Shown here piece by piece: positions 1 through 64,000 of a stretch of DNA of 64,000 nucleotides; position 1 is the stretch's first letter; the number at the start of each line of letters is the position of its first letter. The stretch covers positions 1 to 64,000 of the forward strand of contig CAMOIE010000008.1 of NCBI GenBank assembly GCA_946615905.1, in the 5' to 3' direction. Both the position numbers and the translations under genes were made by a program. The notes under the pieces are model-generated. The model was not told the DNA's origin, ran no database searches, and worked only from the letters and a program-made list of their open reading frames with translations. The DNA comes from an uncultured Treponema sp. (GTDB taxonomy: Bacteria > Spirochaetota > Spirochaetia > Treponematales > Treponemataceae).

Positions 1-376
1 CCAGGACGGCTACACATTGGGCTACCTTGACAACTTCAAGATTGACTCAACAGGTATGATCACCGGTGTCTACTCAAACGGAACGAACCGCACAATCGGT
101 CAGATTGCCTTGGCCTCTTTCACAAACCAGGGCGGTCTTGAGAAGGCAGGAGACACGACTTTCGTAGAGTCAAACAACTCTGGCGCAGCCCGCGTCGGTG
201 AGTCAGGAGTCGCAGGAAAGGGTTCTCTGCTTGCCGGAGCATTGGAAATGTCAAACGTTGACTTGACCGAGCAGTTCACTGACATGATTGTCACACAGCG
301 CGGCTTCCAGTCCAACGCCAAGACAATCCAGACTGCCGACACCCTCTTGGAAACTGTCTTGAGTTTGAAGAGATAA
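1..376 (+). CDS. flgE: Flagellar hook protein FlgE, C-terminal fragment
   Basis: The reading frame is open from the first bases of the window (frame from base 2) and stops at TAA 374-376, so only about the last 124 residues are present. The end is typical of FlgE/FlgF/FlgG-type axial proteins: an [19 protein letters not shown] stretch, then [17 protein letters not shown], the conserved C-terminal D0 helix that packs in the hook core. FlgE builds the hook joining the periplasmic flagellar motor to the filament; in treponemes hook subunits become covalently cross-linked. The length missing upstream cannot be judged. The related distal-rod protein FlgG shares this tail, but the preceding [17 protein letters not shown] segment fits FlgE better. 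Confidence 0.85.
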
Positions 377-443
377 TTTTAGGACATCTGGTCTAACATA
401 AAGATTTAAAAATCATGTAAAAACAAATCAAAAAATTTGGAAT

Positions 444-477
444 ATCCCGCGTCTTTTTTGGGCGCGGGATTTTTTTA
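444..477 (+). terminator. Rho-independent terminator of flgE
   Basis: An 8-bp stem, ATCCCGCG (444-451) and CGCGGGAT (463-470), is followed by a run of seven T. It lies about 70 bp after the flgE stop, so flgE is probably the last gene of its transcription unit. Confidence 0.85.
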
Positions 478-517
478 TCTAGTCAAGCATAGACAGACAG
501 TCATATATGATGCGGAC

Positions 518-543
518 AAAAAAAATCCCCGGAAAACCGGGGA
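518..543 (-). terminator. Rho-independent terminator of the nucleoside kinase gene
   Basis: On the minus strand the stem TCCCCGG/CCGGGGA, with a short A/T loop (526-543), is followed by a run of eight T (518-525). It ends transcription of the gene whose stop codon lies at 556. Together with the flgE terminator it insulates the two convergent units. Confidence 0.8.
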
Positions 544-555
544 AAAATTCACTGC

Positions 556-2205
556 CTAGTAGTGGAAACTTGAGCCGCCGATGAACTCACGGACGATTGA
601 CTGCTTTGGAATGTAGTCTTCCGGGACAGGCGAGAAGTATGAGAGGAAGTCCAAAAGCCGGCTGGCCGTGCTGTATTCCGTTTGCGTCGGTTTGACCATC
701 CTCAAGAGAGGCTCTACGTAGACTTTCAGAACTGGAAGCTCGTAGTCAAGGGCTGTGTTCAAAACTGCGTCGGCGTTGTTCTGGAAGGGGAAGATATGCT
801 TTCTCTCTCCCCTCTGGACTGAATCCCACATGCCGATTGTCTCGGCCGCTGATTTTCCACGGAATCGTGAGTCACGGACAATGCGACGAATCAGGCGGTT
901 GTCGCTCGTGGATATGCGGTTGTGGTCGTCAAGATTGAGCTGGGTCAATGCAGATAGGTAAATCTTGAATTTGAATTCGGGCTTAATCAGGGGGGTCAGC
1001 TTGTCGTTGAGGCCGTGGATTCCCTCCATAATCAGAATGTCGTTTTCGTCCAGATGCATTTTCTCGCCGGTGTAGTAACGCTGTCCCAAGTCAAAGTTGT
1101 ATGATGGAATTGCGACATCTTTTCCTGCGAACAAGTCAATCAGGTTCTGGTTCAAAAGGTCTATGTCCAGAGCCTCGAGGCATTCGTAGTCGTAGTTGCC
1201 GTTCTCGTCTTTTGGATTGCGGTCGCGGCCGACGTAGTAGCAGTCAAGGGAGATGACTTTCGGGTTGTAACCGAGCGCCTGAAGCTGCAAGGCCATTTTC
1301 TTTGCGGATGTTGTTTTTCCAGATGATGAGGGGCCTGCAATCAGCACGACCTTCACGTTTCCTCTCTCGTAAATCATCGAGGCGACATCAGCGAAGGTGT
1401 GGTTCTGGAAGGTCTCCGTAATGTCGATAAAATCGTTGATTTTGCGTTTCGCCACAAGCTCGTTGATTGAAGCTGTTGAGGTGATTCCGAGTTTTCTGCC
1501 CCATTCCTTGTATTTTTTGAAGATCTCGAAAATCTTGGGGCTGTCCTTGAATTCCGGGACTTTGTCGACTTCCTTGGGGAAGGGGAATCTTAGCAAAAGT
1601 CCCTCGTCGTATGGGGTCAGCTCAAATACTTGGAGCTTTCCTGTGCGGTCTACCAAGGGGCCGAAGTCAAGGTCTGAGAAATCTTTCAGCGAGTTAATCA
1701 CGATTTTTGCAGGGCAGTTGTATTCAAGCTGCTTGCGTGACTCTTTCAAGCCTTCCTTCTCGAAAAGCTCGATGGCCTCTGTGTATGAGACCAGTTCACG
1801 CGTAATCGGCAAATCCTGCCTGACGAGAGAGTCCATCTCCGCTTTTAGTGCGGCGATTTCATCTTTTGTGATTGGAGTGCTTTTCTCGACGGTGTAGTAA
1901 TATCCGTAGCCCAGTGAGTGGGCGATTAAAAGACGGGCTGTAGGGAAAAGTTTGCTGGCTGCTGCCGCCATCATAAAGCATAGCGATCGGCGGTAAACTT
2001 CCGCACCATCATTTGAAGTTGAATATACAGCCTCTACAGTGCAGTTTATTCTCAATGGCTTTGTCAGCGAGGTGATTAGATTATTGACTTTGACGGCCAT
2101 GATTCTCTCTCGGTCGCCTGAGAAATTCTCGATAAGGTCAAGTGGAAGTGTTCCTTCTTTGACCTCAAGCGATTTTTCTTCTGAAGAAAATTTAATAGTA
2201 ATCAT
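556..2205 (-). CDS. Nucleoside (uridine-type) kinase with N-terminal TGS-like domain
   Basis: A 549-residue protein. The N-terminal ~60 residues resemble a TGS fold and are followed by a region like the editing-associated domain of threonyl-tRNA synthetase. The C-terminal half is a phosphoribulokinase/uridine kinase-type P-loop kinase with Walker A GPSSSGKTT and a conserved SLDCYYVGRDRNPKDENG segment downstream. Such fusions occur in spirochaetes and Thermotogales and are annotated as nucleoside kinases; the substrate is inferred (uridine or cytidine salvage). An upstream in-frame ATG at 2226 would add seven residues, but that segment contains a TATAAT box, so the ATG at 2203-2205 was chosen. 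No Shine-Dalgarno sequence precedes it. Confidence 0.8.
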   Translation of the reverse strand: MITIKFSSEEKSLEVKEGTLPLDLIENFSGDRERIMAVKVNNLITSLTKPLRINCTVEAVYSTSNDGAEVYRRSLCFMMAAAASKLFPTARLLIAHSLGYGYYYTVEKSTPITKDEIAALKAEMDSLVRQDLPITRELVSYTEAIELFEKEGLKESRKQLEYNCPAKIVINSLKDFSDLDFGPLVDRTGKLQVFELTPYDEGLLLRFPFPKEVDKVPEFKDSPKIFEIFKKYKEWGRKLGITSTASINELVAKRKINDFIDITETFQNHTFADVASMIYERGNVKVVLIAGPSSSGKTTSAKKMALQLQALGYNPKVISLDCYYVGRDRNPKDENGNYDYECLEALDIDLLNQNLIDLFAGKDVAIPSYNFDLGQRYYTGEKMHLDENDILIMEGIHGLNDKLTPLIKPEFKFKIYLSALTQLNLDDHNRISTSDNRLIRRIVRDSRFRGKSAAETIGMWDSVQRGERKHIFPFQNNADAVLNTALDYELPVLKVYVEPLLRMVKPTQTEYSTASRLLDFLSYFSPVPEDYIPKQSIVREFIGGSSFHY

Positions 2206-2214
2206 AGTGGTTAA

Positions 2215-2242
2215 ATTATAACCCATGATTTTCCCGAATCAA
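2215..2242 (-). promoter_or_regulatory. Promoter of nucleoside kinase, predicted leaderless
   Basis: On the minus strand TTGATT (2237-2242), a 16-bp spacer and TATAAT (2215-2220) are followed after nine bases by the ATG. Initiation about seven bases past the -10 would leave a leader of 0-3 nt. Confidence 0.6.
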
Positions 2243-2249
2243 AGAAAAT

Positions 2250-2720
2250 CTAGTCTTCCAGTTCGGGAATTTTTTGTTTTAAGGAGGCCATGAAGTCCTC
2301 GCCTGAGACCCCCTCACGCAGAACTGCGAAAATACAGTTTTCTCCTGCCACAGTGCCCAAAAGCTCGTCCATTGCCAATGAGTCAATCGCCTGAGAGACG
2401 GAATCTGCGTGCCCCGCGAAAGTCTTGATTACGACCATGTTTCCGTTCCACTCGATTGAGACGTAGCCCCGCAGAAAGTCCTGAATGAAAATCTGTTCGC
2501 TCTCGCTTCTTTCTTCCTCGCCGGGGAGTGTGTATACGTAGCCTGACTTTCCGTCGCTGACCTTGCCGACTTTGAGCAGCTTCAAGTCACGTGAGAGGGT
2601 CGCCTGTGTCACCTCAAAACCTTCTTTCAAAAGGTGGCCTAAAAGCTCTTCCTGACTTTCGATTCTGTTTCCTTTGATTAACTTTCGGATGCTCTTAAGC
2701 CTTGCCGCTCGTCCTTTCAA
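2250..2720 (-). CDS. argR: Arginine repressor ArgR
   Basis: A 156-residue protein of usual ArgR/AhrC length. The N-terminal winged helix-turn-helix is recognisable (SIRKLIKGNRIESQEELLGHL, then EGFEVTQATLSRDLKLLKV). The C-terminal oligomerisation/ligand domain contains GTVAGENCIFAVL, close to the GTIAGDDTIF motif that binds the amino-acid corepressor. The start is TTG at 2718-2720, with GGAG about eight bases upstream. The gene follows mutS2 after 111 bp and has its own regulatory region with ARG-box-like sequences, implying autoregulation. The same box lies before dapA at 27.6 kb, so the regulon probably includes lysine synthesis. The effector (arginine or lysine) cannot be told from the sequence. 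Confidence 0.9.
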   Translation of the reverse strand: MKGRAARLKSIRKLIKGNRIESQEELLGHLLKEGFEVTQATLSRDLKLLKVGKVSDGKSGYVYTLPGEEERSESEQIFIQDFLRGYVSIEWNGNMVVIKTFAGHADSVSQAIDSLAMDELLGTVAGENCIFAVLREGVSGEDFMASLKQKIPELED

Positions 2721-2734
2721 TTTTGTCTCCGTTA

Positions 2735-2779
2735 TGAAAAATTATGCAAAAATACGCTTAAATTATGCATAAAAATACA
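2735..2779. promoter_or_regulatory. ARG-box-like operators upstream of argR
   Basis: TGCATAAAAATACA (2766-2779) fits the ArgR operator pattern TGNATWWWWATNCA fully. TGAAAAATTATGCA (2735-2748) fits with one mismatch. The centres are 31 bp apart, about three helical turns. They lie just before the argR start on the minus strand. The first site is repeated identically at 27596-27609. Confidence 0.65.
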
Positions 2780-2831
2780 TTTTTTGTCAACTTTTGTTCG
2801 ATAAGCTGCCGCCATGCTTCCGCCCAACCTG

Positions 2832-5420
2832 TCAATTTAACTCAACATAGGTTTTTCCGGAGCCGCCGTCCTCTGGGCGGGCAAAATGGAAGGCTTTTAC
2901 GCCCGGATAGGACGACAGGTAGTCTTGGACTGCCTGCTGCAAGATTCCGTTGCCCTTGCCGTGAATCACGCTGAAATTCTTGAAGTTGCTGAGCTGGCAG
3001 AGGTCAAGCTGCCTTTGCAGGGTCTTTATAGCCTCTTCCTCCCTCATTCCCAAAAGGCGCAGCTCGAACACGGGCTTTGCCTCGCCGTTCTTCAAAAATA
3101 CCGCGTTTTCCCCGTCCTCAGCGCGGGAAAGCTCCACAGTAAAGTCCGCCTTGGCACTTTTCTTTGCGGCCACGGGAATCAAGTCCTTTTCCTTGACAGG
3201 CATTTTTAGGGAGCCGACCTGGACTAGCCAGACTCCTTTTTTCTCCCGCCGTATTATCCTTCCCGGAGTTTTTCCTCTTCCTGCAAGGACTTCCGCCCCC
3301 TCCTCAAGGACAAGCACCTGCTCTTTCTCGACTTTCGGGCTGAGCCTTGAGACTTCCTCGTCTGAATATGTGTTTTTCGCACCGGAAAGGGCTTCTCTGT
3401 TTGACTTGCGGCTCTTGGTCTTTTTCTGTGATGAGGCGCGGCTTGTGAGCTTTGAGATTTTCATGCCGTTTTCCGCAATCTCTTCTTTTCGTTTTTCAAA
3501 CTCTGCTGTCTTGCGCTCGAAATCAATCTCTTCATCGCTCAGGCGGCCGTCATTTTCTTCGTCAGCTTGAGTGATTCCGTCGATGAAGTCCCGGACAGCG
3601 TGGGTCTTTTCCTTGGTGATTTCTCCCTCGCGAAGATAACGCACAAGGTTTTCAAGTTCCCGCCTGGTCTCCCGTACAAAGTCTGATTCTGACCGCTTCT
3701 CGCGTTTTTTTATCTCAAGCTCCATTTCTTTAAGGGCAAGTTCCCGGCTTTCAATCTTCAATTCCTTGTGGGCAAGTCTGTCTGAGAGAATCTTTGCCTC
3801 CCGCTCAAGTTTTGCAAGCTCGGCGTGCTTTTGCGTGAGATTTTTTATTAAAACAGAAACGTCCGCCTGGTCTCCAGAAAGATAATTCTTTGCCTTTTCG
3901 ACTGTCTCCCTCGGAAGCCCTGAGCGTTTAGCGATTTCAAGCGCGTGGCTTTCTCCCGGAACTCCCATCAAAAGCCTGTATGTCGGAGAAAGCGTCTCCC
4001 CGTCGAATTCGACCGAGGCGTTGGCGCATTTGGGGCTTGTGTAGGCGTAGTTTTTTAGGATTCCGTGGTGGGTTGTCACGAGGACGAAAGCTCCTTTTGC
4101 AATCAGGGAATCCAAGGCTGCCATTCCGATTGCTCCTCCTTCCTGGGGGTCAGTTCCGCTTCCAAGCTCGTCCAAAAGGACAAGGCTCTTCGAGTCAGCC
4201 AGACGGCAGGCCGCTGCTATGTTTTTCATGTGGGCTGAGAATGTCGAGAGCGACTGGTCGATTGACTGCTCGTCGCCGATGTCGCAGAAAACTGAGTCAA
4301 AAAGCGGAAGTCTGCTTCCCTCCGCCGCAGGAATCGGGAAACCAGCCTGATTTAAAAGCGAGAGCAGGGCGAATGTTTTGAGAGTGACAGTCTTTCCTCC
4401 GGTATTGGGACCTGAGACAATCAGGACATTTTTTTCAGGAAGAAATTTCATGTCAATCGGAACGGCCTTTTCGCCTAAAAGCGGGTGGCGGGCTTGAAGG
4501 AGCAGGGGGGCGTCCCCGTTTGTGGGGAGGGCGCAGACGCAGGCGTGGTCAAGCCCCCATTTTGCGGCCGCGCAGGTCTCGTCGAGTTCTTCAAGGACAT
4601 AGAGGGAGGACTTTATCGCTTGGGCGTAGGTGGCGGTCTTCGCCGTCAAATCTGTGAAAATCTTTCTCTTTTCTGCCTCAAGGTGGAATTCTTCCTGAAT
4701 AAGCTCGTTGTTCTTGCGGACTGCCTCGTCAGGCTCTATAAAAAGTGTCTGGCCGGATTTTGAAAGCTCGTGGACTATTCCAGGAACGCGGAGGCGGTGG
4801 CTTGCCTTTACCGCCAAAAGCTGTCTGTCTGCCCTGAACACGGGAACTGACGACTCCAATGCAGTGTTCAAGCTTGGGTCTGACGTGTATTTTTTGAGCG
4901 CGGAGGCGATTTCCTTTTGAATCTGGCTGATTTTTTCTTTGATTGCCCTGAGGGCGGGAATATCTTTGAGGCTTCCGTCACGCGGGTCTACTATGCGGCT
5001 GATTTCATTTGAGCATGAAGAGAGGGAGCTTGCGTCGATTTTCTCTGAGAGGGCTAGGAGTTTTTTTATCGGAAGGCTTTTGGAGCCTGTGTTGATTTTT
5101 TCGGCCGCTGTAAGAGCTGAGGCGCAGAACTGGAGCAGTGAATAAAATTGCTCCTGTTCGAGGGAGGCACCCTCAACTGACAGGACTTTTAAAAATGTAT
5201 GGATTTGCGGCCAGCTTTTTATCGAGGAAGAGAAGTCTCCCTGTAAAAGCACGTTCCATTCGCGGCAGAGTCCTTTAAGCTCTTCGATTCTCTCAGATTT
5301 GTCTGAAGTCAAAGGCTCCCGGCCTTTTAAATGCTGGGCTGATTCCTCGGACGCGCAGAAATTTGCGATTTCGTCCCTCACCCTGTAAAATTCAAGTTGT
5401 TCAAGAGTTTTTTTGTGCAT
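2832..5420 (-). CDS. mutS2: MutS2 family endonuclease/ATPase with Smr domain
   Basis: An 862-residue protein. The N-terminal helical clamp region is followed by the MutS ATPase: Walker A GPNTGGKT about 40% along, then FCDIGDEQSIDQSLSTFSAH and the Walker B LVLLDELGSGTDP. A long charged coiled coil follows, and the C-terminal Smr nuclease domain carries the HGKGNG motif. MutS2 acts on recombination intermediates and, in several bacteria, on collided ribosomes; it is not the mismatch-repair MutS. It is somewhat longer than the usual ~780 residues because of a Lys/Ser/Glu-rich insert before the Smr linker. It starts 39 bp after the rsgA stop, so the two genes are probably co-transcribed. Confidence 0.93.
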   Translation of the reverse strand: MHKKTLEQLEFYRVRDEIANFCASEESAQHLKGREPLTSDKSERIEELKGLCREWNVLLQGDFSSSIKSWPQIHTFLKVLSVEGASLEQEQFYSLLQFCASALTAAEKINTGSKSLPIKKLLALSEKIDASSLSSCSNEISRIVDPRDGSLKDIPALRAIKEKISQIQKEIASALKKYTSDPSLNTALESSVPVFRADRQLLAVKASHRLRVPGIVHELSKSGQTLFIEPDEAVRKNNELIQEEFHLEAEKRKIFTDLTAKTATYAQAIKSSLYVLEELDETCAAAKWGLDHACVCALPTNGDAPLLLQARHPLLGEKAVPIDMKFLPEKNVLIVSGPNTGGKTVTLKTFALLSLLNQAGFPIPAAEGSRLPLFDSVFCDIGDEQSIDQSLSTFSAHMKNIAAACRLADSKSLVLLDELGSGTDPQEGGAIGMAALDSLIAKGAFVLVTTHHGILKNYAYTSPKCANASVEFDGETLSPTYRLLMGVPGESHALEIAKRSGLPRETVEKAKNYLSGDQADVSVLIKNLTQKHAELAKLEREAKILSDRLAHKELKIESRELALKEMELEIKKREKRSESDFVRETRRELENLVRYLREGEITKEKTHAVRDFIDGITQADEENDGRLSDEEIDFERKTAEFEKRKEEIAENGMKISKLTSRASSQKKTKSRKSNREALSGAKNTYSDEEVSRLSPKVEKEQVLVLEEGAEVLAGRGKTPGRIIRREKKGVWLVQVGSLKMPVKEKDLIPVAAKKSAKADFTVELSRAEDGENAVFLKNGEAKPVFELRLLGMREEEAIKTLQRQLDLCQLSNFKNFSVIHGKGNGILQQAVQDYLSSYPGVKAFHFARPEDGGSGKTYVELN

Positions 5421-5459
5421 AATTTTCTTAAGTTTAATTGATTTTGAGAATCTTCCGGC

Positions 5460-6443
5460 TTAGTCTTCCCAGCGGCCGGTGCGGATTTCCTCGCAGATTT
5501 TCTTCCAGCTCTCAAAGCGCTCCTCGCTGATTACTCCGGAATAGACGGCCTCAAGAATCTTGCAGCCGGTCTCGTGGGTGTGGCTGCATGACATTCCAAA
5601 AGCGCATTTTCCAACCAGACCCTTCATCTCGCGGAAGTAGAGGGCGAGGTCTTCTGCCTCGATGTTGTGGAGGACAAAGCGGCGGACTCCAGGAGTGTCG
5701 ATTACGTCTGCCACGGCGTTCTGAATGCCGCCTGTCAAAGACTCATTAAGTTTTATGTGCATCAGGGAGCCTTTTGTCGTCGTGTGGCTGCCCTTGCCAT
5801 ATTTTTTTGAAAGGCTTCCGGTTTTCAAGACGACGGAGTTATCCAGCACGTTTATCAGGGAGGATTTCCCGACCCCGGACTGTCCGACAAAGGCGGAGAG
5901 CTTTCCTGAAAGAAGCTCCGCAAGCTCTGTCATTCCCTCGCCGGATTTTGCCGACACGCGGAGGATTTTATAGCCTAATTCCTGCCAGATTAACAGCCTG
6001 TTCTGGAAGTCTGCCTCCATGGCTGCCGGGAGGTCGTATTTATTGACGAGGATTATAGGCTCTATATTCTCGTTTTCCGCCTGGGCCAGCTCCCTGTCGA
6101 TAAAGCGGGGGCGGAAAGGCGGCTCTTCCGGCGTTGTTACCAAAAAAACGTTGTCAACGTTGGCCGCCAAAATCTGCGGGCAGCGGCCCTTCACGTTCCA
6201 GCGGACAAAGGCGTTCTTCCGCTCGATTAAAGATGTAATCTGGCCTTTTTCGGGGCTGTCTTCCTCCGGCTCGAAAGTCACCTTGTCGCCTGGGGCCAGC
6301 GGATTATAGAATTTTTCGTCCAGTTTTAGCCGCTTGCTTTTTATTGAACAGACGGCCTTATGTATTTCGCCCTCTGAGTCTGAGTATTCAACGTCAAAAA
6401 AATTATTGGAGCCGTCCAAGACGGTGCCGGTCAGTTCTGCCAT
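5460..6443 (-). CDS. rsgA: Ribosome small subunit-dependent GTPase A
   Basis: A 327-residue circularly permuted GTPase: an N-terminal OB-like domain, then G4 LVNKYDL, G5-like SAKSG, G1 GQSGVGKSSLIN and G3 DTPG. A C-terminal zinc site follows with Cys/His spacing in CAFGMSCSHTHETGC. RsgA checks late maturation of the 30S subunit. The start ATG (6441-6443) has no Shine-Dalgarno sequence; the AT-rich TATATT just upstream may be a -10 box, so this could be another leaderless gene, though no good -35 is seen. It appears to head an rsgA-mutS2 operon. Confidence 0.93.
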   Translation of the reverse strand: MAELTGTVLDGSNNFFDVEYSDSEGEIHKAVCSIKSKRLKLDEKFYNPLAPGDKVTFEPEEDSPEKGQITSLIERKNAFVRWNVKGRCPQILAANVDNVFLVTTPEEPPFRPRFIDRELAQAENENIEPIILVNKYDLPAAMEADFQNRLLIWQELGYKILRVSAKSGEGMTELAELLSGKLSAFVGQSGVGKSSLINVLDNSVVLKTGSLSKKYGKGSHTTTKGSLMHIKLNESLTGGIQNAVADVIDTPGVRRFVLHNIEAEDLALYFREMKGLVGKCAFGMSCSHTHETGCKILEAVYSGVISEERFESWKKICEEIRTGRWED

Positions 6444-6540
6444 ATTTAATATAAAGTTTAAGGGTAAAAGATTAATTTTTCAAGTGATGGAAAGAAAATC
6501 TCCCGGAGATTCTATCAGGGAGCAGATTTGACAAAAATTC

Positions 6541-6668
6541 CCCCGCTGCCTGCGCAACGGGGCCGGAGGGCTTTAGTAGGGGCTGAAAAAATCTTAAGAT
6601 TTTTTCGTCCCCTATGAGCCGGGGGAGGCGAACCCGTAGGCAACGCTCGCCCCATGCCCATGCGCCCA
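6541..6668 (-). repeat. GC-rich intergenic hairpin repeat, GGGCGCATGGGCAT family
   Basis: This fills the gap between tctA and rsgA. It contains a 36-bp imperfect palindrome (6578-6613) of form AGGGG-N2-GAAAAAATCTT mirrored. The 14-mer GGGCGCATGGGCAT (minus strand, 6654-6667) recurs at 49445-49458. The order of blocks (14-mer, CTCATAGGG, A-rich/T-rich palindrome, CCCTACT) is the same in both places, so the two are copies of one element. No coding capacity is visible. It may also act as terminator for tctA. Confidence 0.6.
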
Positions 6669-6672
6669 TATT

Positions 6673-8232
6673 TCATTTTTCTTCTGCTTTTGCTGCCTCT
6701 GCCTCGCGGCGGGCGATCTTCTTCTGGTTGAGGACTGATGCCACAAGGGAAAAGATTGCCAGCGCGAAGAAGACCAGACAAATCGGACGTGTGAAAATCA
6801 TCTCAAAGTGTCCGTCGACAATCTGCATGTAGCGGCGGATATTTGACTCGCACATAGGTCCGAGAATCAAGGCCAGCAGAATCGGAGAAAGCGGGAAGCC
6901 GTACTTTTGCAGCAGGTAGCCGATTATTCCCATGACAATCGCAAAGTAAACGTCAAACAGCGACTGGTTGATTGCGTACGCTCCGACCAGAGAAAGGACG
7001 AGGATACAGGGAATCAGGAAGTAGCGTTCGAGTGAGATTACCTTGCTGAAAATATTCACGCCCAACATTCCCACGACGAGGAATGCGAGGTTTGCGGCCA
7101 AAAGGGCTCCGAATACCGCGTAGACGATGTTCAGATGCTCGACGTACATCATAGGGCCTGGCTGGAAGCCGTGCATGATGAAGGCTCCCATGAGAACCGC
7201 TGTGTTTGAGTCGCCTGGAACTCCGAGCGCGAGCATTGGAATCATGGCACCGCCGGAACAGCCGTTGTTTGCGCATTCAGCAGCCGCGATTCCCTCTGGC
7301 GCGCCCTTGCCGAACATCTCCGGGTGCTTTGAAGTCCTCTTTGCCTCTGAATATGAGACGAATGCCGCTATGTCACCGCCTGCACCCGGAATGGAGCCGA
7401 TGAAAGTTCCAATCAGGGAGCCTTTTATGAGGTGGGGCCAAATTGTCTTTACGTCGTCTTTTTTGGGCAAAATATTGCGTACGACTGACTTCAAGTAGCT
7501 TATAACTGGGTTGCCAGATTTTTCTCCTGAATTGACGTTGCGCTTCGGGTTTGCCTGCAAAAGGTGCTCAAAGTTCGCGATTACTTCTGAAATCGCGAAA
7601 AGTCCAATCAATGCCGGGATAAAGGGAATGCCGTCATAGAGGCCGCGCAGCTTGAAAAAGCGAAGGTAGGCGCAGGTTTTGTCCATACCGACCGTTCCAA
7701 TCAAAAGTCCGAAGAAGGCCGCAATCAAGCCCTTCAGAACTGACTTTCCTGAGATTGCAACGATTACTGAAAGACCGAAGAGGGCGAGAGAGAAGAATTC
7801 AGCGGGGCCGAATTTCAAAGCCGCCTTTGAGATAGTCGGAGAGAGAAAGGTCATCACAAGTGCGCCGATGATTCCTCCAGAGAATGAGGAGAAAAGCGAG
7901 ATTGTAAGCGCTCTTCCTGGCTCTCCCTTCTGACCCATAGGAAAGCCGTCCAAAACGGTCGCGGCTGCGGAAGGTGTTCCCGGAGTGTGAATCAAGATTG
8001 CCGCGATGGAGCCGCCGTACATTCCGCCGCAGAAAATGCCTAAAAGCATGGCCACGCCTGGAATGAAGTCAAGTCCGTATGTGAACGGAACTAGAAGGGC
8101 GATTCCCATGGTCGCCGTGAGGCCTGGAATTGCTCCGATTAAAATGCCGCCTGCCGCTCCAAGCAAAGTGTAGAGCATTGTCGAGGGGGCGAAAACCTGG
8201 GCGAAGCTAGATGCGATTAATGAAAAGTCCAT
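6673..8232 (-). CDS. tctA: Tripartite tricarboxylate transporter, large permease TctA
   Basis: A 519-residue, highly hydrophobic protein with about 11-12 membrane segments. Family signatures include GAIPGLTATMGIALLVPFTY near the N terminus and GSIPGAGGDIAAFVSY midway, the repeated PG-rich motifs of TctA permeases. With TctC and TctB it forms a secondary, binding-protein-dependent importer of carboxylates such as citrate, driven by an ion gradient. It is the last gene of tctC-tctB-tctA, ten bp after tctB. The substrate is unknown. The C-terminal tail is charged (KAEEK). Confidence 0.92.
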   Translation of the reverse strand: MDFSLIASSFAQVFAPSTMLYTLLGAAGGILIGAIPGLTATMGIALLVPFTYGLDFIPGVAMLLGIFCGGMYGGSIAAILIHTPGTPSAAATVLDGFPMGQKGEPGRALTISLFSSFSGGIIGALVMTFLSPTISKAALKFGPAEFFSLALFGLSVIVAISGKSVLKGLIAAFFGLLIGTVGMDKTCAYLRFFKLRGLYDGIPFIPALIGLFAISEVIANFEHLLQANPKRNVNSGEKSGNPVISYLKSVVRNILPKKDDVKTIWPHLIKGSLIGTFIGSIPGAGGDIAAFVSYSEAKRTSKHPEMFGKGAPEGIAAAECANNGCSGGAMIPMLALGVPGDSNTAVLMGAFIMHGFQPGPMMYVEHLNIVYAVFGALLAANLAFLVVGMLGVNIFSKVISLERYFLIPCILVLSLVGAYAINQSLFDVYFAIVMGIIGYLLQKYGFPLSPILLALILGPMCESNIRRYMQIVDGHFEMIFTRPICLVFFALAIFSLVASVLNQKKIARREAEAAKAEEK

Positions 8233-8242
8233 TTTTTACCCC

Positions 8243-8713
8243 TTATAAGTAATTCTCGATAAAGCCGAGAGGCATTTCAATTCCCAAGATGAATTTGAAG
8301 ACTATGAATATTACTGCCGTCGCAACAACGGAAACAATCGCCATTTTAAGATACTCTTTTTTTCCTAAAAGTCTTGTCATTGCAAAAATCGCAAAGGGCG
8401 TTGTGATTATAAAGCCCGTGACGTTCCAGAGGAGGGCGTAAACTACGATTATGGCCAGTCCCAAAAGTGCCCTCTGCATGTCCTTGTTGAGGGGGCTAAG
8501 AGTAGGAGCCTCGCCCTTGTTGGACGATGTGCTTTTGAGGTTTGTCAAAAAAAGAATCAGGCAGCAGACAAAAAGACAGACTGCCAATGCGCGCGGAAAA
8601 AACTCCGGGCCGACCGGAACATTTTTAAACTCTTTGAAAGTGAAAGTGTAGGCGAACGCCGCCGCCGAGACAATCATGCCAACTAAGGCCGAAATTAAAT
8701 TTGCTTTTTTCAT
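8243..8713 (-). CDS. tctB: Tripartite tricarboxylate transporter, small permease TctB
   Basis: A 156-residue membrane protein with four predicted hydrophobic segments: near the N terminus, around FPRALAVCLFVCCLILFL, in ALLGLAIIVVYALLWNV, and at the C terminus. TctB is a poorly conserved accessory subunit of the TTT complex; size, topology and position between tctC and tctA support the call. A hairpin with a T-run sits between tctC and this gene, so expression is probably lower than that of the binding protein. Confidence 0.85.
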   Translation of the reverse strand: MKKANLISALVGMIVSAAAFAYTFTFKEFKNVPVGPEFFPRALAVCLFVCCLILFLTNLKSTSSNKGEAPTLSPLNKDMQRALLGLAIIVVYALLWNVTGFIITTPFAIFAMTRLLGKKEYLKMAIVSVVATAVIFIVFKFILGIEMPLGFIENYL

Positions 8714-8737
8714 GTGTTTTTGAAAGTAAGAAAGCTG

Positions 8738-8807
8738 AAAAAAAATCTCCCGCTGACTGACTCCTTTTCTCTTGTTTTACGGGAAAATCGGGTCGTCTGC
8801 GGGAGAT
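8738..8807 (-). terminator. Intercistronic terminator/attenuator between tctC and tctB
   Basis: On the minus strand ATCTCCCGC (from 8807) pairs with GCGGGAGAT (8753-8745) across a 45-nt loop, and eight T follow (8738-8745). It lies between the tctC stop and the tctB start. This would give partial termination, leaving more binding protein than membrane subunits, as is common in such transporters. Confidence 0.55.
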
Positions 8808-8815
8808 GCTGAATT

Positions 8816-9793
8816 TTAGTCAATCAAGCCGATTGATTTCATTGTCTTTGTGACAGACTCGAAGTTGTCCTTGAGAAATGCTCCGAATTCTTCAGAATTC
8901 TCATAGGCCAAGTTGAGGTTCAGGCTTTCTGCTGTCTTGACGAATTCAGGATCCTGCTCAGCAGCTGTGAATGCCTCGACGAGCTTTGCCTTGATTGCCG
9001 GGTCAACTCCCTTCGGAAGGGCAAGACCGCGCCATGTGTAGTACTCAACGTTGAAGCCCTGTTCCTTCAATGTGGGGATGTTCGGGTATGCAGCTGGGCG
9101 GCTTGCGTCCATAACGCCGAGAACCTTTACGTTTCCAGCGTCGAGCTGTGATTTGACTTCTGCGAGTGAGACTGCGACTGCCTGAATGTGTCCGCCTGCA
9201 ACTGCTGTTACGGCACCTGCGGCACCCTCAAATGCGACGTGCTTTACGTCGATTCCTGTCGCGTCAGCGAAAAGTCCGGCTCCGATGTGCCAGACTGAGC
9301 CAGGAGCTGAGTTTCCGATTGAGACTTCACCGGGGTGAGCCTTGCAGTAGTCTACGAATTCCTGGACTGTGTTGTAGGGAGCGTCAGCTTTGACTGTGAG
9401 AGTCGCGGCGTCAGCGTTTACGCGGATAAGCGGGTCATAGTCAGCGTATGTGAAGTCAATGAGTCCCTGCTGGGGGAGTGAGTTCAACTCGAATGTAATC
9501 ATACCGACTGTGTAGCCGTCAGCCTTTGCGTCTTTGATTGCCGCGTGTCCGATTGCGCCAGCACCACCAGTCTTGTTTTCGACTGTGATTGTCTGTCCAA
9601 GATATTTTTCTGCTGATGCGCAGAGGGCGCGGAGAACAGAGTCTGTTCCACCACCGGCACCCCATGGACAAATCATTGTGATTCCCTTTTTGGGGAAGTC
9701 TGCTGCCGCGTTTGCCTTTTCCTTTTTAGAGCAAGAAACCAGAGTTCCCGCTGCAAGGGCGGCGCACATAAGAGAAAGCGCTAGCTTTTTCAT
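8816..9793 (-). CDS. tctC: Tripartite tricarboxylate transporter, substrate-binding protein TctC (lipoprotein)
   Basis: A 325-residue protein of the TctC/Bug family. The N terminus is a lipoprotein signal ending in LVSC at about residue 21, so it should be anchored in a membrane facing the periplasm. The mature start KKGITMICPWGAGGGTDSVLRAL is the family's ligand-binding loop, and GHAAIKDAKADGYTVG is also typical. It captures a carboxylate or similar anion for TctAB. The start ATG has a strong GGAGG ten bases upstream. It is the first gene of the operon; a palindrome overlapping the promoter may be its operator. Confidence 0.93.
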   Translation of the reverse strand: MKKLALSLMCAALAAGTLVSCSKKEKANAAADFPKKGITMICPWGAGGGTDSVLRALCASAEKYLGQTITVENKTGGAGAIGHAAIKDAKADGYTVGMITFELNSLPQQGLIDFTYADYDPLIRVNADAATLTVKADAPYNTVQEFVDYCKAHPGEVSIGNSAPGSVWHIGAGLFADATGIDVKHVAFEGAAGAVTAVAGGHIQAVAVSLAEVKSQLDAGNVKVLGVMDASRPAAYPNIPTLKEQGFNVEYYTWRGLALPKGVDPAIKAKLVEAFTAAEQDPEFVKTAESLNLNLAYENSEEFGAFLKDNFESVTKTMKSIGLID

Positions 9794-9818
9794 ATAAATA
9801 ATGCCTCCGAAATAGAAC

Positions 9819-9847
9819 GCGGTTCTTCTATAGAAAACCGCATTATA
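9819..9847 (-). promoter_or_regulatory. tctC promoter -10 with adjoining palindromic operator
   Basis: On the minus strand TATAAT (9842-9847) is directly followed by a 23-bp inverted repeat (9819-9841) with arms GCGGTT and AACCGC around TTCTATAGA-like sequence. The repeat would cover the start of transcription. It could bind a repressor or form a 5' hairpin in the mRNA. No convincing -35 is seen, which would suit an activator-dependent promoter. Confidence 0.45.
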
Positions 9848-9946
9848 TTTTTAATAATAGTTTTATAATAATAGGTAGAACTTTACTCTGTCAAATGATA
9901 ATTGTCTGTTATCGACCCTTTTCTACCTCTGCCTGCGATTTTCTTT

Positions 9947-12900
9947 TTACTGACTGGAGGAATTTGAGGAACTTGAAGATGAGTTGAGCTGCCATTCGCC
10001 GTAGTTGTCCGTGATTTCTGTTTTCATTGAGGACATTGGTCTCCAGGCAACGGAAATTGTAAAGTATGGGCTAAAGTCATAATATGATTTTCCGTTGTCG
10101 GTTAGCAGACGGGGTTTTATCGTGAAGGATGATGACAAATCCCAGTCGTCAAGGTCGTGGGTGATTTTTACGGTCAGGTTTTGCAGCTTGAAGCGGCTGG
10201 ACTTTCTTTTTTCCTCATCGTCAAAACGGAATGAGTTCGCAAGGTCATCAAAAAAATTCAGGCGGGAGCCTGTGGTCGTACTTGTGTCTGGAGTCTTTTT
10301 TAGGTACCAATAGATTGAAGAGTTTTTAGAGGATGCTGAAAATGAAATGTCCAAAAAGTTGTTTATTTTAAATGTTATTCCCGGCGCAATGGTGAAATAA
10401 CTTTCAGTCGGTTTTATAAAGCTATATACAAAGTTTGTGGAAATGGTCGGTGCAAAGGCAATCCTGTCTGTCCAGTATTTGTAGGTTTTAACGGGCTTGG
10501 AATAAATGACGCTGGCCGAATACGGCTGGAATTCCTGCTCTTCCCTTTTTGTCCAAGTCGGAAGTTGGGTCGTTTCATCTGTTGTTAAATCGTAGCCGTA
10601 AGTGTATGACATTGTGTATGAGGCTGTCAGCCCAAAGCCAGCGAGACTTAATTTTAGTGATTCCTTGTATTTTTCTTCCATATCATAGATATATGTTTCT
10701 GAGAATTTCAGCTTTTTGCTAAAAAGGCTCAATGTCGCAGTCTGTTTAAAATCTTCTTTTACCCAGTTTTCTTTTTCGTCGTCAGTTGCTTCCTCTTTTT
10801 TTATTCCGGTTCCAGCCGTCAGGGTTAAATATGGAAATCCTAATGTCAGTTCACCGGTATATTCATCCGGCTGGGGGGGGAGTGTGGATGTCAGGGACAG
10901 CTGCTGCAAGAATTTTCCATCGTATTCTTCGGAGGCGAGGACAAGGTTTAGGTTGTGGACTGTAACCGAGTCTTCGTTCCAAAGTTCCATAAAATTGTAG
11001 TCCCAGTCAGGATTTATCTCGTTAGTCGTTGTGTCTTCCGTGCCTGTGTATTCTGTTCGAATCATTTTGACTGTTGAATTCCATGTGATGGCGGTTTTCG
11101 CAAAATGCTGTGTATAATTGAAAGGGTTTAGCGAGAGTGCGTTTACGCTGGTCAGGTCGAGTTTTTGGGCGGCGTAGTCAGTTTTTTTTACGGATGCCTT
11201 TTGACTGTCTGTGTAAAAATCATTGTTCAAATAGGGGTGATCCTGAAAAATCGGGCTGAATGTGAACGTGTCTTTTAGTGAGATAAAACCGTCCTTCCAT
11301 GCTGCGGAACTGGCAAGCTCTGTCGGAACCTTGACGTTGTAATAGGTTGACTTGCGGTTAGTCCAGCTGAAGTCGTCAGGGGTAATCAAGTCCGTGGAAT
11401 TTGGCAGGGTCGATGAATAGGCAATCTGTGTCGTGTAAGTCGGCGTGATTGAATATGAAAGCGAATATGAAAATGCCGAAATGCTAGTTGCTGCTGGAAT
11501 TTTCACCGTGATGTCCGGCAGGGCTGACTCAGAAAAAATTGCTTCTTCTTTTTGACTTGTGGACGGATTTTTTTGATTTTTCTGACTTGCAGATTTGTTT
11601 GTTTCCGTCCTATCGGACTCTTTTTCTTCTGTATCTTCGGTCAGGGATTTTGGAATCACCAGGTCTGGAGGAGATTTTTTTCCTGAACTTTTTTTTGCAG
11701 TTTTTGACGAGGAGCCGATTTCTATTATGGTTCCAGCCAACTTTCCCGTGACTTTTACCGGAGTGACCTGTGAAGGATAGTAAAATTTTCTCTGCGGGCT
11801 GTAGGTGCTCAACTTGTCGTCTTTGACATCGGAAATTGAAGAGTTGGCCAATGATGAAAAGACGACTGATGAATTCAAACTTGAGATTTCTGCCGTGGTT
11901 ATGAATGGACTGAACAAGTCTGTGACCGGAGCCCTTGCGGAGGCGTTCAAATCCCAGTTGTATGAGGAAATTTCGCTGATTTCATCGTCTGATTTGACTG
12001 CGGTTGATGTCTCTGAAATATTGGTCAGGTAGTCAATCCAGTCCATAGTCTCCGCCCGGTTGTTGAAGTCGTAGTCAAAATAGGGGTCTGAGTAGACCGG
12101 CATTGAAAGTGAAAAAGTAAATGGATTTGAGATTGCGAACTTCAAATTGGCCTGATAGCGGAATTTTGTTTTTAGAGAAAGAAAATTCGCTTCATCGCTG
12201 TATGTTTCCCCGCTGGCAGCGAAAGGAGAATACATCTCCTTGTTTTGGAAAATCGTCCGGCTCCAGCCCAATTTTGCCATAAGCTGAAAGTTGCTGATCG
12301 GTCCGCTTGAAGATTGGTATGCGGAGTCAAAACCTGCCATTGTTCCCAGGGCTGCATAGTAGTCTGCCATGATTTTTATGTAATTCGATGTGGAGCCTGT
12401 GAAATCTTCATCCAAGTTGTGGAGGACAAGACCTTCCCGTCTTTGCTCTTTTTGGGCACTTGTGTTTATGAAACTGAAAAAATCAACCTTGTCATCGGAA
12501 TCCTCATCGCTGTCATCCTTACCCAGCTGACTCGTTGTCTTTGCGTCAGAGGTTTTACGGCCGTAAAGGTAGGTCGTTGTGTTGATAAAAGTGCCCTCGC
12601 GGGATTTAAATCCGAAGGCTGGGTTGAAAATCAGCTCGTCCTTGGGGTAATAAAAGGCCGGAAGCCAGAGGAGGGGAATCCGGCCGACAAAAAGGAAGGC
12701 ATTTAAAAATGCGAATTCCCCGCCTGGAAGCAGCCAAATTCTGGAGGCCTTGATTCTCCAGTGGGGATTTTCATCGTCACAGAAAGTCAACTCTCCGTTT
12801 TTGAAAGTCACAGTCCCGGATGAGTCCCGTCCAAAGATGTCGGAGGCTACAATCAGCGTTGACCCGGACGGAACGTTGATAGCATCGCTTGAAGTCTGGA

Positions 12901-13333
12901 CTATGCGGCCATCGTCGAAAATTCCTTCGAGAGATGATGTATTAAATAGAAGACTTGAGGCTGTGATTGAGTCTCCGCCCTCTGTAGAAGTTTTGTTAGT
13001 TGAGAGGGAGACGGAGCCTTCTGCGTAAATCATTTCGGTCGTCCGGTTGTAGTTCACGTTTTCAGCTTTGATTGTGGTTTTGTCACTTCCACGCTCCACG
13101 GAAATCACGACTCCGCCTGTCAAAATTATGCAGTCGCCACCATTTACCGGGTCTTTGCGGTTCTCTGTTTTTTGAGCCGACTCAATTGTGATTATTGAAA
13201 CTTCGGTCTTTTTTTCGGATTCCTTCTGCTCTTTTGTTTCTGGCTTACCTTCCACCGCATGAACGCTGATAGTGCAGGTCAGTGTGAGAAAAATTAAGAA
13301 TGCCTTCCGAAAACAAAACTTTTTTAACAGCAT
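9947..13333 (-). CDS. lptD: LptD-like outer-membrane beta-barrel protein (OstA family)
   Basis: An 1128-residue protein with an N-terminal signal peptide (KAFLIFLTLTCTISVHA). An OstA/LptA-like region about residues 65-160 has repeats such as GGVVISVERGSDKTTIKAENV. Then comes the LptD hallmark block HWRIKASRIWLLPGGEFAFLN at about 190-215. The rest is rich in alternating aromatic strands, expected of a large barrel, with a Ser/Thr/Lys-rich low-complexity insert near 540-610. In LPS-bearing bacteria LptD inserts LPS; treponemes generally lack classical LPS but keep this gene, so the cargo is uncertain. The start has no clear Shine-Dalgarno sequence and lies in AT-rich repeat-flank sequence downstream of uvrA. 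The tail is Ser-rich. Confidence 0.8.
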   Translation of the reverse strand: MLLKKFCFRKAFLIFLTLTCTISVHAVEGKPETKEQKESEKKTEVSIITIESAQKTENRKDPVNGGDCIILTGGVVISVERGSDKTTIKAENVNYNRTTEMIYAEGSVSLSTNKTSTEGGDSITASSLLFNTSSLEGIFDDGRIVQTSSDAINVPSGSTLIVASDIFGRDSSGTVTFKNGELTFCDDENPHWRIKASRIWLLPGGEFAFLNAFLFVGRIPLLWLPAFYYPKDELIFNPAFGFKSREGTFINTTTYLYGRKTSDAKTTSQLGKDDSDEDSDDKVDFFSFINTSAQKEQRREGLVLHNLDEDFTGSTSNYIKIMADYYAALGTMAGFDSAYQSSSGPISNFQLMAKLGWSRTIFQNKEMYSPFAASGETYSDEANFLSLKTKFRYQANLKFAISNPFTFSLSMPVYSDPYFDYDFNNRAETMDWIDYLTNISETSTAVKSDDEISEISSYNWDLNASARAPVTDLFSPFITTAEISSLNSSVVFSSLANSSISDVKDDKLSTYSPQRKFYYPSQVTPVKVTGKLAGTIIEIGSSSKTAKKSSGKKSPPDLVIPKSLTEDTEEKESDRTETNKSASQKNQKNPSTSQKEEAIFSESALPDITVKIPAATSISAFSYSLSYSITPTYTTQIAYSSTLPNSTDLITPDDFSWTNRKSTYYNVKVPTELASSAAWKDGFISLKDTFTFSPIFQDHPYLNNDFYTDSQKASVKKTDYAAQKLDLTSVNALSLNPFNYTQHFAKTAITWNSTVKMIRTEYTGTEDTTTNEINPDWDYNFMELWNEDSVTVHNLNLVLASEEYDGKFLQQLSLTSTLPPQPDEYTGELTLGFPYLTLTAGTGIKKEEATDDEKENWVKEDFKQTATLSLFSKKLKFSETYIYDMEEKYKESLKLSLAGFGLTASYTMSYTYGYDLTTDETTQLPTWTKREEQEFQPYSASVIYSKPVKTYKYWTDRIAFAPTISTNFVYSFIKPTESYFTIAPGITFKINNFLDISFSASSKNSSIYWYLKKTPDTSTTTGSRLNFFDDLANSFRFDDEEKRKSSRFKLQNLTVKITHDLDDWDLSSSFTIKPRLLTDNGKSYYDFSPYFTISVAWRPMSSMKTEITDNYGEWQLNSSSSSSNSSSQ

Positions 13334-13380
13334 AAAAATAATTAAAAATGAAATATGAAAAATGAAAAATTCTCACAGGG

Positions 13381-13502
13381 TTAGGGATTGGAAGGGGCGC
13401 GTAAGCGCGTGCTGCAAGCACCGGCCGTGAGGGAAAGCCCTGAAAAGCCCGCCCCGCGCAAGCGGGAACCCCCAGTATATTCACTTCTCATTATTCATTC
13501 TT
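13381..13502 (+). repeat. GC-rich intergenic hairpin repeat, GGGATTGGAGGGG family, touching the uvrA stop
   Basis: Blocks in order are TTAGGGATTGGAAG, GGGGCGCGTAAGCGCGTGC (13394-13412), GCAAGCACCGGCCG (13414-13427), GAGGGAAAGCCC (13429-13440), GAAAAGCCC and a CCCGC-GCGGG hairpin. The second to fourth blocks recur exactly at 39042-39097. The right edge, TCATTATTCATTCTT (13488-13502), is an exact 15-mer shared (inverted) with 23540-23554, and its last base is part of the uvrA stop codon. Flanks are AT-rich ATGAAAAATGAA-type tracts. No gene is seen. Confidence 0.65.
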
Positions 13503-16441
13503 TATCTATTTTTCTCCAGCATATCTTTGACGAATTTTCCGGTGTAGGAGCCTCCGACTTTGGCCACTTGCTCAGGGGTGCCGGATGCGACAATGGAGCC
13601 GCCGCCGTCTCCGCCTTCCGGACCCAAATCGATTATCCAGTCCGCCTGGCAGATTACGTCCAGATTGTGCTCGATCATCACGACGGAATTTCCCTTGTCC
13701 ACCAGAGCCTGAATGACTTCCATAAGGATTTTCACGTCCGCGAAGTGGAGGCCTGTTGTCGGCTCGTCGAGAATGTAGAGGGTCTTTCCTGTTGACGGGC
13801 GGGCAAGCTCTGTGGCCAGTTTGACTCTCTGTGCCTCTCCGCCGCTCAGTGTAAGCGCGTTCTGTCCGAGCTGAATGTAGCCAAGACCCACGTTCTTCAA
13901 AGTCTCAAGTTTGCGGGAGATGTGGGGGATGTGGGCGAAAAAGTCCGCCGCCTCCTCAATCGTCATATTGAGAACGTCGGAGATTGACTTTCCTTTGTAC
14001 AAGACTCCCAAAGTCTCCTCGTTGAATCTTTTTCCATGGCAGACATCGCACTGGATGAAAACATCTGGAAGAAAGTTCATCTCAATTTGAATCGTTCCCG
14101 CCCCCTGACAGTGTTCGCAGCGGCCGCCTTTGACGTTGAAGGAGAAGCGTCCGGCCTGAAAGCCCCTGGCCTTTGACTCAGGCAGGCTTGCGTACAAGTC
14201 GCGTATCGCATTGAAAACACCCACGTAAGTCACCGGGTTACTTCTAGGAGTTCGGCCGATCGGGGACTGGTCGATGTTTATAACCTTGTCAATCGCCTCA
14301 AGCCCTTCTATTCCGTCAAAGTCGCCGACCGGGTAGTCAGTCTTCATCAGCTTGTTGGAGACAGCAGGATAGAAGACGTCGCTCAAAAGCGTTGACTTGC
14401 CGGAGCCGGAAACGCCCGTAATGCAGGTGAAAGTTCCGAGCGGAATGTCAACCGAGATGTTCTTGAGGTTGTGCTCCCGGACTCCCTTGATTTTGATGAA
14501 AGAGCCGTTGCCCTTCCGTCTCGAAGAAGGAATCTCCATGCGGAGCTTTCCCGAAAGAAATCTTCCCGTGGCTGACTCCTCGACTTTCATCACGTCCTCA
14601 GGCTTTCCAGACGCAACCACATTTCCCCCGTGGACTCCGGCTCCCGGCCCTATGTCGATCAGCCAGTCGGCGGTGCGCAGGGTGTCTTCGTCATGCTCGA
14701 CGACAATCACGGTGTTTCCAAGGTCTCGAAGGTATGTCAGGGTCTTTATAAGACGCTGGTTGTCCCTCTGGTGAAGTCCGATTGAAGGCTCGTCCAAAAT
14801 GTACATGACTCCAGTCAGTCCTGAGCCGATCTGGGTTGCAAGGCGGATTCTCTGGGCCTCGCCGCCGCTCAATGTTCCGGCTGACCTGTCAAGGGTTAAA
14901 TACTCAAGACCCACGTTCTTTAAAAAACTCAGGCGGGCGCGGATTTCCTTTAAAACCTGGGCTGCAATCGCCTTTTCAGTCTCGGTGAATTCAATTTTTT
15001 CAAAAAAATCGATTGTGTCCAGAACGGAAAGCTTGCAAAGCTCGTAGATGTTCTTTCCGCCGATTGTGACTCCCAAAGCTTCCTGTCTAAGTCTCCTTCC
15101 GTGGCAGGAGGAGCATTCTGAGACGGACATAAATTTCTCTTCGATTCTGACCCGCTGGGCTTCTCCCCATGCCTCGTTGTGCCGTCTTTTCATGTCGGCG
15201 AGGATTCCCGGCCATGGACGGTTGTACTCGCTCATTCCCTCACCGGACTGCTTTTGGTAAATCCAGTGGATGTTCTGGCCCTGCTTTCCGTCCCAAAGGG
15301 CTGAGAACTGTTTTTCAGTCAAATCTTTTACCGGCGTGTCCAACGTGAATCCGTAGCTTTCGGCTATGGCAGAGAACATGGCCTGGTTCCACTCGCTCTC
15401 CGGGTTGTAGAAGGGAAAAGCCCCCTGATTGAAGGAGAGGCTTTTGTCAGGCAGGATTTTCTGCGCGTCCCACTCCATTTTTTCGCCGAGGCCCGTGCAT
15501 TCAGGGCAGGCTCCGAACGGGTTGTTGAAGGAGAAAAGGCGGGGCTGCAACTCCGGGATTGAGATTCCGCAGTCGGGGCAGGCATTTTTCTGGCTGAAAA
15601 AGACCTCCTGCTCGATAAAGTCCTTCGATGAATCCACTTTTCCGCCTGCCGCAAGAATTCCGTCCACGACCGCCTGATATGCTTCGTCTGTCTTGTAGAC
15701 CCGCCTCAGGACGATGATTACCCCGTTTGCCGCCTCAAGGGCTGTCTCCACGGACTCCGAAAGCCGCTTTTTCGAGTCCTCCTTGAGGACGATTCTGTCG
15801 ACGACAATTTCTATCGTGTGCTTTTTCTGCTTGTCGAGTTTTATGGAATCCTCAAGCTCCACCATAAGGCCGTCGATTCTGGCGCGGGCAAAGCCTGATT
15901 TTTTCGCGTCGTCGATGATTTTCTGGTGCTCTCCCTTTTTTCCACGGATTACAGGGGCCAGCAATGTGAGCCTTGTCCCCTCGTTCCAGCTCAAGATGGA
16001 GCCTATGATTTGGTCGACCGACTGCTCCTGAATCTCGCGACCGCAGTTGGGGCAGTGGGCGTGGCCGATTCTCGCGTAGAGGAGGCGGTAGTAGTCGTAA
16101 ATCTCTGTGACCGTTCCGACAGTTGACCGGGGATTTCTGTGGGTTGTCTTTTGTTCGATTGAGATTGCCGGTGAGAGGCCTTCGATTAAGTCAACGTCCG
16201 GCTTGTCCATGGAGCCTAAAAACTGCCTGGCGTAGGACGAGAGGCTTTCCATGTAGCGTCTCTGGCCTTCCGCAAAAAGGGTGTCAAATGCAAGGGATGA
16301 TTTTCCCGAACCTGAAAGACCTGAAATTACCACGAGCTTGTTTCTCGGAAGCTCCACGTTTATGTTCTTTAAGTTGTGTTCCCGCGCGCCTCTGATTACG
16401 ATTTTCTCGCCGGAAACTGAATGAATAGCCTTGTTTTCCAC
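13502..16441 (-). CDS. uvrA: Excinuclease ABC subunit A
   Basis: UvrA, 979 residues from the GTG start chosen here. It has two ABC ATPase modules: the first Walker [10 protein letters not shown] and second GVSGSGKST, each with a downstream LSGGEAQR signature. Zinc-binding CxxC pairs are present (CPNCG, CPDCG, CEHCQG and CDVCHG). It recognises DNA damage and loads UvrB in nucleotide excision repair. An in-frame ATG at 16528 would add 29 residues that no UvrA would be expected to need, and a promoter lies inside that stretch; GTG at 16439-16441 follows the -10 by six bases, implying a leaderless mRNA. The family core [11 protein letters not shown] begins about 13 residues later. The last codon abuts an intergenic repeat. 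Confidence 0.93.
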
Positions 16442-16447
16442 GCTGAG

Positions 16448-16476
16448 ATTATAGAAGAATAAAGGCTCTTTTGCAA
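16448..16476 (-). promoter_or_regulatory. uvrA promoter, predicted leaderless
   Basis: On the minus strand TTGCAA (16471-16476), a 17-bp spacer and TATAAT (16448-16453) are followed six bases later by the GTG start codon. No Shine-Dalgarno sequence fits in between. No LexA-type palindrome was noticed. Confidence 0.65.
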
Positions 16477-16557
16477 TTCTGGGCGCATCCGCCGCTTCGC
16501 GTCGCCATGGCTGCGAGTTTTTTTTCAAAAAAAATGCGATTTTTCCCCTTTACACTG

Positions 16558-16586
16558 TTGACATAAATTCGTAAAGAATATATATT
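16558..16586 (+). promoter_or_regulatory. Strong promoter of the tRNA genes
   Basis: A consensus TTGACA (16558-16563), a 17-bp spacer and TATATT (16581-16586), 16 bp before the tRNA-Gln 5' end. It is the best -35 match in the window, as expected for a stable-RNA promoter. Confidence 0.8.
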
Positions 16587-16602
16587 CATTCTCACATTGC
16601 AT

Positions 16603-16673
16603 TCCCCGATTGTGTAATGGTAGCACCTCAGATTCTGGTTCTGATCGTGGGGGTTCGAATCCTCCTTGGGGAA
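16603..16673 (+). tRNA. tRNA-Gln(CTG)
   Basis: A cloverleaf is visible by eye. The acceptor stem is TCCCCGA/TTGGGGA with one G-T pair, the D arm GTGT-AATGGTA-GCAC, the anticodon stem TCAGA/TCTGA with loop TTCTGGT (anticodon CTG, codon CAG), and the T loop has GGTTCGAATC. The discriminator is A and no CCA is encoded. C34 should restrict it to the G-ending glutamine codon, so a tRNA-Gln(TTG) is expected elsewhere. Confidence 0.93.
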
Positions 16674-16677
16674 TAGA

Positions 16678-16704
16678 ATGCTGACTCAAGTCAGCATTTT
16701 TTTT
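16678..16704 (+). terminator. Hairpin with T-run between tRNA-Gln and tRNA-Glu
   Basis: A 9-bp perfect stem ATGCTGACT/AGTCAGCAT with a CA loop is followed by eight T. The T-run ends at the base before the first base of tRNA-Glu. Either it terminates most tRNA-Gln transcripts or, if read through, it marks a processing point. Confidence 0.75.
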
Positions 16705-16777
16705 GGCTCCCTCGAATATCGGTTTAGTTCATCGCCCTCTCAAGGCGGAGAGACGGGTTCGACTCCCGTGGGAGCTA
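16705..16777 (+). tRNA. tRNA-Glu(CTC)
   Basis: The acceptor stem is GGCTCCC/GGGAGCT (first pair G-T). The D arm is GAA...TTC, the anticodon stem CGCC/GGCG with loop CTCTCAA (anticodon CTC, codon GAG), and the T arm ACGGG-TTCGACT-CCCGT. The discriminator is A and no CCA is encoded. No separate promoter fits between it and the preceding terminator, so it depends on read-through or on a promoter inside tRNA-Gln. Its 3' 21 bases recur at 16961-16981. Confidence 0.9.
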
Positions 16778-17061
16778 AGAAGATAGCTTAACTATCCGGA
16801 AAAAGACACTCATTTACGGAGTGTCTTTTTTATTTTAAACTCGGGAGTCGAACCCGAAGCGAACGCGCGGCAGGTGCCGCGAAAAGCAGCCAAGGAGGGC
16901 TGCGGCAGTGAGCGCACGCGTGGTAGGAGTGAGCACACAGGACGTGGGCGAACGGAGACCTTCGACTCCCGTGGGAGCTAACTTGAGAAATCAAAAGTTT
17001 TGGAAGAAGACACTCATTTACGGAGTGTCTTTTTGTTTTTAAATCGGGAGTCGAACCCGAA
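16758..17061 (+). repeat. Tandem ~203-bp duplication including the tRNA-Glu 3' end and its terminator
   Basis: The 21-mer TTCGACTCCCGTGGGAGCTA(A) occurs at 16758-16778 (inside tRNA-Glu) and at 16961-16981. The terminator hairpin occurs at 16803 and 17007. An inverted T-arm sequence TCGGGAGTCGAACCCGAA follows each terminator (16841 and 17044). The period is about 203-204 bp. Between the copies lies GC-rich sequence with no gene. The layout suggests slippage or unequal crossing-over, or a degenerate attachment-site pair. Confidence 0.7.
16803..16831 (+). terminator. Terminator after tRNA-Glu
   Basis: The stem AAGACACTC/GAGTGTCTT with a 7-nt loop ATTTACG is followed by a T-run. An almost identical copy lies at 17007-17034, part of the downstream tandem duplication. 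Confidence 0.85.
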
Positions 17062-17265
17062 AGCCGCGCCGAGCAGGTGCGAGGAAAAGGCGGCAGGGAT
17101 GCCGCCGTCAGCGGCTGCACGCGTGGTAGGGAGCAGGGCTGACAAAAAGCTGTTGAAGTCTTGCGCCACGCCACCGGAAGGTTGCCGCCTGCGGCAAGTG
17201 CGTAGCACCGCGCGTTAGCAAGCCTGTAGGCGGCGCTCGCACAAAGACTCGCGCCCGAAAAATCC
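17041..17265 (+). repeat. GC-rich hairpin repeat upstream of the chemoreceptor gene
   Basis: It contains hairpins TTGCCGC-CT-GCGGCAA and GTGC-GTA-GCAC. It ends in ACTCGCGCCCGAAAAA, matching ACTTGCGCCCAAAAA at the end of the 39.1 kb copy. GCAAGTGCGTAGCACCG and GCGCGTTAG match the minus strand of the 23.6 kb copy with small gaps. It belongs to the GGGATTGGAGGGG family. Short open frames here are GC-rich by-products, not genes. Confidence 0.55.
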
Positions 17266-17305
17266 AGAGTCTTGTTTTTCAATTATTTTTTTTGTTAACT
17301 TTAAT

Positions 17306-17334
17306 TTTACTTTTATTCTTTTTTGAGTTATGAT
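17306..17334 (+). promoter_or_regulatory. Promoter of the chemoreceptor gene, predicted leaderless
   Basis: TTTACT (17306-17311), a 17-bp spacer and TATGAT (17329-17334), then six bases and the ATG at 17341. There is no Shine-Dalgarno sequence. Confidence 0.5.
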
Positions 17335-17340
17335 TTAGCT

Positions 17341-19419
17341 ATGAAAAGCATCAAAACTAAGCTTCTTTTTATAGTCATATTGATTGTCCTTGTTTCGAAC
17401 GGGACTTTGGGGGTCATTTCCTATCTGGAAACTGAGTCTTCCTTGAGGGGAACTGTCCAGCAGACTTTGCGTGCCACTGCGAAGAACGTCGCCGACAAAA
17501 TCGATGAGGTGAACGAAAAGCACCTTTGTATGCTGGAGGGCATTGCGGCCTTGCCTTACTGCACGGATGATTCGATTTCCTTGCGGGACAAAACTTTGAT
17601 GATTGGTAAAGCCGCTAAAATCAATCCTGAATATGAGAATGTGGCTTATTACAATGAAAAAGCCCAGTCAATCACTGCTTTCGGCCAGTTCATTGAGATT
17701 CCGGACCGAGTTTGGTTCAAGGAGGCTATGAAGGGCAACCGCTATGTCGGCCGGCCTGTCGTAAGCCCCGTGAACAATCAGCTTATGCTCCAGTACAGCG
17801 TCCCGATTTATGATGAGAATAAAAATATCAGGGGCGTTCTCTGCGCCAACGTCTACGGAAAGTCTCTATGCGAATTTGTTTCGGAAATCAATTTCGGAAA
17901 GAGTTCGCACCCGATTGTGGTTGACATGGCCACAGGATACACCGTTGCCTCCGAGGACGTGAACAACGTGATCAACCAGCAGAATCTCGTGGACGAGTCT
18001 TCTGGAAAGCTCAAGGAAATCTTTGACGACATGATGCGGGGTAATACCCTGGGCAGCTCCTATACAGACTCTGCCAAGGGCGTGAAGATGACCTGCGCCT
18101 ACCAGCCTGTCGGAAAGTCCTGCTCTTGGGCTGTCTTTGGTGCCGCCCCCTACAGCGACTTTTTCGCCGCCATCACTGTAATCCGCAACATAGTATTGCT
18201 CTCAACTGTGATTGCGGTGATTTTGTCTTCAATAATACTCTTCGGGTTCGTCGCGCATATCATGAAGCCTTTGAAGGAAGTGAAGGACTCCATAACAAAA
18301 ATCGCATCCGGCAACGCCGACCTGACAAACAGAATCAAGCAGTCCTCAAATGACGAGATTGGTGACGTAGTGAAAGGCTTCAACACCTTCACCGAAAAAC
18401 TTCAGACCATTATCGCCCAGGTCAAACAGTCAAAGGATTCTTTGGGAATCGCGGGCCAGGACTTGGAGGCCTCGACGGAAGACACGTCAGCTTCAATCAC
18501 TCAGATTATCGCAAACATTGACTCCGTCCACAAGCAGATTTCAAATCAGGGAAATTCCGTTCAGCAGACGGCAGGTGCTGTCAATCAAATCGCCTCGAAC
18601 ATCCAGTCCTTGGAGCGCATGATTGAAGGCCAGTCCTCCGGTGTCACGCAGGCTTCCGCCGCAGTCGAGGAGATGATTGGAAACATCGCCTCCGTAAACC
18701 AGTCGGTCGACAAAATGTCCTCGTCTTTCGAGGAGCTTTCAACCCATGCCCAGAACGGAGCCCAGAAGCAGGATGATGTTAACGCCCGTATCGAGCAGAT
18801 TGAGGCCCAGTCACAGATGCTGCAGGAGGCCAACGCCGCGATTTCCGCTATCGCTGAGCAGACAAACCTCTTGGCTATGAACGCCGCAATCGAGGCGGCC
18901 CATGCCGGTGAGGCTGGAAAGGGCTTCTCTGTCGTCGCTGACGAAATCAGAAAGCTCTCTGAGACTTCTACAGTCCAGTCAAGGACTATCGGAGACCAGC
19001 TCAGCAACATCAAGGATTCTATCGGCTCCGTTGTGTCAGCCTCTGCTGAGTCAAGCATGGCATTCCGTGTCGTGGCCGACAAAATCAAGGAGACTGACCA
19101 GCTTGTCCGCCAGATTAAGGCCGCTATGGAAGAGCAGAATGAGGGATCCCGCCAGATTACGGATGCCCTCCACTCGATGAACGACTCCACGACCGAAGTC
19201 CGCAATGCCGCCCACGAGATGACTGAGGGCAACAAGACGATTCTTGCGGAAATCAAGCACCTGCAGGATGCCACCACGGTCATGAACCAGAGCATGAGCG
19301 AGATGTCGGTCGGCGCGAGAAAAATCAATGAGACGGGCGCGGCTCTTGCCGGAATCGCCGGAAAGATGACTGAGTCCATCAACGATATCGGCAGTCAGAT
19401 TGACCAGTTCAAGGTTTGA
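17341..19419 (+). CDS. Methyl-accepting chemotaxis protein with periplasmic Cache domain
   Basis: A 692-residue chemoreceptor. TM1 is near residues 10-30 (LLFIVILIVLVSNGTLGVIS). A large extracytoplasmic dCache-like sensor follows to about residue 280, then TM2 (IVLLSTVIAVILSSIILFGF), a HAMP region, and a long helical signalling domain with the hairpin tip AEQTNLLAMNAAIEAAHAGEAGKGFSVVADEIRKLSE. Heptads with E/Q pairs are candidate methylation sites. It passes ligand signals to CheA/CheW to steer swimming. The ligand is unknown; dCache receptors often bind amino acids. The in-frame TTG at 17323 was rejected because a -10 box lies between it and the ATG. Confidence 0.93.
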   Translation: MKSIKTKLLFIVILIVLVSNGTLGVISYLETESSLRGTVQQTLRATAKNVADKIDEVNEKHLCMLEGIAALPYCTDDSISLRDKTLMIGKAAKINPEYENVAYYNEKAQSITAFGQFIEIPDRVWFKEAMKGNRYVGRPVVSPVNNQLMLQYSVPIYDENKNIRGVLCANVYGKSLCEFVSEINFGKSSHPIVVDMATGYTVASEDVNNVINQQNLVDESSGKLKEIFDDMMRGNTLGSSYTDSAKGVKMTCAYQPVGKSCSWAVFGAAPYSDFFAAITVIRNIVLLSTVIAVILSSIILFGFVAHIMKPLKEVKDSITKIASGNADLTNRIKQSSNDEIGDVVKGFNTFTEKLQTIIAQVKQSKDSLGIAGQDLEASTEDTSASITQIIANIDSVHKQISNQGNSVQQTAGAVNQIASNIQSLERMIEGQSSGVTQASAAVEEMIGNIASVNQSVDKMSSSFEELSTHAQNGAQKQDDVNARIEQIEAQSQMLQEANAAISAIAEQTNLLAMNAAIEAAHAGEAGKGFSVVADEIRKLSETSTVQSRTIGDQLSNIKDSIGSVVSASAESSMAFRVVADKIKETDQLVRQIKAAMEEQNEGSRQITDALHSMNDSTTEVRNAAHEMTEGNKTILAEIKHLQDATTVMNQSMSEMSVGARKINETGAALAGIAGKMTESINDIGSQIDQFKV

Positions 19420-19433
19420 GACTGATTCTATGG

Positions 19434-19462
19434 TTGCAAAATGGCTTCTTTGCTTGTACAAT
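19434..19462 (+). promoter_or_regulatory. phoH promoter, predicted near-leaderless
   Basis: TTGCAA (19434-19439), a 17-bp spacer and TACAAT (19457-19462) are followed by eight bases and the GTG start. TTGCAA as -35 is also used by uvrA and by the small secreted protein gene at 32.3 kb. Confidence 0.6.
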
Positions 19463-19470
19463 AGGCAATA

Positions 19471-20424
19471 GTGGACTCTCAATATAAAATTGTGCTTTCA
19501 GACACGGATATTTTGTCCCGTGTCTGCGGCACTAACGACAGCAATTTAAAACTCATTGAAGAACATCTCGGCGTTCCTGTTTTCACCTGCGGAAATGAGC
19601 TTTCCGTGGAAAAAGATGACCCTGCCTTGCAGCAGGAGTTCCGCTTTATCATCAACAGAATTGTCGATGAAATCGAGGAATCCGGTGACTCGTCCGGCGA
19701 CATGGTTGAGTCAATCCTTCACGCCTCCCTTGACGGTGACGATTTTAACGCCGCTGACTGCGCGATTGCGATTCCCGGCGGAATGAGAAAGGTTTTCCCC
19801 AAGACAAAAAATCAGGCCAGATTGATTCAGGCCTTCCGCAAGAACGACTTGGTTTTTGCCGAGGGACCTGCCGGAAGCGGAAAGACTTTCCTTGCGATCG
19901 CCGAGGCTTTGCGCCTAGTCCTGAGCCATAAAGTGAATTCGATTGTTTTGACAAGACCCGTCGTTGAGGCGGGTGAGAGCCTTGGCTTTCTTCCGGGCAA
20001 CCTTGAGGAAAAGCTCAGTCCATATTTGCGGCCTCTTTATGATGCCATGGGTTTTTGCGTCTCAAAGGACGTGATTAAAAAACTGGTCGAGAGCGGAATT
20101 GTCGAGACTGCCCCTCTGGCCTATATGCGCGGCCGTACACTGCATAATTCTGTCGTCATTTTGGACGAGGCCCAGAACACTACGCGTGAGCAGATGAAAA
20201 TGTTTTTGACCCGCATGGGCGAGAATTCAAAAGTTTTTATCACAGGTGACGTGTCCCAAATCGACCTGCCAAAAAGACAGCCTTCCGGCTTGATTCACGC
20301 GCTTGAAATCCTTAAGAACATTCCAGAAATCAGCATAGTAAAACTTTCCGGCGGGGACGTTGTGCGTTCCTCCCTGGTGAGAAAAATTGTAAAGGCATAC
20401 GAAGATGAACAAACAGACGAATAG
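19471..20424 (+). CDS. phoH: PhoH family ATPase
   Basis: A 317-residue protein starting at GTG 19471. Walker A GPAGSGKTF and Walker B VVILDEAQN are present. The family segment TRPVVEAGESLGFLPGNLEEKLSPYLRPLYDAM and the ITGDVSQIDLP motif also match. PhoH proteins are cytoplasmic nucleotide-binding proteins linked to RNA metabolism; the exact activity is unsettled. It heads phoH - HD phosphodiesterase - ybeY - CBS protein, an arrangement conserved in many bacteria that points to ribosome and RNA quality control. Its 3' end overlaps the next gene by 20 bp. Confidence 0.9.
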   Translation: MDSQYKIVLSDTDILSRVCGTNDSNLKLIEEHLGVPVFTCGNELSVEKDDPALQQEFRFIINRIVDEIEESGDSSGDMVESILHASLDGDDFNAADCAIAIPGGMRKVFPKTKNQARLIQAFRKNDLVFAEGPAGSGKTFLAIAEALRLVLSHKVNSIVLTRPVVEAGESLGFLPGNLEEKLSPYLRPLYDAMGFCVSKDVIKKLVESGIVETAPLAYMRGRTLHNSVVILDEAQNTTREQMKMFLTRMGENSKVFITGDVSQIDLPKRQPSGLIHALEILKNIPEISIVKLSGGDVVRSSLVRKIVKAYEDEQTDE

Positions 20425-22234
20425 CGAAGAAAAAGCTTTTATCGCTCAGACTATTTCTGCCGTCGGGGCTTATGTGGCGAAAAACTGGCACGTTTTGCTT
20501 CTATTTATTTTGACCTTTTTGGCTTCTTCCGCCGTCCTTTATTTGGACACGAATACGAACGAGACTATCGCCTCTTTTGCAATCGAGGAATATGAGGTCG
20601 GTCAGGTCGCGGACAAGACAATCGTTGCCAACAAGTCCATTTCCGCCGATGAGCGCTACCCGGTTGAAATCACCGAGGGCGAAAAAGTCATCAAGAAGGG
20701 CTTTGCGATTACAGACGAGCAGTTTTTGAAATTGCGCAAGATGGCGGATTCTCCGGTTTATATCGACTACCGGGCTTTTGCGGACAGGATTCTCTTTTTG
20801 ATGCTGCTCTCCGCCCTCTGGTTTCTTTTGTATTCGCCGGTTGTCCTAGGCAAAAATGTTGAATTCAAGGAGCTTGTTTTTGAGAGCGTTCTATTTTTCA
20901 TAGTTTTCGGAATGACAATCTTGGGCGGAAAAAGCGCGGCCTTGCAGCCTGTCTTCGCCCTGCCTGTCGTGATTCCTGCCGCCCTCTGCATTTTCCTGAC
21001 GGCGATTTTGTTCGGCCAGAGGTCAGCCTTTTTCTTTGCGATTTTGATTTCCCTCGGCGTTCTCTGTGCTGACAAGTTTGAGCTTGTCCCCGCTATGTTC
21101 ACTCTGGCCTCATCTCTGGCGGCCGCGAGAATTGTCAGGTCAATCGAGCGCAGAATCGACATGGTTTTTGCCGCGATTTTGATTGCGGTTTTGAACGTTG
21201 TCTTTATCATCGTTTTGAAGGTGATTTTCAACGCCCAGCTGCTTTCCGACGCGGTTTTTGTCCTTCCTGCAATAGCATTTAACGGCTTTATCTCCGGAAT
21301 CCTTGTTCTCGGCCTTTTGACACCTCTTGAGTATATTTTGAACACGGCCTCAGTCTTCCGCCTGATGGACTTGAGCGACTTGAACGCCCCGATTATGCGC
21401 CACATGCTCCTTAACGCGCCGGGAACCTACAATCATTCAATGATGGTCGCCTCCCTCGCGGAGAACGCCTGTAAGTCAATCGGCGCGAATCCACTTTTGG
21501 CCAGGGTCGGAGCCTACTATCACGATATCGGAAAAATAGAGCAGGCCGAGTATTTCACAGAGAACAACTTGGACGGCGTGAACCACCACACAGACTTGAA
21601 CCCATCTCTCTCATTTTCGATTATAAAGAGCCATGTCCGCCGTGGAGTGGAGAAGGCGAACCAGCTCCGCCTGCCAAAACAGATTATCGACATAATCTCG
21701 GAACACCACGGAAATTCTGTGATCACATATTTTTACAACGAGGCCAAGAAAAAGGATGAGTCCGTGCGCCAGGAAGACTATTCTTACCCAGGAAATCCTC
21801 CTACCACAAAGGAATCCGCCGTTGTCATGCTTGCCGATGTCAGCGAGGCCGCCTGCCACTCTTTGGACAATCCTTCCGCGATGAGACTTGAGAAATTCAT
21901 ATCGCAGATTTTGAGCGACAAGGTTGACCACCACCAGCTTGACAACTGCGCCCTGACTTTCGGCGAGCTGACTGCAATCAAGGATACTTTCGTCCAGATT
22001 CTCGCGGGCTACTACCACACTAGAATCAAGTACCAGAACCAAAAAGACCCGGACTCCGAGAAGACAGACAAGTCTGACAAAACTCTCGAACAGCTTCCTG
22101 ATGACGGCGACAAGACCATTGAGATGTCTGCCGAAAGCGTTAAAAAGGCTGCCGGAAAGTCAAAGGAGGATACTCCGGTGACTGAAAAAGGCAGAAGGTC
22201 TTCCAAAAAAGAGGCGAAAGGGGATAAACAATGA
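20405..22234 (+). CDS. 7TM-HD family cyclic-di-AMP phosphodiesterase (PgpH-like)
   Basis: A 609-residue protein. One N-terminal membrane helix (HVLLLFILTFLASSAVLYL) precedes an extracytoplasmic segment of about 80 residues. A cluster of about seven membrane helices runs from roughly residue 120 to 310. The cytoplasmic HD domain has NHSMMVASLAENA, then YYHDIGKI, and a later EHHGN. This is the PgpH/YqfF plan, whose characterised members hydrolyse c-di-AMP. The outer domain is shorter than in Firmicutes homologues. The C terminus is a low-complexity Lys/Ser/Glu tail. It overlaps phoH and ybeY (ATGA), so the genes are translationally coupled. Confidence 0.85.
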   Translation: MNKQTNSEEKAFIAQTISAVGAYVAKNWHVLLLFILTFLASSAVLYLDTNTNETIASFAIEEYEVGQVADKTIVANKSISADERYPVEITEGEKVIKKGFAITDEQFLKLRKMADSPVYIDYRAFADRILFLMLLSALWFLLYSPVVLGKNVEFKELVFESVLFFIVFGMTILGGKSAALQPVFALPVVIPAALCIFLTAILFGQRSAFFFAILISLGVLCADKFELVPAMFTLASSLAAARIVRSIERRIDMVFAAILIAVLNVVFIIVLKVIFNAQLLSDAVFVLPAIAFNGFISGILVLGLLTPLEYILNTASVFRLMDLSDLNAPIMRHMLLNAPGTYNHSMMVASLAENACKSIGANPLLARVGAYYHDIGKIEQAEYFTENNLDGVNHHTDLNPSLSFSIIKSHVRRGVEKANQLRLPKQIIDIISEHHGNSVITYFYNEAKKKDESVRQEDYSYPGNPPTTKESAVVMLADVSEAACHSLDNPSAMRLEKFISQILSDKVDHHQLDNCALTFGELTAIKDTFVQILAGYYHTRIKYQNQKDPDSEKTDKSDKTLEQLPDDGDKTIEMSAESVKKAAGKSKEDTPVTEKGRRSSKKEAKGDKQ

Positions 22235-22704
22235 ACCGTATTTTGATTTCAATGGAAGAAGGCCGGACGGAGCCTGACTGGCTTGGAAAAATAGAGCCTT
22301 ACATGCAGGAAGTGATGAAAAAACTCGGTTATGACGGTGAGGAGCTTTCCGTTCTTTTTTGCGGGGACGACTTCATCCATAATCTTAACAAAGAATACCG
22401 CGAGATTGACTCGGCCACTGACATCCTTTCCTTTGAGAGCGGCGATGAGTACGAGGACGAGGAGGGCAGCTGGAAATGCGCGGGCGATATTATAATCAGC
22501 CTTGAGACCCTGCCTGTCAACGCGAAGTATTTTTCAACTGACGAGAACACCGAACTGAAACGCCTTTTGATTCACGGCATCCTTCATTTGAACGGCATGG
22601 ATCACGGGGACGCTCACGTGGAGCCTGGAGTGGAGCCGACAGACGAGATGCTTATCTTGCAGGAAAGAGTCCTTAAAGAGTTCAAAGACGAAAAATTAAT
22701 CTAA
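22231..22704 (+). CDS. ybeY: Endoribonuclease YbeY (16S rRNA maturation)
   Basis: A 157-residue protein ending with the metal-binding motif HGILHLNGMDH in the UPF0054 fold. ATDILSFESGDEY is the conserved TDVLSFP-like segment. YbeY processes the 16S rRNA 3' end and takes part in ribosome quality control. Its ATG overlaps the stop of the HD gene by four bases, and it sits in the usual phoH cluster. An acidic insert (EYEDEEGSW) replaces the usual short loop. Confidence 0.92.
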   Translation: MNRILISMEEGRTEPDWLGKIEPYMQEVMKKLGYDGEELSVLFCGDDFIHNLNKEYREIDSATDILSFESGDEYEDEEGSWKCAGDIIISLETLPVNAKYFSTDENTELKRLLIHGILHLNGMDHGDAHVEPGVEPTDEMLILQERVLKEFKDEKLI

Positions 22705-22734
22705 TTATAGAGATTTATAGAAAATAGAGGTACT

Positions 22735-23547
22735 ATGAGTTTATTTAATTTTGGAAAAAACAAAGAGGAACCACACTCTAGCAGCCCGGGCAGAAACAGC
22801 GACACGGACCGGGCACAGGAAGAAATCATCACAGAAGAAAAAAAGGACATGATCAAGGGAATCGAGGACTTGTCCGAGACTTCCGTAAAGGAAGTCATGA
22901 TTCCACGTATTGACGTGGATTTTATCCCCCTCGACACTCCGAAAAATGAGCTGCTTGAGAAAATCGCGGAGTCTGGCCACTCCCGCTTTCCGGTTTATTC
23001 GGATTCAATCGACAACGTTGTCGGCGTTCTCTACGTAAAGGACATAATCAAGGCATTTTCAAAGAACGAGGAAATCGATTTGGAAAAACTCGTCCGCAAG
23101 GCATTCTTCGTTCCTGAATCAAAGAGAATCGACGGACTTTTGCGCGAATTCAAAAGACGGCACGTTCACATCGCGATTGCGGTTGACGAGTACGGCGGAG
23201 TGAGCGGAATAGTCTGCATGGAAGACATCATCGAGGAAATCGTCGGTGACATTCAGGACGAGTTCGACAACGAGCGTGAGGATGTGATTACGGTCGGCGA
23301 GAACATCTGGCTTTGTGATGCCCGCGTCGCCCTTGAGGATTTGAATGAAAAGCTGGAGACTGAATTTCCGGCTGAGGATTTTGACACTTTGGGCGGCTTT
23401 GTCTTTGACCTTTTCTCAAGGATTCCTGTCAAATACGAGAAAATCTCCTGGCAGAATTTCGATTTTATCGTCCAGGACATGGAAGGCCACCGCTTAAATT
23501 TAATAAAAGTCATCAAAAAAGCCGAAAATACAAGTAATGAAGAATGA
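22735..23547 (+). CDS. CorC/HlyC-type CBS-pair protein
   Basis: A 270-residue protein. Two CBS domains cover about residues 55-185; the first begins EVMIPRIDVDFIPLDTP. The C-terminal CorC_HlyC domain (about 200-265) contains ARVALEDLNEKLETEFP and FDTLGGFVFDLFSRIP. No membrane domain is present, so it is the short CorC form. The family is implicated in Mg/Co resistance and efflux, but the mechanism is unclear. The start has GAGG eight bases upstream. Its last codons and stop (23545-23547) lie within a 15-bp sequence shared with the repeat after uvrA. Confidence 0.87.
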   Translation: MSLFNFGKNKEEPHSSSPGRNSDTDRAQEEIITEEKKDMIKGIEDLSETSVKEVMIPRIDVDFIPLDTPKNELLEKIAESGHSRFPVYSDSIDNVVGVLYVKDIIKAFSKNEEIDLEKLVRKAFFVPESKRIDGLLREFKRRHVHIAIAVDEYGGVSGIVCMEDIIEEIVGDIQDEFDNEREDVITVGENIWLCDARVALEDLNEKLETEFPAEDFDTLGGFVFDLFSRIPVKYEKISWQNFDFIVQDMEGHRLNLIKVIKKAENTSNEE

Positions 23548-23715
23548 ATAATGAAAAATGAACAATTGCTGGGAAAAGTTTTGGGCGTTCGCCGTTCGCT
23601 ACGCTCGCGGCGGCGGGCTTTTCGTGGCTACGGCGACTAACCGCGCCTCCGGTGCTATCGCACTTGCTTCGCAACCACTACAATCCCTAACGCATTTTGC
23701 GGTCAGAGTTTTTCA
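23540..23715 (-). repeat. GC-rich hairpin repeat, GGGATTG family, overlapping the CBS-protein stop codon
   Basis: On the minus strand: GCGTTAGGGATTGTAGTGG, hairpin TTGCGAAGCAA, GTGCGATAGCAC, CGG, GAAAAGCCCGCC, hairpin around GCGAGCGTAGCGAA, then GAACGCCCAAAAC and the terminal AT-rich block. The terminal 15-mer AAGAATGAATAATGA (plus strand 23540-23554) includes the TGA of the preceding gene. The block order matches the 13.4 kb and 39.0 kb copies. The segment holds no gene. Confidence 0.6.
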
Positions 23716-23737
23716 TTAAAAAAACGGGTGGGACAAT

Positions 23738-25885
23738 ATGACATTGAGAAAAAAACTTTCATTGGGAATCGTGATCCTTCTTTTTGCATTGCCTTTGATT
23801 GCCCAGGACAATTCTCCGGCGGTTTTGAAATTCTACGATTCCGGCGTTCAAAAGCAGATTGCCGAGGACTTTTACGGAGCCGCCGAAGATTTCAACGAGG
23901 CCGTGCAGAGAAATCCAGCTTTTTCTGACGCATGGTTCCATCTTGCCCAGGTGACTTATGAGGTCGGAGACTACAGCCTCGTCTTGAATTATCTGGAAAA
24001 AGCCGAGAAATTCGCCAAGGATAAAACAGAAATCCTCAATTTGCGCGGAATGACATTGATTTCCCTTGACCGCCTTGAGGAAGCAAGAAAGATTTTCACC
24101 GATGTCTTGAAATCCTCCCCAAACAATGTTGACGCCCGCTTCGGACTGGCAGAGCTTGACCTTTTTGAGGGCCGCTATGACGGGGCTGAAAGAATGTACC
24201 TTGACGCCTTGAAGCGGGAGACCGACTCCAGGAAGGCCCTCCTTTCACTTGCTGTCCTGTCCGCAGAGACCGGAAAAAATGATACCGCCAGAAAATATCT
24301 TGACCAGGCCTTGCGCCGTCATTCCGGTGAGAGCGAGGTCCACTACCTTGCGGCCTATCTTGAGGCCCGCGCGGGGAATTTCTCCGAGGCGGAGAGAAGG
24401 GCAAGGGCTGCGGTTCAGCTGAACGGAAATTTCACCGGTGCCTATGTCCTTTTGGCCTCTGTATTATATTCTCAAAAGCGCTGGGGGGAAGTCATTGATA
24501 TCTGCGACTATTTGATTGCCAAGGATAGAAAATTGACTTCCGCCTGGTATTTGAAGGGACTTTCTAATTACAGGCTCGGCGACTCTGAAAAGGCGATTTC
24601 AATTTGGTCTACGGCCCTCTCAATCGTCCCGCAGGATGAGATTATGCGCGCCATTTTGGAGCTTGTCGTGAACCGCACTCTTCCGATTGAGGACAATCGC
24701 CGCTCCTCTTGGTCTGACTACCATATTGCCCGCGCACGCGAGTATGCCAAAGTTTTTGAGGGGGAGGCCGCCCGCTACGAGTACCAGCAGGCCCTCTCAA
24801 TCGACCCGAATAATATTTCCGCCCGCTATGAGTTTGCCGAGGTCCTTAGAAAAATCGGTTTGAACGAGCTTTATCTTGAACAGCTGAGATTTATACAGAG
24901 CCAGCAGGCTGAGCTTGATGCGGCCGCAGAGGAAAAGTCCGGCAAAAAGCTGGAGAAATCCGCGAGCCAAAAATCAACGGAAAGAAAAATCTCTGACACT
25001 GTTGAGTCATATTCCTCTTTGATGAAGTACGAGCTTCCCGCAAAGTGGAACGTACAGCCCTTCTATTTGGACAAGAACCGTTGGAATGTCGGAATTTTCT
25101 ATAAAAAATCTCCCGCCCAGCTTGTCCATTGTGACGGTGAGGAAATCGCAGCTGCCATGGCCGCGGACATCTTCCGTGGAATCGCCACGACGACTGTCGC
25201 TGTCTCAAATCAGGAGGTTTCCGGCTACGGAGAGGCTTTCAGCAGGGCGAGAAAAAGCAAGCTTGATTATTTTGTCCTTCTTTCTTTTGACGAATCTGAG
25301 CGTGAGGTCTCGCTCGATGCCGTGATTTACAACGGGCGCAACGGAACTGAGACAAAGCGTTTCTCTGTCTTCCGCACGGGTAACGGACGATTTACATCTG
25401 TCTTGCGCTCATTCCGCCGCTCAGTCCTTGAGATGCTTCCAATCCGGGGAAAAATTATCGCCCGCAACGGAAACGAGATTTTGATTGACCTTGGAAAATC
25501 CGAGGGGCTTGTCAAAAACGCCATGATGGACGTTGTGAAGGCTGGAGCCGTTAAAACTGCTGACACTGGAACTGGCGTAGTATTCCGCCCTCAGGACTCC
25601 CTTGGAAATCTTGACCTTTCTTCTGTCGGTGAGGAAATCTCACAGGGAACGCTGACCCAAAAGGGCTTCTACGACCGCGTGAACATCGGGGACGAGGTTC
25701 TTGTAAAGTCAATGCCCAAATATGATTCTGAGGGCAACTTGATTGCGGATGCCAATCCTGCGGCTGACGAGAACGGCAACAAGATTGAGTCTAAGACACA
25801 GGAGCAGAAAAAGAGGATTACGGCCGAGGACTTGGGGCTTGTGAAGACTCCGCCCTTTATTGACTTGATCCGCTCCATTCATTGA
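23738..25885 (+). CDS. TPR-repeat periplasmic/envelope protein
   Basis: A 715-residue protein with a signal peptide (LSLGIVILLFALPLIAQ). About nine tetratricopeptide-like repeats span residues 30-395, for example AWFHLAQVTYEVGDYSLVLNYLEKAEKFA and the following units. The C-terminal ~300 residues form a separate domain with EIAAAMAADIFRGIATTTVAVS and a KIIARNGNEILIDLGKSEGL segment, similar to domains in other treponemal TPR proteins. TPRs mediate protein-protein contacts; the partners are unknown. The gene lies downstream of a repeat, and its start is preceded by GGGTGGGA, a fair ribosome-binding site. Confidence 0.75.
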   Translation: MTLRKKLSLGIVILLFALPLIAQDNSPAVLKFYDSGVQKQIAEDFYGAAEDFNEAVQRNPAFSDAWFHLAQVTYEVGDYSLVLNYLEKAEKFAKDKTEILNLRGMTLISLDRLEEARKIFTDVLKSSPNNVDARFGLAELDLFEGRYDGAERMYLDALKRETDSRKALLSLAVLSAETGKNDTARKYLDQALRRHSGESEVHYLAAYLEARAGNFSEAERRARAAVQLNGNFTGAYVLLASVLYSQKRWGEVIDICDYLIAKDRKLTSAWYLKGLSNYRLGDSEKAISIWSTALSIVPQDEIMRAILELVVNRTLPIEDNRRSSWSDYHIARAREYAKVFEGEAARYEYQQALSIDPNNISARYEFAEVLRKIGLNELYLEQLRFIQSQQAELDAAAEEKSGKKLEKSASQKSTERKISDTVESYSSLMKYELPAKWNVQPFYLDKNRWNVGIFYKKSPAQLVHCDGEEIAAAMAADIFRGIATTTVAVSNQEVSGYGEAFSRARKSKLDYFVLLSFDESEREVSLDAVIYNGRNGTETKRFSVFRTGNGRFTSVLRSFRRSVLEMLPIRGKIIARNGNEILIDLGKSEGLVKNAMMDVVKAGAVKTADTGTGVVFRPQDSLGNLDLSSVGEEISQGTLTQKGFYDRVNIGDEVLVKSMPKYDSEGNLIADANPAADENGNKIESKTQEQKKRITAEDLGLVKTPPFIDLIRSIH

Positions 25886-25938
25886 TTTTACTTTTGCAAA
25901 ATGGTAAAATTTATTGGGAAAATTCCGAGAATATAAGT

Positions 25939-26535
25939 ATGGCAGACAGCAGCTACGAAAAACCGGACTTTTGGTCACGCAAGGCGTTTTCCGAAGGCTA
26001 TCCGGCAAGATCAGTTTACAAATTAAAAGAAATCGACGAGAAATTCGGGCTTTTAAAGAAGTCCTCTGTCGTCCTTGATTTGGGGGCTGCTCCGGGAAGC
26101 TGGACTGTTTTTCTGCTGAGGAATCTTGGAGGCGGTTCAAAAGTTGTTTCCTGCGACTTGAACCCTCTTTCAAAAAGCGTGAAGGGTGAGAACCTCGTCT
26201 TTTTTCAGGGTGATTTGAACGAAGCTTCAATCCGTGAGAAAATCAAGGCGGAAGGACCTTTTGATTTGGTCGTCTGCGACGCCGCTCCCCTTACTACGGG
26301 AAACCGCACGGTCGATACGGCTCGGAGCGAGGGACTTGTTGAGATGGCGATTTATTACGCCCAGTCCATGCTCAAAAAGGGCGGAAACTTTGCGGTCAAG
26401 ATTTTTCAGAACGGCGACCAAGGGCGTCTGCTCAAGAACATGCGGGATATTTTCACCCAGGCAAAGGGCTTTAAACCTGTAGCATGCCGGTCAGAGTCTT
26501 TCGAGACCTATCTGATTGGATTAAATAAAAAGTAA
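25939..26535 (+). CDS. rlmE: 23S rRNA (uridine-2'-O-)-methyltransferase RlmE
   Basis: A 198-residue RrmJ/FtsJ methyltransferase. The SAM-binding motif I is VLDLGAAPGSWT. The catalytic K-D-K-E set is recognisable in RSVYKLKEID, VVCDAAP, GGNFAVKIFQ and the C-terminal SFETYLIGL. It methylates U2552 (E. coli numbering) of 23S rRNA late in 50S assembly. The ATG at 25939 was chosen over one 19 codons upstream because the family starts about here. A TTGATT-16-TAAAAT promoter (25883-25910) is possible. The next gene follows 21 bp later. Confidence 0.92.
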   Translation: MADSSYEKPDFWSRKAFSEGYPARSVYKLKEIDEKFGLLKKSSVVLDLGAAPGSWTVFLLRNLGGGSKVVSCDLNPLSKSVKGENLVFFQGDLNEASIREKIKAEGPFDLVVCDAAPLTTGNRTVDTARSEGLVEMAIYYAQSMLKKGGNFAVKIFQNGDQGRLLKNMRDIFTQAKGFKPVACRSESFETYLIGLNKK

Positions 26536-26556
26536 AAAATAGGAAAGGAAGAAAAA

Positions 26557-27513
26557 GTGAAATTACGAAAAAGTCATTTGATTTTTGCCGCGGAATGTCT
26601 TTCGATTGTTTTCGCTGCCTGTTCTCTTGTTGTCCTTGCGACCATTGCCATCGGTTCTATGCACGAACCTCAGAACGGTCAGGGAGGTCTTGAAACTCCA
26701 GGTCTTCCGATTGTGACGGAGGAAACTTTGGAGGCGAGTCAGTCCGCGAATGGAGATATTCCTGCGGAAAACTTTCCTTCCCTTTCTTATTCCGCATACC
26801 GCGTCCGTGAGGGCGACATGATTGGAAAAATCGCCGAGAATTTCGGAATCACGCAGGACACTTTGATTTCCGTGAACAATATCCGCGCGACCCGCCTGAT
26901 TCAAATCGGCACGTATCTTAAAATCCCTTCCGTGGCGGGAATTTTATATACAGTCAAAAAAGACGGTGAGACTATCGGGGACATCGCAAAAAAATATGAG
27001 GTTTCCACTGAAAAATGCTCAGCCATGAACAATCTTGCCACTGATGTCTCCCTTTCTGCCGGTGCCTCGGTTTTTGTTCCCGATGCTGAGATGGACTGGG
27101 TTACAAGGCAGGAAATCAACGGCGACCTTTTCAAAAAGCCCATCAAAGCCCGCTGGTACCTTTCTTCACCTTACGGCTGGAGAGCCTCCCCCTTCACTGG
27201 AAGCCGCACTTACCACGGCGGAGTTGACATGGCCTGTCCCCAGGGAACAAGCATTTATGCGGCTCTTCCCGGAAAAGTCACTGCGACCGGCTATAACAAC
27301 ACTTACGGAAACTACGTGATTATCACGCATCATTCAGGCTACAAGACTTTGTACGGGCACATGAGCGCGATTCTCGCTGTTTGCGGCCAGTACGTGACCC
27401 AGGAGTCAAAAATCGGAAGGGTCGGAAGCACAGGCTTGAGTACAGGTCCCCACCTGCATTTTACGGTCTTTAAAAACAACAAGTCCGTGAATCCGATAAA
27501 ACTCTGGAACTAA
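26557..27513 (+). CDS. LysM and M23 peptidase domain protein
   Basis: A 318-residue protein starting at GTG 26557, after AGGAAAGGAAG. There is one N-terminal membrane segment (LSIVFAACSLVVLATIAIGS). Two LysM peptidoglycan-binding motifs follow at about residues 77-125 and 130-170 (YRVREGDMIGKIAENFGIT; YTVKKDGETIGDIAKKYEV). The C-terminal M23 lasso metallopeptidase has HGGVDMAC (HxxxD) and HLHFTV, so the zinc ligands are intact. It probably trims peptidoglycan or regulates amidases at the inner membrane. A terminator follows. Confidence 0.9.
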   Translation: MKLRKSHLIFAAECLSIVFAACSLVVLATIAIGSMHEPQNGQGGLETPGLPIVTEETLEASQSANGDIPAENFPSLSYSAYRVREGDMIGKIAENFGITQDTLISVNNIRATRLIQIGTYLKIPSVAGILYTVKKDGETIGDIAKKYEVSTEKCSAMNNLATDVSLSAGASVFVPDAEMDWVTRQEINGDLFKKPIKARWYLSSPYGWRASPFTGSRTYHGGVDMACPQGTSIYAALPGKVTATGYNNTYGNYVIITHHSGYKTLYGHMSAILAVCGQYVTQESKIGRVGSTGLSTGPHLHFTVFKNNKSVNPIKLWN

Positions 27514-27531
27514 TCAAAGAGTATTTTTTGA

Positions 27532-27562
27532 ACGCGTCTTTTGTTAAAGGCGCGTTTTTTTT
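27532..27562 (+). terminator. Terminator after the LysM/M23 gene
   Basis: AACGCG and CGCGTT arms around a 14-nt loop, with a further partial match (TCTTT/AAAGG), are followed by eight T. It separates the M23 gene from the dapA operon. Confidence 0.8.
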
Positions 27563-27595
27563 ATGCCTTAAAAAGCTGTCTGTATTGCTTTTTTT

Positions 27596-27630
27596 TGCAT
27601 AAAAATACATAATAACCGCATAAAATTGCA
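27596..27630. promoter_or_regulatory. Tandem ARG-box-like operators upstream of dapA
   Basis: TGCATAAAAATACA (27596-27609) is identical to the box before argR. CGCATAAAATTGCA (27617-27630) matches TGNATWWWWATNCA at 12 of 14 positions. The centres are 21 bp apart, the spacing expected for one ArgR hexamer on paired boxes. They lie 22-56 bp before the dapA ATG, where the promoter should be, so repression is the likely effect. A half-site overlaps the next TGCATAAATATTTG. Confidence 0.7.
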
Positions 27631-27651
27631 TAAATATTTGCGAGGCATTGT

Positions 27652-28557
27652 ATGATTAAACTTCACGGCGCTTTTACAGCGATGGTCACCCCGATGACCG
27701 CAGACGGTTCTGTTGATTTTGAAGGCTTCAGAAAGAATCTCGTTTTTCAGCTTGAGTCTGGAATTGACGGTCTTGCCCCCTTGGGAACAACAGGCGAGAC
27801 TCCAACTCTTACAGAAGACGAAGAAGAGAAAATGATTAAAATTGCCGTTGAGGAAGTAAAAAAACACAATGCCAAATCTTCCAAAAAAGTTCCGCTTGTT
27901 GTCGGAACTGGCTCTAACTGCACCCGCGATGCTGTCCGCTACACTGAGCGGGCAAAAAATCTCGGCGCGGACGTAGCCCTTGTCGTCACCCCTTATTACA
28001 ACAAGCCCTCACAGGAGGGAATCTTCCGCCACTTTGAGGCTGTATCAAAAGTCGGTCTCCCGGTTCTTGTCTACAATATCAAGGGACGCACGGGTGTGAA
28101 CATCGAGACTGAGACTTTGGCCCGTATCGCGGATCTGCCGAACATCATCGGTGTAAAGGAGGCTTCCGGCGACATCAACCAGATGATGCAGGTTGTCTCA
28201 AAAATCAAGGCTAAGCACCCGGATTTCGCGGTTCTCTCAGGCGATGACGGACTTACCCTTCCGCTGGTCGGCGTGGGCGGGGATGGAATCGTTTCTGTTG
28301 TCTCAAACCTGGCTCCCGCTTTAATCACTGAGATGACCAACAAGGCTCTCGACGGGGATTTTGAGGGCGCGAGAAAAATCCACTACAGGCTGCTTCCATT
28401 CTTCAAGGCCGCTTTTGTGGACGGAAACCCGACTTCAATCAAATATGCGATGAACGTCAAAAAACTTCCAGCCGGTTCATGTCGCCTTCCTCTTGTTGAA
28501 GTTAACGACAAAGCCAAGAAAGTTATCGAAGACGCTTTGAAGGAATGCGGGCTTTAA
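27652..28557 (+). CDS. dapA: 4-Hydroxy-tetrahydrodipicolinate synthase DapA
   Basis: A 301-residue TIM-barrel lyase/aldolase. It condenses pyruvate and aspartate semialdehyde, the first committed step to diaminopimelate and lysine. The motif GTTGETPTL and the Schiff-base lysine in IIGVKEASGD are present. The tyrosine motif reads YNIKGRTG where most members have YNVPGRTG, a small departure at one residue. GCGAGG precedes the ATG. It is the first gene of dapA-asd-MFS-lysA, with ArgR-type boxes in the promoter region. No lysine riboswitch is seen; the leader is too short. Confidence 0.94.
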   Translation: MIKLHGAFTAMVTPMTADGSVDFEGFRKNLVFQLESGIDGLAPLGTTGETPTLTEDEEEKMIKIAVEEVKKHNAKSSKKVPLVVGTGSNCTRDAVRYTERAKNLGADVALVVTPYYNKPSQEGIFRHFEAVSKVGLPVLVYNIKGRTGVNIETETLARIADLPNIIGVKEASGDINQMMQVVSKIKAKHPDFAVLSGDDGLTLPLVGVGGDGIVSVVSNLAPALITEMTNKALDGDFEGARKIHYRLLPFFKAAFVDGNPTSIKYAMNVKKLPAGSCRLPLVEVNDKAKKVIEDALKECGL

Positions 28558-28582
28558 TTAAAAATTGACAATGGAGTAAATT

Positions 28583-29683
28583 ATGGAAAAGATAAATGTT
28601 GGAGTTTTGGGCGCGACTGGAATGGTCGGCCAGAGATATATCAAGTTGTTGGAAAATCACCCTTGGTTCAAGGTGACTTACGTTGCCGCTTCCCCCCGTT
28701 CAGCCGGAAAAGTCTATAAGGAAGCCGTTGAAAACCGTTGGTTGATTGGCGCGGACATTCCCGCAGATGTTGCAGATTTGACTGTTCAGGACGCAAATGA
28801 CGCTAAGCTGGCCCTTGGAAAGTGCAAATTCGTATTTTCAGCCCTAGAGATGGGCAAGGATGAAATCAAGGCTCTTGAGGAGGCCTATGCCGCTGAGGGA
28901 ATTCCGGTTGTTTCAAACGCTTCCGCCAACCGCTGGACAGAGGACGTTCCCATGCTGGTTCCGGAAATCAACTTCTCCCACTTGGATGTAATCAAGGAGC
29001 AGCAAAAGCACCACGGCTGGAAAAAAGGCTTTATCGCTGTAAAGCCCAACTGTTCATTGCAGACTTATATGATGCCCCTTCATGCGTTGATTCAGGCCGG
29101 ATACCCGGTAAAGCGTATGATTGTCACGACAGAGCAGGCTGTCTCCGGCGCGGGCTATCCCGGCGTTCCTTCATACGACATGATTGACAACATCGTTCCA
29201 TATATTGGCGGTGAGGAAGAGAAGACCGAAAAAGAATGTCTCAAGATTTTAGGCAAAGTTTCAGATGGAAAGATTGAGAACGCAAGTCTTCCGCTTGTCT
29301 CTTCTACATGTACCCGCGTTCCTGTGATTGACGGACACACCGCAATCGTCAACATGGAATTCGATCTTCCTGAGGACAAAAAGCCTTCTCTCGAAGAAAT
29401 CGAAAAGGTCTGGACTTCATACAAGTCTCTCCCGCAGGAGCTTGACTTGCCGTCAGCCCCCGTTCACCCGATTGTTGTCCGCCACGAGACTAACCGGCCC
29501 CAGCCCCGCCGCGACCGCGACACAGAGAAGGGCATGGCCTGCGTTATCGGTCGCCTTCGCAAGTGCAACGTCTTTGACGTTAAATTCGTCGCATTGAGCC
29601 ACAACACAAAGCGCGGTGCCGCCCTCGGCGGAATCCTCAACGCGGAGCTTTTGAAGGCAAAGGGATTCTTCGACAATCTGTAG
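28583..29683 (+). CDS. asd: Aspartate-semialdehyde dehydrogenase
   Basis: A 366-residue enzyme that makes aspartate semialdehyde, the DapA substrate. The N-terminal NADP-binding motif is GVLGATGMVGQRYI. The active-site cysteine lies in KPNCSLQTYM at about residue 155, where the archaeal/fungal-type enzymes have a PNCST/S-like motif. A histidine region TEQAVSGAGYPG follows. Overall it resembles the archaeal/fungal branch (longer, with KRGAALGGILNAELL at the end) more than the E. coli type. It lies 25 bp after dapA. Confidence 0.92.
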   Translation: MEKINVGVLGATGMVGQRYIKLLENHPWFKVTYVAASPRSAGKVYKEAVENRWLIGADIPADVADLTVQDANDAKLALGKCKFVFSALEMGKDEIKALEEAYAAEGIPVVSNASANRWTEDVPMLVPEINFSHLDVIKEQQKHHGWKKGFIAVKPNCSLQTYMMPLHALIQAGYPVKRMIVTTEQAVSGAGYPGVPSYDMIDNIVPYIGGEEEKTEKECLKILGKVSDGKIENASLPLVSSTCTRVPVIDGHTAIVNMEFDLPEDKKPSLEEIEKVWTSYKSLPQELDLPSAPVHPIVVRHETNRPQPRRDRDTEKGMACVIGRLRKCNVFDVKFVALSHNTKRGAALGGILNAELLKAKGFFDNL

Positions 29684-29689
29684 GTTTTT

Positions 29690-30931
29690 ATGGGCATGAT
29701 TTTACCTGAGTTTCTGCTTTTTGCGATTTACGGCGTGGTCAACGCCTATCTTCCGCTTTTTTTGCGGAACTCAGGTTATTCTGCCAGTGAAATCGGAATC
29801 CTCTACGGATTTTTCAACGCGGCCGGGGTGGTTCTTCCGGCTCTGTTGACCCCCTTCCTTTCAAAGAGAGGGGGCTTTGCCTTTTGCCTTGTCATTTTGG
29901 GCATTCTGCTGGCTTTGATTCCCTTCCCACTTTTTATGATTCGGGGATTTGCCTTTGCTGCTTTCTTTATGTCCTTGTATGCGGTGCCATACCGCTGGGT
30001 CGTTCCTGTCTCTGACCTGCTGATTACAAAAAATCTCGGCACTCGGCAGGAGCGTTACGGTTTTATCCGGGTATTTGGCTCAATCGGCTTTGTCGCCATG
30101 ACACTGCTGATGCAGGCTTTTGTCCAGCCGGAAAATTGCGGACAGCGGGAGATGATTTTGTGGATTTCAGCCCCGGCATTTTTATTCGTCTTTTCAATGC
30201 TTGCCCGCAATCTTTTTGAGAGTGTCCGTTCTTTAAAATCAGCAAAATCAGAAAAAAATCTTTCTCCAGTAAATGCGGCTGAAGTTTGTCAGTGTGAAAA
30301 TCCTGCCGAGTCAAAGGACTCAAGTCTGTCAACCTCAAAAAACGAAAAGTCGACCGGCCAGATTCTCAAGTCTTTCGGCCCTGGCTTTTACGCCATGATT
30401 CTTGTCATTTTCTTTGAATTCTTCGGGATGACGCCGGCCAACCAGTATCTGTCGATTTACGTCCAGGAGGAGCTAAAAATCAATGCGGCGGGACTTCTCT
30501 GGGCTTTGAATTCAATCGTGGAAATTCCATTTATGTTTTTTTCCGGCTTTATAATCAAAAAAGTCGGGGAAAAGCCTTTGATTCTTCTATGCACGCTGAT
30601 GGTGACTGTCCGAAACCTTTTGTATGCCTTTCTTCCTGGATTTGCCGGTGCGCTTGCAGGTCAGCTGACCCATTCATTCACCTACGGACTTTTTTATCCG
30701 GCCTGCGTGTGCTTTTGCAGCAAGGCCTCGGAATCCGGCCGCAGTCAGGGAATGCTTGCCATGATGGTTTTCCAGACCGCCTACGGAATCTCGAACGTGG
30801 TCGGTTCCCCTGTCGGAGGATTTTTGATTGACCTCTGGGGCTACAGGCCTCTTTTCTGTTTTTTCGCATTCTTCCCGCTGCTTTCAGTGATTTTGTATAA
30901 AATATGGGCGTTTTCAAACGCCAAAAAATAA
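29690..30931 (+). CDS. MFS transporter in the lysine operon
   Basis: A 413-residue protein with about 12 membrane segments and a central hydrophilic loop (about residues 183-225). The N terminus (LFAIYGVVNAYLPLFLRNSGYSASEIGILYG) and the GYRPLFCFFAFFPL end suit the LacY/NupG-like MFS group. It starts six bp after the asd stop and ends 13 bp before lysA, so it is firmly within the operon. Substrate unknown; the context suggests lysine, diaminopimelate or a related compound, imported or exported. This is inference only. Confidence 0.75.
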   Translation: MGMILPEFLLFAIYGVVNAYLPLFLRNSGYSASEIGILYGFFNAAGVVLPALLTPFLSKRGGFAFCLVILGILLALIPFPLFMIRGFAFAAFFMSLYAVPYRWVVPVSDLLITKNLGTRQERYGFIRVFGSIGFVAMTLLMQAFVQPENCGQREMILWISAPAFLFVFSMLARNLFESVRSLKSAKSEKNLSPVNAAEVCQCENPAESKDSSLSTSKNEKSTGQILKSFGPGFYAMILVIFFEFFGMTPANQYLSIYVQEELKINAAGLLWALNSIVEIPFMFFSGFIIKKVGEKPLILLCTLMVTVRNLLYAFLPGFAGALAGQLTHSFTYGLFYPACVCFCSKASESGRSQGMLAMMVFQTAYGISNVVGSPVGGFLIDLWGYRPLFCFFAFFPLLSVILYKIWAFSNAKK

Positions 30932-30944
30932 AGCGAGGTTTTTT

Positions 30945-32237
30945 ATGAGCAATGATTTCCCACTTTCACACGAAGAACTGGTCAAATTGACCGAAAAGTT
31001 CCCCACTCCCTTTTACATTTATGACGAGAAGGCAATGCGCGAGAACATGCGCTATTTTAAAAAAGCCTTTTCGATTTTCCCGGATTTCCGCGAGTATTAC
31101 GCTGTGAAAGCCTGTCCGAATCCATACATATTGAAGATTCTTGCGGAGGAGGGTTGCGGGGCTGACTGCTCAAGCCTTCCAGAATTGATGCTCTCAAAAA
31201 TGGCCGGAATCAAGGGCGACTACGTTATGTTCACATCGAACGAAACTCCAGCCTCCGAGTACCAGTACGCATTCTCGGAGAAAAACATCATCAACCTTGA
31301 CGACGTGACCCATATTGAATTCCTGAAAAAAGCCCTCGCTGACCAAAATGGCGATAAGTCATCAGGCGGACTGCCCAAGACAATCTGCTTCCGCTACAAT
31401 CCCGGCCCCCTCAAAAAAGGAGGAAACGCGATTATCGGAAAGCCTGAGGAGGCAAAATACGGCTGCACCCGCGAGCAGCTGATTAAGGCATACGCTGACT
31501 GCAAGGCTGCGGGAGTCGAGCATTTCGGACTTCACACAATGGTCGCCTCAAACGAGCTGAACCCCGACTTTTTCGTTGACACCGCAAAAATCATCTTTGA
31601 ATTGTGCCTGGAATTGAAAGAGAAGTGCGGGGTCAAAATTGAATTCGTTGACCTTGGAGGCGGAGTCGGAATTCCCTACAAGCCCGACCAGAAAAAAGTC
31701 GACTTGGAATACGTTGCCAGTGGAATCCGCAAGCTCTATGACGAGATGATTGTTCCGGCAGGATTAGACCCGCTGAGAATCTGCTTTGAGTGCGGCCGCC
31801 CAATCACAGGTCCCTACGGCTGGCTTGTCACAAAGGCGATCCACGAGAAACATATCTACCGCGAGTACATCGGGACTGACTCCTGCATGGCTGATCTTAT
31901 GAGACCTGGAATGTACGGCTCCTACCATGAGCTGACAGTCTCCGGCAAGGAAAATGCACCGAAAGACCATGTTTACGATGTCGTCGGAAGCCTCTGCGAA
32001 AACTGCGACAAATTCGCCGTCCAGAGACCTCTTCCAAAAATCGACATCGGAGACCTTTTGATAATCCACGATGCCGGCGCGCACGGACGCTCGATGGGCT
32101 ACAACTACAACGGCAAACTTAGGGCTGGAGAGCTTTTGCTGCGTCAGGACGGCTCTGTAAAAGAAATCCGCCGCCGCGAGACAATAGATGACCTCTTTGC
32201 CACATTGGATTTGGACGGGGTGAAAAATTTTAAATAG
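30945..32237 (+). CDS. lysA: Diaminopimelate decarboxylase
   Basis: A 430-residue PLP enzyme of the alanine-racemase-fold decarboxylases. The PLP lysine sits in YYAVKACPN at about residue 51. The glycine loop FVDLGGGVGIPY and ECGRPITGPYGWLV follow. The substrate/dimer-interface motif CENCDKFA corresponds to the usual CES.D block. The last step of lysine synthesis from meso-DAP is the expected reaction and fits the operon. The sequence is somewhat divergent from standard LysA, so a related decarboxylase (ornithine, carboxynorspermidine) cannot be fully excluded. A GAGG site precedes the ATG. Confidence 0.85.
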   Translation: MSNDFPLSHEELVKLTEKFPTPFYIYDEKAMRENMRYFKKAFSIFPDFREYYAVKACPNPYILKILAEEGCGADCSSLPELMLSKMAGIKGDYVMFTSNETPASEYQYAFSEKNIINLDDVTHIEFLKKALADQNGDKSSGGLPKTICFRYNPGPLKKGGNAIIGKPEEAKYGCTREQLIKAYADCKAAGVEHFGLHTMVASNELNPDFFVDTAKIIFELCLELKEKCGVKIEFVDLGGGVGIPYKPDQKKVDLEYVASGIRKLYDEMIVPAGLDPLRICFECGRPITGPYGWLVTKAIHEKHIYREYIGTDSCMADLMRPGMYGSYHELTVSGKENAPKDHVYDVVGSLCENCDKFAVQRPLPKIDIGDLLIIHDAGAHGRSMGYNYNGKLRAGELLLRQDGSVKEIRRRETIDDLFATLDLDGVKNFK

Positions 32238-32251
32238 GCTTTAAATTTTGC

Positions 32252-32279
32252 TTGCAAGATTTAAAAATCGGGTTATAAT
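32252..32279 (+). promoter_or_regulatory. Promoter of the small secreted protein gene
   Basis: TTGCAA (32252-32257), a 16-bp spacer and TATAAT (32274-32279). It is followed by a leader of about 45 nt containing AGGAGG just before the ATG, so this one is a conventional leadered mRNA. Confidence 0.75.
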
Positions 32280-32330
32280 CTATTCTATAAGCGCGGCCTA
32301 AGGAACCGTTGCCAAAAGGAGGATAGAGTC

Positions 32331-32705
32331 ATGAAGAAGGTAATTGCTTTTATTTCAGTTGCTGCTTTATTTGTCGCCGGAACTTTTGCTTTGGATTTGG
32401 GAAGTGTAAAAGGAACTTGGCAGGATTCAAAATGGGATGCCGACTGGACTTTTGGTGCGGGTGGAACAATTGAACTGACCAAAACCTCAACAGGTGAAAA
32501 AGTCTACACTTTTACCGACAGCAATGTTCAGAATTTCAAGATTGATGCAGGCACGTCAGGAGTGACCATTTCTTTTGATTGTAAGGACACTGGACGCTCA
32601 TATAGATTTAAGAAACCTGCCTCTTTAAGCACGGATCTTGACATGCATATTGAACCTAACTGGACAAGCGAAGTTTACGATACGAAGATTAAGTTCAAAA
32701 AGTAA
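32331..32705 (+). CDS. Small secreted protein of unknown function
   Basis: A 124-residue protein with a clear signal peptide (KKVIAFISVAALFVAGTFA, cleavage near residue 21). The mature part of about 100 residues looks all-beta: GTWQDSKWDADWTFGAGGTIELT resembles the first strands of a small lipocalin-like barrel, with no cysteine pair (a single Cys). I do not recognise a family. It has its own promoter, a good ribosome-binding site and its own terminator, so it is a monocistronic unit that is probably well expressed. Confidence 0.75.
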   Translation: MKKVIAFISVAALFVAGTFALDLGSVKGTWQDSKWDADWTFGAGGTIELTKTSTGEKVYTFTDSNVQNFKIDAGTSGVTISFDCKDTGRSYRFKKPASLSTDLDMHIEPNWTSEVYDTKIKFKK

Positions 32706-32766
32706 AGATTGCAGGGTCTGAAAGGTCAATCTTTAGATACCTGATTTTACTTGGTCAAAATTTACC

Positions 32767-32800
32767 AGCCGCGGACAAAAGGAAGTCCGCGGCTTTTTTT
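32767..32800 (+). terminator. Terminator of the small secreted protein gene
   Basis: A perfect 10-bp stem AGCCGCGGAC/GTCCGCGGCT with an 8-nt loop is followed by seven T. Confidence 0.92.
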
Positions 32801-32819
32801 AGCATTTGTGACTTTTTCC

Positions 32820-32848
32820 TTTTGAATTTGCCAATTAGAGGTTATAAT
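32820..32848 (+). promoter_or_regulatory. Promoter of the diguanylate cyclase gene, predicted leaderless
   Basis: TATAAT (32843-32848) lies eight bases before the ATG at 32857. A weak -35, TTTTGA (32820-32825), sits at 17-bp spacing. No Shine-Dalgarno sequence is present. Confidence 0.5.
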
Positions 32849-32856
32849 AAAGCAAT

Positions 32857-34380
32857 ATGAATTTGCGAAAGTATCTGTTGGTATGCTTTGTTTCTACTTT
32901 GATTTTATTTCTTGCCTCTCTGAATTTCGTTCAGCTAAAAAGCTATAGAAGCCGGATGCACCAGACTGCTGTAGGACTGAAAAAGGAATTTACAAAGGAT
33001 TCAGTCTGCAATCTTATTTCTGATATCGATGCTACCGTCAAAGACTCAAAGAAAGTTTTTACTTTTACTATTAATGATACTGAAAAGAATTTATTCTTGA
33101 AAATTGGCAATAGAACTCCGTCAGATGCTTTTCTAAAAAGTTTTTTTGCCGAGATGTCAACCGAATTTCCTCAGATGTGGGGATATTTTTATTTTAATCG
33201 GGAGACTTCCAAGTTGAACAGTTCCTTGAATGCAAGAACTGTCTGGGACGGAGATGAGGATCTTCTTCCTTATGTGTTTGCCGTTTGGAGAAAAATTGAT
33301 TTTCCGGGAAATACCCTTTATTTTGGAATCACAAAAAAACATTTCGATACGACTTTGGAATCTATTTATCGGAAACGTCTGCATGAAATACGTTTTGCAG
33401 ACAACAATTATTTCTGGATTAACAGGATTGAAAAATATTCAGGGGGACGAAATTATGCGGTCTGTCTGATAAATCCGAATCCTGCCTATGTAGAGGGCGG
33501 ATATATTTCCACCGATATGACGGATTTGAAAGGCAACAAGCCTTTTGCTATAGAGTTGTCTGAATTGACCCGCAAGGGAGAGGCTTTCAATTCCTATTAT
33601 CTGCGCCGCATTGATTCCCCGACCGCTTCTCTAAAAATTTCCTACTCGAAACTATACGAGCCATTAGATTGGGTTGTCGGAATGGGAATCTATGAGGAGG
33701 ATGTAGATAAGGTAGTCAGCCAGGTCTCAAAAAATTCTTTTCTCTCGGCTCCCTCTTATTCAATTCCGATTGCATTTGTCTGGCTGCTGGTAATAATGCT
33801 GGTTTTGCTGGTTCAGGTTGCCTTGGAGCAACATAAATCGGCGGTTAAACATGATGGAAAGGTAGGAGAGTCAAATTGGGATGGACTGACTGGAGCCGGA
33901 AAGAGGCAGTTTGCCGTTGCCCAGCTTGAGCATACATTCAGTAATTTTAAAAACAATATTCCGAGTCCTGCAATCGTATTTTTTGACGTTGACAATTTCC
34001 GCTACGTGAACGAGGTTTTCGGCAGGGAGACTGGCGACTATGTTTTGAAGGAAATTATAAAAGTCATAAAGGCCAATAGCCGTGTTTCTGACATTGTTTT
34101 CAGATGGGCAGGAGATGAATTCCTTTTGATTCTTGATGGAATGAAAATTGATTACTGTGAAGTCTATGCTCAAAAAATGCTGACTTCTGTAAGCAATATG
34201 GAAATTTCTTATGGTGGCCAGATGATTTTTGTCACCATTTCTGCAGGTGTGACTTATTTTTCAGAGAAGGATGACACTTTCTATGCGACATTGCGACGTG
34301 CAGACGATGCCCTTGCCTTGGCCAAAAAGAACGGAAAGAATCAGATTGTAGCCCGTCTGCCAGAAGAAATGGAGCGGTAG
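32857..34380 (+). CDS. Membrane diguanylate cyclase with Cache-type sensor
   Basis: A 507-residue protein. TM1 is near residues 7-25. A periplasmic Cache-like sensor contains YFWINRIEKYSGGRNYAVCLINP and WVVGMGIYEEDVDKVV. TM2 is at about 308-328 (SIPIAFVWLLVIMLVLLVQVAL). The C-terminal GGDEF domain has the active-site variant AGDEF, and an RVSD inhibitory-site motif five residues upstream of it, so feedback inhibition by c-di-GMP is expected. It makes c-di-GMP in response to an external signal. It converges on a GGDEF-EAL gene 15 bp away, which probably belongs to the same signalling network. Confidence 0.88.
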   Translation: MNLRKYLLVCFVSTLILFLASLNFVQLKSYRSRMHQTAVGLKKEFTKDSVCNLISDIDATVKDSKKVFTFTINDTEKNLFLKIGNRTPSDAFLKSFFAEMSTEFPQMWGYFYFNRETSKLNSSLNARTVWDGDEDLLPYVFAVWRKIDFPGNTLYFGITKKHFDTTLESIYRKRLHEIRFADNNYFWINRIEKYSGGRNYAVCLINPNPAYVEGGYISTDMTDLKGNKPFAIELSELTRKGEAFNSYYLRRIDSPTASLKISYSKLYEPLDWVVGMGIYEEDVDKVVSQVSKNSFLSAPSYSIPIAFVWLLVIMLVLLVQVALEQHKSAVKHDGKVGESNWDGLTGAGKRQFAVAQLEHTFSNFKNNIPSPAIVFFDVDNFRYVNEVFGRETGDYVLKEIIKVIKANSRVSDIVFRWAGDEFLLILDGMKIDYCEVYAQKMLTSVSNMEISYGGQMIFVTISAGVTYFSEKDDTFYATLRRADDALALAKKNGKNQIVARLPEEMER

Positions 34381-34395
34381 GGTATAAAGGTGATT

Positions 34396-36846
34396 TTAGG
34401 CAATCTGCCATGTTGTCACATCTGCTGACTCAAGAGGCTTTGAGAAGAAGTAGCCCTGAATGTAGTCACCGCTGAATTCTGTGATTTTTTCAACCTGCCA
34501 GCTCTGCTCGATTCCCTCGATAATTACCTTCATATTCAGCCCGTGGACGAATGTAATCAGATTTTGAACGACGTGGAATTTTCCCTGCTTCAAATAAGTG
34601 TCAATCAGGGTCTTGTCGAGCTTTACGAAGGAGACCGGAATATAAGTCAGATAATTGAATGATGAGTAGCCGGTTCCAAAGTCATCGAGGGCAAGTTTTA
34701 TCCTCATGTCCGAGAATTCTTTGAAGAGAATTGACGCTTGCTCAGCATCCGCAAGCAAAATGCTTTCCGTGATTTCAATGCAAAGAAATTCTGGCGAAAT
34801 ATCGTATTTCTCAAGAAGCCTCTTCAAATACTGGCTGTAGCCTGAGTCGTTCATTTGGGCTGCGGAATAGTTGATTGAGACTTTTTTCAGCTCCATTCCT
34901 GAGTCCCGCCATTCTGCCATGTTCCTTAAAACCTGTTCTGTCATGATGCGGCCGAGCTTTTGCATAAAGCCGCCTTCCTCTGCGACTGGAATGAATTCTC
35001 CGGGAGTGTACTTGCCGTTTTTCAGGCGGAGCAGGGCTTCATAGCCGAATATATTCTTTGTTCCTGTCTCAATCTGCGGCTGAAACACGACTTTAAATCC
35101 GTTTGAATTGATAGCGTTCTCAAGCTCATCGCGGACCTGATGCTTTTCCATCAGATTCAGTTTCATTGACGGGTTATAGAATATGGCGAGGCTTTTGCCC
35201 AAGAGTTTTGCCTCTGACTTTGCCAAATCGCAGCAGATAGTGTATTCCCTGAAATCCTGAAAATTCTCTGCCGATGTGACGATTCCCATGGAGTTTTTGA
35301 CGACGACATTTTGCGTGGAGAATTCAAATGGAACCGAAAGGGTTTGCTTTAGCAGATATAGCTCGCGGCTGTTTTCAGTGAGGATTGTGTCCTTGAAAAT
35401 CAGCATGAATTCGTCTCCGCCGAAACGGTAGATTTCAAATGGAATGTCAGGCTTTAAGCGGCAGAGGCGGGTCGTCATCTCGCAGAGAACCTTGTCCCCG
35501 AAGTCGTGGGAGTAGAAATCGTTGAGCTGCTGGAAGTTGTCTATATCAATGATAATGATTGAGAAGATTGAATTTGTGTTTACAAGGGATGAGATTTCTC
35601 TCAGTGCTGTCGGCCTTGAGTGCAAGCCTGTGAGATGGTCGTGGGTCAGCGAGAAATTCAGAGAGGACCGGGTTCTTCTCAGGTTGATTGAGTACAAGCC
35701 AAGGACGGTCAGCATTATCAAGAATGATATGATAATCATGGAGAATGCGAAGAAAATCAATTTGTATTTCGCGTAGAAATTCTCCCTCTCATTTAAAATG
35801 ACTGAATTTTTCGGAAGCAATGAGCGTTTCACATTGAATTTTTTCAATAGCTCAGCGTCAAAAGTCGGTGTGTAGCGGAAGTTGTTTATTTCTCCCGCGA
35901 ACATCGGGTTCAGCGCGTAGGCTAGAATGTCAACGACTGTTTTCGCCGCAATCTGGCCGTCATAAAAATGGTCAAATTCAACGCAGCCGACGGGACCTTT
36001 CCCGGACTTCAAGGTTCCCGCTGAAAAATACGGAGCCTTGCACCTTTTATAAAAGAGGAAATGCATGAGCTTGTCATCAAATGAATAACCTTCCGGTGTC
36101 TGAAAATAACCGATGGAGTAACACGGCTCGTCTTTTGGAATGGAGGCGATTTTCGCGGAAAGTTCTTCAAGCGTGAACTCCGCCATTTGGATGACCTCAA
36201 ACTGGATGCCAGGAAAATACGGCCGGACTCTGTAGAATTGCATTGTGTTTCCAGATGAGGAGACGAGGGAGTCCGCAAATACGTGGATTTTTTTTGTGCG
36301 GGGAAAGAGCTTTATTATGACATCGATTGTTTCTCGTATCGGCAGCGTTTCCATAGTCCCCGTGATACGGTGGTCTTTCGCCGCTTCTTTTGCTAGGTCA
36401 AGGTCGTTTATGCCCAAAAAGACAATAGGCACGTTAGTGAAAAGCTCATCCCTGTATTTCAAGGTGAATCTTAATGCCGCGTCATCTCCTACGATAACCG
36501 CACTGAATGGATTGTATTTTTGTATTTTGAATGAGAAATGCTTGTAAAAAGCCTCAATGTCGTCTTCTGCGCTCATGGATCTGGAATTCATGAACTCGGT
36601 CTTGCATGAGATTCCCAGCGGGTAGAAGACATCGGCGATGCCTGCGCTTTCCGCTTTCACAAGCTCGTCCATTCCGTTGTAGGAGCTTAAAAAAAGCACA
36701 TTTGAATTTGATGGAATGGGAATCAGTTTTGTCTCTTCCGGCTTTGTACTCAGATGCTCGGCAAGAAGTAAAATGGAGCCAGTGAGAATTCCAATGACTG
36801 ACAGGGTTACTAGCACTATGTTAATATGCTTTATAGACTTTTTCAT
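34396..36846 (-). CDS. Membrane GGDEF-EAL protein with periplasmic ABC-substrate-binding-like sensor
   Basis: An 816-residue protein. TM1 is near residues 8-28 (INIVLVTLSVIGILTGSILLLA). A periplasmic region of about 290 residues resembles the ABC substrate-binding PF04392-type fold (VPIVFLGINDLDLAKEA; CYSIGYFQTPEGYSF). TM2 is at about 352-375. The GGDEF domain has an intact RFGGDEF but no RxxD inhibitory site. The EAL domain has EALLR, TESILLAD and DDFGTGYSS, so phosphodiesterase activity is likely. Dual-domain proteins often have only one active half; here both motif sets look intact. Its TATAAT box is about 33 bases before the start. Confidence 0.88.
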   Translation of the reverse strand: MKKSIKHINIVLVTLSVIGILTGSILLLAEHLSTKPEETKLIPIPSNSNVLFLSSYNGMDELVKAESAGIADVFYPLGISCKTEFMNSRSMSAEDDIEAFYKHFSFKIQKYNPFSAVIVGDDAALRFTLKYRDELFTNVPIVFLGINDLDLAKEAAKDHRITGTMETLPIRETIDVIIKLFPRTKKIHVFADSLVSSSGNTMQFYRVRPYFPGIQFEVIQMAEFTLEELSAKIASIPKDEPCYSIGYFQTPEGYSFDDKLMHFLFYKRCKAPYFSAGTLKSGKGPVGCVEFDHFYDGQIAAKTVVDILAYALNPMFAGEINNFRYTPTFDAELLKKFNVKRSLLPKNSVILNERENFYAKYKLIFFAFSMIIISFLIMLTVLGLYSINLRRTRSSLNFSLTHDHLTGLHSRPTALREISSLVNTNSIFSIIIIDIDNFQQLNDFYSHDFGDKVLCEMTTRLCRLKPDIPFEIYRFGGDEFMLIFKDTILTENSRELYLLKQTLSVPFEFSTQNVVVKNSMGIVTSAENFQDFREYTICCDLAKSEAKLLGKSLAIFYNPSMKLNLMEKHQVRDELENAINSNGFKVVFQPQIETGTKNIFGYEALLRLKNGKYTPGEFIPVAEEGGFMQKLGRIMTEQVLRNMAEWRDSGMELKKVSINYSAAQMNDSGYSQYLKRLLEKYDISPEFLCIEITESILLADAEQASILFKEFSDMRIKLALDDFGTGYSSFNYLTYIPVSFVKLDKTLIDTYLKQGKFHVVQNLITFVHGLNMKVIIEGIEQSWQVEKITEFSGDYIQGYFFSKPLESADVTTWQIA

Positions 36847-36932
36847 ATATGCATCCCAAACTGCTGACTGTAGAATTATAACCCAGTCTGATATAAAAAA
36901 ACTATAAAGTCTTGTTTTAATGATGCTAAAAT

Positions 36933-37982
36933 TTAATTAAAATTTAGCTTAAAAATATTGACCGCCAAGACCTCCGCGATTACCGCTGCCAGAATCGATG
37001 ATAGATACATCAGCTTTACTGCGCGTAAAATGTCCTCACTCTCAATCTGACGGATGTCGTCCCCGAGAAAATCCTTTCGCTCGATTTTGCCCTCGTAGTA
37101 AGCGTCTCCGGCCAGGCGGACTTGCAAGGCTCCGGCGCAGGCTGATTCTGTCTGTCCGGCATTGGGACTTGCGTGTTTTTTTCTGTCCCGCAAAAAGATT
37201 TTGACAGCGTTCTTGGCTGAATAGTCGCCGCTTTTAAAAAATCCTAGAATCCAGGCGGAGATTATGATTAATACGGCGGAAAAGCGGGCAGGAATAAAAT
37301 TGAAAAAGTCGTCCAGACGGGCGGCGGCCTTCCCGAAGTAAAAATATCTTTCGTTTCTGTAGGCGATCATCGAGTCCATCGTGTTGACGGCCTTGAATGC
37401 GAGCGCGAGCGGGGAAAAGCCGATCGCATAGTAAAAAAGAGGCGAGACAACCCCGTCAGTCAGGTTTTCCGCCACGGTCTCTACACATGCCTTTATGACT
37501 CCTTTTTCATCTAAGAATTTTGTGTCACGGCCGACTATCCTTGAGACGGCCTTTCTTCCTTCTATAATGGAGGACTCCAGAGCTTTTTTTGTGTTAATCG
37601 CCTCCTTTGCAAGCGTGCGGGCCGCAAGTGCCTGAAAGCCCCAGAAAATATCCAAAAGCATAGCCAAAAAGAGTAAAATCTCCGACTGTAAAGTGATTGC
37701 CCCCGCCACGAAAAGAATCAGAATCCCGGCTGGAATAAAAAAGCTGAGAAAAATCATGACAAGCGAAAGAATCAGCCCCCCTGTGAATTCTCCGGCGTGA
37801 TTTTTCGGCATGATTTTTCGGAGGATTTTTTCAAGCCTTGAAATTCCTTTTCCCATCAGGACGACCGGGTGGGGGATAATCGCCGGGTCTGCGAAAATCG
37901 CGTCCAGAATAAAGGCGAGCGGGACTCTTGCCGCGAGGAAAATTATTATGATTTTGTTTACGATTTCTGTGCTTAATGTCAT
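36933..37982 (-). CDS. cobD: Adenosylcobinamide-phosphate synthase (CobD/CbiB)
   Basis: A 349-residue membrane protein. It attaches aminopropanol (phosphate) to adenosylcobyric acid in B12 synthesis. Family marks include FADPAIIPHPVVLMGKGISRLEK at the N terminus (usual DP..hPV..iG), CVETVAENLTDGVVSPLFYYAI, KAVNTMDSMIAYRNERYFYFGKAAARLDD and the later SPNAGQTESACAGAL. Four to five membrane helices are seen. Its ATG overlaps the stop of the upstream fusion gene by four bases, so the pair forms a cobalamin operon. Confidence 0.92.
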   Translation of the reverse strand: MTLSTEIVNKIIIIFLAARVPLAFILDAIFADPAIIPHPVVLMGKGISRLEKILRKIMPKNHAGEFTGGLILSLVMIFLSFFIPAGILILFVAGAITLQSEILLFLAMLLDIFWGFQALAARTLAKEAINTKKALESSIIEGRKAVSRIVGRDTKFLDEKGVIKACVETVAENLTDGVVSPLFYYAIGFSPLALAFKAVNTMDSMIAYRNERYFYFGKAAARLDDFFNFIPARFSAVLIIISAWILGFFKSGDYSAKNAVKIFLRDRKKHASPNAGQTESACAGALQVRLAGDAYYEGKIERKDFLGDDIRQIESEDILRAVKLMYLSSILAAVIAEVLAVNIFKLNFN

Positions 37983-38989
37983 AAGGTGAACGCTCCGAAT
38001 AAAAATCCTGCGTTTGCTGTCTGCCAGTCAAAGTAGGTCATTTTACTCTTTTTTTTTGGCGGGAGGCTGCTGAAAATCGCGCACTGGCTCCCCCCGTGGG
38101 CAAAAATTATGACCAGCGGCGGCCGGATTTTTGACTTTTTGACTTTCAACGCGATTTTTTTGAAGGCTTTAAAAGTCCTTTTTGTGAATTCCGACTTTGA
38201 TTCTCCTGATGAGTCTGCTGATGGCGGACATTTTGACTCGCAGAGGGAGTCGACCCATTTTTGATAGAGGGGCTTGAGTTTTTTGTCTTTGAAAAGCTCT
38301 GCGGAAGAAAATCCCTCAAAAAGGCCGAAGTCCATTTCGGCGAGCTTCTTGACCGTCTGAATCTTTGCGTCCGGGAAAAATAATTTTGCCGTCTGGACAG
38401 CCCTCTGTAGCGGGGAGGAGAAAATTTTTTGCGGTGACAAAAGTTCATTCTGGAATTCCGATGGAAGATTTTTTGCAAAATTGGAAAAATCTTTTTTCGC
38501 GTCAGGTATTTTTTCTATTCCGGCTTTTGAAAGCTCCTCGTCTGTGAGTCTGCCCGCGTAGGCGTGACGTTCGTTTGATGGCGTGGAGCCATGACGGAAG
38601 CAAAGGACGTAGACTTTTTTCCTTTCTCTTTTTATAGCAAGGGAAATAGAGCCTTTTATGACTTTATATATTTTCTCTCCGGCAAGAATCACGCAGTCTG
38701 CCATGGAGGCCAGGGCTATGTTCAGCCGTCCCTTTTCTTCCCTTGAGCGGATTTTTTCATTTGACAGTGGCAGGAGAGAGCAGCCTTCTTCTGTTGAGAT
38801 TACGACTTGCCAGGGCAAAAAAGACTGGCAGACGTGGGATTTTTCATGAAAGTTGGATTTTTCCAAGGCGAAATCCTTTGCGTCAGCGGCTGTGACTGCC
38901 CGGATTGAGTCTCTTGAAAAATATTTTGAAAGCCTTAAATTGAAAAATTTGAGGCAGCCTTCCTGACTTTTTCCCAGAAGAAAAATCAT
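37979..38989 (-). CDS. Degenerate CobU-like domain fused to CobC-type histidine phosphatase
   Basis: A 336-residue protein. Residues 150-330 are a histidine phosphatase: LCFRHGSTPSNERHAYAGRLTDEE, SSPLQRAVQTAKLFFP, EMDFGLFEG and FAHGGS carry the RHG, R, E and H catalytic residues. Next to cobD this suggests alpha-ribazole phosphatase. The first ~135 residues look like a shrunken CobU: MIFLLGKSQEG at the P-loop position, and a C-terminal block EEGCSLLPLSNEKIRSREEKG...ADCVILAGEKIYKV like the end of CobU. The canonical P-loop GxxxxGKS and the central catalytic region are absent, so kinase activity is doubtful. A weak -10 (TAGAGT) lies six bases before the ATG. Confidence 0.6.
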   Translation of the reverse strand: MIFLLGKSQEGCLKFFNLRLSKYFSRDSIRAVTAADAKDFALEKSNFHEKSHVCQSFLPWQVVISTEEGCSLLPLSNEKIRSREEKGRLNIALASMADCVILAGEKIYKVIKGSISLAIKRERKKVYVLCFRHGSTPSNERHAYAGRLTDEELSKAGIEKIPDAKKDFSNFAKNLPSEFQNELLSPQKIFSSPLQRAVQTAKLFFPDAKIQTVKKLAEMDFGLFEGFSSAELFKDKKLKPLYQKWVDSLCESKCPPSADSSGESKSEFTKRTFKAFKKIALKVKKSKIRPPLVIIFAHGGSQCAIFSSLPPKKKSKMTYFDWQTANAGFLFGAFTL

Positions 38990-39024
38990 GCGCTAACTCT
39001 AGCATTTTTTTGATGAAAGATAAA

Positions 39025-39137
39025 TTGCGCCAGGATTGGAGGGGGCGCGTAAGCGCGTGCGCAGCCTCAGGCAAGCACCGGCCGAGAGGGAAAGCCCCGG
39101 AAAGCCGCAATGCAGACAGACTTGCGCCCAAAAAAAG
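39025..39137 (+). repeat. GC-rich hairpin repeat, GGGATTGGAGGGG family
   Basis: TTGCGCCAGGATTGGAGG, GGGGCGCGTAAGCGCGTGC (39042-39060), GCAAGCACCGGCCG (39071-39084), GAGGGAAAGCCC (39086-39097) and a terminal ACTTGCGCCCAAAAAAA. Three blocks match the 13.4 kb copy exactly. The left edge TTGCGCCAGG-ATTGGAGGGG also matches the 43.2 kb copy. It occupies the spacer between the divergent cobU/C fusion and tyrS. No other gene is seen in 38990-39219. Confidence 0.65.
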
Positions 39138-39219
39138 AAAAATCGCTTTGTATTGAATATTATTTTTTATAACTGTAAAATTGCCAAATAATAGAAAACA
39201 GAATTTTGGAGTTTTGGAT

Positions 39220-40464
39220 ATGAACGCAGCTTTGGAAACTTTGAAGGAACGCGGATTTTTCGCCCAGTGTACGGACGAGAAGGGCTTGGCAGAGAGAATG
39301 AACGCCGGCCCGATTTCATTTTATGTAGGCTGCGACCCGACAGGCCCCAGTCTCCACATAGGCCACATGGTTCCATTTTTTGCCCTGAGACACTTGCGGG
39401 AGGCCGGACACCACGCAATCGCATTGATCGGCGGAGGAACTGCCAGAATCGGAGACCCTTCCGGAAAGACCGAGATGCGCAAGATGATTTCATACGAGCA
39501 GATTGATGCCAACGTTGAGTCAATCAAAAAGCAGCTGGACAAATTCATCGGCTTTGACGGAAAGACCGCCCTTGCCGACAACAACAAAAACTGGCTGGCC
39601 GACTTGAACTACATCGACTTTTTGCGCGACATAGGATCCTGCTTTTCAGTGAACAAAATGCTCACTTTTGAGGCCTACAAGCAGCGGCTTGAGAGGGGAC
39701 TTTCATTCATCGAATTCAACTACCAGCTCCTCCAGGCCTATGACTTTTTGAACCTGCACCAGAAGTACGGAACCTGCCTGCAAATCGGCGGCGACGACCA
39801 GTGGGGAAATATCACTGCCGGTGTTGACTTGATCCGCAGAAAGCTTGGTGGAACGACAGAGCTTAACGAGCAGCACAACGCATTCGGCCTGACATTCCCG
39901 CTGATTACCCGTTCCGATGGAAAGAAAATGGGCAAGACTGAGAAAGGCGCGATTTTCCTTGACGAAAGCCTGACTTCGGTATTCGACTTCTTCCAGTACT
40001 GGCGCAACGTGGCCGACCCGGACGTTGAGAAATTCTTCAAGCTCTTCACATTCCTCCCGCTCGATGAAATCAGCAAAATCTGCGCGGGTGACATCAACGC
40101 GGCAAAAGAGAGACTGGCATTCGAAGTGACAAAGTTGATTCATTCCGAGGAGAAGGCCAACCAGGCTCTTGCGGGGGCTAAGGCCGCATTCTCTGGTCAG
40201 GGCGACAAAAGCCAGATGCCCTCAGCGGAAATTGCAAAGGCGACAGTGGAGGCTGGAATCGGCGTGATTGACTTGTTTGCCAGCGCAAATTTGGGCGGCT
40301 CTAAGTCTGACATTCGCCGCTTGATTCAGCAGGGCGGAGCCTCAATCAACGGCACTGTAATCAAGGACGTTAAAGCCGTTGTAAGCCTTAATGACGCTGA
40401 CGATGACGGGGACTTTGTTCTGCGCGCCGGAAAGAAAAAGTTCTGCCGCGTCGTGGTGAAATAA
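39220..40464 (+). CDS. tyrS: Tyrosyl-tRNA synthetase
   Basis: A 414-residue class I synthetase. The HIGH signature appears as SLHIGHMVPFF, with YVGCDPTGPS before it. QIGGDDQWGNI marks the tyrosine/ATP pocket, and the KMSKS loop reads GKKMGKTEKG. A C-terminal S4-type RNA-binding domain (SKSDIRRLIQQGGASINGTVI) is complete. The ATG at 39220, preceded by GGAG, was chosen over an in-frame TTG 13 codons upstream. A bidirectional terminator follows. Confidence 0.95.
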   Translation: MNAALETLKERGFFAQCTDEKGLAERMNAGPISFYVGCDPTGPSLHIGHMVPFFALRHLREAGHHAIALIGGGTARIGDPSGKTEMRKMISYEQIDANVESIKKQLDKFIGFDGKTALADNNKNWLADLNYIDFLRDIGSCFSVNKMLTFEAYKQRLERGLSFIEFNYQLLQAYDFLNLHQKYGTCLQIGGDDQWGNITAGVDLIRRKLGGTTELNEQHNAFGLTFPLITRSDGKKMGKTEKGAIFLDESLTSVFDFFQYWRNVADPDVEKFFKLFTFLPLDEISKICAGDINAAKERLAFEVTKLIHSEEKANQALAGAKAAFSGQGDKSQMPSAEIAKATVEAGIGVIDLFASANLGGSKSDIRRLIQQGGASINGTVIKDVKAVVSLNDADDDGDFVLRAGKKKFCRVVVK

Positions 40465-40484
40465 AACTTTCCATTCCCGTAAAT

Positions 40485-40527
40485 AAAAAAATCCCGGATT
40501 CACGCTTGTGTTTCCGGGATTTTTTTG
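40485..40527. terminator. Bidirectional terminator between tyrS and PBP1a
   Basis: The stem TCCCGGA/TCCGGGA is flanked by an A-run on the left and a T-run of seven or more on the right, so it works in both directions between two convergent genes. Confidence 0.88.
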
Positions 40528-40547
40528 TATTCGTGAGGGGTTGCTTT

Positions 40548-43082
40548 TTAGTCCATCAAATAGTTGAAGTCAGGTGCGTTGCCGAATTCATCGACTTGGA
40601 GGACTGAATCCGCCGTGTCAGCCGTTGAAGTTCCTGAAAGGTCGAAAGTCAGCGGCTTGTCGTCTTTTATGATTAAATCCGAGGCGAAACCGGTCTTGTA
40701 CAATTCGCGCTCAAGCCTGTAAAGTCCGATTGACCTTCCGCTCGTATTCGTGTGAACCGTGCAAAGTGCTGTCGGCTGAGTTCCTTCCAAATACCATGCC
40801 GTGATTTTGTGATCCTCACATTCGGGGGTCAGGATTCCGCCTGAGACAGAGCAGACTGTAGCCTGAACCAGACCTGTTGCCGGACGGGTGAAATCCTTGT
40901 ATGGAAGTCCCTCGTGGATTTTTCCCATGTATGCTGACCAGGCTTTTCCCGCCAAAGTAGAGCCTGTGAGCTGGAGTCCGAGAGACTGGCCTGGTTTGTC
41001 AAAGCCGAACCAGAAGGCCGCCGTGTAGTATGGCGTGAAGCCGACTGTCCAGGCATCAGCCCAGTTTTGCGTCGTTCCTGTTTTTCCAGCCGCAGGAATC
41101 GTGTATTTGCTGCCGTCAGGCCTTTTATAGGTGAATTTGCGTCCGTTGTTTGAAGGCCCTGCCAGCGTTCCAGACTTTACAGTGTTCTGCAAAAGCTGGC
41201 TCATCACGTATGCCGTCTGAGGGCTTATCACCTGGGCGGAAGAGCCTTTTGCGAGCAAGGCCTGCCGTGTGTCTTTTTCCGGGTTCAAGAATACGTTGCC
41301 GTTGCGGTCTTCGACCGAGCGGATTGCAATCGGTGTGACTTCCTTTCCTCCTCCGGCAAAAATAGAGTAGGCGCGGGCCATCTCAATCGGCCGGACTGAG
41401 CATACGCCAAGTCCAATCGGGTAGCCGGGGACAAAGGCGCGGGAAGGCAGCTCTTCCTCTGAGATTCCAAGGAGGGCCACTGCACGGTCAATCGCCGCGT
41501 CAAAGCCGATCGCATCCAAAACTTTCAGGGACGGAACGTTCATCGAGTGGGCAAGGGCATACCAAAGCTGCACGTCTCCTGCCCATTCTCCACGGAAGTT
41601 CAGCGGAATGTAGGGCTTTCCGTCCGCAGTGTGGAAGACAACCGGGGTGTCGGAAATCGTCGTTGTCGGTGTGAACTGCCTTGAGTCGATTGCGGCTGAA
41701 TAGTAAAGGGGCTTGAAAGATGAACCCGGCTGGACTCTGGCCTGTACCGCGCGGATAAACTGGTTTTCCGAGTCGAATTTGGAGCCGCCCACGAGGGATG
41801 TGATGTAGCCTGTCTCGTTTTCAAGGGCGACCATGGTTCCCTCAACGGTGGTCTTTTCAGCCTCCTGCTTTGAGAGCACGTTAGCCCGGTTTACGATTCC
41901 AGTCTTGAGGGAGTCGATTCCGAATACGAGAGACATAACGTCAACCACAGGGTTCAGCTTGTCGGTGTAAGTGTCCTTTGAAATCGCCTCGTTTCTCTGC
42001 TCGGTGACTTTGATTCCGCCAAGGTTGAAGGTGAGGGCCAGCATTTCTGCAAGCGGAGTGTAGATTCTGAACGCCTGATTCATTCTGGAGGAGGTTGACC
42101 GCTGGTAGACCCTGTTCGCGTAGTCAATCCACTCGTTCATAGTCTCCTGGGCGACCTTCTGGTACTTTAAGTTCAATGTCGTGTTTACAGTGAATCCAGC
42201 CGTGTAGATGTCCTGGCTTCCGTAAATCAAAGTGCCAAGTTCCCGCCTTACGTACTCGGAGAACCAGGGGGCATTGTCGTCATGGCTGAACACCGCAGCG
42301 GAATTCGTCCTGGTCATGTCAAAGTTTGCCCAGTAGTTGTCAAATGACTCGTCGGCTTCTTCCTGCGTGATGTATTCCGAGTCGACCATAGCCGCAAGAA
42401 CCGCCTTCTGCCTGTCCATAGCCCGGTTCGGATGCTCAAATGGATTGTAGTAGGCCGGATTTGAGAGCTGGATTACGAGAATCGCAGCCTCCGCCGGGGT
42501 GATTTCAGTGGCATCGTGGCCGAAGTAGTATTTAGAGGCCGCGTTTACACCGTAAGTTCCGCCGCCAAAATAGATTTTATTGATGTAAAACTCAAGAATC
42601 TCGTCCTTTGAGTAACGCCTTTCCATCTGGATGGCCCACCAGAGTTCCTTGAGCTTTCTTTTGATAGACATTTCAGTTCTGTCGCAGTACAAAGTTCCCG
42701 CAATCTGCTGGCTCAGCGTGGAGCCGCCTCCCAGATTTAGGCCGACAAGTTTTCCTGCGAAGGCGCGGAGTACAGCTTTTGTCGAGAATCCGTGGTGGTC
42801 GTAGAAAACCCTGTCCTCGCGGCTGATAAGGGCATCTAGCATGTGTTGGGGAAGTTTTTTTATGGAAATGATTTCGCGTTTTTCTTCGGAAGCCAGCTCT
42901 GTGATCAGCTCCCCGTTGATGTCCAAAAGTTTTGTGGGCAGGGCAGTGGTGAATTCCGTGAACTGCTCGTTGTCCCTGATGTATTTTGTGGCGGAAAGAC
43001 CGGCACCTAAAAGGCCCCCAAAAATTCCTGCAAAAAGAAAAAGAGCCGCCACAAGTGCGTAAGTCGATTTTTTAACGGTCAT
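40548..43082 (-). CDS. mrcA: Bifunctional penicillin-binding protein 1A
   Basis: An 844-residue protein with one N-terminal membrane anchor (ALVAALFLFAGIFGGLLGAGL). The GT51 glycosyltransferase has SREDRVFYDHHGF with the catalytic Glu, and GGSTLSQQIAGTLY. The transpeptidase has SSFKP (SxxK), HSMN (SxN) and KTGTTQ (KTG). Both activities should be intact. It polymerises and cross-links peptidoglycan. The start has no Shine-Dalgarno sequence but a good promoter nine bases upstream. Genes for M23 hydrolases and the lysine/DAP pathway in the same window concern the same polymer. Confidence 0.94.
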   Translation of the reverse strand: MTVKKSTYALVAALFLFAGIFGGLLGAGLSATKYIRDNEQFTEFTTALPTKLLDINGELITELASEEKREIISIKKLPQHMLDALISREDRVFYDHHGFSTKAVLRAFAGKLVGLNLGGGSTLSQQIAGTLYCDRTEMSIKRKLKELWWAIQMERRYSKDEILEFYINKIYFGGGTYGVNAASKYYFGHDATEITPAEAAILVIQLSNPAYYNPFEHPNRAMDRQKAVLAAMVDSEYITQEEADESFDNYWANFDMTRTNSAAVFSHDDNAPWFSEYVRRELGTLIYGSQDIYTAGFTVNTTLNLKYQKVAQETMNEWIDYANRVYQRSTSSRMNQAFRIYTPLAEMLALTFNLGGIKVTEQRNEAISKDTYTDKLNPVVDVMSLVFGIDSLKTGIVNRANVLSKQEAEKTTVEGTMVALENETGYITSLVGGSKFDSENQFIRAVQARVQPGSSFKPLYYSAAIDSRQFTPTTTISDTPVVFHTADGKPYIPLNFRGEWAGDVQLWYALAHSMNVPSLKVLDAIGFDAAIDRAVALLGISEEELPSRAFVPGYPIGLGVCSVRPIEMARAYSIFAGGGKEVTPIAIRSVEDRNGNVFLNPEKDTRQALLAKGSSAQVISPQTAYVMSQLLQNTVKSGTLAGPSNNGRKFTYKRPDGSKYTIPAAGKTGTTQNWADAWTVGFTPYYTAAFWFGFDKPGQSLGLQLTGSTLAGKAWSAYMGKIHEGLPYKDFTRPATGLVQATVCSVSGGILTPECEDHKITAWYLEGTQPTALCTVHTNTSGRSIGLYRLERELYKTGFASDLIIKDDKPLTFDLSGTSTADTADSVLQVDEFGNAPDFNYLMD

Positions 43083-43091
43083 ATTTTAAAG

Positions 43092-43120
43092 ATTCTAATG
43101 ATTTCAGTCATTTTTTTCAA
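43092..43120 (-). promoter_or_regulatory. PBP1a promoter, predicted near-leaderless
   Basis: On the minus strand TTGAAA (43115-43120), a 17-bp spacer and TAGAAT (43092-43097) are followed nine bases later by the ATG (43082). Confidence 0.6.
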
Positions 43121-43235
43121 TCAGTAGGGCGCCTGCCTCCGACACCGGGCTTTGCGGGGTTCGGTAACCCTCATCGTCCTCGGTTTCGTAAGCTCCACCT
43201 GCGGTCGACTTACGCCCCTCCAATCCCTGGCGCAA
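43121..43235 (-). repeat. GC-rich hairpin repeat joining both families
   Basis: On the minus strand it begins TTGCGCCAGGGATTGGAGGGG, as in the 39.0 kb copy, then hairpin GTAAG...CTTAC. Further on it carries ATGAGGGTTACCGAA (43160-43174), an exact 15-mer shared with the 49.4 kb copy, and ends in GGCGCCCTACTGA. It thus links the GGGATTGGAGGGG and GGGCGCATGGGCAT groups. It lies directly upstream of the PBP1a promoter. Confidence 0.55.
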
Positions 43236-43316
43236 AAAAAAGAGCGGCTTGCGCCGCTCTATGCCCATCAGGCAGTCGGGCATCAATGGGTGGGAGGGGA
43301 TAATTGATTGCCCGAC
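43234..43316 (-). ncRNA. Putative small RNA with C-rich loop and intrinsic terminator
   Basis: On the minus strand GATAAT (43323-43328) is followed six bases later by a hairpin. Arms GTCGGGCAATCAA (43316-43304) and TTGATGCCCGAC (43286-43275) pair over 12 bp with one bulge, and the 17-nt loop is UUAUCCCCUCCCACCCA. A linker follows, then the terminator stem AGAGCGGC-GCAA-GCCGCTCT and eight T. The predicted RNA is about 83 nt. No ORF or ribosome-binding site is present. The C-rich loop resembles those with which small RNAs pair to Shine-Dalgarno regions. The -35 is weak. Alternatively it is an attenuator or riboswitch for the PBP1a gene, or the 3' UTR of the gene upstream. Confidence 0.45.
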
Positions 43317-43400
43317 ATTTATATTATCGCCTGAATGTGTGGAATCTTTAGGGATTTTGGAAAAAAATTAAGAATTTGTTTGTAACCTATTGGAGGACGC

Positions 43401-44372
43401 TTATTCTTCGCTCACAGATGCGTCAACATTCAGCGTGACCGTGTATGAGCGGCCGTTTTGCGCGTTCAGATTTTTTACGACCTCATAGTCACCGACAGTG
43501 AATTTTACAGAATGCTCTCCGGGAGTCGTCGTGAATACCTTTTTGCTGACCTCATTGCCGTCAAAGAAAATCTTCGCGTTTTGCGGAGCAGATATTTTCA
43601 CCAGTGGCTCTATTCCCCTCAGCGCGACCTCAAGTTTTGTAGTCTTCGCCTTGTCGATTCTGAAAGACCGGACTTCATTCCTGTAGACTTCGCTCTGGAC
43701 TGAAAGAGAGTGTTCCCCGCTGGCCAAAAGAATTCCGTCCTTTTCTATTGCAACAGGCTTGTCATCGATGAAAAGAGAATAGGCTCCCTTTTTGCCTGTC
43801 GGGTCAGAAATCGAAATGCTCAAGCGGCCTTCGTCCGCAAGGACTGCCTTTGCCGTAATCTGGAATTTTGCCTTGTCAAATGATTCGGGAACGCCCTTCA
43901 TGGCAAGCTGCATCCTGAAAAACACGGATTCGCCGGCTTTTGCCTGAGTTTCCTTCAGCCTTACGGAATATGGCGAATTTTTAATCGTGAATTTTTTCGA
44001 GAGGGGAATGTAAATCGTCGTTGAAAGACGGGCGGGGAAGGTCTTTACTTCCGACCGGTTCCCCGAATAGTCGATGTTCTTTGGTGTCGGCTTTGGTGAT
44101 ATTCCCTCGTAAAGCGAGTAGGCTACAGAGTCCGGCCATTCGGCAATCTGCGTTGGAATCTTGACGGTCAGCTCGATTCCGCTTATGTAAGTCATGTCGT
44201 CAGGAAGTGTAATCGCGATGGCATCATTCATGCCTGCGGAAACGTCAGAGCTTTCGCTTGCTGACAGCCTCAAAGGAATCAACTGGTGCACACGAAATGA
44301 CTCTGCACTTAGCCCTTGGCAAATCGAGAGGAGAATAAAAAATCCTGCGATTTTAGAATATATAAACTTCAT
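43401..44372 (-). CDS. Secreted protein with C-terminal PEGA-like domain
   Basis: A 323-residue protein with a signal peptide (FFILLSICQGLSA). The body is beta-rich. The last ~70 residues (APQNAKIFFDGNEVSKKVFTTTPGEHSVKFTVGDYEVVKNL) look like a PEGA domain, common in bacterial envelope proteins. An earlier copy-like stretch appears near ILLASGEHSLSVQSEVYRNEVRSF. The family is not otherwise recognised. A TATAAT box lies 18 bases before the ATG, with GAGAG between. Function unknown; probably periplasmic or surface-associated. Confidence 0.7.
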   Translation of the reverse strand: MKFIYSKIAGFFILLSICQGLSAESFRVHQLIPLRLSASESSDVSAGMNDAIAITLPDDMTYISGIELTVKIPTQIAEWPDSVAYSLYEGISPKPTPKNIDYSGNRSEVKTFPARLSTTIYIPLSKKFTIKNSPYSVRLKETQAKAGESVFFRMQLAMKGVPESFDKAKFQITAKAVLADEGRLSISISDPTGKKGAYSLFIDDKPVAIEKDGILLASGEHSLSVQSEVYRNEVRSFRIDKAKTTKLEVALRGIEPLVKISAPQNAKIFFDGNEVSKKVFTTTPGEHSVKFTVGDYEVVKNLNAQNGRSYTVTLNVDASVSEE

Positions 44373-44490
44373 TGAAAATTTGCTCTCTAATTATACCGCA
44401 AAAACTTTAAAAGTACAGGAATATAGCCGATAATCACGCACAAATTTGTCTTAATTTTTTTTGTGATTGTAGATTTTAAAGATATTAAAA

Positions 44491-45588
44491 TTATTTAAGG
44501 CGCAGGTAGCTGGAGGGGTCTTGGGCAGAGCCGTTCTGCCGGATCTCAAAGTGCAGGTGGGGGCCAGTGGTCGCCCCGGTGACTCCGACTTTGCCGATTG
44601 TCTGCCCGCCTTTTATCTGCTCGCCTTCTTTTGAGACTAGGATTTCAGACAGGTGGGCGTATACGCTTGTCATTCCGCCTGAGTGAGATAGAATCAGGCA
44701 GTTTCCGTAAATCGGGTCATTTTTTAGGATGGAGCTTACTTTTCCTCCCTTGCAGGCGAAGACCGGGGTTCCGACTTTTGCCGCCAAATCGACCCCCTTG
44801 TGGAATTTCCAGGCTCCTGAAATCGGGCTTACCCGGTAGCCGAAGGATGATGTCAGCACTGAGGAGGAGAGGGGCATAATCATGTTTGTGTCTAAAAAAT
44901 AAGCCCTCTGTGTCGGGGAGAATCTGCCTCCGGGGATAAAGTAAAAGGCAGTCCCATCGATTATGAAGACTTTTGTCTCTTTGCTGATAAACGGGGCGCA
45001 TTCTTTTTGCAAAATTATCTCGTAGCCTGAGGAAGCCTTTCCTTTTTTTATGAAAAGCCCGTCGACAGTCGGCAGGAGAAATTTTTTCCCGGCAGTGATT
45101 TCCACGTCCGGGGACTCTATTTGGTTTACCGTGGCGATTGTGTCCATCCTGCGGGTTTTTGACCACAAGTCGTGAAAGTCCTTGATGTCTTTCCTTTCCA
45201 TGTCGATTTTCGCGACCCTGTAAACGTAGAAATTCATGTTGGAGCTTCCGCTTTCGGCCGCTTCCAGCCTGTCTGACTTTTCGACTTCTTTTATGTAGGC
45301 TTTTTCCTCTGGATTTCGGATGTTCACCAGTCCGTCTTTGTTAGGGTCTGGATTTGGAATTCTATGATATGGAACGAAATCTTCGATTACCGGAAGAGCC
45401 TTTGTGTCAACGATGAATTCACCGTTTTCGTTCGTGGGAAAATTCGGCGGCTCCTTTTCGTCTGTCTGCCTCTGGGAATTTGATATAAAGGCTGATGATT
45501 TTGAGCAAGCCAGAAGCAGGAGGAGCAAAAAGACTGCGAAAAATCTATGCTTCGTCTTTGACTTCCTTTTTTGAGGCCTTGATTCCAA
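44491..45588 (-). CDS. M23 family peptidase, membrane-anchored or lipoprotein-like
   Basis: About 365 residues. A hydrophobic N-terminal segment RFFAVFLLLLLLACSKSS ends in a lipobox-like LLAC, so a lipoprotein is likely. A LysM-like stretch occurs around TIATVNQIESPDVEITAGKKFLLP. The C-terminal M23 domain keeps HKGVDLA (HxxxD) and HLHFEIR. It should cleave peptidoglycan peptides. The start is uncertain: ATG 45618 lies deep in the upstream gene, whereas TTG at 45586-45588 has GGAG about nine bases before it and is preferred. Either way it overlaps the upstream gene, so the two are coupled. Confidence 0.82.
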   Translation of the reverse strand: MESRPQKRKSKTKHRFFAVFLLLLLLACSKSSAFISNSQRQTDEKEPPNFPTNENGEFIVDTKALPVIEDFVPYHRIPNPDPNKDGLVNIRNPEEKAYIKEVEKSDRLEAAESGSSNMNFYVYRVAKIDMERKDIKDFHDLWSKTRRMDTIATVNQIESPDVEITAGKKFLLPTVDGLFIKKGKASSGYEIILQKECAPFISKETKVFIIDGTAFYFIPGGRFSPTQRAYFLDTNMIMPLSSSVLTSSFGYRVSPISGAWKFHKGVDLAAKVGTPVFACKGGKVSSILKNDPIYGNCLILSHSGGMTSVYAHLSEILVSKEGEQIKGGQTIGKVGVTGATTGPHLHFEIRQNGSAQDPSSYLRLK

Positions 45589-45949
45589 ATGAAAATACTC
45601 CGTAGAGGATGACCGCAAGAATCAGCGCGGGAATTGCAAGAATCCTGTTGCCGGACAAAACTGCCGCTACGCAGGCCGCAAATCCAACTGCCACTGCCAG
45701 TAGTCTCAGAAAATTCCTGAGGGAATTTCTCGCTCCGGCCGCCCTGACTTTTTTTACCATCCAGAAAATGAATGCGGCTGCCAGTATTATTAAAACTACT
45801 ACGGAATATGCTTCCGGGGCTGTCATCGCGAATTTCCACAGGGGAAGGACGAAAACCGTGCCTGTCGCGGCGCAGACTACCAGGAGGCCAATCATTTTTG
45901 CGGCTGAAAGAAAAAGATTTTTATATCCTTTGACAATTTTTGCAATCAT
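45545..45949 (-). CDS. Small membrane protein of unknown function
   Basis: A 134-residue protein from ATG 45949. Four hydrophobic stretches are visible: MIGLLVVCAATGTVFVLPLW, AYSVVVLIILAAAFIFWMV, LLAVAVGFAACVAAVLSG and ILAIPALILAVILYGVFSFG. The C terminus is charged. An upstream TTG extension would run through the ferredoxin terminator hairpin and was rejected. Its 3' end overlaps the M23 peptidase gene, so a shared envelope role is plausible, but I do not recognise the family. Confidence 0.65.
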   Translation of the reverse strand: MIAKIVKGYKNLFLSAAKMIGLLVVCAATGTVFVLPLWKFAMTAPEAYSVVVLIILAAAFIFWMVKKVRAAGARNSLRNFLRLLAVAVGFAACVAAVLSGNRILAIPALILAVILYGVFSFGIKASKKEVKDEA

Positions 45950-45965
45950 GTTTTTAAGTTTATCG

Positions 45966-45996
45966 AAAAAAAAAGCCTCCGCCAAGTGGCGGGGGC
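45966..45996 (-). terminator. Terminator of the ferredoxin gene
   Basis: On the minus strand GCCCCCGCC-ACTT-GGCGGAGGC (one G-T pair) is followed by nine T. It lies just upstream of the small membrane protein gene. Confidence 0.85.
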
Positions 45997-46026
45997 CTCC
46001 ATTAAAAAGTTTCTAAGACTTTTTAA

Positions 46027-46200
46027 TTACGCTTCTGCGATTGCCTGTGCAGGGCATTCGCTTGCGCATGTGCCGCAGCTCAAGCACTTTCCAGCGTCGA
46101 TTTCGCGGTGTCCATCGTTCTCGCTGATTGCTCCGGCGGGGCAGTCAGGTTCGCATGTGCCGCAGTTTACGCAGGCATTCGGATCAATTTTGTAGGCCAT
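46027..46200 (-). CDS. 2[4Fe-4S] ferredoxin
   Basis: A 57-residue protein. Two C-x2-C-x2-C-x3-C-P clusters are seen, CVNCGTCEPDCP and CLSCGTCASECP, each followed by an AxAI turn. This is the clostridial-type low-potential ferredoxin that carries electrons for enzymes such as pyruvate:ferredoxin oxidoreductase or hydrogenase in anaerobes, supporting an anaerobic lifestyle. It is monocistronic: promoter TTGTAG-17-TATTGT, Shine-Dalgarno GAGAGG before the ATG, and its own terminator. Confidence 0.95.
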   Translation of the reverse strand: MAYKIDPNACVNCGTCEPDCPAGAISENDGHREIDAGKCLSCGTCASECPAQAIAEA

Positions 46201-46230
46201 TTTAGTACCTCTCTTAAATAGTCTGTTATC

Positions 46231-46259
46231 ACAATAACACTAACTTTTAAAAACTACAA
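46231..46259 (-). promoter_or_regulatory. Ferredoxin promoter
   Basis: On the minus strand TTGTAG (46254-46259), a 17-bp spacer and TATTGT (46231-46236). A short inverted repeat GTTAT-TGTG-ATAAC overlaps the -10. The leader is about 25 nt with a normal ribosome-binding site. Confidence 0.6.
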
Positions 46260-46306
46260 GTAAAAAAAATGATATACGGCGTTAGCGTTCTCGAACAAAA
46301 GGTTTG

Positions 46307-47112
46307 AATGTCGAGTTTTATAATAACTGATTTTTGAAAAAAAAAGAACAGCCGCGTCACTTGCCTGCTGAAAATCTATAAAAAATAAAAATTACTTCCG
46401 AAAGAACCCGTCCGAGCTTCGCACGCTTCGCGTCAGAGGTATCGCACTCGCATTTTTACTTCGTAAAAATACTCGGCACGTCTCAGAGTGCTATGTCGGC
46501 CGGAACCTTTCTCCCGTAATTTTTAATTTCACCCGCATAAATGCAAGTCGTTGCGGCTGTTCAGGTATTTATGCAGAAAAATTAATCATCTCCAAACTCG
46601 ACATTCATTCGATTCAAAATGACAAATGTCGAGTTTTCCAAATAAATTAAGAATTCTGTTGAAAAAGTCAAAAACGGTCAGCGTTATGGCAATTAACCGC
46701 ATTATAATCGTGGCATACAAATTGTAAGCAGCTCAATTAATTCAATTTTGACGGAAGCGGGAGGTAGGGAACGGCCATGAAATGGCAAAAACTCACGAGG
46801 TGAGTTTTTAGTGAGTCTCGCCCGTAGCCAGCGTAGGGCGCGTGATGGCGCGGAATGCGAAAACACTCTGTTCTTGCCTGCCGCGAAAGCGGCAAACGTA
46901 TAAAGTTTCAAGGCAAGAACAGCGTGTAGCGACGGTACCTAGCGGTTTCGACAGGCCGCGAGCGCGACTGGAAGCGTACGTCAAAATTGTTTTTGTAGAA
47001 AATCTTACAAAATATCTGACTTTTTCTATAATGCGGCTGCAGTGGGACACCAGAACTGGAGACCGTTTTTAATTTGTTTCAATTCTTGCTTTATAAAAAA
47101 CTCGACATTCCG
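46307..47112. repeat. Non-coding ~0.8 kb element bounded by inverted GAATGTCGAGTTTT repeats
   Basis: AATGTCGAGTTT-type sequences occur four times: plus at ~46308, inverted at ~46594, plus at ~46625 and inverted at ~47098. The outer pair share GAATGTCGAGTTTT-(T)TATAA and are inverted, as in a MITE or decayed transposon; the inner pair form a 12-bp inverted repeat. Inside are a 10-bp stem AAAAACTCAC/GTGAGTTTTT (about 46787-46810) and a long stem CTGTTCTTGCCT/AGGCAAGAACAG (about 46867-46922) enclosing hairpin GCCGC-GAAA-GCGGC. No convincing protein is encoded. The right end begins within ten bases of the NFACT stop. Confidence 0.55.
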
Positions 47113-47116
47113 CCGA

Positions 47117-48649
47117 TTAGAAATTCTCGTCCTCGATTTTGCGCAGGAGGGCTTCGTCTAACTTTATGTGGAGGTTCTTTTCGTTTGTCGGGAGGACTAG
47201 TCCTTTGGGGCCGTTCTTTGCCCGCCTGAGGTGCTTCACCTGGGTGTAGTAGAGGTCTGCCTGTCCGTTTTTACGCGCCTTTGAGTAGAAGACCGCAAGA
47301 TTTCCCGCCGCAAGCATTATCTCAAGCGGAATAGTTTTTCCCGGCCGGTTCTTCACAAACACGTAGCCTCCCGCGTAGTCCCTTGTGTGGAACCAGGTGT
47401 CCGGCCCTTTGACGTAGCGGCGGAGAAGGGTGTCGTTCTCGTTCGCGTCGCGGCCGACCAAAATCGTCCAGCCGGAGAATTCGTAGCTGAGGCCGGGGCG
47501 GGGATTTTTTTCCTGCTGCTTGGGCGTGGAGGACTTTCGCAAAAGCTGCTCAAGCTTTACGGGGTTTTTCTCGTCCGTCATCTTTTTGTACTGGGCTTTG
47601 AGGCTTTCAAGTTCCCGCTTTGACCTCTCGATGTCACGCTCCAAGTCCTCAAGGCCGCTGGTCATCTTTTTGTACTGCTCGTAGTAGTCGCCTGCGTTTT
47701 GCGCCAAGGATTTTTTCGGGTCGATTTTGATTCTTACTATTGAAGAATTGTCATCGAAGTCTTCAATCTCAATGAAATTCTTTCCTGCCTCTATGCTTCC
47801 TGAGTATGACAAAATCAAATCGCCCTGATGCTTCCATTGGGGCGCGTTCAAAAAACTTTTGCGTTTTTCTTCAAGACGTTCGATTGCCCCTTCGATTTTA
47901 GTCGAGTGGGAGATGAACCATTTTTCAGCCCTTTCCAAAAGTGAGTCAATTGAGGTCGCCTTTGCCTCCTCCGAATAGAATTTGTCGATTTTCTCGTTGA
48001 AAGTCAGTCCCTCGTATTCAGGCGGGAATTCGCGCAGCTCCCAGACTTTCTCTGACTCGCGGATTTCAGGCGGCGTGAAAGTCTCCCCGGTCATCTCGCC
48101 CTTTGCGGGTCTTCTGTAGAATGAGTCGAGAATTTTTCCATCGGGAGAACAGAGGAAAATGTTTCCGGCGTTTGACCAGAGTCGGATGTAAAGGATGTAT
48201 TTTTGTAAGCCGAATTCGTCAGTTTGACCGCTTTGATTGGTTTTGTCTGCCTGGATTTCGGCGGAATTTTTTGCGGATTTTTTTGATTTTTTCGCGAATT
48301 TTTCCTGGGCGGCCGGCATTATGAATAGGGGACCTTCTTTTTCCGCCTCGATTTTGATTACGCGCTCGCCCCCAATCTGCCCGACGCTCCTGATTCGTGC
48401 GCCCTTGAGCCTTGACTTGAGCATTTCCATAAAACGCAAGGGCTTGGGATTTTTCGGAATCTTCCGTTTTGTCTCGTGGATACGGCAGGCTCCGCTTGCG
48501 AGCGAGATGAATATGGTCTTTGCCTGGCCGGGCTTGTAGGTGTAGAGGGCGATTGAGTCAAAGGAGGGCTGGACTACCTCCTGAATGAAGGAGTTCTCCA
48601 AGTCAAGCTCTGACAGGATTTCGTTGATTTCGCGTGAATTTAATGACAT
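47117..48649 (-). CDS. NFACT family protein (Rqc2/RqcH-like)
   Basis: About 510 residues from ATG 48649 (SLNSREINEILSELDL). An N-terminal NFACT-N domain is followed by a charged coiled coil (about 270-375) and the C-terminal NFACT-R domain with LSYEFSGWTILVGRDANENDTLLRR, DTWFHTRDYAGGYVFVKNR and DLYYTQVKHLRRAKNGPKG. RqcH-type proteins bind stalled 50S-peptidyl-tRNA and add alanine tails; others are annotated as fibronectin-binding proteins. An insert rich in Lys/Ala (about 130-160) is unusual. An upstream start (48679) was rejected as the added residues (PPPPFTFKP) look non-native. Confidence 0.85.
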   Translation of the reverse strand: MSLNSREINEILSELDLENSFIQEVVQPSFDSIALYTYKPGQAKTIFISLASGACRIHETKRKIPKNPKPLRFMEMLKSRLKGARIRSVGQIGGERVIKIEAEKEGPLFIMPAAQEKFAKKSKKSAKNSAEIQADKTNQSGQTDEFGLQKYILYIRLWSNAGNIFLCSPDGKILDSFYRRPAKGEMTGETFTPPEIRESEKVWELREFPPEYEGLTFNEKIDKFYSEEAKATSIDSLLERAEKWFISHSTKIEGAIERLEEKRKSFLNAPQWKHQGDLILSYSGSIEAGKNFIEIEDFDDNSSIVRIKIDPKKSLAQNAGDYYEQYKKMTSGLEDLERDIERSKRELESLKAQYKKMTDEKNPVKLEQLLRKSSTPKQQEKNPRPGLSYEFSGWTILVGRDANENDTLLRRYVKGPDTWFHTRDYAGGYVFVKNRPGKTIPLEIMLAAGNLAVFYSKARKNGQADLYYTQVKHLRRAKNGPKGLVLPTNEKNLHIKLDEALLRKIEDENF

Positions 48650-48726
48650 AGGCTTAAAAGTGAAGGGAGGAGGCGGCACGCGGATTAGCTGGCTTTACAG
48701 CTTGTAAATCCGCGTGGAATTTTAAT

Positions 48727-49359
48727 TTACTTCTGGGGGAACTTTGCCTTGAATTCCTCAAGGACTTTCTCGGCGGCCGGGCGGGCGTCAACGTCAGTCA
48801 GGTTGCCTTTGTTGCGGTAGAAGTCGATGAGGGGGGCTGTCTGCTCGCGGTAGACAACCAAGCGGTGCTTGATTGACTCAGGCTGGTCGTCGTCGCGGGT
48901 ATAAAGCTCTCCGCCACACTTGTCGCACTTGCCTTCGACAGCGGGTTTTGTGAATTTGATGTGGTAGTTGGCTCCGCATGACTTGCAGACGCGGCGGCCA
49001 GAAAGGCGCTCAACTACGGCCTCGTCAGCGATGTCGAAGTTTACGGCAGCGTCAATTTTGCTGAATTTCTCAAGGGCTTCAGCCTGGGGAATAGTTCTCG
49101 GGAATCCGTCGAGGATAAAGCCCTTCTTTGTGTCGTCTTTTGACAGGCGGTCTTTTACAAGCTCGCAGGTGATTTCGTCAGAAACGAGAGAGCCAGAGTC
49201 GATGATTGCCTTGACTTTTACTCCGAGTGGAGTCTGGCGTTTGATGTTGTCGCGGAAAATGTCCCCAGTCGAGATGTGGGGAATATTGTAAGCTTCTGCA
49301 ACTTTTGCAGCCAATGTGCCTTTTCCGGCTCCGGGCGGTCCCAAGAAAATGAAATTCAT
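48727..49359 (-). CDS. adk: Adenylate kinase
   Basis: A 210-residue enzyme. The P-loop GPPGAGKGT, FILDGFPRT and ERLSGRRVC motifs are present. The lid domain carries four cysteines (CKSCG and CDKCG), so it is the zinc-binding type common in Gram-positives and spirochaetes. It interconverts AMP, ADP and ATP. GAAGG lies nine bases before the ATG. A hairpin (CACGCGGATT/AATCCGCGTG) lies about 20-60 bp after the stop but lacks a T-run. Confidence 0.95.
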   Translation of the reverse strand: MNFIFLGPPGAGKGTLAAKVAEAYNIPHISTGDIFRDNIKRQTPLGVKVKAIIDSGSLVSDEITCELVKDRLSKDDTKKGFILDGFPRTIPQAEALEKFSKIDAAVNFDIADEAVVERLSGRRVCKSCGANYHIKFTKPAVEGKCDKCGGELYTRDDDQPESIKHRLVVYREQTAPLIDFYRNKGNLTDVDARPAAEKVLEEFKAKFPQK

Positions 49360-49444
49360 GATTTACCTTCTAAAAGAAAAATGATGGCACAATGATAACA
49401 GAAATAGGCTTCTATGAAAATAGAGGTAATCAGGCTTCTCTTTG

Positions 49445-49585
49445 GGGCGCATGGGCATCTTGTCTAGCCGGCCTTCCGTCCTTCGGTAACCCTCATAGGG
49501 ACAAAAAACAGTCAGGCTGTTTTCTGTCCCTACTGACGGGACTCCACGCCGGGCGCGGTCGGTCTCCTAGCAGAAAATTATCTGC
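49445..49585 (+). repeat. GC-rich hairpin repeat, GGGCGCATGGGCAT family
   Basis: It contains the 14-mer GGGCGCATGGGCAT (49445-49458, shared with 6.6 kb) and TTCGGTAACCCTCAT (49482-49496, shared with 43.2 kb). A 15-bp stem with one mismatch (AGGGACAAAAAACAG/CTGTTTTCTGTCCCT) follows, then GACGGGACTCC and CGCCGGGCGCGG. It fills the divergent adk-trxA space; the trxA promoter begins just after it. Nothing else is seen in 49360-49661. Confidence 0.6.
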
Positions 49586-49592
49586 TTATCGC

Positions 49593-49621
49593 TTGACTTA
49601 TAACTTTTGCCGGATTATATT
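49593..49621 (+). promoter_or_regulatory. trxA promoter
   Basis: TTGACT (49593-49598), a 17-bp spacer and TATATT (49616-49621). The leader of about 35 nt carries AGGAGG before the ATG. Confidence 0.75.
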
Positions 49622-49661
49622 TGATACAAGATAAATTGATTCCATTTTAGGAGGCTCGAAC

Positions 49662-49979
49662 ATGGAACATTCTTTTAACGAAGCGAATTTTAAGTCAGAA
49701 GTTTTGGAAAGCAAGACTCCGGTTCTCGTGGATTTTTATGCTGACTGGTGCGGCCCCTGCAAAATGATGGGACCCGTAGTTTCTCAGGTCGCTGAAAAAT
49801 ATGACGGAAAGCTCAAGGTCGGAAAAATCAACGTCGATGACAATCCGAATCTTGCCCAGGAATACGGCGTTATGTCTATTCCCAACTTCAAGATTTTCAA
49901 GGACGGCAAGGAAGTCCTGAACATCGTCGGCGCGGTCGGAAAACCCGCCCTCGAACAGCAGATTGAATCCGTTCTTTAA
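49662..49979 (+). CDS. trxA: Thioredoxin
   Basis: A 105-residue thioredoxin with the active site WCGPC in FYADWCGPCKMM and the cis-proline segment SIPNFKIFKDG. It reduces disulphides of ribonucleotide reductase and other enzymes. Strong ribosome-binding site AGGAGG. It precedes ndk, which has its own promoter. Confidence 0.96.
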   Translation: MEHSFNEANFKSEVLESKTPVLVDFYADWCGPCKMMGPVVSQVAEKYDGKLKVGKINVDDNPNLAQEYGVMSIPNFKIFKDGKEVLNIVGAVGKPALEQQIESVL

Positions 49980-50009
49980 TCACGCTTAAATGCTGCCCGG
50001 CTCCGCTTG

Positions 50010-50038
50010 TTGTAAAAAGATTTTAGACACGCTATAAT
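50010..50038 (+). promoter_or_regulatory. ndk promoter, predicted leaderless
   Basis: TTGTAA (50010-50015), a 17-bp spacer and TATAAT (50033-50038), then seven bases and the ATG at 50046. The alternative ATG at 50037 overlaps the -10 itself and cannot be in the transcript. Confidence 0.65.
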
Positions 50039-50045
50039 GTCGATT

Positions 50046-50501
50046 ATGTCTAATCAGTTTACACGTTGTTTTGCGATGTGCAAGCCCGGTGTCCTTAACC
50101 GCAGGCTTGTGGGCCGGGTGATTTCCCGCCTTGAAGACAAAGGCCTGAAACTCGTTGGCCTTAAATTAATGCAGATTTCACCGGAACTTGCCGCGAAGCA
50201 CTACGCTGAGCATGAGAGCAAGTCCTTCTATAATGATTTAATTTCTTATATAACAAGCGGCCCCGTTGTCGCCATGGTCTGGCAGGGGGATGACTGCGTG
50301 AATCTTGTCCGCAAAGTCGTCGGCTCCACAAAGGCCTCTGACGCTCAGCCCGGAACAATTCGCGGAGACTTCTGCTCCCACACAAATCATAATATCATTC
50401 ATGCGTCGGATTCAGATGAAAGCGCCGAACGCGAGATAAATCTTTTCTTCAAAAATGAAGAATTAATTGACTGGCAGGACGAAAGCTCCCGCTGGTTTTA
50501 A
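50046..50501 (+). CDS. ndk: Nucleoside diphosphate kinase
   Basis: A 151-residue enzyme. The phospho-accepting histidine lies in the HNIIHASDS motif, and GTIRGDF precedes it. The N-terminal signature reads AMCKPGVLNRRLVG rather than the common MIKPDGVQRGLVG, so it is divergent there. It has a C-terminal extension FFKNEELIDWQDESSRWF, as in longer NDKs. It equilibrates nucleoside tri- and diphosphates. The start was set by the promoter position (leaderless). Confidence 0.92.
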   Translation: MSNQFTRCFAMCKPGVLNRRLVGRVISRLEDKGLKLVGLKLMQISPELAAKHYAEHESKSFYNDLISYITSGPVVAMVWQGDDCVNLVRKVVGSTKASDAQPGTIRGDFCSHTNHNIIHASDSDESAEREINLFFKNEELIDWQDESSRWF

Positions 50502-50516
50502 TCGAGGTTGACTACT

Positions 50517-51575
50517 ATGGAATCTAAGAATGTTGGTGTTATCGGAGCTGGTGCCTGGGGTTCTGGTTTGGCTCAGGCTATTGCCCGGGGCGGTCATCAT
50601 GTGCAGATTTGGGCACGTGAGCAGGATGTCGTTGATGACATCAATAAAGTCCACGAGAACAAGCGTTATCTTCCCGGATACCCGCTTTCAGAAAATCTTA
50701 CCGCCTCAACAGACATCGAGGAAGTCGCGGCGAACAAGGAATTCTTGATTCTCGCATCCCCGTCACTCTACCTTGCCCCGACTGCAAAGCAGATTGCGAA
50801 TGTTCCCACTATTCAGGACGGTTCCACTGTAATCGGCGCGCTGACAAAGGGCTTTATCACATCAAAAGACGGTCCGAAACTCGTCCTTGAGACTTTGGAA
50901 AGCGTTCTTCCTGAATGCTACAAAAATTCTCTCGTCTATATCGCAGGTCCTTCCCACGCTGAGGAAGTTGCCATGGGAAAACTGACAGGATTGATCGCCG
51001 CCTCCGAAAGCGGAAAAAATTCAATCAAAATGCGCGAGCTTTTGCGCGTTCCCGGCCTCATGTGCTACTCTTCGCTGGACGTAATCGGCGTTCAGATTTG
51101 CGCTGCCGCCAAGAATGTAATCGCCGTAGTCTACGGTGCCCTCGATGCCGTCGCCGAGAACTCCGAGATTTTCGGTGACAACACAGAGTCACTTTTGCTT
51201 GCCGCCGGTCTCAACGAAATCCAGCAGCTTGGTCTGGCGATGGGAGCCACACATCCTGAGACCTTCACGTCAATCGCCGGTGTCGGTGACTTGGACGTAA
51301 CCTGTAAGTCAAAGTACGGCCGCAACCGCCGCTTCGGTCAGGACATCATTAAGACTGACATCCTCGACCGCTTCAAGAACCTCGACGACCTGATTGCCCG
51401 CATCGGTGAAATCGGGTATTTGTCAGAAGGCGCGGTCGCATGTAAGTATGTTCACGAGATTTCCCAGAAATACAACCTTCACTTGATTATCTGTGACGGA
51501 CTTTACAGAATCCTGAACAAGGAAATCAAACCGATGGACTTCCTTCATGAGCTTCTCACTCCCGTTCAGAACTAA
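50517..51575 (+). CDS. gpsA: Glycerol-3-phosphate dehydrogenase [NAD(P)+]
   Basis: A 352-residue protein. The Rossmann motif is GVIGAGAWGSGLAQAIARGG. Catalytic-lysine region AAKNVIAVVYGALD and GVGDLDVTCKSKYGRNRRFG are typical. It makes sn-glycerol-3-phosphate for phospholipids. The ATG at 50517 has GAGG ten bases upstream; an in-frame start three codons earlier would overlap that site. ffh follows 15 bp later. Confidence 0.95.
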   Translation: MESKNVGVIGAGAWGSGLAQAIARGGHHVQIWAREQDVVDDINKVHENKRYLPGYPLSENLTASTDIEEVAANKEFLILASPSLYLAPTAKQIANVPTIQDGSTVIGALTKGFITSKDGPKLVLETLESVLPECYKNSLVYIAGPSHAEEVAMGKLTGLIAASESGKNSIKMRELLRVPGLMCYSSLDVIGVQICAAAKNVIAVVYGALDAVAENSEIFGDNTESLLLAAGLNEIQQLGLAMGATHPETFTSIAGVGDLDVTCKSKYGRNRRFGQDIIKTDILDRFKNLDDLIARIGEIGYLSEGAVACKYVHEISQKYNLHLIICDGLYRILNKEIKPMDFLHELLTPVQN

Positions 51576-51590
51576 AAAAAGGACTTGTAA

Positions 51591-52925
51591 ATGCTTGAAA
51601 AACTGACTAACACATTTTCCGGAATCGTAAAAACTGTAGCCGGAAAATCGACGATTACAGAAAAGAACATCGAGGAGACCGTCGAGCAGATTAAGATGGC
51701 TCTTCTTGAGGCTGACGTAAACCTCCGTGTAGTCCGCCGCTTTGTGAACGCCACTGTCGAGGAAGCCAAGGGAGAAAAAGTTCTCCGCGCGGTTGACCCC
51801 GGCCAGCAGTTCGTAAAAATCATCTATGACAGAATCGTAAAGCTCCTCGGTGATCAGAAAACCGACCTCCAGCTCAAAGGCCCGGATACCCAGTCCGTAA
51901 TCCTTCTCTTGGGTTTGCAGGGTGCCGGTAAAACTACTGCCGCCCACAAACTTGCCGCCCGTCTTGTAAAAGAGGGGAGAAAGCCCCTTCTTGCCGCATG
52001 TGACTTGGCCCGCCCCGCCGCAATCGAGCAGTTGCAGGCTTTAGGCGAAAAAATCGGTGTTGAGGTCTATGCTGAAAAAGGCGAGAAGTCAGCCGTGAAG
52101 GTCGCAAAAAACGCAATCAGCCATGCTAAAAAAGGCGGATTCGACACAATCATCCTTGATACTGCCGGCCGCTTGCAGGTTGACGAAGAGCTGATGAAAG
52201 AGCTTTCCGATGTCAAAAAAGCCGCTGACCCGGTTGAGACAATCCTCGTCGCCGATGCGATGACCGGTCAGAACGCCGTTGACATCGCCAAGACTTTTGA
52301 CGAGCAGTTGGGCCTTACAGGTGTAATCCTCACAAAGTTTGACTCTGATGCCCGTGGCGGTGCCGCCCTTTCATTGAAGACAATTACAGGAAAGCCGATT
52401 CTCTTTATCGGTACAGGTGAAAAGACCGAGGATTTTGAGCCTTTCCACCCTGACAGAATCGCTTCCCGCATTTTGGGCATGGGCGATGTCGTCTCTCTAG
52501 TGGAAAAAGCCCAGGAAGTCGTTGACCAGGAAGAGGCCGAAAAGCTACAGAAAAAAATGGCCCGCAACGACTTCACCCTCGACGATATGCTTGACCAGTT
52601 CGACAAAGTGAACAAAATGGGTTCAATTTCTTCTATTATGGACATGATTCCAGGTCTTGCCGGTCAGATTGACGAGAGCAAAATCAATCTCGACGGAATG
52701 AAAAGGCAGAAGGCAATCATCCAGTCGATGACGAAGAAAGAGCGGGCAAACCATCTGATTATCGGTCCTTCCCGCCGCAAGAGAATCGCAAAAGGTTCAG
52801 GAACTTCCGTTCAGGAAGTCAACAAATTGCTCAAGCAGTTTGAGAAGACCAAGCTGACTATGAAAAAACTCACCCGAAACAAGGGAATGCAGGCCAAGCT
52901 CATGCAGCAGTTTGCAGGCCGCTAG
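51591..52925 (+). CDS. ffh: Signal recognition particle protein Ffh
   Basis: A 444-residue SRP54 GTPase. The N domain helix bundle is followed by G1 GLQGAGKTT, DTAGR (G3) and TKFD (G4). The C-terminal M domain contains MIPG and the RNA-binding segment KKERANHLIIGPSRRKRIAKGSGTSVQEVN. It targets nascent inner-membrane proteins with 4.5S RNA. The 4.5S RNA gene is not recognised in this window. Confidence 0.96.
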   Translation: MLEKLTNTFSGIVKTVAGKSTITEKNIEETVEQIKMALLEADVNLRVVRRFVNATVEEAKGEKVLRAVDPGQQFVKIIYDRIVKLLGDQKTDLQLKGPDTQSVILLLGLQGAGKTTAAHKLAARLVKEGRKPLLAACDLARPAAIEQLQALGEKIGVEVYAEKGEKSAVKVAKNAISHAKKGGFDTIILDTAGRLQVDEELMKELSDVKKAADPVETILVADAMTGQNAVDIAKTFDEQLGLTGVILTKFDSDARGGAALSLKTITGKPILFIGTGEKTEDFEPFHPDRIASRILGMGDVVSLVEKAQEVVDQEEAEKLQKKMARNDFTLDDMLDQFDKVNKMGSISSIMDMIPGLAGQIDESKINLDGMKRQKAIIQSMTKKERANHLIIGPSRRKRIAKGSGTSVQEVNKLLKQFEKTKLTMKKLTRNKGMQAKLMQQFAGR

Positions 52926-52965
52926 AAAAATCGGATTGGATTCATTTTAAAAAAAGAGGACGAAG

Positions 52966-54258
52966 ATGAAGTTGTATTCAAAGGCTCAGTTGGTGAAAGG
53001 TGTCGCATTCGGAATTCTTGCCGGAGTTTTGGTGACTCTGATTGCCATGCGTCCTCATAAGGATGACTCTTCGTCCAAAGATGACGCTGTTGCGGAGACT
53101 GTCTCCGAGTTTGACGGTCAAATTTCCACCGTTGAAAAATCTGACGGACATCAGACTGCCGCCGAGTCCATTGAAAAGAAGGCGATTTTGACTTCTGCTT
53201 CTTCTGGTGTAGCATACACCCAGGACGAAGCTCAGAATATCTCGGTCTACGAAAAATGCAACGAGGCGGTCGTAAACATCACGACCCAGGTGATGGGGGT
53301 CAACTGGTTTTTGGAGCCGATTGTCCAGGACGGCGGCTCCGGTTCCGGCTCCATCATCGACAAGCGGGGCTACGTCGTCACGAACGTCCACGTGATTTCA
53401 AACGCGTCAAAAATCACTATTTCACTTTCCGATGGCTCTTCTTATGAGGGGGTAGTCGTTGGACAGGACACCGAATCTGACATTGCGGTGTTGAAATTCA
53501 GCCCTGAAAAAAACGTCAACTTGAAGACAATTGACTTCGGCAACTCTGACAGCCTCAAAGTCGGACAGAAGGTGATTGCGATTGGGAATCCCTTTGCCCT
53601 TGAGCGAACTATGACTACGGGAATCATCTCAGGCTTAGGCCGCCCGATTCAGGAGTCAAAGAACGTAATCATCCGCAACATGATTCAGACTGACGCTGCG
53701 ATTAATCCTGGAAACTCAGGCGGCCCCCTTTTGGACACCCAGGGCCGCATGGTCGGAATCAACACGATGATTATGTCATCTTCCGGCTCTTCCGCTGGGG
53801 TCGGCTTTGCGGTCCCAGTATCAACTGCCCGCCGTGTCGTGAACGATTTGCTCCAGTACGGAAAGGTCAACCGTGGAATCATAAAAATCGCTCCTGTCCA
53901 GATGACTTCCTCAATCGCCCGCTATGCAGGCTTGAAAATCTCAAGCGGTATTCTGATTTCTTCTGTTGCCAAAGGCTCCGGTGCTGAGAGGGCAGGGCTT
54001 AAAGGCGGGACGAAATCCGTCCAGTACGGTAGCCGCTTCAATTCGACGACAATCAACCTAGGCGGCGACATCATCACGGCGATCGACTCGATTTCTGTCC
54101 GCACTTATGCTGACTATACTTCCGCCTTGGAGGCTAAGCGTCCGGGCGACACAGTTACCGTCACAGTCTACCGCGACGGCGACTACAAAAAAATCAAGGT
54201 CTCGCTTGATTCCGCTGACTCTTCCACTTCTTCTGATTCATATCGGACAAATTTGTAG
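52966..54258 (+). CDS. HtrA/DegP-type serine protease
   Basis: A 430-residue protein. One N-terminal membrane segment (GVAFGILAGVLVTLIAM) anchors it, followed by an acidic/Ser-rich linker. The trypsin-like domain has His142 in TNVHVIS, Asp172 in ESDIAVLK and Ser251 in GNSGGPL, so the triad is complete. One PDZ domain covers about residues 320-415 (GLKISSGILISSVAKGSGAERAGL). It degrades or refolds damaged envelope proteins. It starts 40 bp after ffh with AGAGGA upstream. Confidence 0.94.
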   Translation: MKLYSKAQLVKGVAFGILAGVLVTLIAMRPHKDDSSSKDDAVAETVSEFDGQISTVEKSDGHQTAAESIEKKAILTSASSGVAYTQDEAQNISVYEKCNEAVVNITTQVMGVNWFLEPIVQDGGSGSGSIIDKRGYVVTNVHVISNASKITISLSDGSSYEGVVVGQDTESDIAVLKFSPEKNVNLKTIDFGNSDSLKVGQKVIAIGNPFALERTMTTGIISGLGRPIQESKNVIIRNMIQTDAAINPGNSGGPLLDTQGRMVGINTMIMSSSGSSAGVGFAVPVSTARRVVNDLLQYGKVNRGIIKIAPVQMTSSIARYAGLKISSGILISSVAKGSGAERAGLKGGTKSVQYGSRFNSTTINLGGDIITAIDSISVRTYADYTSALEAKRPGDTVTVTVYRDGDYKKIKVSLDSADSSTSSDSYRTNL

Positions 54259-54261
54259 ACG

Positions 54262-56412
54262 ATGAAGAAATTCCTTTTCATCGTCTTCCTTTTCTCACTT
54301 CACTCGATTTTTGCCTTTGCGGAAAAAAAATCATTTTGGCTTTCAGGGCTTTTGACTTCGCCTGACCATGAGATTACAGCGGAGGTAGACTGGGATGAGA
54401 ATAATTTTACCGGTTCTGCATACACCTACAATCATGCGATTTCAAGAATTGCGGCGATTATGTCGGCCTGCTCATATTCACATACCGAGTGGCCTGTTGA
54501 AAAATCAGCCTTTTTGAAAAACCTCGATATTTTGGGCTTCCCGGAGGCAGGGCGTTTTTTTCATTTTCAGCCCGACTATTCTGACGAGAGGTGGGGGTAT
54601 GACCAGTGCGGCTATATGATTGCCAAAAAAGAAATGTCCGATGGTGAGAATCTAGTCTTTGTAATCGTCCGGGGAACCCCTTTCAGCTTTCCTGAGTGGA
54701 TTTCCAATTTCAACGTCGCAAATTCGACAAAAAGTGTAGAGCCGATTCATGAAGGTTTTGCAAAATCCGCAAGGGCGATTCTTGAGGGAATAGATGAATA
54801 CTTGTCCAAAAATAATCTCGACCCAAAAAAGGCAAAAATTCTTGTGACTGGGCATAGCCGGGGGGCGTCTGTGGCGAATGTTCTTGCTGCCCTGATGTGC
54901 GATTCTGGAAAATTCGAGAGGCAGAATCTTTTTGCATATACTTTTGCCAGTCAGAACGTCACAAGGCAAAAAGATGCTCATGAAGAGAAATACTTTTGTA
55001 TTTGGAACGTCCAGAACGGTGAGGATATTTCTACCAACATGCCTATGGACGGGGGAAAGTGGGGCTTTACAAAATTCGGAAGGGAAAAGACTATAATCAG
55101 TGCCTGGAATTCAAATCACGCCTTATTTTTGAATATCTATTATCCCAATGCGAATTCATATTTTAAGCGGCTGACCGGACGGGATATGGACATTCTGTAT
55201 TCTGGTTATTTTTATTCGCCACAGGTAAATGAGTTCGCCCTGCGCTTCAACGAGTCTGTAGATTCATATTATACGGCGATTGATGGGTTTTACCCTGTTG
55301 CAGAAAAATTGGCTAAAAAAATCCTCCCGAAAGACGAGAATCACCAGCCGTATCTGCCTAAATTTTTAAAGGACACAGAGGAGATGACCTCCGGCATCCT
55401 CAACAAACTGACCGGTGGAAAATTCTACCGGGTTATGCATTATTTTTTTGATATGCACTGCCCGGAAGGTTATGAGTCTTGGCTTTTAACCCTTGATGAG
55501 GACTGTGCCTTTTCCGAGGACGGCTGGAGCCAGGTTGTCGTAAAGTCCCGTGCCGACACTTCCGTAGTCACCCTTGATGACGACGGTTTTTACAGGAAAA
55601 TTGCATCTTCTGAAAACGGAAGAACCTTGTGGCCAGTCTTTGAAAATGCCTCTCCGACTTGGCAGAGTAGGATGGGGACTGTCATTTTCGGAATTTCCCA
55701 GAGCCGGCAGGTGGACCTTATTTTTGAGAAAAACAGCATTTTTCCAACAAAGGTTTCTGCCCATATCGAGCGTTACACTGTTGACGGGCATTTGATTTCA
55801 TCTTCTCCGGAGGTTAAGTTCTATTTGCGGGGCGGGAAGGCTTTCGTAAATTATGCAGGGAATGACACTTTTTGGGGAGATTCTTTGGACGTTTTGGAGC
55901 TTAATGAATATGCTGCTGACGGACTTTTTGACCGTTACAACTTGCGGCAGGAGCGTGATTTTCACATAGACCCAGAGTATTCGGTCAACTGCCGGGGAAT
56001 TTCTTCTATAGGCTTGCATCTTGGACTTGAGATTTTTTATGCCAGTGTCTTGGCCGACAGCGGCTACTTGAAGTACCATGATTTTGCCTCCTTTTCTGCG
56101 GGAATCGGCTCCGGCAGGTATTTGTTCAGCAACATAATGTTTGACTCTGAGCTTCTTTGCAGGTTTACATGGCTTTGCGATGACAGGTATTCTGACGATT
56201 TCGGTATTGTTCCATTTGCCCGTCTTTCGCTTTCAGTCCGACCGTTCAGACGCCTACGTTTTTTTGTGGCGGGAACTTTTGACCTCAAGATTCCTGATTT
56301 CAACGAGTCTGCTTTTGAGGCTTCTTCCTACCGCCCTGGATTTTGCAGCTGGCCAATTCTTTCCTCTGACTATGAGATTGCCCCGCAGATTCAGCTTGGA
56401 GTCCGATTTTAA
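54262..56412 (+). CDS. Secreted protein with class 3 lipase-like domain and C-terminal beta-rich domain
   Basis: A 716-residue protein with a signal peptide (FLFIVFLFSLHSIFAFA). The alpha/beta-hydrolase core has the nucleophile elbow VTGHSRGAS with Ser199, preceded by LVFVIVRGTPFSFPEWISNF, as in class 3 lipases. Candidate Asp and His follow but cannot be assigned safely. The last ~200 residues are rich in aromatic alternation and end in QIQLGVRF, a C-terminal Phe as in outer-membrane barrel proteins. It may therefore be an outer-membrane lipase/esterase. It begins four bp after htrA, so the two are co-transcribed. Confidence 0.72.
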   Translation: MKKFLFIVFLFSLHSIFAFAEKKSFWLSGLLTSPDHEITAEVDWDENNFTGSAYTYNHAISRIAAIMSACSYSHTEWPVEKSAFLKNLDILGFPEAGRFFHFQPDYSDERWGYDQCGYMIAKKEMSDGENLVFVIVRGTPFSFPEWISNFNVANSTKSVEPIHEGFAKSARAILEGIDEYLSKNNLDPKKAKILVTGHSRGASVANVLAALMCDSGKFERQNLFAYTFASQNVTRQKDAHEEKYFCIWNVQNGEDISTNMPMDGGKWGFTKFGREKTIISAWNSNHALFLNIYYPNANSYFKRLTGRDMDILYSGYFYSPQVNEFALRFNESVDSYYTAIDGFYPVAEKLAKKILPKDENHQPYLPKFLKDTEEMTSGILNKLTGGKFYRVMHYFFDMHCPEGYESWLLTLDEDCAFSEDGWSQVVVKSRADTSVVTLDDDGFYRKIASSENGRTLWPVFENASPTWQSRMGTVIFGISQSRQVDLIFEKNSIFPTKVSAHIERYTVDGHLISSSPEVKFYLRGGKAFVNYAGNDTFWGDSLDVLELNEYAADGLFDRYNLRQERDFHIDPEYSVNCRGISSIGLHLGLEIFYASVLADSGYLKYHDFASFSAGIGSGRYLFSNIMFDSELLCRFTWLCDDRYSDDFGIVPFARLSLSVRPFRRLRFFVAGTFDLKIPDFNESAFEASSYRPGFCSWPILSSDYEIAPQIQLGVRF

Positions 56413-56494
56413 GCCTCTTTTCCAGTCTATTGAATACAAAAAGAAAAGTTGATACACTTGTAGAATAAATGCTTATATTTTGAGGTAAGATATT

Positions 56495-57064
56495 ATGTTG
56501 ATGACAAATGAAATCAGAGTTGGAACAGCTTTCATGCACGAGGGCCAGGCGGTTATCGTCCAGAGAATGTTGGGACAGAAATCAGGCCGCGCCGGAATGG
56601 TGACAAAACTCCGTGTAAAGAACATCGTGACTGGCGGAACAATGGATCTCGGCCTTGACGCAGGCGAAAAATTTGACGAAGTTGATTTGGTTGAAAAAGT
56701 CGTGAAACTCTCTTACATCGACGGCGAGGACTTCCACTTCATGGATCAGGAAACATACGATGACATCACTCTCTCAAAAGAAGACCTCGGTGACAATGCC
56801 GGCTATCTTTCTCCCGATGATGACTACGAGGTAAACATCACATACTACAATGAAAAACCGGTCGGAATTAAGCTCCCGATTAACGTTACACGCACAATCA
56901 CATACTGCGAGCCGGGCGTTAAGGGCGACACTTCTGGAAAATCACTCAAACCCGCCACATTGGACACAGGCGTTGAGGTGAAAGTTCCGCTTTTCTGCAA
57001 CACAGATGACCGCATCGTAATCGACACACGCGACGGCTCCTTCGTAGAGCGCGCAAAGGACTAA
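56495..57064 (+). CDS. efp: Elongation factor P, arginine-loop type
   Basis: A 189-residue EF-P with three beta-barrel domains. The loop that reaches the peptidyl-transferase centre reads GQKSGRAG with Arg at position 32, as in Pseudomonas-type EF-P that is rhamnosylated by EarP, rather than the KPGKG lysine loop. The C-terminal GVKGDTSGKSLKPATLDTG and NTDDRIVIDTRDGSFVERA are family hallmarks. It relieves ribosome stalling at polyproline. GAGG precedes the ATG. earP is not adjacent; it should be sought elsewhere in the genome. Confidence 0.93.
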   Translation: MLMTNEIRVGTAFMHEGQAVIVQRMLGQKSGRAGMVTKLRVKNIVTGGTMDLGLDAGEKFDEVDLVEKVVKLSYIDGEDFHFMDQETYDDITLSKEDLGDNAGYLSPDDDYEVNITYYNEKPVGIKLPINVTRTITYCEPGVKGDTSGKSLKPATLDTGVEVKVPLFCNTDDRIVIDTRDGSFVERAKD

Positions 57065-57091
57065 TTGACTAATTTGGATTATTAGGCTTGA

Positions 57092-57123
57092 AGGCTGCCC
57101 GGTTTGGGGCGGCCTTTTTTTTT
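57092..57123 (+). terminator. Terminator of efp
   Basis: AGGC-T-GCCC pairs with GGGC-G-GCCT around a short loop and is followed by nine T. Confidence 0.85.
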
Positions 57124-57236
57124 GGCCAAATCTTTTTTTTGCTTATAACAAAAAATTCAAAAAATTCTTAAAAAAAATTCGGCCGATTTTTTCCTGTTTG
57201 TAAAAACCAAAACATATATATAAGTGTGAGGTTTTT

Positions 57237-59246
57237 ATGAGAAAAATGTTTGTGCTTTGCCTGACCCTTGCTTTACTTGCGGGGAATTTGTGGGGCGAGG
57301 CTTTCAATTTCGTTCAGTCCGACATCGGCGACATTTTGTATGCCGTCTCGCTCTTTAAGGGCTTTCCCGTCTCTGCTGACGACACGGTTTCCGGCAGGGC
57401 TGACTTTCGCTCGGCCGGGGAAGATTTCGAGTCGAATTTCACTTCATTTTTGGAGAAAAACCGCCTCTGTCTTTTAAAGTCTGGGAGCGGCTGGCTTGTG
57501 AGCAAAATCAAAGTGACTGGGGAAAAATCCGGGGGGCTTTTTTCTGTCGATGCCTACGACCTGCCTCCCGCCAGAATCATCGAGGAAATCGGGATAAAGT
57601 CCGGGGTCTGCATAACCTACCAGAATCTTCCGGCAAATCCCCTTTCATTTCACTCAGGCTCCGCCTCTGTAAAAATCCTCGCAGACCGCCTTGCCTCCCT
57701 TTGTCCAGGTCTTGAAGTGAGCGAAAATCCTGACGGGAGTCTGCTTGTCGCCAGGGCAAAAAATTCCGCCCCGCTTGAAAAAGAGCCTGTCGGCCGGGCG
57801 GAATTCATCTCTGACTCGGACGGAAGGTGGATTTGCGATGTGCAAAACGCCCCCCTTTCCTATGCCGCAGAATCACTCTGCCTGAAAGCGTCAAAAGAAT
57901 GGTGTCTGGCTCCCGGTGCTGACGGAAAGATTGCCCGCGCCCATTTTACCGCTGATTCCTTTGATGATGCTTTGAAAGTCCTCTGCCTTCAGGGCGGATG
58001 CGAAATGCTAAAATCAGACGGCAAATATTTTATTCTTCTGTCAAAAAACGCCAAGGAAAAATTAGGCCGGACTGGTAAATTTTGGGCTTCCTACAAGGTG
58101 AAATACTCTGTGCCTGAGGAACTTTGCCAAGCCGCCTTAAAACGCTTTCCCCATGTGGAATGTCAGGCCTGCAAGGATTCAATTCTTTTTTGCCTCTCCG
58201 ATGAGGAGAAAAATGACTATATGAATTTTCTGTCGGCCGCTGACCTGCCTTCAAAAGTCTTTTCCGTGGGCTTGCAGTATATCCGCTCAAAGGAATTCTT
58301 TGACAATCTGCCGCCCTTTGTCAAAAAAGAAAGTGTGAAAATGTCAGGCCGAGACGACTCATTTTATTTTGTGGGGTCGGACGAGGCATACAAAAAACTC
58401 CTTGCCGATTTACCCTCAATCGACAAGCCTAAAAGTCAGGTCCGCTACGATGTGCTGATTATCCAGTACCAGAATTCGCGTGCCTCTGAGTGGACTCCCT
58501 CAATCGGGGTCAAGAGGCTTTCCCTCGGTGACATGACCAGTGCTGCCTTTCAGCTTGGCAGTGTGCTTGACTTCAATTTGGATGTGGTGAGCGCGTTCGG
58601 CTTGAAATTTGCGGCCTCATTGCAGGCTGCGATTAAGGAGAGCAAGGCCAGAGTTTTTGCGGACACGACTTTGAACGGGGTTTCTGGCAGCCAGATTACA
58701 TTCCAAAACACGAACACATACCGCTACCGGGACAACAACCTTGACCCTGACACAGGAAAGCCTGTCTATTCTGGAATCACCAAGGAGATAGTCTCTGGCT
58801 TGAAGCTGGATGTCACAGGAATCGCCTCTGGTGACGGAATGATTACGAGCAAAATTACAGCCTCGGTCTCTCGGCAGGGAACTGATGTCTCTGCGACTAC
58901 CGGAAACCCGCCGCCATCAAGTGAAAAAGTCGTTTCTACCGAAGTCCGGGCGAAATCCGGGGAGCCTGTCGTTTTGACCGGTCTGATTCAGGAGGAGGAA
59001 AGCGAGTCTTCCAGCGGGGTGCCCTTGCTTTCGAAAATCCCGATTTTGAGCCGCCTTTTTAAGTCCTCGGAAAAATCTGCGGACAGGACGGAGCTTGTGA
59101 TTTATCTGGTTCCTTCTTTTGACTCCGGGGACTCTGGAAAAAATGAAAAAGAAATTTCTCCTTCGCATGAGGAAATTGAGAGGCTTGAAAAAGAGAAAAT
59201 GCGGTCTTTGTACGAGGAATTCGTTTTAAAAGGGGGCATGGCATGA
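57237..59246 (+). CDS. gspD: Type II secretion secretin (GspD-like)
   Basis: A 669-residue protein with a signal peptide (MFVLCLTLALLAGNLWGEA). N-terminal secretin N-domains (SDIGDILYAVSLFKGFPVSAD and later repeats) precede the C-terminal secretin core: VRYDVLIIQYQNS, the beta-domain, and the signature VPLLSKIPILSRLFKSSEKS before TELVIYLVP. It forms the outer-membrane channel. GAGG lies before the ATG. It heads the gspD-E-F-G operon and overlaps gspE by four bases. Confidence 0.88.
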   Translation: MRKMFVLCLTLALLAGNLWGEAFNFVQSDIGDILYAVSLFKGFPVSADDTVSGRADFRSAGEDFESNFTSFLEKNRLCLLKSGSGWLVSKIKVTGEKSGGLFSVDAYDLPPARIIEEIGIKSGVCITYQNLPANPLSFHSGSASVKILADRLASLCPGLEVSENPDGSLLVARAKNSAPLEKEPVGRAEFISDSDGRWICDVQNAPLSYAAESLCLKASKEWCLAPGADGKIARAHFTADSFDDALKVLCLQGGCEMLKSDGKYFILLSKNAKEKLGRTGKFWASYKVKYSVPEELCQAALKRFPHVECQACKDSILFCLSDEEKNDYMNFLSAADLPSKVFSVGLQYIRSKEFFDNLPPFVKKESVKMSGRDDSFYFVGSDEAYKKLLADLPSIDKPKSQVRYDVLIIQYQNSRASEWTPSIGVKRLSLGDMTSAAFQLGSVLDFNLDVVSAFGLKFAASLQAAIKESKARVFADTTLNGVSGSQITFQNTNTYRYRDNNLDPDTGKPVYSGITKEIVSGLKLDVTGIASGDGMITSKITASVSRQGTDVSATTGNPPPSSEKVVSTEVRAKSGEPVVLTGLIQEEESESSSGVPLLSKIPILSRLFKSSEKSADRTELVIYLVPSFDSGDSGKNEKEISPSHEEIERLEKEKMRSLYEEFVLKGGMA

Positions 59247-60547
59247 AGATAGAACTTTCAACTCCATTTTGCCTTTTTAACGGGTCTGCGATTCTTGATT
59301 GCGACGACAGCTCTGTGACTTTCGGTCTGACTGACATTGACAACGAGGAGCTTAAAGAAAGGCTTTCCCGCATGGCCAGAAACCGCTTCGGCTCCAGTGA
59401 TTTTTCTCTGCGCTTTGAGAAAATTTCTGAGGCAGAACTAAAGAGAATCGTTTCCATTTCGTACGGTCAAAAGTCTGGTGAAAAAAGATGGAAAGCCTCC
59501 GCCTTGAAAAACGAGGAAAAAGAGCGGGAAGCCGTAATGCTGCTCGATTCCCTTTTGACTGACGCGGCGAAGATGGGGGCGACTGACATCCATATAGAAG
59601 AAAGCAGCGTTTTATTCAGAGTTTGCGGCCGTCTGCAAAAAGTCTGTGGCCTTGGCGGGGAGGGGCAGAAAGCCGGGGAGCTTTTGCGGCGGGTCAAAGC
59701 ACTTTCAAAAATGGATCTTGTGGAAAGCCGGAGGCCTCAGGACGGGTCTTTTGTCTTCGAGCGTGAGACAAGCCCTCTTTTTGTCCGCTCTTCCGTGATT
59801 CCAGTTTTGACGGAAAAAAATCCTGAGAATCTCAGCGAGTCTGCTGTCCTTCGTTTGCTTGACCCCCTGCGCAGGCCTTTAAAAATCGAGAAGCTGGGAT
59901 TCGCCCGGTCTGACTGCGAGAAACTTGTGAATTTCACCCGCATGAAAGAGGGGCTTTTCTTAATCTGCGGGTCGACTGGCTCTGGAAAGTCCACGACGGC
60001 CTGTTCCATGCTCCAAAAAATTCTTGATGAGTCAAAAGAGCGTCTGAAAATCATCAGCGTGGAAGATCCGCCGGAATATCTTTTGCCGGGTATCGTACAA
60101 ATTAAGGCTGACTCCTCCTCGAAGACTGATTTTTCCGACATTCTGCCTTTTATTTTCCGCCATGACCCGGACGTGATTTTTATCGGGGAAATCCGTGATG
60201 GACAGTCCGCCGCTACGGCTGTCAGGGCGGCTTTGAGCGGGCATCTGGTGATTTCAACCATCCATGCCGGGGGCTTTGACGAATGCCTTTTACGCCTTGA
60301 AGACCTTGGAGTCAGCCGGGAAAAAATCTCGGCCTCGCTAAAAGGGCTTGCATGGCAAAAACTTTTTTGGAAGGAAGAAAAACCTTGCCTTGAAGGAAAA
60401 GTGGTTCTGTTTGAGGAAAATCAGGCCGGACTTTTGCAGGATGGAAGTTTTAAAAGTCAGAATTTTGATTTTGACAGAGAAAAACTTTCCCTCCGTCTGC
60501 GGCAAAAAAGAGTCGGAAAGAAAGGCCTCGCATTGGAGGAAGCATGA
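59243..60547 (+). CDS. gspE: Type II secretion ATPase (GspE-like)
   Basis: A 434-residue ATPase. ATDIHIEE begins the nucleotide-binding region. Walker A GSTGSGKSTT is near residue 245, the Asp box ISVEDPPEY follows, then Walker B DPDVIFIGEIRD and the His box GHLVISTIHAG. It powers pseudopilus assembly. It is shorter than typical GspE (about 500), with a reduced N-terminal domain and no four-cysteine zinc module, closer to minimal PilB/GspE forms. It overlaps gspD and gspF by four bases each. Confidence 0.9.
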   Translation: MKIELSTPFCLFNGSAILDCDDSSVTFGLTDIDNEELKERLSRMARNRFGSSDFSLRFEKISEAELKRIVSISYGQKSGEKRWKASALKNEEKEREAVMLLDSLLTDAAKMGATDIHIEESSVLFRVCGRLQKVCGLGGEGQKAGELLRRVKALSKMDLVESRRPQDGSFVFERETSPLFVRSSVIPVLTEKNPENLSESAVLRLLDPLRRPLKIEKLGFARSDCEKLVNFTRMKEGLFLICGSTGSGKSTTACSMLQKILDESKERLKIISVEDPPEYLLPGIVQIKADSSSKTDFSDILPFIFRHDPDVIFIGEIRDGQSAATAVRAALSGHLVISTIHAGGFDECLLRLEDLGVSREKISASLKGLAWQKLFWKEEKPCLEGKVVLFEENQAGLLQDGSFKSQNFDFDREKLSLRLRQKRVGKKGLALEEA

Positions 60548-61512
60548 CAAGTTTTTCTTCTGAGAAAATTCTTCTTTTGATTACGCAAAATGTCTCGGAA
60601 CTGTTGGCCGCAGGGCTTCCTGTTGAAAGGGCGTTTGCGGAATTCTCTGACTTTCCATCGAGCGGCAAGAATGGTAAAAAGGCCGGGAAAATCGCCCGCT
60701 ATATTTCCATGGAGCTTGAATGCGGGCGGGAACTTTTTTCAGTCCTTTCATCGCTGCCGGATTTTCAGCTGCCTGAATGGTATTCGGCTTTTGTTTTTGC
60801 AGGCCAGAAGTCTGGAAAAATGGCTGAAGCCTTTAACTTTTTGGCGGAAAGGCTCAAGACGAAAAATCTCTCGAAAAATCTTTTTGTACAGTCCTTAATC
60901 TATCCTGCCTTTACGGTTCTGCTCTCTTCTGTCACAGGAATTTTGGGAGCCAGCTTTTTGGGAGGATTATCAAAGAGCGGAAGTGTCTTGGAGATTTTAA
61001 CTTCTTGCATTCCGGCTTTCGGATTTCTGGCAGCGGCCTTTTTTGCCACTGTAATTTTTATGAGGAGGCTGACTGCGGAAAATCCTCTTTTTTTGATTTT
61101 CACAGCCCTTTCCTTTGGAAAAAGTGCTGGCTTAAGTCTTTTGGATTCAATTGAGCTGGCCTTTCCCCTTGCCCAGGAAAATAAAAGGATTTGCACCTGC
61201 CTCTCATCGGCGATGGCTGAGATTTCTTGCGGGGCAGAAGCGTCTCAGGCTTTTTTTGACTCCTTGGCGGCAGCCGGTTTTGAGAGGGAGGGGCAGCTTT
61301 TGAGCATGAACCTGAGCTTGTGCAAGTCCGGTTCCAGTGAAAATCCATTCGCGAAAACAGCGGCTTTAATCGGGCAAAAAGACTGCGAGAAGAAAAAAAT
61401 CCTTCTTTCGTTGGAAGGCCCCTTCTTGCTTTGCCTTGTGGCGATTTATCTGGCATTGATTTTGCAAAAAACGTTGATGCCTGTGATTACAAATTTTGGA
61501 GGAATTTTATGA
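60544..61512 (+). CDS. gspF: Type II secretion inner-membrane platform protein (GspF-like)
   Basis: A 322-residue protein. A cytoplasmic T2SSF domain (ELLAAGLPVERAFAEFSD; WYSAFVFAGQKSGKMAEAFNFLAE) is followed by membrane helices near 120-140 and 155-175. A second T2SSF domain and a final helix (GPFLLCLVAIYLALILQKTLMPV) follow. It is shorter than the usual ~400 residues. It anchors the ATPase to the pseudopilus base. It overlaps gspG by four bases. Confidence 0.87.
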   Translation: MTSFSSEKILLLITQNVSELLAAGLPVERAFAEFSDFPSSGKNGKKAGKIARYISMELECGRELFSVLSSLPDFQLPEWYSAFVFAGQKSGKMAEAFNFLAERLKTKNLSKNLFVQSLIYPAFTVLLSSVTGILGASFLGGLSKSGSVLEILTSCIPAFGFLAAAFFATVIFMRRLTAENPLFLIFTALSFGKSAGLSLLDSIELAFPLAQENKRICTCLSSAMAEISCGAEASQAFFDSLAAAGFEREGQLLSMNLSLCKSGSSENPFAKTAALIGQKDCEKKKILLSLEGPFLLCLVAIYLALILQKTLMPVITNFGGIL

Positions 61513-62018
61513 AAAACTTTTTCGCCTGGAAGAAAAGATTTTTGTCTGACAGAAAGCTTTCCCCAGAGATGAAAAAGGCTCGTGACGGAGGCTTTACCTT
61601 TGTGGAAACTCTGGCGGTTCTCGCGGTGACAGCCCTGCTCGCGTCTCAAACGGGAACAGTAGTTTCTGCCCTTGTCCAAAAGGCTAAAAAAGCCTCGGCA
61701 AAAACTCAGATTTCGTCTTTTCAGGCGGCCTTGCAGTCTTACTACATCGACTGCGGCTCCTTTCCAACCCAGGAGCAGGGCTTGAAGGCTCTTGTCTCAA
61801 AGCCTGATTTGATTCCTGTGCCGTCAAACTGGCAGGGGCCTTATATCTCGTCAAGTCTGCCAAAAGACCCCTGGGGAGAGGATTACGTTTATCTGACAAA
61901 AAACAGCCCCCTTATGCCGGACGATGCCCCGGAAGGTCTGCCATTCGCAATTTATTCAAACGGAGGAAACAATGAGAACGGAAAGTCTGCACAAGCGGTC
62001 GTCGCTTCATGGCGGTAA
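61509..62018 (+). CDS. gspG: Major pseudopilin (GspG-like)
   Basis: A 169-residue protein. The prepilin peptidase site is DGG/FTFVETLAVLAVTALLA with cleavage after Gly28 and Glu at +5 (long basic leader). The GspG core follows: QKAKKASAKTQISSFQAALQSYYIDCGSFPTQEQGLKALV and GPYISSSLPKDPWGEDYVYL. GGAGG-like sequence precedes ATG 61509; an earlier in-frame start inside gspF was rejected. The calcium-binding end typical of GspG seems shortened. Confidence 0.9.
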   Translation: MKNFFAWKKRFLSDRKLSPEMKKARDGGFTFVETLAVLAVTALLASQTGTVVSALVQKAKKASAKTQISSFQAALQSYYIDCGSFPTQEQGLKALVSKPDLIPVPSNWQGPYISSSLPKDPWGEDYVYLTKNSPLMPDDAPEGLPFAIYSNGGNNENGKSAQAVVASWR

Positions 62019-62211
62019 AAAATTCTGCCGGAAGTCACTGAAAGGGAAAAAGGACGGAGCCTTTATTTTGCTTCCGACCGTAATGATTCTTCTGGGACTT
62101 TCAGCTTTTTTCTGCGCGATTGTTCATTTTGAGAAGACTAGATTGGACTTGCTTGAAAGCAGGACAAGTCAACTGTATGAAAAAATCGAGGTTAGAAATG
62201 CGGTTAATTGA
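61972..62211 (+). CDS. Short minor pseudopilin-like protein (possibly GspK-like)
   Basis: A 79-residue protein starting at ATG 61972 with GGAGG upstream. A basic leader is followed by KKDG/AFILLPTVMILLGLSAFFCAIVHFEKTR, a pseudopilin-type helix with a Gly cleavage site but no Glu at +5, as in GspK. It is far shorter than GspK (about 300) and stops soon after the helix, so it is either a minimal tip subunit or a truncated gene. It overlaps gspG by 47 bp and the next gene by 14 bp. Confidence 0.55.
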   Translation: MRTESLHKRSSLHGGKKFCRKSLKGKKDGAFILLPTVMILLGLSAFFCAIVHFEKTRLDLLESRTSQLYEKIEVRNAVN

Positions 62212-62536
62212 AGTTATTGCATCGGTCTGCCTGGCCTCGTTTTTCTGTGTGGCTGCCCTTCCTTCTGTGGAAAATATTGCGAAAAGCCACCGGGAATTCT
62301 GCCTGAAAAGCAGAGTTTTCAATCGGGACAGATTTATAACGGAGACGTTCTCAAAAATCGCCGCTTCTGGGGAGGCAGACTCTGAAAAAATTTCTGGCTG
62401 GGCTAAAAGGTGTTCGGATCTTTTTGCCTTGGACTCGATTTCCGTTGGTGAAGCAGGGGCGAACGGGAAATTTCTTGAATGCACATGGCAGGCCGAGGGA
62501 AAAATCTACAAATTCAAGGCTGAGCGAAGCCTGTAA
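62198..62536 (+). CDS. Minor pseudopilin-like protein without a leader peptide
   Basis: A 112-residue protein. The start ATG 62198 has GAGG six bases upstream. The N terminus MRLIEVIASVCLASFFCVAALPSVENIAKS is a pseudopilin helix beginning directly at what would be the mature residue 1, with Glu at position 5. There is no leader or Gly before it. An upstream ATG (62177) would add only KKSRLE, which still lacks the -1 Gly. Subunit identity (GspH/I/J) is unclear. It sits between the GspK-like and GspL-like genes. Confidence 0.55.
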   Translation: MRLIEVIASVCLASFFCVAALPSVENIAKSHREFCLKSRVFNRDRFITETFSKIAASGEADSEKISGWAKRCSDLFALDSISVGEAGANGKFLECTWQAEGKIYKFKAERSL

Positions 62537-62560
62537 AAAGTTTGGAAAATGGAGGTCAAA

Positions 62561-63787
62561 ATGGGAAAATACTCAATTGGAAAGCAGATAAGGCTGAAAT
62601 TCAGGCCGGTCAGAATGAAAATCAAAAAGAATTTCATAAGCCCCGGTGACTGCGAAATCTATAATTTTCATATTCCTTTTAAAATGCTGGCCGGGAAAAA
62701 ACGTCAGCTTTTTATAAGGCGGGAACTTGAAAAACGGCATCCTTGTTTTTCTCCGCGTTCATGCGTGGACACAAAAATCTCCCTCAAAAAACGCAGACTG
62801 AATGTGCGGGCTGCCGTCATGGAAAGGTCGACTCTTGCAGCCTACCAGCAAAAGTCTGCGAAATTTCTCTTTTTGAAGGAGGAGCCTTTATGGCCGGTAT
62901 TTGCCAAAAAAAGACCCCTTTTTGCTTTTTCTCTTCCGGCCCTGGCCCTTTTGGGATTATTATGCCGCAATTCTTTGAGTCCGAGCCAAAAAGAAAGCCA
63001 GGCCTTAAATGAACTTCCGTCTCTTTCAGCGGCAGAAAATCTTTCAGAAACGGAGGCCTCTGTCGGAAGGGAAGGAGTCCTGAATCTTTTGCAAAAAATC
63101 AAGGCTTGTGACGGCCGGATTCTTTCCCTCAATTTTGACGGGGCGAATTGCAATTTTTCGCTTGAGGGGGTGAATCCAGAGGATGTCGCCTATGACATTC
63201 CGTGCGCCCTTTCTTATTCTGACGGGAAAGCCCGTTTTACGGCAGTAAAGGCATTTGCACCTGCGAAAAAACTTTCTGAAAATGGCGAAAGAATTTCTTT
63301 TCCGCTTGATGCGCCTGCAAAAATCCGCTCGGCTTTTTTTGAGTCATCAGGTTCTGTTCAAAGTCAGGTCGGTGGGGAACGGTCTTTTTCTTTTTCTGGC
63401 TTCGTTCCTCAAGAGCAGGCTCAGGCCTTTTTGGAAAATCTTTCACAATTGAAAAAAGAATTCTCCCTTGTTGAAGATTCTCTTTCAATTTCGTCCTCCT
63501 CGGAAAATCTCCTTGCTCTTTCATTCGCTCTTTCCGCCGGGAAAAATCTTGGCTCCGACGGAATCGTTGAATTGCTCTCGCCATTTTCTTCTGTCTTTGG
63601 GAAAAAGGAAAAAATCTCCGGTCAGCCGCAAGTCCGCCTCGCAAGAAAAGAGAGCGTAGCCGGGGAAAAAATCGGGGAAATCGTCACGGAAAATGGGGAA
63701 GTAGTCTCGTATTTCAAGGACAGGCAAAACGGGAAAATTTTTTGCCATACATCTTCCATGGAAAAATCAAAAAGGAGAGCCTTATGA
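62561..63787 (+). CDS. GspL/PilN-like bitopic membrane protein of the secretion operon
   Basis: A 408-residue protein starting at ATG 62561 with GGAGG upstream. The first ~120 residues are basic and cytoplasmic. One membrane helix follows at about 121-139 (PLFAFSLPALALLGLLC). The remainder is periplasmic: ALNELPSLSAAENL, then two similar alpha/beta units (LLQKIKACDGRILSLNFDGANCNFSLEGV; LSQLKKEFSLVEDSLSIS). This topology matches GspL/PilM-PilN assembly proteins that bind GspE, but sequence similarity is not obvious, so the call rests on position and topology. It ends in an ATGA overlap with the next gene. Confidence 0.5.
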   Translation: MGKYSIGKQIRLKFRPVRMKIKKNFISPGDCEIYNFHIPFKMLAGKKRQLFIRRELEKRHPCFSPRSCVDTKISLKKRRLNVRAAVMERSTLAAYQQKSAKFLFLKEEPLWPVFAKKRPLFAFSLPALALLGLLCRNSLSPSQKESQALNELPSLSAAENLSETEASVGREGVLNLLQKIKACDGRILSLNFDGANCNFSLEGVNPEDVAYDIPCALSYSDGKARFTAVKAFAPAKKLSENGERISFPLDAPAKIRSAFFESSGSVQSQVGGERSFSFSGFVPQEQAQAFLENLSQLKKEFSLVEDSLSISSSSENLLALSFALSAGKNLGSDGIVELLSPFSSVFGKKEKISGQPQVRLARKESVAGEKIGEIVTENGEVVSYFKDRQNGKIFCHTSSMEKSKRRAL

Positions 63788-64000
63788 AAAAATCAGCCTT
63801 GTATGCGGCCTTCGCATTTTTGCTTTTGTCGTCCTGCTCGTCAAGCAAGCTTGCTTTGGGCGGCGGAAAAAGGGGGCTTATGACAGGTCGTGTCTGCGAC
63901 AGCGATGGAAAGCCTGTCAGCGGTTATCGAATTTTTCTTGACGGAAAAAAATCAGGAGTTTCCTCTGCCGGCGGAATTTTCAAAATTGAGGGAGTTAGCC
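63784..64000 (+). CDS. Lipoprotein with carboxypeptidase-regulatory-like domain (partial)
   Basis: Only the first 72 residues are in the window. A lipoprotein signal ends in LLLSSC at residue 18. Then comes MTGRVCDSDGKPVSGYRIFLDGKKSGVSSAGGIFKIEGV, a typical carboxypeptidase-regulatory-like beta-sandwich start. It overlaps the preceding gene (ATGA) with GGAG upstream, so it belongs to the secretion operon and may be a pilotin-like or surface component. Role unknown. Confidence 0.65.
   Translation, partial: MKKSALYAAFAFLLLSSCSSSKLALGGGKRGLMTGRVCDSDGKPVSGYRIFLDGKKSGVSSAGGIFKIEGVS

Follow-up and report, generated by a model that had tools for sequence, protein, structure and literature searches.

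The window, that is, the whole stretch of 64,000 nucleotides of Treponema DNA analysed here, contains on its minus strand a gene for a small RNA of about 83 nt (43234..43316, the start being predicted). It lies between a PEGA-domain protein gene upstream (43401..44372, minus; Pfam PEGA) and the gene for PBP1a downstream (40548..43082, minus; Pfam Transgly and Transpeptidase), both of them outside the RNA gene. The PEGA gene is the neighbour in many genomes, and the arrangement PEGA gene–RNA–PBP1a is an old one. On the 5′ side of the RNA, the minus strand carries the promoter layout TAAAGATT-N11-GGCGATAA, with the -35 element at 43343..43350 and the -10 element at 43324..43331, followed by a short AT-rich spacer and by the 42-nt hairpin 1 with its covarying stem (43275..43316, minus). 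RNAfold folds hairpin 1 into 8 bp, a one-base bulge and 5 bp more, with a 15-nt loop that contains the C-rich sequence CCCCUCCCACCC (43288..43299, minus), which we propose as the pairing region. Next come the mini-hairpin UGCCUGAUGGGCA (43262..43274, minus) and the intrinsic terminator (43234..43260, minus), composed of a stem at 43260-43241 and eight T at 43241-43234. The covariance model R1 matches at 43262-43329. In the homologues, the UGCC/GGCA stem of the mini-hairpin is kept while its loop varies, and an equivalent terminator stem and T run are present but differ in sequence.

Much of this had been described in a sequence-only reading, which placed GATAAT (43328-43323, minus) six bases ahead of a hairpin. 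Its span of about 83 nt is exactly that from 43316 to 43234, and its terminator with eight T is in place at 43260-43234. The hairpin exists as well, but the 12-bp stem and 17-nt loop assigned to it give way to the fold described above. Two parts had been missed, the -35 TAAAG located 16–17 nt upstream of CGATAA and the mini-hairpin; the rest of the description holds.

The fold of the 101-nt stretch has a z-score of -5.15, and none of 200 shuffles is equally stable. By blastn, the element occurs in nearly all genomes of the same genus. Scanning GTDB genomes for the exact pattern gave at least 118 stretches; among the matches listed, all titles displayed named Treponema or, more broadly, a spirochaete, and they covered T. 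bryantii, T. porcinum, T. socranskii, T. ruminis and T. zioleckii. Since that scan required the loop, we built R1 and searched whole genomes, and it matched 260 of the 274 family genomes (125 of the 128 high-quality ones), nearly always in a single copy. A broader model, R2, detects the RNA across the class Spirochaetia and matches 150 of 393 genomes of the phylum, the matches in other classes being weaker (E ~1e-8 to 0.01); some of these were read. The R2-matched genomes presumably include T. primitia, T. azotonutricia, T. caldarium and T. pallidum, as well as what we take to be Spirochaeta africana, S. thermophila and Sediminispirochaeta smaragdinae. Locus L367 is T. denticola, as published primers match it, and the strain is presumably ATCC 35405.

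Compensatory changes are seen at nine of the nine stem pairs within the family, with 97% of cells paired, and at 13 of the 15 pairs of the class-wide structure; the conserved secondary structure passed the covariation test against shuffled and slid controls. While the stem covaries, the loop core (U)CCCCUCCCA is nearly fixed throughout the class. The loop reads CCCCUCCCACCCA in the Treponemataceae and CCCCUCCCAAAUCA or CCCCUCCCAGUUU in other families, and thirteen of its bases, including CCCCUCCCACCC, are invariant in the 33 aligned family genomes. The fold z-score, the homologues in nearly every family genome and the covariation at all nine stem pairs confirm that the RNA element is real, far beyond chance. 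Moreover, the sequence-only reading had named loop conservation in related treponemes as a check, and this invariance, with CCCCUCCCA kept class-wide, strongly supports its proposal that this is a separate small RNA whose C-rich loop is exposed. No Rfam 15 family reaches its gathering threshold for the RNA, and no description of it was found in the literature searched. Judged from these comparisons, it is a deeply conserved and unannotated RNA gene, new relative to Rfam 15. The best small RNA in a permissive Rfam scan, suhB/mmgR (RF00519), likewise consists of a hairpin and then a terminator; it was rejected because its 14.3 bits (E 4.3) fall short of the gathering score, 41.

Two other readings of the element were discarded. 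A peptide-coding function was rejected, as the ATG ahead of the stem is lost in the homologues. A pseudoknot, in which CCCAU of the loop would pair with AUGGG in the mini-hairpin, is feasible in the window's genome and is not general, because L009, L030 and L031 have different mini-hairpin loops with the main loop unchanged.

Does the RNA belong to PBP1a? The sequence-only reading had offered an attenuator ahead of PBP1a as its alternative, in which transcription from the RNA promoter would read through the terminator under some condition. PBP1a is indeed the next same-strand gene in most genomes, across several families. However, a separate sigma-70-like promoter for PBP1a lies beyond the terminator and ahead of the PBP1a start (TTGAAA-17-TAGAAT at 43120-43092), and its own promoters are also found in other genomes, often leaderless and sometimes overlapping the RNA terminator. 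In addition, the RNA persists where the next gene is not PBP1a but a convergent one, which in several genomes encodes a molybdopterin-dehydrogenase FAD-binding protein, an M29 peptidase or leucyl-tRNA synthetase; in one genome, a divergent GAPDH gene lies upstream. A leader would always sit directly upstream of a regulated gene without its own promoter, which is not what we found, and an attenuator has no need of a fixed C-rich loop. Control of PBP1a in cis is thus most improbable. The promoter of PBP1a and the convergent neighbours elsewhere indicate instead an autonomous gene, and the RNA has the make-up of a stand-alone small RNA gene: its own promoter and intrinsic terminator, independent of the neighbours.

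How is the RNA gene switched on? Its promoter has the form TAAAG-N16/17-CGATAA, and the conservation of TAAAG 16–17 nt upstream of CGATAA underlies its assignment to the sigma-28 (FliA) type. In 112 of 124 distinct homologues, the distance from AAG to CGA is exactly 16 or 17 nt, and AAG is seldom seen at any other spacing; CGATA of the -10 element is nearly invariant. In T. denticola, RACE has located the start of flaB2, which was attributed to sigma-28 (-10 CCGATAA, -35 TTAA; PMC9481697). Both flaB2 and the RNA read AAG-N16-CGATA in that species, and the start distance of flaB2 predicts the RNA start at about 43316. The gene therefore has the FliA-type promoter that marks the class of sigma-28-dependent flagellar small RNAs, and this layout suggests that FliA, the flagellar sigma factor, turns it on. 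The motif is not enriched genome-wide, as the strict form occurs 16 times in the window's genome (8 + 8) and 13 + 10 times in the controls; among its intergenic sites there are those before a flagellin gene, a gene matching Pfam FlgM (E 3e-9) and the RNA.

The distribution of the RNA fits a role tied to sigma-28, as it is missing from families without FliA. Among the sampled Spirochaetia outside the own order, it was found in 27 of 32 FliA-positive genomes versus 1 of 72 FliA-negative ones, the single match in the latter having an E-value of 0.009, near chance. The Fisher P of 8e-19 ignores relatedness, and the FliA-negative genomes fall into only two families, by our assignment one with small genomes like Borreliaceae and one Sphaerochaetaceae-like, so that the co-occurrence represents few independent events and is suggestive. 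Borrelia is motile and has no sigma-28 (PMC11607428); the RNA would therefore track the sigma factor and not motility. FliA alone is insufficient, since Brachyspira- and Leptospira-like genomes with FliA mostly give no match.

Next, we scored the loop by duplex energy against 254 sampled gene starts of the window's genome, a sample that deliberately took in two flagellar stretches, so that the ranks are partly enriched. The best duplex is formed with flhA (GAGGGUGGGA-AUG, -19.8 kcal/mol), followed by fliR (GGGUGGGAAA-AUG, -18.7 kcal/mol) and by a TPR protein in the window (GGGUGGGACAAU-AUG, -17.5 kcal/mol), and the top eleven starts also hold fliW, a flgV-like gene and one flagellin. Among the genomes examined, the fliR site is found only in the window's genome. 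The flhA ribosome-binding site GGGUGGG is complementary to CCCACCC of the loop. It stands close before the flhA start in 37 of the 40 Treponemataceae genomes with a clear flhA start, with GGGUGGA in one more, and the positions flanking it upstream are only 32–55% identical, in an alignment made on the motif itself, so that the motif columns are selected. None of 616 starts of other Treponema loci, many of them mutually orthologous, has GGGUGGG within 18 nt. Where a family's loop contains no CCCACCC, flhA is mostly preceded by an AGGAG-type or other site, G053 being the one exception. A T. pallidum-like genome carries CCCACCU in its loop and lacks the flhA site, and one further genome (G088) likewise lacks the site although it has the loop; in the T. 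denticola stretch examined, flhA was not found.

The duplex energy is only moderately specific: 14 of 1000 shuffled loops reach an average that is equally good, CCCACCC arises in 2.2% of shuffled loops, and the loops of other families pair about equally well with the Treponemataceae flhA sites. What carries the target claim is an exact and conserved complement of 7–8 bp, located in a flagellar-regulon gene. The sequence-only reading had proposed masking of generic GGAGG sites and target prediction against ribosome-binding sites. Masking retains its form; its generic target does not, as flhA and fliR head the 254 starts and the best conserved pairing joins GGGUGGG of flhA to the CCCACCC half of the loop. 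This pairing would leave the CCCCUC half without an assigned partner. Flagellin was rejected as the main target, because the site is strong in one paralogue (L155) and average in the other. In the window's own genome, the 12-nt loop complement with one mismatch has four matches, including the RNA gene itself, which equals the control number.

The most deeply conserved part of the loop, CCCCUCCC, is an anti-Shine-Dalgarno sequence, and the starts of flgV, fliW and some flagellins are GGAGGG or GGGAGG. The RNA might accordingly be a broad decoy, with a loop that mimics the 3′ end of 16S rRNA, competes against ribosomes for many purine-rich starts and favours no target. We regard this as unlikely: GGGAGGGG-ATG sites in 20 genomes revealed no recurrent gene, GGAGGG is rare among the sampled starts (2 of 254) while 109 of the 254 have no Shine-Dalgarno-like match, and the GGGUGGG before flhA in 37 of 40 genomes would be unaccounted for. 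The matching site before flhA would be equally unexplained if the loop were a binding site that sequesters a protein, such as a KH-domain or cold-shock protein. The thirteen invariant bases do exceed the need of one 7–8 nt pairing site, as a protein ligand would predict; even so, we consider a sponge of this kind very improbable. CsrA is an unlikely ligand, since the loop is complementary to the GGA-rich CsrA sites and does not resemble them.

We therefore favour as likely a stand-alone, sigma-28 (FliA)-dependent small RNA that would act in trans by masking the flhA start and feed back on flagellar export. This proposal keeps the discrete RNA and the masking of the sequence-only reading, which had missed the sigma-28 context, and parts with its generic target and its attenuator. 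The genomes compared show the RNA family and its structure, a promoter of the sigma-28 type, co-occurrence with FliA and the conserved flhA complement; the transcription, in-cell pairing, direction of effect and physiological role that we infer are as follows. FliA, free after hook completion, would make flagellin, FlgM and the small RNA, whose stem would present the C-rich loop single-stranded. In the Treponemataceae, CCCACCC of the loop would then pair with the GGGUGGG that immediately precedes the flhA start codon, keeping ribosomes from entering. The RNA probably turns down the synthesis of FlhA, a part of the flagellar protein-export machine, and the late flagellar stage would thereby lower the synthesis of the export gate. 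Secondary targets may be other purine-rich flagellar ribosome-binding sites, namely those of flgV, fliW, one flaB and, in the window's genome, fliR. It is an evenly balanced question whether this sigma-28-to-sRNA feedback is ancestral to the Spirochaetia, with a loop that co-evolved with the non-canonical flhA site of the Treponemataceae, a loss in the families without sigma-28, an alteration in the T. pallidum-like genome and possibly a wider presence in the phylum.

The regulatory position of the RNA would also be that of CJnc170 (FlmR) of Campylobacter jejuni, which is likewise made by FliA; that RNA differs in its length of 47 nt, its phylum and its predicted target, flgE instead of flhA, and the likeness is not one of sequence (PMC11187230). 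The sigma-28 small RNAs of E. coli are likewise under FliA control and act on flagella synthesis, but they are UTR-derived and Hfq-based and have no likeness in sequence to the spirochaete RNA (PMC10578931), which combines a promoter and a terminator of its own with a single loop that is fixed class-wide. The Cuckoo RNAs of alphaproteobacteria (e.g., NfeR1; PMC10746234) also expose anti-Shine-Dalgarno motifs in single-stranded loops. They belong to another phylum, are under other control and usually repeat these loops. Through Rfam, the spirochaete RNA has no sequence match to them.

To our knowledge, the post-transcriptional regulation of the internal flagella of spirochaetes is poorly known. 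If our proposal is true, the RNA would add to the flagellar regulon an unannotated regulator that spans the class and whose target is named and can be tested, and it would be a rare stand-alone sigma-28 small RNA conserved over many families. It would also give direct access to the factors that limit flagellar export and the number of flagella in spirochaetes, and it is present in many human- and animal-associated treponemes.

Several further observations concern the window and its homologues. The candidate pairing site GGGTGGGA (23726..23733, plus) precedes a 715-aa TPR protein (23738-25885, plus; ATG at 23738), the gene with the third-best energy, which may be a further target; against the FlcA collar model, the protein gave a match only below the cut-off. 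Treponemataceae flhA genes have the non-canonical site GGGUGGG(A/G) (e.g., L407-L421, L427-L461), and those of other families mostly an AGGAG-type site. Among the 254 sampled starts, based on crude start calls, 38 have GGAGG and 109 have no Shine-Dalgarno-like match, as would be expected if many genes of the window's genome are leaderless or have a weak SD. A sigma-70-like promoter lies immediately before the PBP1a start (43083-43120, minus), as in L003, L062, L079 and others, so the PBP1a mRNA looks leaderless; in L003, its -35 TTGACA is part of the small RNA terminator stem. A few genomes have two copies of the RNA (L057 and L075 of the same MAG, RUI560, and G287), either paralogues or MAG contamination. 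Finally, the region from the terminator to PBP1a (43100-43231) contains a GGATTGGAGGGGCG-type sequence resembling a dispersed repeat, and a similar GGAGGGGCG stretch precedes the flagellin gene flaB in L154.
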